A stretch of 15,148 nt of DNA, taken from assembly GCA_021204715.1 (NCBI GenBank), contig JAJPYW010000147.1, positions 1 through 15,148 on the forward strand, given 5' to 3'. Position numbers and translations under genes: made by a program. Within the stretch, counting starts at the first letter, position 1, and each line of letters begins with the position of its first letter. The DNA is from Prevotellaceae bacterium. GTDB lineage: Bacteria > Bacteroidota > Bacteroidia > Bacteroidales > Bacteroidaceae. A model generated the notes under the pieces. It was given only the letters and a program-made list of their open reading frames with translations, did no database searches and was not told where the DNA came from. This document shows, one piece after another, positions 1 to 15,148 of this stretch.

Positions 1-210
1 TTGGGCGACTGCGTATGGGATACCAAGACCAACTTGGAGAAGCGCATGTGTGCCGAAGCCGGTGCTTGCGAGGACAAGAAGCGCATCGCCACCCGCGCCA
101 AAGCTTTGAACTTGGACGCCATTCACGACACCGTTCACGAAATGGCCAAGGACGAAGCCCGTCACGGCAAAGGTTTCGAAGGTCTGTACAACCGCTACTT
201 CAAGAAATAA
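1..210 (+). CDS. NADH peroxidase / reverse rubrerythrin, C-terminal part (5' end outside window)
   Basis: The first 69 visible codons are open from base 1, so this is the 3' end of a longer gene (family members are about 180-190 residues). The visible part reads like the last helices of the ferritin-like diiron domain of rubrerythrin-family NADH peroxidases: a DTKTNLEKR segment, then [11 protein letters not shown] and [12 protein letters not shown], which supplies a diiron-site E-x-x-H type ligand pair (E and H of DEARH), and a C-terminal NRYFKK. In this family the enzyme reduces hydrogen peroxide to water in the cytoplasm of anaerobes, with electrons from NAD(P)H passed through rubredoxin-like domains that would lie upstream of this window. 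The TTG at base 1 is an internal Leu codon, not a start. The gene ends at TAA 208-210 and is followed by a strong terminator. Confidence 0.85.
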
Positions 211-241
211 GCGCTGAGGTAGCGCACCCGTTAGAAAAACG

Positions 242-278
242 GCGGGGATGTGTTCGGGCACACATCCCCGCTTTTTTT
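242..278 (+). terminator. Rho-independent terminator of the NADH peroxidase gene
   Basis: A 12-bp perfect stem (242-253 with 260-271, GC-rich) closes a 6-base loop and is followed directly by seven T residues (272-278). It lies 31 bases after the stop codon. This is the clearest terminator in the window and works in the plus direction. Confidence 0.9.
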
Positions 279-342
279 ATACCCTTTCCACAAGCGCGAA
301 CAATAGCTTTTCCCATAAACACCGCCACGCTTTCCGGGCTTT

Positions 343-572
343 TATCGAAGCGTTTCCATGCAGTCTATCGAAGCGTTTCCATGCAGTCTATCGAAGCGTT
401 TCGATAGATCTTCATCAATACTATCGTTATAACCTCATCATTACTATCATGAGGATGAGTCGAAGCGCTTCCACTCGGCGAATCGAAGCGCTTCCACTCA
501 ACTCAAGCAATACTGTCGATACAACTTCATCATCACATTCGTTGCAAACTCATCAATGCTTTCCTTAGGGTG
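343..572. repeat. Degenerate 23-bp tandem array, ten units in strict register
   Basis: Ten consecutive 23-base units start at 343, 366, 389, 412, 435, 458, 481, 504, 527 and 550. Family A contains TCGAAGCG(T/C)TTCC (units 1, 2, 3, 6, 7); units 1 and 2 are identical over all 23 bases. Family B begins with TCATCA or holds CAATACT (units 4, 5, 8, 9, 10); for example TCATCA recurs at 412, 435, 527 and 550. The order is therefore AAABBAABBB. The A core is near-palindromic (GAAGCGCTTC at 462-471 and 485-494 is perfect; 389-406 is an 18-base near-palindrome). There are no unique spacers, so it is not a CRISPR. It sits downstream of the terminated NADH peroxidase gene and contains no convincing ORF. 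Function unknown. Confidence 0.85.
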
Positions 573-639
573 TATAAACTCGAGTTTGTAGATGTAGAAA
601 CTCGAGTTTATAATACCTAAGAACTCGAGTTTATAGGTG
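573..639. repeat. Three ACTCGAGT palindromic units at 22-23 bp spacing
   Basis: The palindrome AAACTCGAGTTT occurs at 576-587 and 598-609, and GAACTCGAGTTT at 621-632, each flanked by TATA/TAGA-like A+T bases. Spacing is 22 then 23 bases, close to the period of the adjoining array but in a different phase. Read on the minus strand, two units encode YKLEF in one frame, which I take as a by-product. The block could be operator-like sites, a repeat family or a nucleoid-associated element; the sequence alone does not decide. Confidence 0.75.
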
Positions 640-902
640 TATAGATTCCATTCCACAGCATACAAGGAACGGACTCCGTGAAAGCCGGATACTTCACCAA
701 AGCCAAAAAAGGCACGAAGGCAACGAGTACCACCAAGCACAACGCCCCGACGCACGCCTTAAAAGAGTAAAGTCGCGCCACGCCCGCCACAAACAGCAAC
801 ACCTGCGAGCCGTTTACAAGCAGTATGCGGTTTGTCACACGGCGCAGTTCGTCCCCGGCTTGCGGGTGTTGTTGTTTGTAACGGGCTTCGGGTTGCGGGC
901 AT
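617..902 (-). CDS. Possible small two-helix membrane protein, start frame unclear (maybe frameshifted)
   Basis: On the minus strand an open frame ending at TAG 617-619 encodes a charged/Gln-rich stretch (EARYKQQHPQAGDELRR) and then two strongly hydrophobic segments, roughly codons over 835-770 and 765-695, with codon use like the neighbouring genes. I do not recognise a family. No ATG lies in this frame downstream of a good minus-strand -7 box (TACATTTGC, 925-917). The well-placed ATG at 902-900 is in the adjacent frame. Dropping one base of the CCC just after that ATG would give an uninterrupted protein of about 94 residues starting M-P-Q-P-E-A-R-Y. The alternatives are a GTG start at 838-836 (about 73 residues), in-frame ATGs at 952 or 973 upstream of the -7 box, a decayed gene, or chance. 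The frame also runs open antisense through pheS, which weakens the case. Confidence 0.35.
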
Positions 903-916
903 GGATCTTCGGTCGT

Positions 917-925
917 GCAAATGTA
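917..925 (-). promoter_or_regulatory. Putative Bacteroidetes -7 box for the small minus-strand ORF
   Basis: TACATTTGC on the minus strand matches the Bacteroidetes sigma-ABfr -7 consensus TAnnTTTG. Transcription would begin near 910, just before the ATG at 902-900. No clear -33 TTTG is seen at the expected distance, so this is a weak call. Confidence 0.3.
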
Positions 926-1001
926 TCGGTTTAATCTGCGGGGCGAACCCATTGGCGGCAAAATATTCAACATACACGCAACGATTGACGGAAGAAAACA
1001 G

Positions 1002-1010
1002 TATCTTTGC
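1002..1010 (+). promoter_or_regulatory. Putative pheS promoter (-7 box)
   Basis: TATCTTTGC matches the Bacteroidetes -7 consensus TAnnTTTG. It lies about 60 bases before the pheS start. A TTG at 985-987 is nearer than the usual 19-21 bases, so the -33 element is uncertain. Confidence 0.45.
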
Positions 1011-1072
1011 AACGTCTTTGCAAAGGCGGTCCAAAGTGGACTGTTTGTCAAGGTAACGAAAGGGACATGGAT

Positions 1073-2107
1073 ATGCTGACAAAAATCAACCAGTTGTTGC
1101 AAGAGGTACAAGCATTGCAGGCCGGCAACGCGGAGGAGATAGAAGCGCTGCGCATCAAGTACTTGGGTAAGAAGGGCGTCATCAACGAATTGATGGCCGA
1201 TTTCCGCAATGTGCCCGCCGAGGCGAAGAAATCGGTGGGTATGGAGCTGAACAAGCTCAAAGAACAAGCGCAGGAGAAGATTGCCGCCTTGAAAGCGCAA
1301 TTCAAGGAGCGCAAGAGCGGCCTTGAAGAGTTGGACCTTACGCGCACGCCCTATCCCGTGGGCGTGGGCACACGCCACCCGCTCTCTATCGTGAAGAACG
1401 AGATTGTGGACATCTTCGCCCGCATGGGCTTCAACATAGCCGACGGCCCCGAGGTGGAGGACGACTGGCATGTGTTCTCTTCGATGAACTTCGCCGAGGA
1501 CCATCCGGCACGCGACATGCAGGACACCTTCTTCATCGAGGAGGGGGCCGAGAACGTGTCGCACAACATCATACTGCGCACCCACACTTCGAGCGTGCAG
1601 AGCCGTGTAATGGAGACCACCAAGCCTCCCATACGCGTCATCTGCCCGGGGCGGGTGTACCGCAACGAGGCCATCAGCTACCGCGCGCACGCTTTCTTCC
1701 ACCAAGTGGAAGCGCTCTATGTAGACAAGCAAGTCTCTTTCGCCGACTTGCGGCAAGTGCTGCTTGTTTTCGCCCGGCAGATGTTCGGCGAGGACACCAA
1801 GATACGCCTGCGCCCCTCTTACTTCCCCTTCACGGAGCCGAGCGCCGAGATGGACATCAGCTGCAACATCTGCGGCGGCAAGGGTTGCCCCTTCTGCAAG
1901 GGCACCGGCTGGGTGGAGATATTGGGCTGCGGCATGGTAGACCCGAATGTGCTGGAGCTGAACGGCATCGACAGCAAGGTGTACAGCGGTTACGCCATCG
2001 GCATGGGCATTGAGCGCATCACCAACTTGAAGTACCGTGTGAACGACTTGCGCCTCTTCTCTGAAAACGACCTGCGCTTCTTGAAGGAGTTCCAAACGGC
2101 TTATTGA
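1073..2107 (+). CDS. pheS: Phenylalanyl-tRNA synthetase alpha subunit
   Basis: PheS is the catalytic subunit of the (alpha-beta)2 enzyme that charges tRNA-Phe in the cytoplasm. From the chosen start the protein has 344 residues, normal for the family. Residues 1-85 form the N-terminal coiled coil that contacts tRNA. The class II core follows: motif 2 around 195-211 (VYRNEAISYRAHAFFHQ) and motif 3 at 309-315 (IGMGIER). A four-cysteine knuckle, C264-x2-C267-x4-C272-x2-C275, is also present. ATG 1073 is preferred over ATG 1067 because MLTKINQLL aligns with the usual Bacteroides N-terminus and an AAAGGG at 1059-1064 is then 8 bases upstream; upstream in-frame codons to 1007 lie over the promoter. 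pheT is not adjacent, as is common in this phylum; the next gene is nth. Confidence 0.97.
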   Translation: MLTKINQLLQEVQALQAGNAEEIEALRIKYLGKKGVINELMADFRNVPAEAKKSVGMELNKLKEQAQEKIAALKAQFKERKSGLEELDLTRTPYPVGVGTRHPLSIVKNEIVDIFARMGFNIADGPEVEDDWHVFSSMNFAEDHPARDMQDTFFIEEGAENVSHNIILRTHTSSVQSRVMETTKPPIRVICPGRVYRNEAISYRAHAFFHQVEALYVDKQVSFADLRQVLLVFARQMFGEDTKIRLRPSYFPFTEPSAEMDISCNICGGKGCPFCKGTGWVEILGCGMVDPNVLELNGIDSKVYSGYAIGMGIERITNLKYRVNDLRLFSENDLRFLKEFQTAY

Positions 2108-2108
2108 C

Positions 2109-2127
2109 GCCGTGCCTGACGGCCTTT
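2109..2127 (+). terminator. Weak hairpin after pheS, possible attenuator or terminator
   Basis: A 5-bp stem (2109-2113 with 2119-2123) with a 5-base loop is followed by CTTT. A second small inverted repeat, GGCGCC at 2159-2164 and 2175-2180, lies before nth. Neither has a strong T tract, so readthrough from pheS into nth is plausible. Confidence 0.25.
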
Positions 2128-2204
2128 CTACCTGTCGGGAGCGTGCCGTGCCGGCCGTGGCGCCATGTAAAGGCGGCGCCCCGTTACCATAGGAACACAG
2201 TGAG

Positions 2205-2936
2205 ATGAATACAGCGGAACGTTACAAGAAAGTTATCGAGTGGTTCCGGGTGAACCGCCCCCAAGCGGAGACGGAACTGCGTTACAACAGCCCTTACGAG
2301 TTGTTGGTGGCGGTGATGCTCTCGGCCCAATGCACCGACAAGCGGGTGAACATGACCACGCCCGCGCTCTTCCGCGACTTTCCCACGCCCGAAGCGTTGG
2401 CCGCCGCCACGCCCGATGTGGTATATGACTACATACGCAGCATCTCCTACCCCAACAGCAAGGCCAAGCACTTGGTGGAGATGGCGCGCATGTTGGTGGA
2501 TACGTATCACGGCCAGGTGCCCGACACCCTTGAAGCGCTCGTGAAGTTGCCCGGCGTGGGGCGCAAAACGGCCAATGTGGTGCAGTCGGTGGTGTTCCAC
2601 AAAGCGGCCATGGCGGTGGACACGCACGTGTTCCGCGTGAGCCACCGCTTGGGGTTGGTAAACGCCCGTTGCACCACCCCGCTCAGTGTGGAGAAGGCGT
2701 TGGTAAAGCACATCGCTGAAGCTGACATTTCCATTGCCCACCACTGGCTGATACTGCACGGACGGTATGTGTGCCAAGCGCGCGCGCCGCAGTGCGCGGC
2801 GTGCGGGCTAAAGACGGTGTGCAAGGCATACGGAAAGCTGCACGGGAAGATGACGGCTTGCCCCGCCGGTGATGAAGCGCCTGAAACGGTTGTGGAAGGC
2901 AACCTGCAAAGCACGCCGGCCGGTGACAAAGCGTGA
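2205..2936 (+). CDS. nth: Endonuclease III (DNA glycosylase / AP lyase)
   Basis: Nth removes oxidised pyrimidines and nicks abasic sites in base-excision repair. The 243-residue protein has the full signature: helix-hairpin-helix LPGVGRKTAN at 115-124 with the catalytic Lys121, the catalytic Asp139 in VDTHVFR, and a [4Fe-4S] loop of exact spacing C190-x6-C197-x2-C200-x5-C206. ATG 2205 is preceded by AGGAA (2191-2195) at a workable distance, and the sequence after it matches Bacteroides Nth proteins from the first helix. It starts 97 bases after pheS on the same strand, so it may be partly co-transcribed. The C-terminus (about 211-243) runs beyond the usual end and is low-complexity, with PAGD repeated at 220-223 and 238-241; its role is unknown. 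Confidence 0.96.
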   Translation: MNTAERYKKVIEWFRVNRPQAETELRYNSPYELLVAVMLSAQCTDKRVNMTTPALFRDFPTPEALAAATPDVVYDYIRSISYPNSKAKHLVEMARMLVDTYHGQVPDTLEALVKLPGVGRKTANVVQSVVFHKAAMAVDTHVFRVSHRLGLVNARCTTPLSVEKALVKHIAEADISIAHHWLILHGRYVCQARAPQCAACGLKTVCKAYGKLHGKMTACPAGDEAPETVVEGNLQSTPAGDKA

Positions 2937-2965
2937 AAGGAATGGATGTGAAAAATAGTGTCTTA

Positions 2966-3000
2966 TTTGCCTTATTCTTTAAAAATTATTACTAATTTTG
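2966..3000 (+). promoter_or_regulatory. Putative promoter of the DUF3332 gene
   Basis: TTTG at 2966-2969 and TAATTTTG at 2993-3000 resemble the -33 and -7 elements of Bacteroidetes promoters. The 23-base gap is a little long. The region is A+T-rich and stands out from its GC-rich surroundings; transcription would start near 3007, giving a roughly 25-base leader without a Shine-Dalgarno sequence. Confidence 0.45.
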
Positions 3001-3031
3001 TATCGACATATAAACAAAAGCTATAACCATC

Positions 3032-3589
3032 ATGAGAAAATTCAATTTAAAATGGGCAGCTACCGTCATGCTGTGCGGAGCTTTTCTTTGCAGTTCATGT
3101 ATCGGCTCTTTCGGCCTGCACCACAGGTTGATTGAATGGAACGAAGGCGTCGGCAGCAAGTTTGTCAACGAATTAGTTTTCGTGGCCATGTACATTGTCC
3201 CCGTCTACGAGGTGAGCTATATAGCCGATATCTTGGTGATCAACTCCATCGAGTTCTGGAGCGGAAGCAACCCCATGGCCAGCGTGGGCGACGTCAAGAA
3301 GGTGAAGGGCGAGAACGGGAACTATTTCGTGGAGACGCTGGAAAACGGCTACTCCATTACGAAAGAGGGTGAGTCCACTTCCATGGAGCTGCTCTATGAC
3401 AGCGAGCTGAACACGTGGAACGTGGTGGCCGGCGGCGTGAGCGCCGAACTGTTGCAGATGAACGGCGACGGTACCGCCCAAATGATGTTGCCCGACGGTG
3501 AAGGACTCACCGTGACATTGGACGCACAAGGCGTGGCGGCAGCACGCAGGGCGGCCATGACCGATACCTATTATTACGCCGCCAACTGA
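3032..3589 (+). CDS. DUF3332-family lipoprotein
   Basis: The 185-residue product has a lipoprotein signal: MRKFNLK, a hydrophobic core and a lipobox ending at Cys23 (CSSC). The segment after it (SFGLHHRLIEWNEGVGSKFVNE, then a hydrophobic stretch around 48-70 and INSIEFWSGSNP) is the conserved heart of DUF3332, a Bacteroidales and proteobacterial family of unknown function. The hydrophobic stretch may be a membrane helix or a buried strand. The rest (about 85-180) looks like a beta-rich domain with GD/GE turns. It has its own likely promoter and its stop lies only 13 bases from the stop of the convergent AbgT gene, with no evident terminator between them. The family name is from motif recognition; no molecular role can be assigned. 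Confidence 0.8.
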   Translation: MRKFNLKWAATVMLCGAFLCSSCIGSFGLHHRLIEWNEGVGSKFVNELVFVAMYIVPVYEVSYIADILVINSIEFWSGSNPMASVGDVKKVKGENGNYFVETLENGYSITKEGESTSMELLYDSELNTWNVVAGGVSAELLQMNGDGTAQMMLPDGEGLTVTLDAQGVAAARRAAMTDTYYYAAN

Positions 3590-3602
3590 CAAGCGGCCAA
3601 GC

Positions 3603-5051
3603 CTACAGTCCCAAGGGTAACCGGCAGAGGTGCCAAAGCACGAGCAACGCCGTCCAAGCGAGAAAAATGACGAGCGCGTAGCGCCAAGTGTGGCGCAAGA
3701 GCGTGCCGTAACCCGCGCGGCGGTCGTAATGGTACAGGTAGGATAGAACCAACGGCATGTAGGGCAAGAGCGGCGTAAGCACATTGGTTACACTGTCCCC
3801 GACGCGGTATGCGCAGAGCACCGTTTCGGGGACAATGTTTTTCTGTGCCAACAAGGGCACGAAGATGAACGCCATAAAGCCCCACTTGGCAGTGGCCGAA
3901 GGCAGGAAGAGGTTGACAACGGCGGCGGTGAACACAAACAGGGGCAATGCCCACAAGCCGTCGGGGAACAGTGCCGACAAGCCACCGGCCACCGTGAGCG
4001 CGAGATACTCGCCCAAGTGGGAATAAGTGAGACAAGCGGACAGCTGGGCGGCGAAGAAGGCGATGACAAGGTAGGTGCCTATCAACCGCACGGGCTGCGC
4101 GAAGCCCTCGGCCACGTCGGTATCGTTGTGGTAACGTCCCGAGGCGAAGCCGTAAACCATGCCCATGAGCCCGATGCCTATAGAGAGCAGGAAAGACACG
4201 CCCACGATAAAGGGCGAGTGGATGAGCCCGCCACCCGCGCTCTTCAATATACCCCAAGGCGAGAAAGTGGCCAACAGGACAAGCGATGCATAGCACACAC
4301 CCACCGCCACTGCCGTGAACAGGGCGCGGCGCTCCTTGCGCGAGCGTTGCTTGCCGGCGGCAACAACCGTGTCGCCTTCATACTTGCCAAGGCGGGGCAA
4401 CAGCCTTCTGCGGGTAATGTGGTAGATGATAAAGCCCGCCAAGACGAGGGAGCAAGCAAGGAAATAGTAGTTGCACAAAGGCCCCACCTTCCCGAAAGAT
4501 ATGCCGCAAGTATAGGCCGCCTCGCGTGCGGTAGTGGACAGCTGCGGGTCGAGCGTGGTCAGGAAGAGGTTGACACCATAGCCGCACGCCACCGAGACGT
4601 AGGCCGTGAGCAGGCCGCCTGCCGGGTGCAGGCCGGCCGCTTGGAACAGCAGGGCGGCAAGGGGTAGCAGCAGTACATAACCGGCGTCGCCCACCACGTT
4701 GGAAAGCAATCCCGCCACAATGACACCCCACAGCACACGCTGCGGGCGCGGCGCGCGTCCGTTGCGCAGGCAGGCTTCCATGAAACCGGAATGGCGCGCG
4801 ATGCCGATGCAGCAAATGGCCACCACGCCCATTCCCCACGGGGTGAAGCCCGTGAAGTTGCCCACCGCATGGCTCAACAGCCAACGTATTCCTTCGGGGC
4901 CGAGCAGGCTCTGCACGGCAATCTCACGGCCCGTGCGGGGATGGGGCACGGAGAGTCCGTAGCTGTCGCATATCCACGACAGGAAGAGCGCGGCCAACGT
5001 CAGCAGGCAGAAGAGGGTGGCGGGATGAAGGGTGAAGCGCTTGGTTTTCAT
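3603..5051 (-). CDS. AbgT-family transporter (p-aminobenzoyl-glutamate transporter-like)
   Basis: A 482-residue polytopic inner-membrane protein with about ten or more hydrophobic segments and a charged cytoplasmic loop near 212-243. Family motifs are present: a first hairpin with SNVVGDAGYVLL near 117-128, SATAKW at 385-390, and RVGDSVTNVLTPLLPY at 416-431, all typical of AbgT proteins. Characterised members are AbgT of E. coli (uptake of p-aminobenzoyl-glutamate) and MtrF/YdaH (ion-driven antimetabolite export), so substrate and direction here are open. It is the last gene of a minus-strand operon: its ATG lies 12 bases after the stop of the response regulator. Length matches the family (about 490-510). 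The placement suggests that its expression follows the sensor system upstream. Confidence 0.88.
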   Translation of the reverse strand: MKTKRFTLHPATLFCLLTLAALFLSWICDSYGLSVPHPRTGREIAVQSLLGPEGIRWLLSHAVGNFTGFTPWGMGVVAICCIGIARHSGFMEACLRNGRAPRPQRVLWGVIVAGLLSNVVGDAGYVLLLPLAALLFQAAGLHPAGGLLTAYVSVACGYGVNLFLTTLDPQLSTTAREAAYTCGISFGKVGPLCNYYFLACSLVLAGFIIYHITRRRLLPRLGKYEGDTVVAAGKQRSRKERRALFTAVAVGVCYASLVLLATFSPWGILKSAGGGLIHSPFIVGVSFLLSIGIGLMGMVYGFASGRYHNDTDVAEGFAQPVRLIGTYLVIAFFAAQLSACLTYSHLGEYLALTVAGGLSALFPDGLWALPLFVFTAAVVNLFLPSATAKWGFMAFIFVPLLAQKNIVPETVLCAYRVGDSVTNVLTPLLPYMPLVLSYLYHYDRRAGYGTLLRHTWRYALVIFLAWTALLVLWHLCRLPLGL

Positions 5052-5063
5052 GGCGTGCCGCTT

Positions 5064-5792
5064 TTACTCGTCGTCGGCCTCCAACCGGTCTATGTCGAGG
5101 ATGCGCAGCTCCAAGGCGCGCACCACCAAGCGGGTGGCGTTCACGCCCAAGCGTTCACCTTGGGAGAAAAGCCGGCCCACCAAGTCGTTCTGCCGCTTCT
5201 CGAGCGACTTCACGCCGAAAGGCATCCCTTTCAGGTTGGCAATCATCTCCTTGGTATAGCCCAAGGCCAAGTGGCGCAGGAAGCGCTCGTCGTACTCGTC
5301 GATGTCGTAACGGATGACGGCCTCCTGCCGCCTTGCCTCGCCTATTACGGAACGTTTGAAACGCTCCACGATACGCTCCAATATGGGGTAGTTGAAGACG
5401 AGCTTCTTGCCGTCCATGACGGCCTGCACGTCGGTCTTGGTGAGCAGTTCGCCGGTCTTCAGAATGATGCCGTCGGCACCGGCGTCGAGCGCCTCTACCC
5501 ACAGCTTCTCATTGAGTACCTCGCCGGTGAATATCAATACATGCACGCCGGGATAGCGGGCGGTGACGTTGCGGCATATCTCCACGCCGATGGTGGTGGA
5601 ACCGCCCAATCCCAAGTCCAAGAGGACAAGGTCGGGCACGGCGCGCTCCATCAAAGGCCAGAACTCCCGCTCGGTCATGGCGGTGCCGATGACCTCGGCT
5701 TCGGGTATCTCGTAGCGGAATATCTCTTCGGTACCCTTCAACTCCAATTTCACATCTTCTACGATGATGACTTTAAATTTCTTTGCTTCCAT
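5064..5792 (-). CDS. NarL/LuxR-type response regulator
   Basis: The 242-residue protein has an N-terminal receiver domain (about 6-125) with the acidic pair E12 and D13, phospho-acceptor D59 in LVLLDLGLGG, T89 in FTGE and K112 in ILKTGE, all the residues needed for phosphorylation. A linker follows, then a C-terminal helix-turn-helix of LuxR/GerE type at about 170-232 (FLRHLALGYTKEMIANL, then VKSLEKRQNDL, then VNATRLVVRALE). It should be a DNA-binding transcription factor in the cytoplasm. It starts 37 bases after the stop of the double sensor kinase and ends 12 bases before the AbgT gene, so it is the obvious partner of that kinase. Targets are not shown by the sequence; self-regulation and AbgT control are reasonable guesses. 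Confidence 0.9.
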   Translation of the reverse strand: MEAKKFKVIIVEDVKLELKGTEEIFRYEIPEAEVIGTAMTEREFWPLMERAVPDLVLLDLGLGGSTTIGVEICRNVTARYPGVHVLIFTGEVLNEKLWVEALDAGADGIILKTGELLTKTDVQAVMDGKKLVFNYPILERIVERFKRSVIGEARRQEAVIRYDIDEYDERFLRHLALGYTKEMIANLKGMPFGVKSLEKRQNDLVGRLFSQGERLGVNATRLVVRALELRILDIDRLEADDE

Positions 5793-5829
5793 TCGTTATC
5801 TTATATAGCATGGTTGGCTGTCATTGCTG

Positions 5830-8800
5830 TCAAACGCCCTTGCCGGGCAAGGTAAAGCATACCGAGAATCCTCCGCCTTCAGCGGGGACGGCATAGACGC
5901 GGCATCCGCGCCGGCCGGCGTATTCGTCGTGGTCGCGCACTATCTGCTTGCACACCAAGTACTCCGTGCCTCGCAACGCTCCGTGGCTGCCGGCTATCAT
6001 GCGCTGCAAGTCGGGGAAGAAGAGCCGGTTCAACACGTCCTGCGCGTATGCGCGCCGGCGGTCGGTGAAGGTAAACTTGACGAAAGCGCCTTCTTGGGCA
6101 CACGTTAAGCCAAGGTCGCCGGACAAGGCAGAAGCGAGCGCCTCGTCTATGAGGCTCTCCAAGAGGAAAGCCAACAAGTGGCGGTCGCCCGTCACATAGG
6201 CATCCGCCGCCTCGGTGTGGAAGCGGATAAGGCCGGCCCTGTCCTTTACCGCCTTGCGGAAGTAACGCTCCGCCGCTTCCATGAGCTCCCTTGCCGAGAT
6301 TGTGCCGCGGCGGAATGTAACCTCCTCCAACTGACGGGACGCCTGCCGGCTCAAGATGGTGAAGATGCCTTTATAATAGGCCGTGAGTTCGCCGATAGCG
6401 GCGATGGTCGCGCGTTCTTCGGCCTCGGTAAGGGGGGCGGCGCGCAGCTTGGCGACCAATTGTTTGATTTTGCTTGGATAGTATGAGGTTTCGTGCTTGA
6501 TGGTGGAGAGGCAATTGTCCAACACCATGTTCTGCACGTGCAGCTGGCTCTCCTCCCAAGAAGCGCGGCGTGTCTCGTCTTGTGCGGTCTCGATGTCACG
6601 GTACTTGGCGGCCAGCTTCACCACCGCGTTGAATACCACGATGGCCATATAACGGGTAATCAACTGTAACAACAAGCGGTCGGCCTCGCGCGTGGCTTGT
6701 GGCGGCCGTTCCAAGCAAAGCACGCCTACCCTGCGGTGCTGCCCTCCTTTTTCCACCACCAAAGGAATGGCCTGCACGCCCTGCCGAGACAAATAAACGC
6801 CTTCGTCGAAACAGCGCCTCACCGTCTCCATGCAGAGCTGCCGCCTTTGGGCGGGCGCCTCCTTGGGGTTGAACGCGAAGGTCAAGTGGTGTGTAGACTC
6901 GCCATACACGGCAAGGCCCAAGCCGTCCACACCCAACAACTCGTTCACCGCATCGAAAGCCTCGTCGACGATGCGCTGGGGAATCTCCTGCAATACATCC
7001 TCCTCTTGCTCCAAACCGGTCTGCTCCACGGTGCGTAGCGGCATGGCCGAAGCTGCGAAGACTTGCCGGTTGATTTCGAGCACCTGCTCCAAATTCCAGC
7101 GGTAAACCAACCGGCGGCGGAAATAGAGGAAGTAATAACCCCAGGCCAACGTCAAAAACAAGAGCACAAAGAGCCATATACCCACCGTCTTGTTGGTGGT
7201 GGAGCGTTCCAATTCACGGCAATAGGCCTCCAAAGAGCTGTCCTCGCCCAAGAGCTTGTACAAGACGGTATAGGCCCGGTTGTTGTAATCGTAGGCGCTC
7301 CACTGCTTCAACGCCAAGAAAGCCACCGCCGCCTCGTTGCGTATGTCGAGTATCACGTGGTAATCCGAGTCGAAGCCTTCGTTCCACCAAGCCAGCTCGG
7401 CCGGCTCTTCTTCCGCTTCCAAGGCCATGAAGTGCCTCGGCAAAGAAGCGTAACGCGCGTAATGGTCGTTCAGGCAAACCATGGCGGAGTCAATGTAGGC
7501 CAACGCCTGTTCATACTGCCTGTCCACATTGCTATAATAAGCGCCGTTGGCGTAATCCGAAGCTTGATCCAACAAGGCATCATAGACCTGCCGCCATGCC
7601 GTGGCGGCGGAATCAGCCGCGGCGTCAGTACCATCGGTCACGACTGTTTCCTGCGACACGGCTGTATCCTGCGATGCCGACACTTCCCGTGCAGCATCCG
7701 TTTCCCGCACCGCGCCGTCACGATTGCCGCAACCGGCTAAGAGGGCGGGCAGCAGGAGCAACAACAACACGGACAATGGCTTGCGCACACCCGCCGGAAG
7801 GCGGAAGAAGAAACGGCTGCCCTTGCCCGGCGTGCTCTCCACACCGAAGAGACACACCTTGAAAAGGTCGCCTGCCTTGCGGTACTTCTCGATGATGCCC
7901 CGGCAGTTCATCAGCCCGAAGCCGCTGCCCTTGCGCTGCCGCAAGGACTCGCGGCGCGCCTCGTCGTCCATGCCGATGGCTTTGGAGTCGTACACCTTCT
8001 CTCCAACGATGCGGGCCACATCCGCCTTGGAGAGACCATAGCCGGTATCGGTGACGGACAACTCCACATAGTCTTCCTTTTGGAAAGCCGACACCTTGAC
8101 ACCGCCGCCCGCGTCGGTGTACTTGCGGGCATTCTCGGCCAACGTATTGATCATGAAAAGAGTCAGCGCCTTGTCCGCCTTTACCCAAAGGCTTGTAGGC
8201 TCCACGGTGAACGACAAACCTTTCAACTCGAAGGCGCGGCCTCCCTTGCGCAGCAAGTCGAAGAGTTCCTCCAAGCCGAAGGTCTCTATCTGCAAGCCCG
8301 GCGTGCCCTGCCGCATCTTCACCCACAAGGAGAGGATGTCGTTGTATTCATTGATGGCGGTAACCAACTCTTCCATGTACTGGTAACGCTCCCGCCGCAC
8401 TTCGACAGGGCAAAGTTCCCCGCCTTTGGTGAGCTTGCCCACTTCGCCGGCAATGCGGTCTATATAAGGATGGATGCCCTCCACAATGGCGATGCAAGCC
8501 CGCTTTACCAAGTTCTGCCGCTTGTCGCCGGCGATGTGCAGTTCATGTACATAGCGCCGCTTCTCCAAGCGGCGGCGCTCGTCGCCAAGCGAGATGGCAG
8601 TCGTACCGTTCTCCAACGCCCACTGGATGTAAGCGTTCAGCAACCGCGCCATCGCCTCCTCGTCCTTGTCCAAGGCGCGCGGCACCGAGAGCCGTCCCTC
8701 CTTGATGACGGTGCCCTCCACGCCGAACAACGCCTCCAACCCGCCGCGTGTAGCGGCCAGTAAGGAAGCCTCTATCTCTTCGGTATTCACCGCGTCGGGC

Positions 8801-10164
8801 GGAATGGAAGCGGTTATCTTTTGGCAAATGTCCAACATGAGCCGCAAGCGGTGCAGATGCAGGCGGTTGCGCGTGCGGGAGCGCCGGTTGAAGAACCAAA
8901 AGAAGAGACACACCGCCACGACCGCCACGCCCGTGGCCACCAACAACAAGTTGAGTTGCCGTTCCTCGTCCTGCAACGCCGCATAGCGGCTTTCCCATTC
9001 ACGGTCCTGCCGTGTCTCGTCCAAGATGTCCAAGTAGACGTTGCGGTTGATGTCCGAAGCCTCCTTCATCCCCAAGCCGGCATACGCCACGCTCATCTGC
9101 TCATGTATGCGCGACACACACTCGGGGACGGAAGCCTCGTTCCCCGCCACCGATGCTATGGCGCGGTCCAACGTGTCGAGCGCCTCACTGTAGTGTCCGT
9201 GCGCGTTCAAGTATTTACCGATGCAAGTATAAGCGCCGGCCACTTGGTAAGGGTCGTCATATTGCCTGAACAGCGCCAACGCCTCCTCGCCCAACCGCAA
9301 GGGAAGCAACGTGTCCACCGGCAAGCCAAGCTGGGAGAGCAGATGCCCGCGGCGCGAAAGGAAGAAGGCATACCCTTCGGGGAAAGCCATCATGCCCGCC
9401 AACCCCTGCAGGCCATTGCCTATAAAATAGGTATCGCCTTGCTTGGAAGCGTTCCGCCACACAAAATACAACTCGTCGAACGCCTGCAGACGCCGCTCGT
9501 CGGGTGTCTCGCCGTCGCCAAGCGAGGCGGCACCCTTCAAGTAATGGTATTGCAACCACTGGCCGCGGTCGGCCGTGAGCGAGACGTCCTCCTCCAAGAG
9601 CCGGAAAGCATCTATCGCCTCGGCGCGCTGTTGCAGGTAGTAATGGTAAACGGTCGACACCAAGTGGAATTCCGAACGGGCGTAGGCCAAGCGCGTGCGT
9701 CCGTGCCGGTCGGTAAAGAGGTCGCTCTCCTCGTCGATGCGTTTCATGCGGCGCAAGGCGCTGTTGCGGTAGTCGTAGAACTCCTTGTTGCGCGCCATGC
9801 GCTGGCACACGCGCATCATCCCGATGTCGGCCACAAGCAGTTCCAGCTCGTTCTTGGTCAGGCTGTACACTTCACGGTGCAGGCGCTCGGCCTCGAGGAA
9901 GTCCATGCGCATGAAAGCACAAAAACCAAGGTTGTCGCACGCCTCGGCCTTGCCATAACGGTAAAGGCCCGCCGCCTTGTAAGCGGTGGCGGCGGCCGAT
10001 GTGGAACGCTCCAACTCCTTGTAACGGGCATTGTAAGAGACTGCGTTCAACGAATCCACCCGGAAAGTCCCTGCGGTGGACACCCCGCCCGAACAGCCCG
10101 CGGCGGCCATGCACACCATGCACAGCGTTACGGCCAAAGCATATATGTATGAAGCCCGTTTCAT
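5830..10164 (-). CDS. Double sensor histidine kinase, DUF5112/DUF5113 type
   Basis: 1444 residues. Visible order: lipoprotein-like signal with Cys24; periplasmic TPR-like sensor (about 40-395; clearest repeat 307-336); TM helix 406-426; cytoplasmic kinase module 1 (about 440-790) with N-box N678, G1 D706-x-G708-x-G710 and G2 GSGFGL 746-751; a second lipoprotein-like hydrophobic segment ending LLAGC (Cys812); a second periplasmic module (about 813-990); TM helix 994-1015; a GAF-like region (about 1030-1180); kinase module 2 with an H-box KHET (H1224) but an ATP-binding half that lacks the glycine motifs (TFTDRRR 1365-1371; GTEYLV 1399-1404). Module 1 has no H-E/D-x-x-x-P box; its nearest His is H565 in GIHPYIDR. 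I recall this architecture from Bacteroides proteins annotated DUF5112/DUF5113, so the fusion is probably family-wide. First gene of the operon with the regulator and AbgT. Confidence 0.88.
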   Translation of the reverse strand: MKRASYIYALAVTLCMVCMAAAGCSGGVSTAGTFRVDSLNAVSYNARYKELERSTSAAATAYKAAGLYRYGKAEACDNLGFCAFMRMDFLEAERLHREVYSLTKNELELLVADIGMMRVCQRMARNKEFYDYRNSALRRMKRIDEESDLFTDRHGRTRLAYARSEFHLVSTVYHYYLQQRAEAIDAFRLLEEDVSLTADRGQWLQYHYLKGAASLGDGETPDERRLQAFDELYFVWRNASKQGDTYFIGNGLQGLAGMMAFPEGYAFFLSRRGHLLSQLGLPVDTLLPLRLGEEALALFRQYDDPYQVAGAYTCIGKYLNAHGHYSEALDTLDRAIASVAGNEASVPECVSRIHEQMSVAYAGLGMKEASDINRNVYLDILDETRQDREWESRYAALQDEERQLNLLLVATGVAVVAVCLFFWFFNRRSRTRNRLHLHRLRLMLDICQKITASIPPDAVNTEEIEASLLAATRGGLEALFGVEGTVIKEGRLSVPRALDKDEEAMARLLNAYIQWALENGTTAISLGDERRRLEKRRYVHELHIAGDKRQNLVKRACIAIVEGIHPYIDRIAGEVGKLTKGGELCPVEVRRERYQYMEELVTAINEYNDILSLWVKMRQGTPGLQIETFGLEELFDLLRKGGRAFELKGLSFTVEPTSLWVKADKALTLFMINTLAENARKYTDAGGGVKVSAFQKEDYVELSVTDTGYGLSKADVARIVGEKVYDSKAIGMDDEARRESLRQRKGSGFGLMNCRGIIEKYRKAGDLFKVCLFGVESTPGKGSRFFFRLPAGVRKPLSVLLLLLLPALLAGCGNRDGAVRETDAAREVSASQDTAVSQETVVTDGTDAAADSAATAWRQVYDALLDQASDYANGAYYSNVDRQYEQALAYIDSAMVCLNDHYARYASLPRHFMALEAEEEPAELAWWNEGFDSDYHVILDIRNEAAVAFLALKQWSAYDYNNRAYTVLYKLLGEDSSLEAYCRELERSTTNKTVGIWLFVLLFLTLAWGYYFLYFRRRLVYRWNLEQVLEINRQVFAASAMPLRTVEQTGLEQEEDVLQEIPQRIVDEAFDAVNELLGVDGLGLAVYGESTHHLTFAFNPKEAPAQRRQLCMETVRRCFDEGVYLSRQGVQAIPLVVEKGGQHRRVGVLCLERPPQATREADRLLLQLITRYMAIVVFNAVVKLAAKYRDIETAQDETRRASWEESQLHVQNMVLDNCLSTIKHETSYYPSKIKQLVAKLRAAPLTEAEERATIAAIGELTAYYKGIFTILSRQASRQLEEVTFRRGTISARELMEAAERYFRKAVKDRAGLIRFHTEAADAYVTGDRHLLAFLLESLIDEALASALSGDLGLTCAQEGAFVKFTFTDRRRAYAQDVLNRLFFPDLQRMIAGSHGALRGTEYLVCKQIVRDHDEYAGRRGCRVYAVPAEGGGFSVCFTLPGKGV

Positions 10165-10169
10165 ATAGG

Positions 10170-10177
10170 CAAAACTA
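10170..10177 (-). promoter_or_regulatory. Putative -7 box for the kinase-regulator-transporter operon
   Basis: On the minus strand TAGTTTTG (10177-10170) fits TAnnTTTG. It ends only five bases before the kinase ATG at 10164, so transcription would begin at or almost at the start codon. A poorer match, TTTATTTG (10185-10178), lies just upstream. No clear -33 element. Confidence 0.3.
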
Positions 10178-10218
10178 CAAATAAATCCCGTAATGAAAAA
10201 GATTTTCCACCATATCTC

Positions 10219-10250
10219 TTGCCTAATGTAAGTGGAATTCCTTACCTTTG
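10219..10250 (+). promoter_or_regulatory. Putative prs promoter
   Basis: TTG at 10219-10221 and TACCTTTG at 10243-10250 are 21 bases apart, a good fit to Bacteroidetes -33 and -7 elements. Transcription would start near 10257, giving a leader of about 28 bases. It is divergent from the kinase operon. Confidence 0.6.
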
Positions 10251-10284
10251 CAAGAAATTAACAAGAGGTAATAGATACGCTATA

Positions 10285-11223
10285 ATGAACGGAAATGCAC
10301 CCTTTATGGTATTTTCGGGGACCAATTCAAAATACCTTGCAGAGAAGATCTGCGCACACCTTGGTTGTCCACTCGGACAAATGAACATCACCCACTTCGC
10401 CGACGGCGAGTTCGCCGTATCCTACGAAGAGTCCATACGCGGTGCCAACGTATTCTTGGTACAATCCACCTTTCCCAACTCGGACAACTTGATGGAGTTG
10501 TTGCTCATGGTCGACGCCGCCAAGCGCGCCTCGGCCAAGAACATCATCGCCGTGGTGCCTTACTTCGGATGGGCGCGTCAAGACAGGAAAGACAAGCCGC
10601 GTGTCTCCATAGGCGCCAAGTTGGTGGCCGACTTGCTCTCGGTAGCCGGCATCAACCGTTTAATCACCATGGACCTGCACGCCGACCAGATACAAGGCTT
10701 CTTCAATATCCCGGTAGACCACTTGTACGCCTCGGCCGTGTTCCTGCCTTACATCGAGTCCTTGCACTTGGACAACTTGGTTATCGCCGCGCCCGATGTG
10801 GGCGGTTCCAAGCGCGCCAACACATTCTCCAAGTACTTGGGCGTGCCCTTGGTGCTGTGCAACAAGACACGCGAGAAGGCCAACGTGGTAGCTTCCATAC
10901 AGATTATCGGCGACGTACAAGGCAAGAACGTGGTGCTTGTCGACGACATTGTAGACACCGCCGGCACCATGACCAAAGCGGCCAATGTCATGCTCGAAGC
11001 GGGTGCCAAGTCGGTGCGCGGCATCGCCAGCCACTGCGTCATGTCCGACCCCGCCTCGTTCCGCGTGCAGGAGTCGGCCTTGGTCGAGATGGTCTTTACC
11101 GACAGCATTCCCTACACCAAGAAGTGCGCCAAGGTAAAGCAGCTCAGCATCGCCGACATGTTCGCCGAAACCATCAGGCGCGTGGTCAACAACGAGTCCA
11201 TCAGCTCGCAATACATCATATAG
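10285..11223 (+). CDS. prs: Ribose-phosphate pyrophosphokinase (PRPP synthetase)
   Basis: Prs makes 5-phosphoribosyl-1-pyrophosphate from ribose 5-phosphate and ATP, feeding purine, pyrimidine, histidine and NAD synthesis in the cytoplasm. From ATG 10285 it has 312 residues, the usual length. Key segments: ATP-contacting FGWARQDRKDKPRVSIGAK (94-112), MDLHADQIQGFF with His132, DVGGSKRA (171-178), flexible-loop NKTRE with Lys194, and the PRPP-binding loop VLVDDIVDTAGTMT (217-230). The 22 codons upstream to 10219 are rejected because they overlap the promoter and the MNGNAPFMVFSG start matches Bacteroides Prs. Monocistronic by position: the upstream neighbour is divergent and the downstream one convergent. 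Confidence 0.97.
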   Translation: MNGNAPFMVFSGTNSKYLAEKICAHLGCPLGQMNITHFADGEFAVSYEESIRGANVFLVQSTFPNSDNLMELLLMVDAAKRASAKNIIAVVPYFGWARQDRKDKPRVSIGAKLVADLLSVAGINRLITMDLHADQIQGFFNIPVDHLYASAVFLPYIESLHLDNLVIAAPDVGGSKRANTFSKYLGVPLVLCNKTREKANVVASIQIIGDVQGKNVVLVDDIVDTAGTMTKAANVMLEAGAKSVRGIASHCVMSDPASFRVQESALVEMVFTDSIPYTKKCAKVKQLSIADMFAETIRRVVNNESISSQYII

Positions 11224-11306
11224 AGCGGGCGCGGCAAACATACGGCGCCTACACGGCAGACGGTAAAATGACGGTGTGTCAAAACTTGAATAATATCGAG
11301 AAAAAG

Positions 11307-11410
11307 GCACTTCGGAGGCCGTAGGCCGACCAAGCCTCCCCTATTAGGGGAGGTTTGGAGGGGTGGTCAAGCAAGGTCCCCGAAGGGGGCTGTGTCTTTT
11401 GACACAGCCG
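11307..11410. repeat. Nested palindromic intergenic element between convergent genes
   Basis: The stretch between prs and the convergent DUF6055-like gene holds several inverted repeats: a 12-bp stem 11330-11341 with 11347-11358 (one G-T pair, loop of five); GGAGGC at 11314-11319, which could pair instead with GCCTCC 11334-11339; CCCC-GAA-GGGG around 11379-11389; and a perfect 9-bp stem 11388-11396 with 11401-11409 closing a TTTT loop. The last lies 13 bases beyond the stop of the minus-strand gene and may serve as its terminator, though no T tract follows in either direction. CCTCCCC/GGGGAGG elements of this kind recur between genes in many Bacteroidales genomes, in my recollection; copy number here cannot be tested from one window. 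Confidence 0.6.
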
Positions 11411-11422
11411 CTGTCTTACACT

Positions 11423-12838
11423 TTATTCAGATGTGTTATGAACCGTCACCTTGATACTGTAGGGCCACTGTGCGTCGGGCCTACGCTCCATGTCGGGCAG
11501 TTCCGCTTCGGGCGTCTCTTCGGGCGGGCCGACGGTGCCCCATTCCCCGTCGGGAGCCGGTGCGGATACTTCGGGGAGCATGGCGAAAGCGTCGGCATGA
11601 TACACTTGGGGCGCGCCCATCACCACCAACCACAAGCAGGCGGGCAAGGCGTCCGTGGCCGTGTAACGCACCGTGCCTTCCGCGGCAGAAGCCGCCTCGC
11701 CATACACGGGCTTTCCCTCTTCGGTCACCGCCACCAAGCCGTAGCGCCAGCCCGCTTCTTCAGGCTGCAAAGAGACATAGCCCTCCATGCCGGCCTCTCC
11801 ACGGAACGACACTTCCACCGTTTCTCCCGGCTTGGGTAGAGGCAGCGACACCACATTGAAGCCATAGTTCTCGGGGCAATTACCGGCGGCTATCCTTTGC
11901 CAGCCACCGCCCGCGTCCACAAACGAAGGGGCTTCCCATCGGTTGGCGTAAGGACGCATCGGCTGCCACACACGCTCCAAGTCCCAGTCCACGAAATGGC
12001 GGTATGCGTCGAACATCTCGTCTGAGAAGGCCTCTACCGACAAGCCCTTCAAGCGCATGTAAGTCATCGCCGCGTCCTCGCCTTTCAAGCCTTGGCGCAT
12101 CAGCTCGCCGATGAACTCCACCCCGTGCTTCATGCTCCAATACTCCAACACGTAAGGCGAGTTGTAGATGTTGTCCAAGTGCAAGAACGCCTTGTGTGCC
12201 AACCGGGTGAAAGCCTCCCAGTGGAACTCTTCGTCCTCCACCCACAACGGGTTCACCTGCCACAGCATCCATTGCGATACCATCTCCAAGAAGCTGCAGC
12301 CGTCGCCCAAGGACGTACAGTCGCCATCGGCCATCATCTGCATTTGGAAAGAGTGTCCAAGCTCGTGCGCCATGCAGTTCAGCCGCTCGTCTTGTATGCG
12401 GTTAGGCGCCACCCAAAGCGCGCCCACCACGCCATCGTAATCGCCCCCGTAGGCCGTGCCTTCCAAAGAGTAGTTCAGCATCACCATCATGCGGTAACGC
12501 TCCGACTTCGAGCCGGGCTTCACGAACTTCAACGTGTCACGGTAGAACACATAAAAGTGCTCCAACTTCTCCATTAAGTTGGGCAAGTCCACCTGCATGG
12601 GATGCCCTTCCAACGCAGGCGGATTGGAGAGGTCGTCGCCGAAGCCCTTCTGCCAAAAGATAGCGATGTTCTCCGTGCAAGCCATGCGGTGATAGCTCCA
12701 CTCGCTTTCGGGATCCTGCAAGTCCATGCCCCGCCACCGCTTGGGAATGTATATCTCCTTGCCCGCCGGCAGTTGCACCTGGGCCCATGCCGACAGCCAA
12801 GCCACCAACAGCGCGCCTATCATCAAACACCTTCTCAT
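11423..12838 (-). CDS. Secreted DUF6055-like putative zinc metalloprotein (HELGH)
   Basis: With the start at ATG 12838 the protein has 471 residues and a clean Sec signal peptide (MRRC, hydrophobic core to residue 17, likely cleavage after AWA at 17-19). The body has ENIAIFWQKGFGDD (56-69), a GALWVAP strand (139-145) and CMAHELGHSFQMQ (155-167), which contains HExxH (H158, E159, H162); E185 in SFLEMVSQW is a candidate third zinc ligand as in gluzincin peptidases. The C-terminal third (about 330-440) looks like a beta-sandwich. I recognise this pattern as DUF6055-like in Bacteroides; peptidase activity is unproven. An alternative ATG at 12859 would overlap the preceding gene by eight bases. 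It follows the GH127 gene by 13 bases, so the two are almost certainly one transcript. Confidence 0.75.
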   Translation of the reverse strand: MRRCLMIGALLVAWLSAWAQVQLPAGKEIYIPKRWRGMDLQDPESEWSYHRMACTENIAIFWQKGFGDDLSNPPALEGHPMQVDLPNLMEKLEHFYVFYRDTLKFVKPGSKSERYRMMVMLNYSLEGTAYGGDYDGVVGALWVAPNRIQDERLNCMAHELGHSFQMQMMADGDCTSLGDGCSFLEMVSQWMLWQVNPLWVEDEEFHWEAFTRLAHKAFLHLDNIYNSPYVLEYWSMKHGVEFIGELMRQGLKGEDAAMTYMRLKGLSVEAFSDEMFDAYRHFVDWDLERVWQPMRPYANRWEAPSFVDAGGGWQRIAAGNCPENYGFNVVSLPLPKPGETVEVSFRGEAGMEGYVSLQPEEAGWRYGLVAVTEEGKPVYGEAASAAEGTVRYTATDALPACLWLVVMGAPQVYHADAFAMLPEVSAPAPDGEWGTVGPPEETPEAELPDMERRPDAQWPYSIKVTVHNTSE

Positions 12839-12851
12839 GGCTTCACTTACA

Positions 12852-15148
12852 TTATTCATCTGCCGGTATGACCTTCCACTCGATGATGCCGCCCGACATA
12901 CCCTCTTGTAAATCGGCCACAATCATCAAGCCGGGGGTGACAACAGGCGTGAAGTCCACGCGGTTATAGCGATCCTTCTCCGTTCCGTAAGGAGTCAGCG
13001 CCTCCACTTCCTTCCACCCTCCTTCCGCTTGGTAATAGAGCTTCCAAGCCGAAGGCACCCGGTAGCTGATGTCGTAATGGTCGAACTCCAACCAGTAGAC
13101 CTCCACACCCGACACATTATAGGGCTTGTCGAAGGCGTAGGCCAGCGATTCGGACGTGCCCGTCTTGAGCCACCAGTAGTGGTAAGGTTTGGAGATGTCG
13201 GCCGAGCTCTTGGGTTCCCACTGGTCGTTCACGCCGTCGGCCTCGGTCTCGACGGAAGCCGACGCGGGCGCGTCCTTCTGAATGGGAGCCTGTATCATGA
13301 AGGTACGGGCAAGACTTGCAATGGTGGGTTCAGGCGTGGGACGCGCCACATCGGCTGTTACAGGTATCCACACGGCCATCTCGCCCGGGCCGCGGTTGTT
13401 CCAAGTAGCGTAAGGAACGGCGGTGAAGGGCACTTGCGTTACGCTGCCGTCTTGTTCAATCTCACCTGCGGTGCCGCTCAGCACCACCACGCCGCCAAGC
13501 AAGTCGGCACGGAAGTCGGTGTCGAAAGCCGTGCCGTCGGGGATGAACTTGTTGAACACGGTGCCGTCCGGTTGGTCCATTCCTTCCAAGCAATACACCA
13601 TGGGGCCGCGCTCTATGGCCAACTTGCCGCGGTCGTCCTCCACGTTCTCCAAGGCGCGTATGCGGCGCACCGGCATGGGCAGTGTCAGCTCCACCACGTC
13701 GCCGCTCTTCCACGCGCGCTTCAAGGTAGCGTAGCCGTCGCCCGGCTGTGCCTGCGCCCGCTTGCCGTTTACCGTGAGGGTATAAGGCAGCGCCTCGTCG
13801 GTAAAGGAATAGAGATCGGTGGATACGGGGTAGTCCTTCGTCCAGCCCGGTATGCGCAGGCGCAACGCGAACGTCCGCTCCATTTCAGGCTCCACTTCGA
13901 TGCGTATGACACCGTCCCAAGGATAGTCGGTGGTTTGCCGCAAGACCAGAGGGCCGCTTGCCGTCTCTATGTCGGCGCTGCCCTGTATATAAAGGTTCAC
14001 GTAGACATCGTCGCCCTGTGTGGCATACATATAATTGGATACAGAGGCCATGAAGCGCGTGATGTTGCCCGGGCAGCAGGCGCAGCCGAACCAAGGCTGG
14101 CGTTCGTGCTGTCCCATCGACTCCAAAGGATTGTCGTAAAAGAACTTGTCACCGCTTAAGGAGACACCCGATATAACGCCGTTGTAGAGCGCCCGTTCCA
14201 ACACGTCGGCATACTTCGCCTGGCCCGTGGCAAGGAACATGCGGTAGTTCCAGTAGACATTCGCAATGGCCGCGCACGTCTCGCAATAAGCCGTGTGGTT
14301 GTTCAGCTCGTAATCGGGGCCGAAGCCCTCGCCTTGGGCGCGCGAGCCTATGCCGCCCGTAATGTAGAGCTTGCGCCCCGCCATGTTGTCCCATATACGC
14401 GTCAAGGCGTGGAAGTAGGCCGTGTCCTGCGTCAAGGCGGCTACATCGGCCACGCCCGAGTAGAGATAGCCCGCGCGCACGGCGTGCCCCACGATTTCCG
14501 TCTGCTGCAAGATGGGCTTGTGGTCTTGGCTGTACTCGCTCAGCTTGTGCCCGTCGGTGCCCCGTCCGGTCTCCTCCACAAAGTACTTGGCCATGGCAAG
14601 ATACTTCTCGTCGCCCGTCACCTTGTACAACTTGGCAAGTGCCATCTCCACAATGGGATGTCCCGAAGGTACATGCTTCTGCCCCTCTTCGGGGCCGAAC
14701 ACTTGGCACACCAAGTCGGCGTTTTTGATGGCTACGTCGAGCAGCGTGCGCTTGCCCGTGGCGCGGTAGTGGGCCACGGCAGCCTCGTACAGGTGGCCGC
14801 TGTTGTAAAGCTCGTGGCTGTTGATCTTCTCCCAGCGGCTCGTTCCCCACCAGCCCGACAAGCGGTAGCACTTGTTGGTCACGCAAGTGGTGAGGTATCC
14901 GTCGGGCTCCTGCGCGGCGGCGATAAGCGTGATGACGCTGTCAAGGTAGGCGTCAAGCTTTGCGTCGTAGGTCACGGCGAGCGAGTAAGAAGCCCCTTCG
15001 ATAATCTTGTACGGGTCGGTGTCGTCGAAGGAGAAGTCACCCCTGTGTTCCCCCATCGTCAAGCCCCCCGCAATGGCGAAGTTGTCGAAGCGGCCGTGAT
15101 CCGCGCACTCCGTGAAAGCCGAAGGAATGGCGACAGTGCGGTTGGTCT
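12852..15148 (-). CDS. GH127-family beta-L-arabinofuranosidase (5' end outside window)
   Basis: The frame is open to the right edge, so the N-terminus and any signal peptide are missing; TTG 15062 is internal, since the codons before it (AIPSAFTECADHGRFDNFAI) continue the family sequence. About 765 residues are visible. It has an (alpha/alpha)6-type catalytic domain with all GH127 active-site residues, by correspondence with HypBA1: acid/base Glu in GEGFG (codon 14328-14330), zinc ligands Glu and Cys in YCETC (14280-14282, 14274-14276), and GCACCPGN with zinc Cys at 14082 and 14073 and the nucleophile Cys at 14076-14078. Beta-sandwich domains follow, and the last 105 residues or so look like an F5/8-type carbohydrate-binding domain. 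Family members release L-arabinofuranose from plant glycans or from hydroxyproline-linked arabino-oligosaccharides. GH146 is the nearest alternative, sharing the zinc-Cys site. Confidence 0.93.
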   Translation of the reverse strand, partial: TNRTVAIPSAFTECADHGRFDNFAIAGGLTMGEHRGDFSFDDTDPYKIIEGASYSLAVTYDAKLDAYLDSVITLIAAAQEPDGYLTTCVTNKCYRLSGWWGTSRWEKINSHELYNSGHLYEAAVAHYRATGKRTLLDVAIKNADLVCQVFGPEEGQKHVPSGHPIVEMALAKLYKVTGDEKYLAMAKYFVEETGRGTDGHKLSEYSQDHKPILQQTEIVGHAVRAGYLYSGVADVAALTQDTAYFHALTRIWDNMAGRKLYITGGIGSRAQGEGFGPDYELNNHTAYCETCAAIANVYWNYRMFLATGQAKYADVLERALYNGVISGVSLSGDKFFYDNPLESMGQHERQPWFGCACCPGNITRFMASVSNYMYATQGDDVYVNLYIQGSADIETASGPLVLRQTTDYPWDGVIRIEVEPEMERTFALRLRIPGWTKDYPVSTDLYSFTDEALPYTLTVNGKRAQAQPGDGYATLKRAWKSGDVVELTLPMPVRRIRALENVEDDRGKLAIERGPMVYCLEGMDQPDGTVFNKFIPDGTAFDTDFRADLLGGVVVLSGTAGEIEQDGSVTQVPFTAVPYATWNNRGPGEMAVWIPVTADVARPTPEPTIASLARTFMIQAPIQKDAPASASVETEADGVNDQWEPKSSADISKPYHYWWLKTGTSESLAYAFDKPYNVSGVEVYWLEFDHYDISYRVPSAWKLYYQAEGGWKEVEALTPYGTEKDRYNRVDFTPVVTPGLMIVADLQEGMSGGIIEWKVIPADE

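Follow-up and report, generated by a model that had tools for sequence, protein, structure and literature searches.

The 1444-aa protein encoded on the minus strand of a 15,148-nucleotide stretch of Prevotellaceae DNA (the window, meaning the whole stretch analysed) is a member of the DUF5112/DUF5113 sensors of Bacteroidaceae, and its single gene probably encodes a split sensor histidine kinase, in which the ATP half of a first module (CA1) would phosphorylate H1224 of a second module. On top of this core, we lean, with some reserve, towards the segment between the modules being a cleaved internal signal peptide. The protein scores 292.8 bits for DUF5112 (PF17139; Pfam gathering cut-off 29.4) and 276.9 bits for DUF5113 (PF17140; cut-off 27.1). 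DUF5112, DUF5113 and the DUF5932 of the neighbouring regulator (PF19355) are families of unknown function, and no mention of them was found in the literature searched. Such sensors are present in 312 of 399 Bacteroidaceae genomes and 25 of 30 genera; beyond this family, 6 of 295 genomes of the order had DUF5113 matches, all weak, of which one exceeded the cut-off together with its neighbours. The locus comprises the following features, with residue numbers referring to the protein.

5830..10164, minus strand: tandem DUF5112/DUF5113 sensor kinase ORF, ATG start, 1444 aa (ORF call and Pfam)
10093..10164, minus strand: N-terminal lipoprotein-like signal peptide, residues 1-24, ending at C24 (kept in 79/79 rows)
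9265..10059, minus strand: DUF5112, residues 36-300 (Pfam PF17139, E 3.1e-87)
8881..9261, minus strand: first DUF5113, containing TM1 at about 406-424 (PF17140 stretches 8881-9132 and 9151-9261; hydropathy)
8245..8532, minus strand: pseudo-DHp of module 1, about 545-640, with the H1224 counterpart G563 at 8476-8478 (hhalign)
7789..8232, minus strand: CA1, the intact ATP half, about 645-792, with N678, D706, G708, G710, G746, G748 and G750
7729..7803, minus strand: internal signal peptide-like segment, about 788-812, ending at lipobox C812 (C812 in 73/79 close rows; lipobox or AxA-like site in 178/207)
7117..7584, minus strand: second DUF5113, residues 861-1016, ending in TM3 at about 994-1012 (PF17140; hydropathy)
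6709..6924, minus strand: GAF-like alpha/beta stretch, about 1081-1152 (secondary structure of the model)
6265..6573, minus strand: DHp2, about 1198-1300, with H1224 at 6493-6495 and motif NCLSTIKHETxYYP (K1223, H1224, E1225 and P1230 in 207/207)
5839..6252, minus strand: CA2, a CA domain without ATP-site motifs, about 1305-1442, with GTEYLV at 1399
5064..5792, minus strand: response regulator with receiver and DUF5932 output domain, D59 at 5616-5618 (Pfam; adjoins the kinase in 75/78 loci)

The name GAF is tentative, and this stretch is shortened or missing in 58 of 207 relatives.

Conservation was assessed in 207 homologue rows (194 distinct, 13 repeating another row; minimum pairwise identity 27%) and in a 79-row set consisting of the query and 78 full-length orthologues; these sequences are related, so the counts are not independent. 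Ninety-five regions (L252-L346) were screened with the motif [KR]HE[TSM], which would bias the H1224 count; both failures, L313 and L315, were inspected, found to carry KHEA, and added. For L336, the frame used was not the longest, and the alignments exclude L251 (contig end), L076 (stop), L122 (truncated) and L016 (frameshift).

The initial annotation had described two kinase modules with complementary defects, and the residues on which it relied are all in place. In module 1, N678 lies in NTLAENARKY, with DTGYGL at 706 and GSGFGL at 746, and a canonical H-box is absent: H565, in GIHPY, is His in only 21 of 79 close rows and 23 of 207 rows overall, and residue 563, the equivalent of H1224, is never His (0/207; G146, S32, A15, N8, D3, E1, V1, T1). 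Module 2 carries H1224 within KHET and GTEYLV at 1399, and its CA domain contains DxGxG and GxGxxL in 0/207 rows each and N at position 1341 in 3/207. Pfam HATPase_c matches the 1444-aa protein only once, at residues 671-791. Poor conservation of H1224, which the annotation had named as evidence against itself, was not observed: the residue is present in 207/207 rows, as are N678, D706, G708, G710, G748, G750 and E1225, with G746 (188/207) and T1226 (199/207) less strict. Among the full-length rows, N678, D706, G708, G710, G746, G748, G750, L751, H1224, E1225 and T1226 are all found in 79/79.

Profile-profile comparison of modules 1 and 2 by hhalign (probability 97.7, E 2.5e-12) places G563 opposite H1224 and N678 opposite E1341, indicating that the modules are homologous. 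Judged from the alignments, the complementary-defect pattern is not due to chance. The His box and the ATP boxes sit in different modules in 207/207 rows, unlike in an ordinary single-module sensor kinase. D1368 of CA2 is kept in 79/79 close rows and 142/207 of all rows, though the box glycines are gone, so that CA2, which is predicted by the model to retain the CA fold, may still bind ligand.

Given the absolute conservation of CA1 and H1224 and their complementary defects, action of CA1 on H1224, as proposed in the annotation, is the natural reading; the defects and their conservation hold, and from them we infer the phosphotransfer. Module 1, comprising the lipoprotein-like signal peptide, periplasmic DUF5112/DUF5113, TM1, the pseudo-DHp without His and CA1, would provide ATP binding and catalysis, and module 2, comprising the second DUF5113, TM3, DHp2 with H1224 and CA2 without an ATP site, would provide the phosphoacceptor. 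Most likely, the two DHp domains would come together as a pseudo-heterodimer, and CA2 would be a remnant with a structural or regulatory role; from H1224, the phosphoryl group would pass to D59 of the DUF5932 regulator next door. The expectation that one regulator is served agrees with the single regulator gene located after the kinase gene in 75/78 loci. The further proposal of the annotation, that each sensor half could gate the other as an AND-type switch, is speculative. In the hybrid two-component systems (HTCS) of Bacteroides, the receiver and DNA-binding domain share a chain with the kinase, whereas here the regulator is a separate gene. Mean-field DCA (207 rows, 464 columns, Neff 135) gave DHp1-DHp2 and CA1-DHp2 co-variation at the level of noise, and the top pairs were scattered over all domain pairs, so that they lead to no conclusion on contacts.

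It is highly improbable that module 1 acts autonomously, either through another residue such as H543, which is His in 157/207 rows and 76/79 close rows, or by phosphorylating the regulator directly: H543 varies among the rows and lies 20 residues ahead of the canonical site, whereas H1224 is found in 207/207. Highly improbable, too, is a protein that is no kinase at all, being mainly a phosphatase or an ATP-gated sensor, with a different kinase phosphorylating its module 2: the CA1 kinase boxes are invariant in 207 rows, and the residue at H1224+4 is Tyr in 205/207 rows, not the Thr or Asn that serves as the phosphatase residue in HisKA proteins.

Whether the two modules form one chain, as the annotation had assumed, receives a mixed answer: a single ORF encodes both in all full-length orthologues, but the segment joining them looks like a signal peptide that can be cleaved. 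An artefact of sequencing, assembly or start-site choice can be given a negligible probability. The source genome assembly is only 72% complete, and among the relatives one is interrupted by an in-frame stop and another by a frameshift; against this, 78 full-length orthologues, some from isolates and one from a complete B. fragilis chromosome, have the frame open throughout, which rules out two falsely joined genes. For module 2 beginning internally, possible GTG and TTG starts near the segment reach at most 23/78 and 36/78 orthologues, respectively, in single columns, but across columns 772-801 ATG is found in at most 9/78 at any position, and start codons stay below half of the orthologues in every column.

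In the inter-module segment, 110 of 207 rows have a lipobox and 68 of the 97 others an AxA-like site, together 178/207 (86%), whereas control in-to-out helices have a lipobox in 10/196 and an AxA-like site in 66/186 others (39% together); these controls were uncurated ORFs from the same loci with at least 5 predicted helices (107 ORFs, or 98 for a narrower site window), and a single transporter probably accounts, through its orthologues, for many of these ORFs. With the narrower site window, a lipobox or AxA site occurs in 67/76 close orthologues and 19/33 divergent ones, versus 47/252 controls. AxA-like sites are short motifs: the strict AxA form was found in 44/97 non-lipobox rows and 38/186 controls, and TM3 reached 0.40 on the loose test. 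When the control is widened to all 677 internal helices, 60 have a lipobox and the fraction with lipobox or AxA is 0.44. The AxA evidence is weaker than the lipobox evidence. Depending on the pattern used, 10 to 29 of 207 rows have neither site (110 lipobox, 68 AxA-like and 29 neither; with a looser pattern, 117, 80 and 10). Across the tree, the segment has switched its lipobox state no fewer than 15 times, and the single stretch of the model with pLDDT <50, residues 808-855, begins at the internal segment.

The same split kinase may, less likely, remain uncut, with the segment as an ordinary membrane helix and CA1 reaching H1224 in cis or across a homodimer. Such a chain would agree with the one open frame of the 78 full-length orthologues, with the absence of a free-standing module 2 from 46 genomes searched, and with a segment hydropathy (KD12 2.55) only slightly below that of control helices (2.72). 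Compared with TM1 and TM3, however, the segment has a shorter core (16.8 versus 20.6 and 22.4 residues) and lower hydrophobicity (KD12 2.55 versus 3.28 and 3.42), and 178/207 rows carry a lipobox or AxA-like site in it.

With these marks between the modules, the mature kinase is probably two polypeptides. We consider it rather likely that most Bacteroidaceae possess a polyprotein sensor kinase, in which an internal signal peptide has repeatedly exchanged a lipobox for a signal peptidase I site or the reverse, and two anchored subunits with mirror-image defects form an obligate 1:1 heteromer. The chain would be cut by signal peptidase II where a lipobox is present and by signal peptidase I elsewhere, giving two anchored subunits in 1:1 amounts, with one or the other cleavage site kept in most relatives. 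A search of the literature on internal signal peptides and bacterial polyproteins found mainly viral or unrelated papers.

Among known systems, two papers describe CheA3/CheA4 of Rhodobacter sphaeroides and Hik36/Hik43 of Synechocystis as complementary ATP and His halves, with neither CheA3 nor CheA4 autophosphorylating alone (PMC3591291, PMC7656254), and a SMART count of HisKA proteins without HATPase, given in the first, points to possible further split kinases (PMC3591291). Those pairs are CheA-type and encoded by separate genes, whereas here homologous DHp/CA modules share one frame, and the internal signal peptide-like segment is a feature of this protein. As in a split kinase, motif content leaves the ATP part without a phosphoacceptor and the phosphoacceptor part without an ATP site; as for separate polypeptides, there is one reading frame, yet 178/207 rows have a signal peptide-like site within it. 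DivL-type pseudokinases also act together with another kinase, but the partners here share a reading frame and have mirror-image defects. FbcH, the cytochrome b/c1 polyprotein of Bradyrhizobium, is believed to undergo cleavage at an internal signal peptide, and it belongs to a respiratory complex, whereas the present protein is a putative kinase.

If correct, the split-kinase reading would mean that gut bacteria widely possess a natural split kinase, within a family of unknown function, and would offer a model for the division of catalytic parts between duplicated kinases; since phosphorylation would require both halves, the way in which a forced heteromer combines two sensors could be tested cleanly. 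Cleavage of the internal signal peptide, if it occurs, would add a polyprotein route to bacterial signalling, possibly with a lipoprotein signal peptidase acting within a chain.

A DHp2 profile gave no match in 32 genomes without a DUF5112 sensor (30 Bacteroidaceae without a DUF5112 match, plus G155, with a weak DUF5113 match, and G180, both from other families), in a search that had no positive control of its own. A second search covered 14 genomes and gave one match in each of the 11 that are DUF5112-positive, always in frames of at least 1000 aa. The profile matched neither the two f101 genomes nor G242, and thus does not reach the single-module relative encoded by family f101. This relative, an intact single-module kinase (L180, 710 aa; also L181), has no DUF5112/DUF5113 match and is one complete kinase rather than two half-broken ones, but resembles the present protein in its lipoprotein-like N-terminus, TM, DHp, intact CA and adjoining DUF5932 regulator; its DHp motif is CLSxxxHD.

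The kinase is encoded by a single frame within a conserved gene neighbourhood, in a genome assembly of 71.6% completeness whose closest named relatives are Bacteroides and its neighbours. It comprises two modules, each with a dimerization-type half (a pseudo-DHp in module 1, DHp2 in module 2) and an ATP half (CA1 and CA2, respectively), arranged as follows:

10219-11223: prs-like gene (named by eye), upstream of the kinase in 48 of 78 loci
5830-10164, minus strand: kinase reading frame, 1444 aa
N-terminus, minus strand: signal peptide (hydropathy)
residues 36-300, minus strand: DUF5112 (Pfam)
residues 406-424, minus strand: TM1 (hydropathy)
residues 671-791, minus strand: HATPase_c, one copy (Pfam)
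residues 796-814, minus strand: hydrophobic segment between the modules (hydropathy)
residues 994-1012, minus strand: TM3 (hydropathy)
5064-5792, minus strand: response regulator, receiver plus DUF5932, next gene after the kinase (Pfam)
3603-5051: AbgT-family transporter, downstream in 72 of 78 loci

DUF5113, also matched by Pfam, occurs twice per chain, once in each half. Within the Bacteroidaceae, DUF5112 is present in 25 of 30 genera (312 of 399 genomes). From named genomes, 162 relatives were found and 80 retained, of which 78 orthologues with a long single frame (≥1380 aa) were aligned with the query (79 rows); the alignment was then widened by 33 divergent members and 95 further regions to 207 rows (194 distinct; lowest pairwise identity 27%).

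The initial annotation had proposed complementary defects in the two modules, and the alignment bears this out on both sides. In the 79 rows, module 1 shows no variation at its ATP-site residues and module 2 none at H1224-E1225-T1226. N678, D706, G708, G710, G748 and G750, together with K1223, H1224, E1225 and P1230, are invariant in all 207 (G746 in 188); the conservation check suggested there thus finds H1224 and D706 universally kept. Module 1 has no canonical phosphoacceptor, as residue 563, the position matching H1224, is never His in 207 rows, and the nearby H565 position is His in just 21 of 79. As also claimed, the ATP half of module 2 lacks DxGxG and GxGxxL (0/207), and only three rows have Asn at position 1341. 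Mean pairwise identity over 207 rows is 0.60 for CA1, 0.53 for DHp2, 0.50 for DHp1 (the pseudo-DHp), 0.42 for the second periplasmic part, 0.39 for CA2 and 0.24 for the GAF-like part, which is shortened or absent in 58 rows.

Shortened members (L218-L225, groups g187 and g192; 1031 to 1256 aa) have lost most of the CA2 motifs and retain CA1 and H1224. Upstream of the pseudo-DHp site, H543 (window 8536-8538) is His in 157 of 207 rows.

From these residues, CA1 would most likely phosphorylate H1224, from which the phosphoryl group would most likely move to D59 of the regulator. By analogy with the usual dimer architecture of such kinases, the pseudo-DHp may pair with DHp2; co-variation analysis gave no informative signal on this pairing. 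Since the second periplasmic part is kept in the aligned relatives (mean identity 0.42) and DUF5112 marks the first, two sensory inputs are possible, and they might act as the AND-type gate proposed in the initial annotation. HisKA kinases typically carry Thr or Asn four residues after the His, for phosphatase activity, whereas here that position is Y1228 (window 6481-6483), Tyr in 205 of 207 relatives.

Of 78 loci, 75 have the regulator gene just downstream of the kinase. One of the three exceptions stops at a contig edge, and two Mediterranea MAGs (L090, L092) have no DUF5932 regulator within 6.0 and 2.2 kb downstream of the kinase, respectively. The regulator is highly conserved, as 124 of its 242 positions reach ≥97% across 76 rows, and its output domain gives the impression of a degenerate LuxR-type helix-turn-helix. 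The AbgT and prs-like genes form a conserved neighbourhood of the kinase. A DHp2 profile matched once per genome in 11 of 11 DUF5112-positive genomes, whereas the 32 other genomes scanned, including 30 Bacteroidaceae that lack DUF5112, gave no match; thus, the kinase halves travel together in the genomes searched.

The two modules are joined by a segment that is probably an internal signal peptide and cleaved. Of the 79 close orthologues, 73 have C812 and 77 have Ser, Gly or Ala at residue 811; divergent members without the Cys frequently have an AxA-like site at the same position. For comparison, the bacterial polyprotein FbcH is reportedly processed at a signal peptide within its chain.

Sites counted by one fixed rule (lipobox; AxA-like among rows without lipobox)
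Between-module segment: 110/207; 68/97
Internal in-to-out control helices, same loci: 10/196; 66/186
All internal control helices: 60/677; 239/617
TM3: 6/207; 76/201
TM1: 0/79; 8/79
N-terminal signal peptide: 72/79; 4/7

The AxA evidence is weaker than the lipobox evidence, given that the strict AxA pattern occurs in 44 of 97 segments versus 38 of 186 controls. TM1 and TM3 have longer and more hydrophobic cores than the segment, but the segment's core is only slightly less hydrophobic than the control helices (hydrophobicity 2.55 vs 2.72). A FastTree phylogeny from which this segment was excluded requires no fewer than 15 interchanges between lipobox and non-lipobox forms. The sole stretch of at least three residues with pLDDT <50 in the model, 808-855, starts at the putative cleavage site. 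Separate translation of module 2 is unlikely, because no start codon is conserved near the segment (single-column maxima of 9/78 for ATG, 23/78 for GTG and 36/78 for TTG).

Split kinases as such are already known. CheA3/CheA4 (PMC3591291) and Hik36/Hik43 (PMC7656254) are CheA-type and encoded by separate genes, whereas both modules here share one reading frame; the former paper also suggests HisKA proteins without HATPase as possible further split kinases (PMC3591291). A literature search by name returned nothing on DUF5112, DUF5113, DUF5932, PF17139, PF17140 or PF19355.

DUF5932 occurs in 8 of 393 genomes sampled from the order, namely six Bacteroidaceae and two of another family (f101). In f101, the regulator is preceded by a single kinase of 710 aa, which has an intact ATP half and a CLSIFRHDMSPY box and begins with a lipoprotein-like N-terminus. 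The simplest history would be duplication of an f101-like kinase, in-frame fusion and complementary loss, the direction being our inference. In individual records, the kinase gene carries an in-frame stop (B. neonati L076, 8629-8631) or a frameshift (L016, contig 22 of genome G007), which could be sequencing errors or gene decay.
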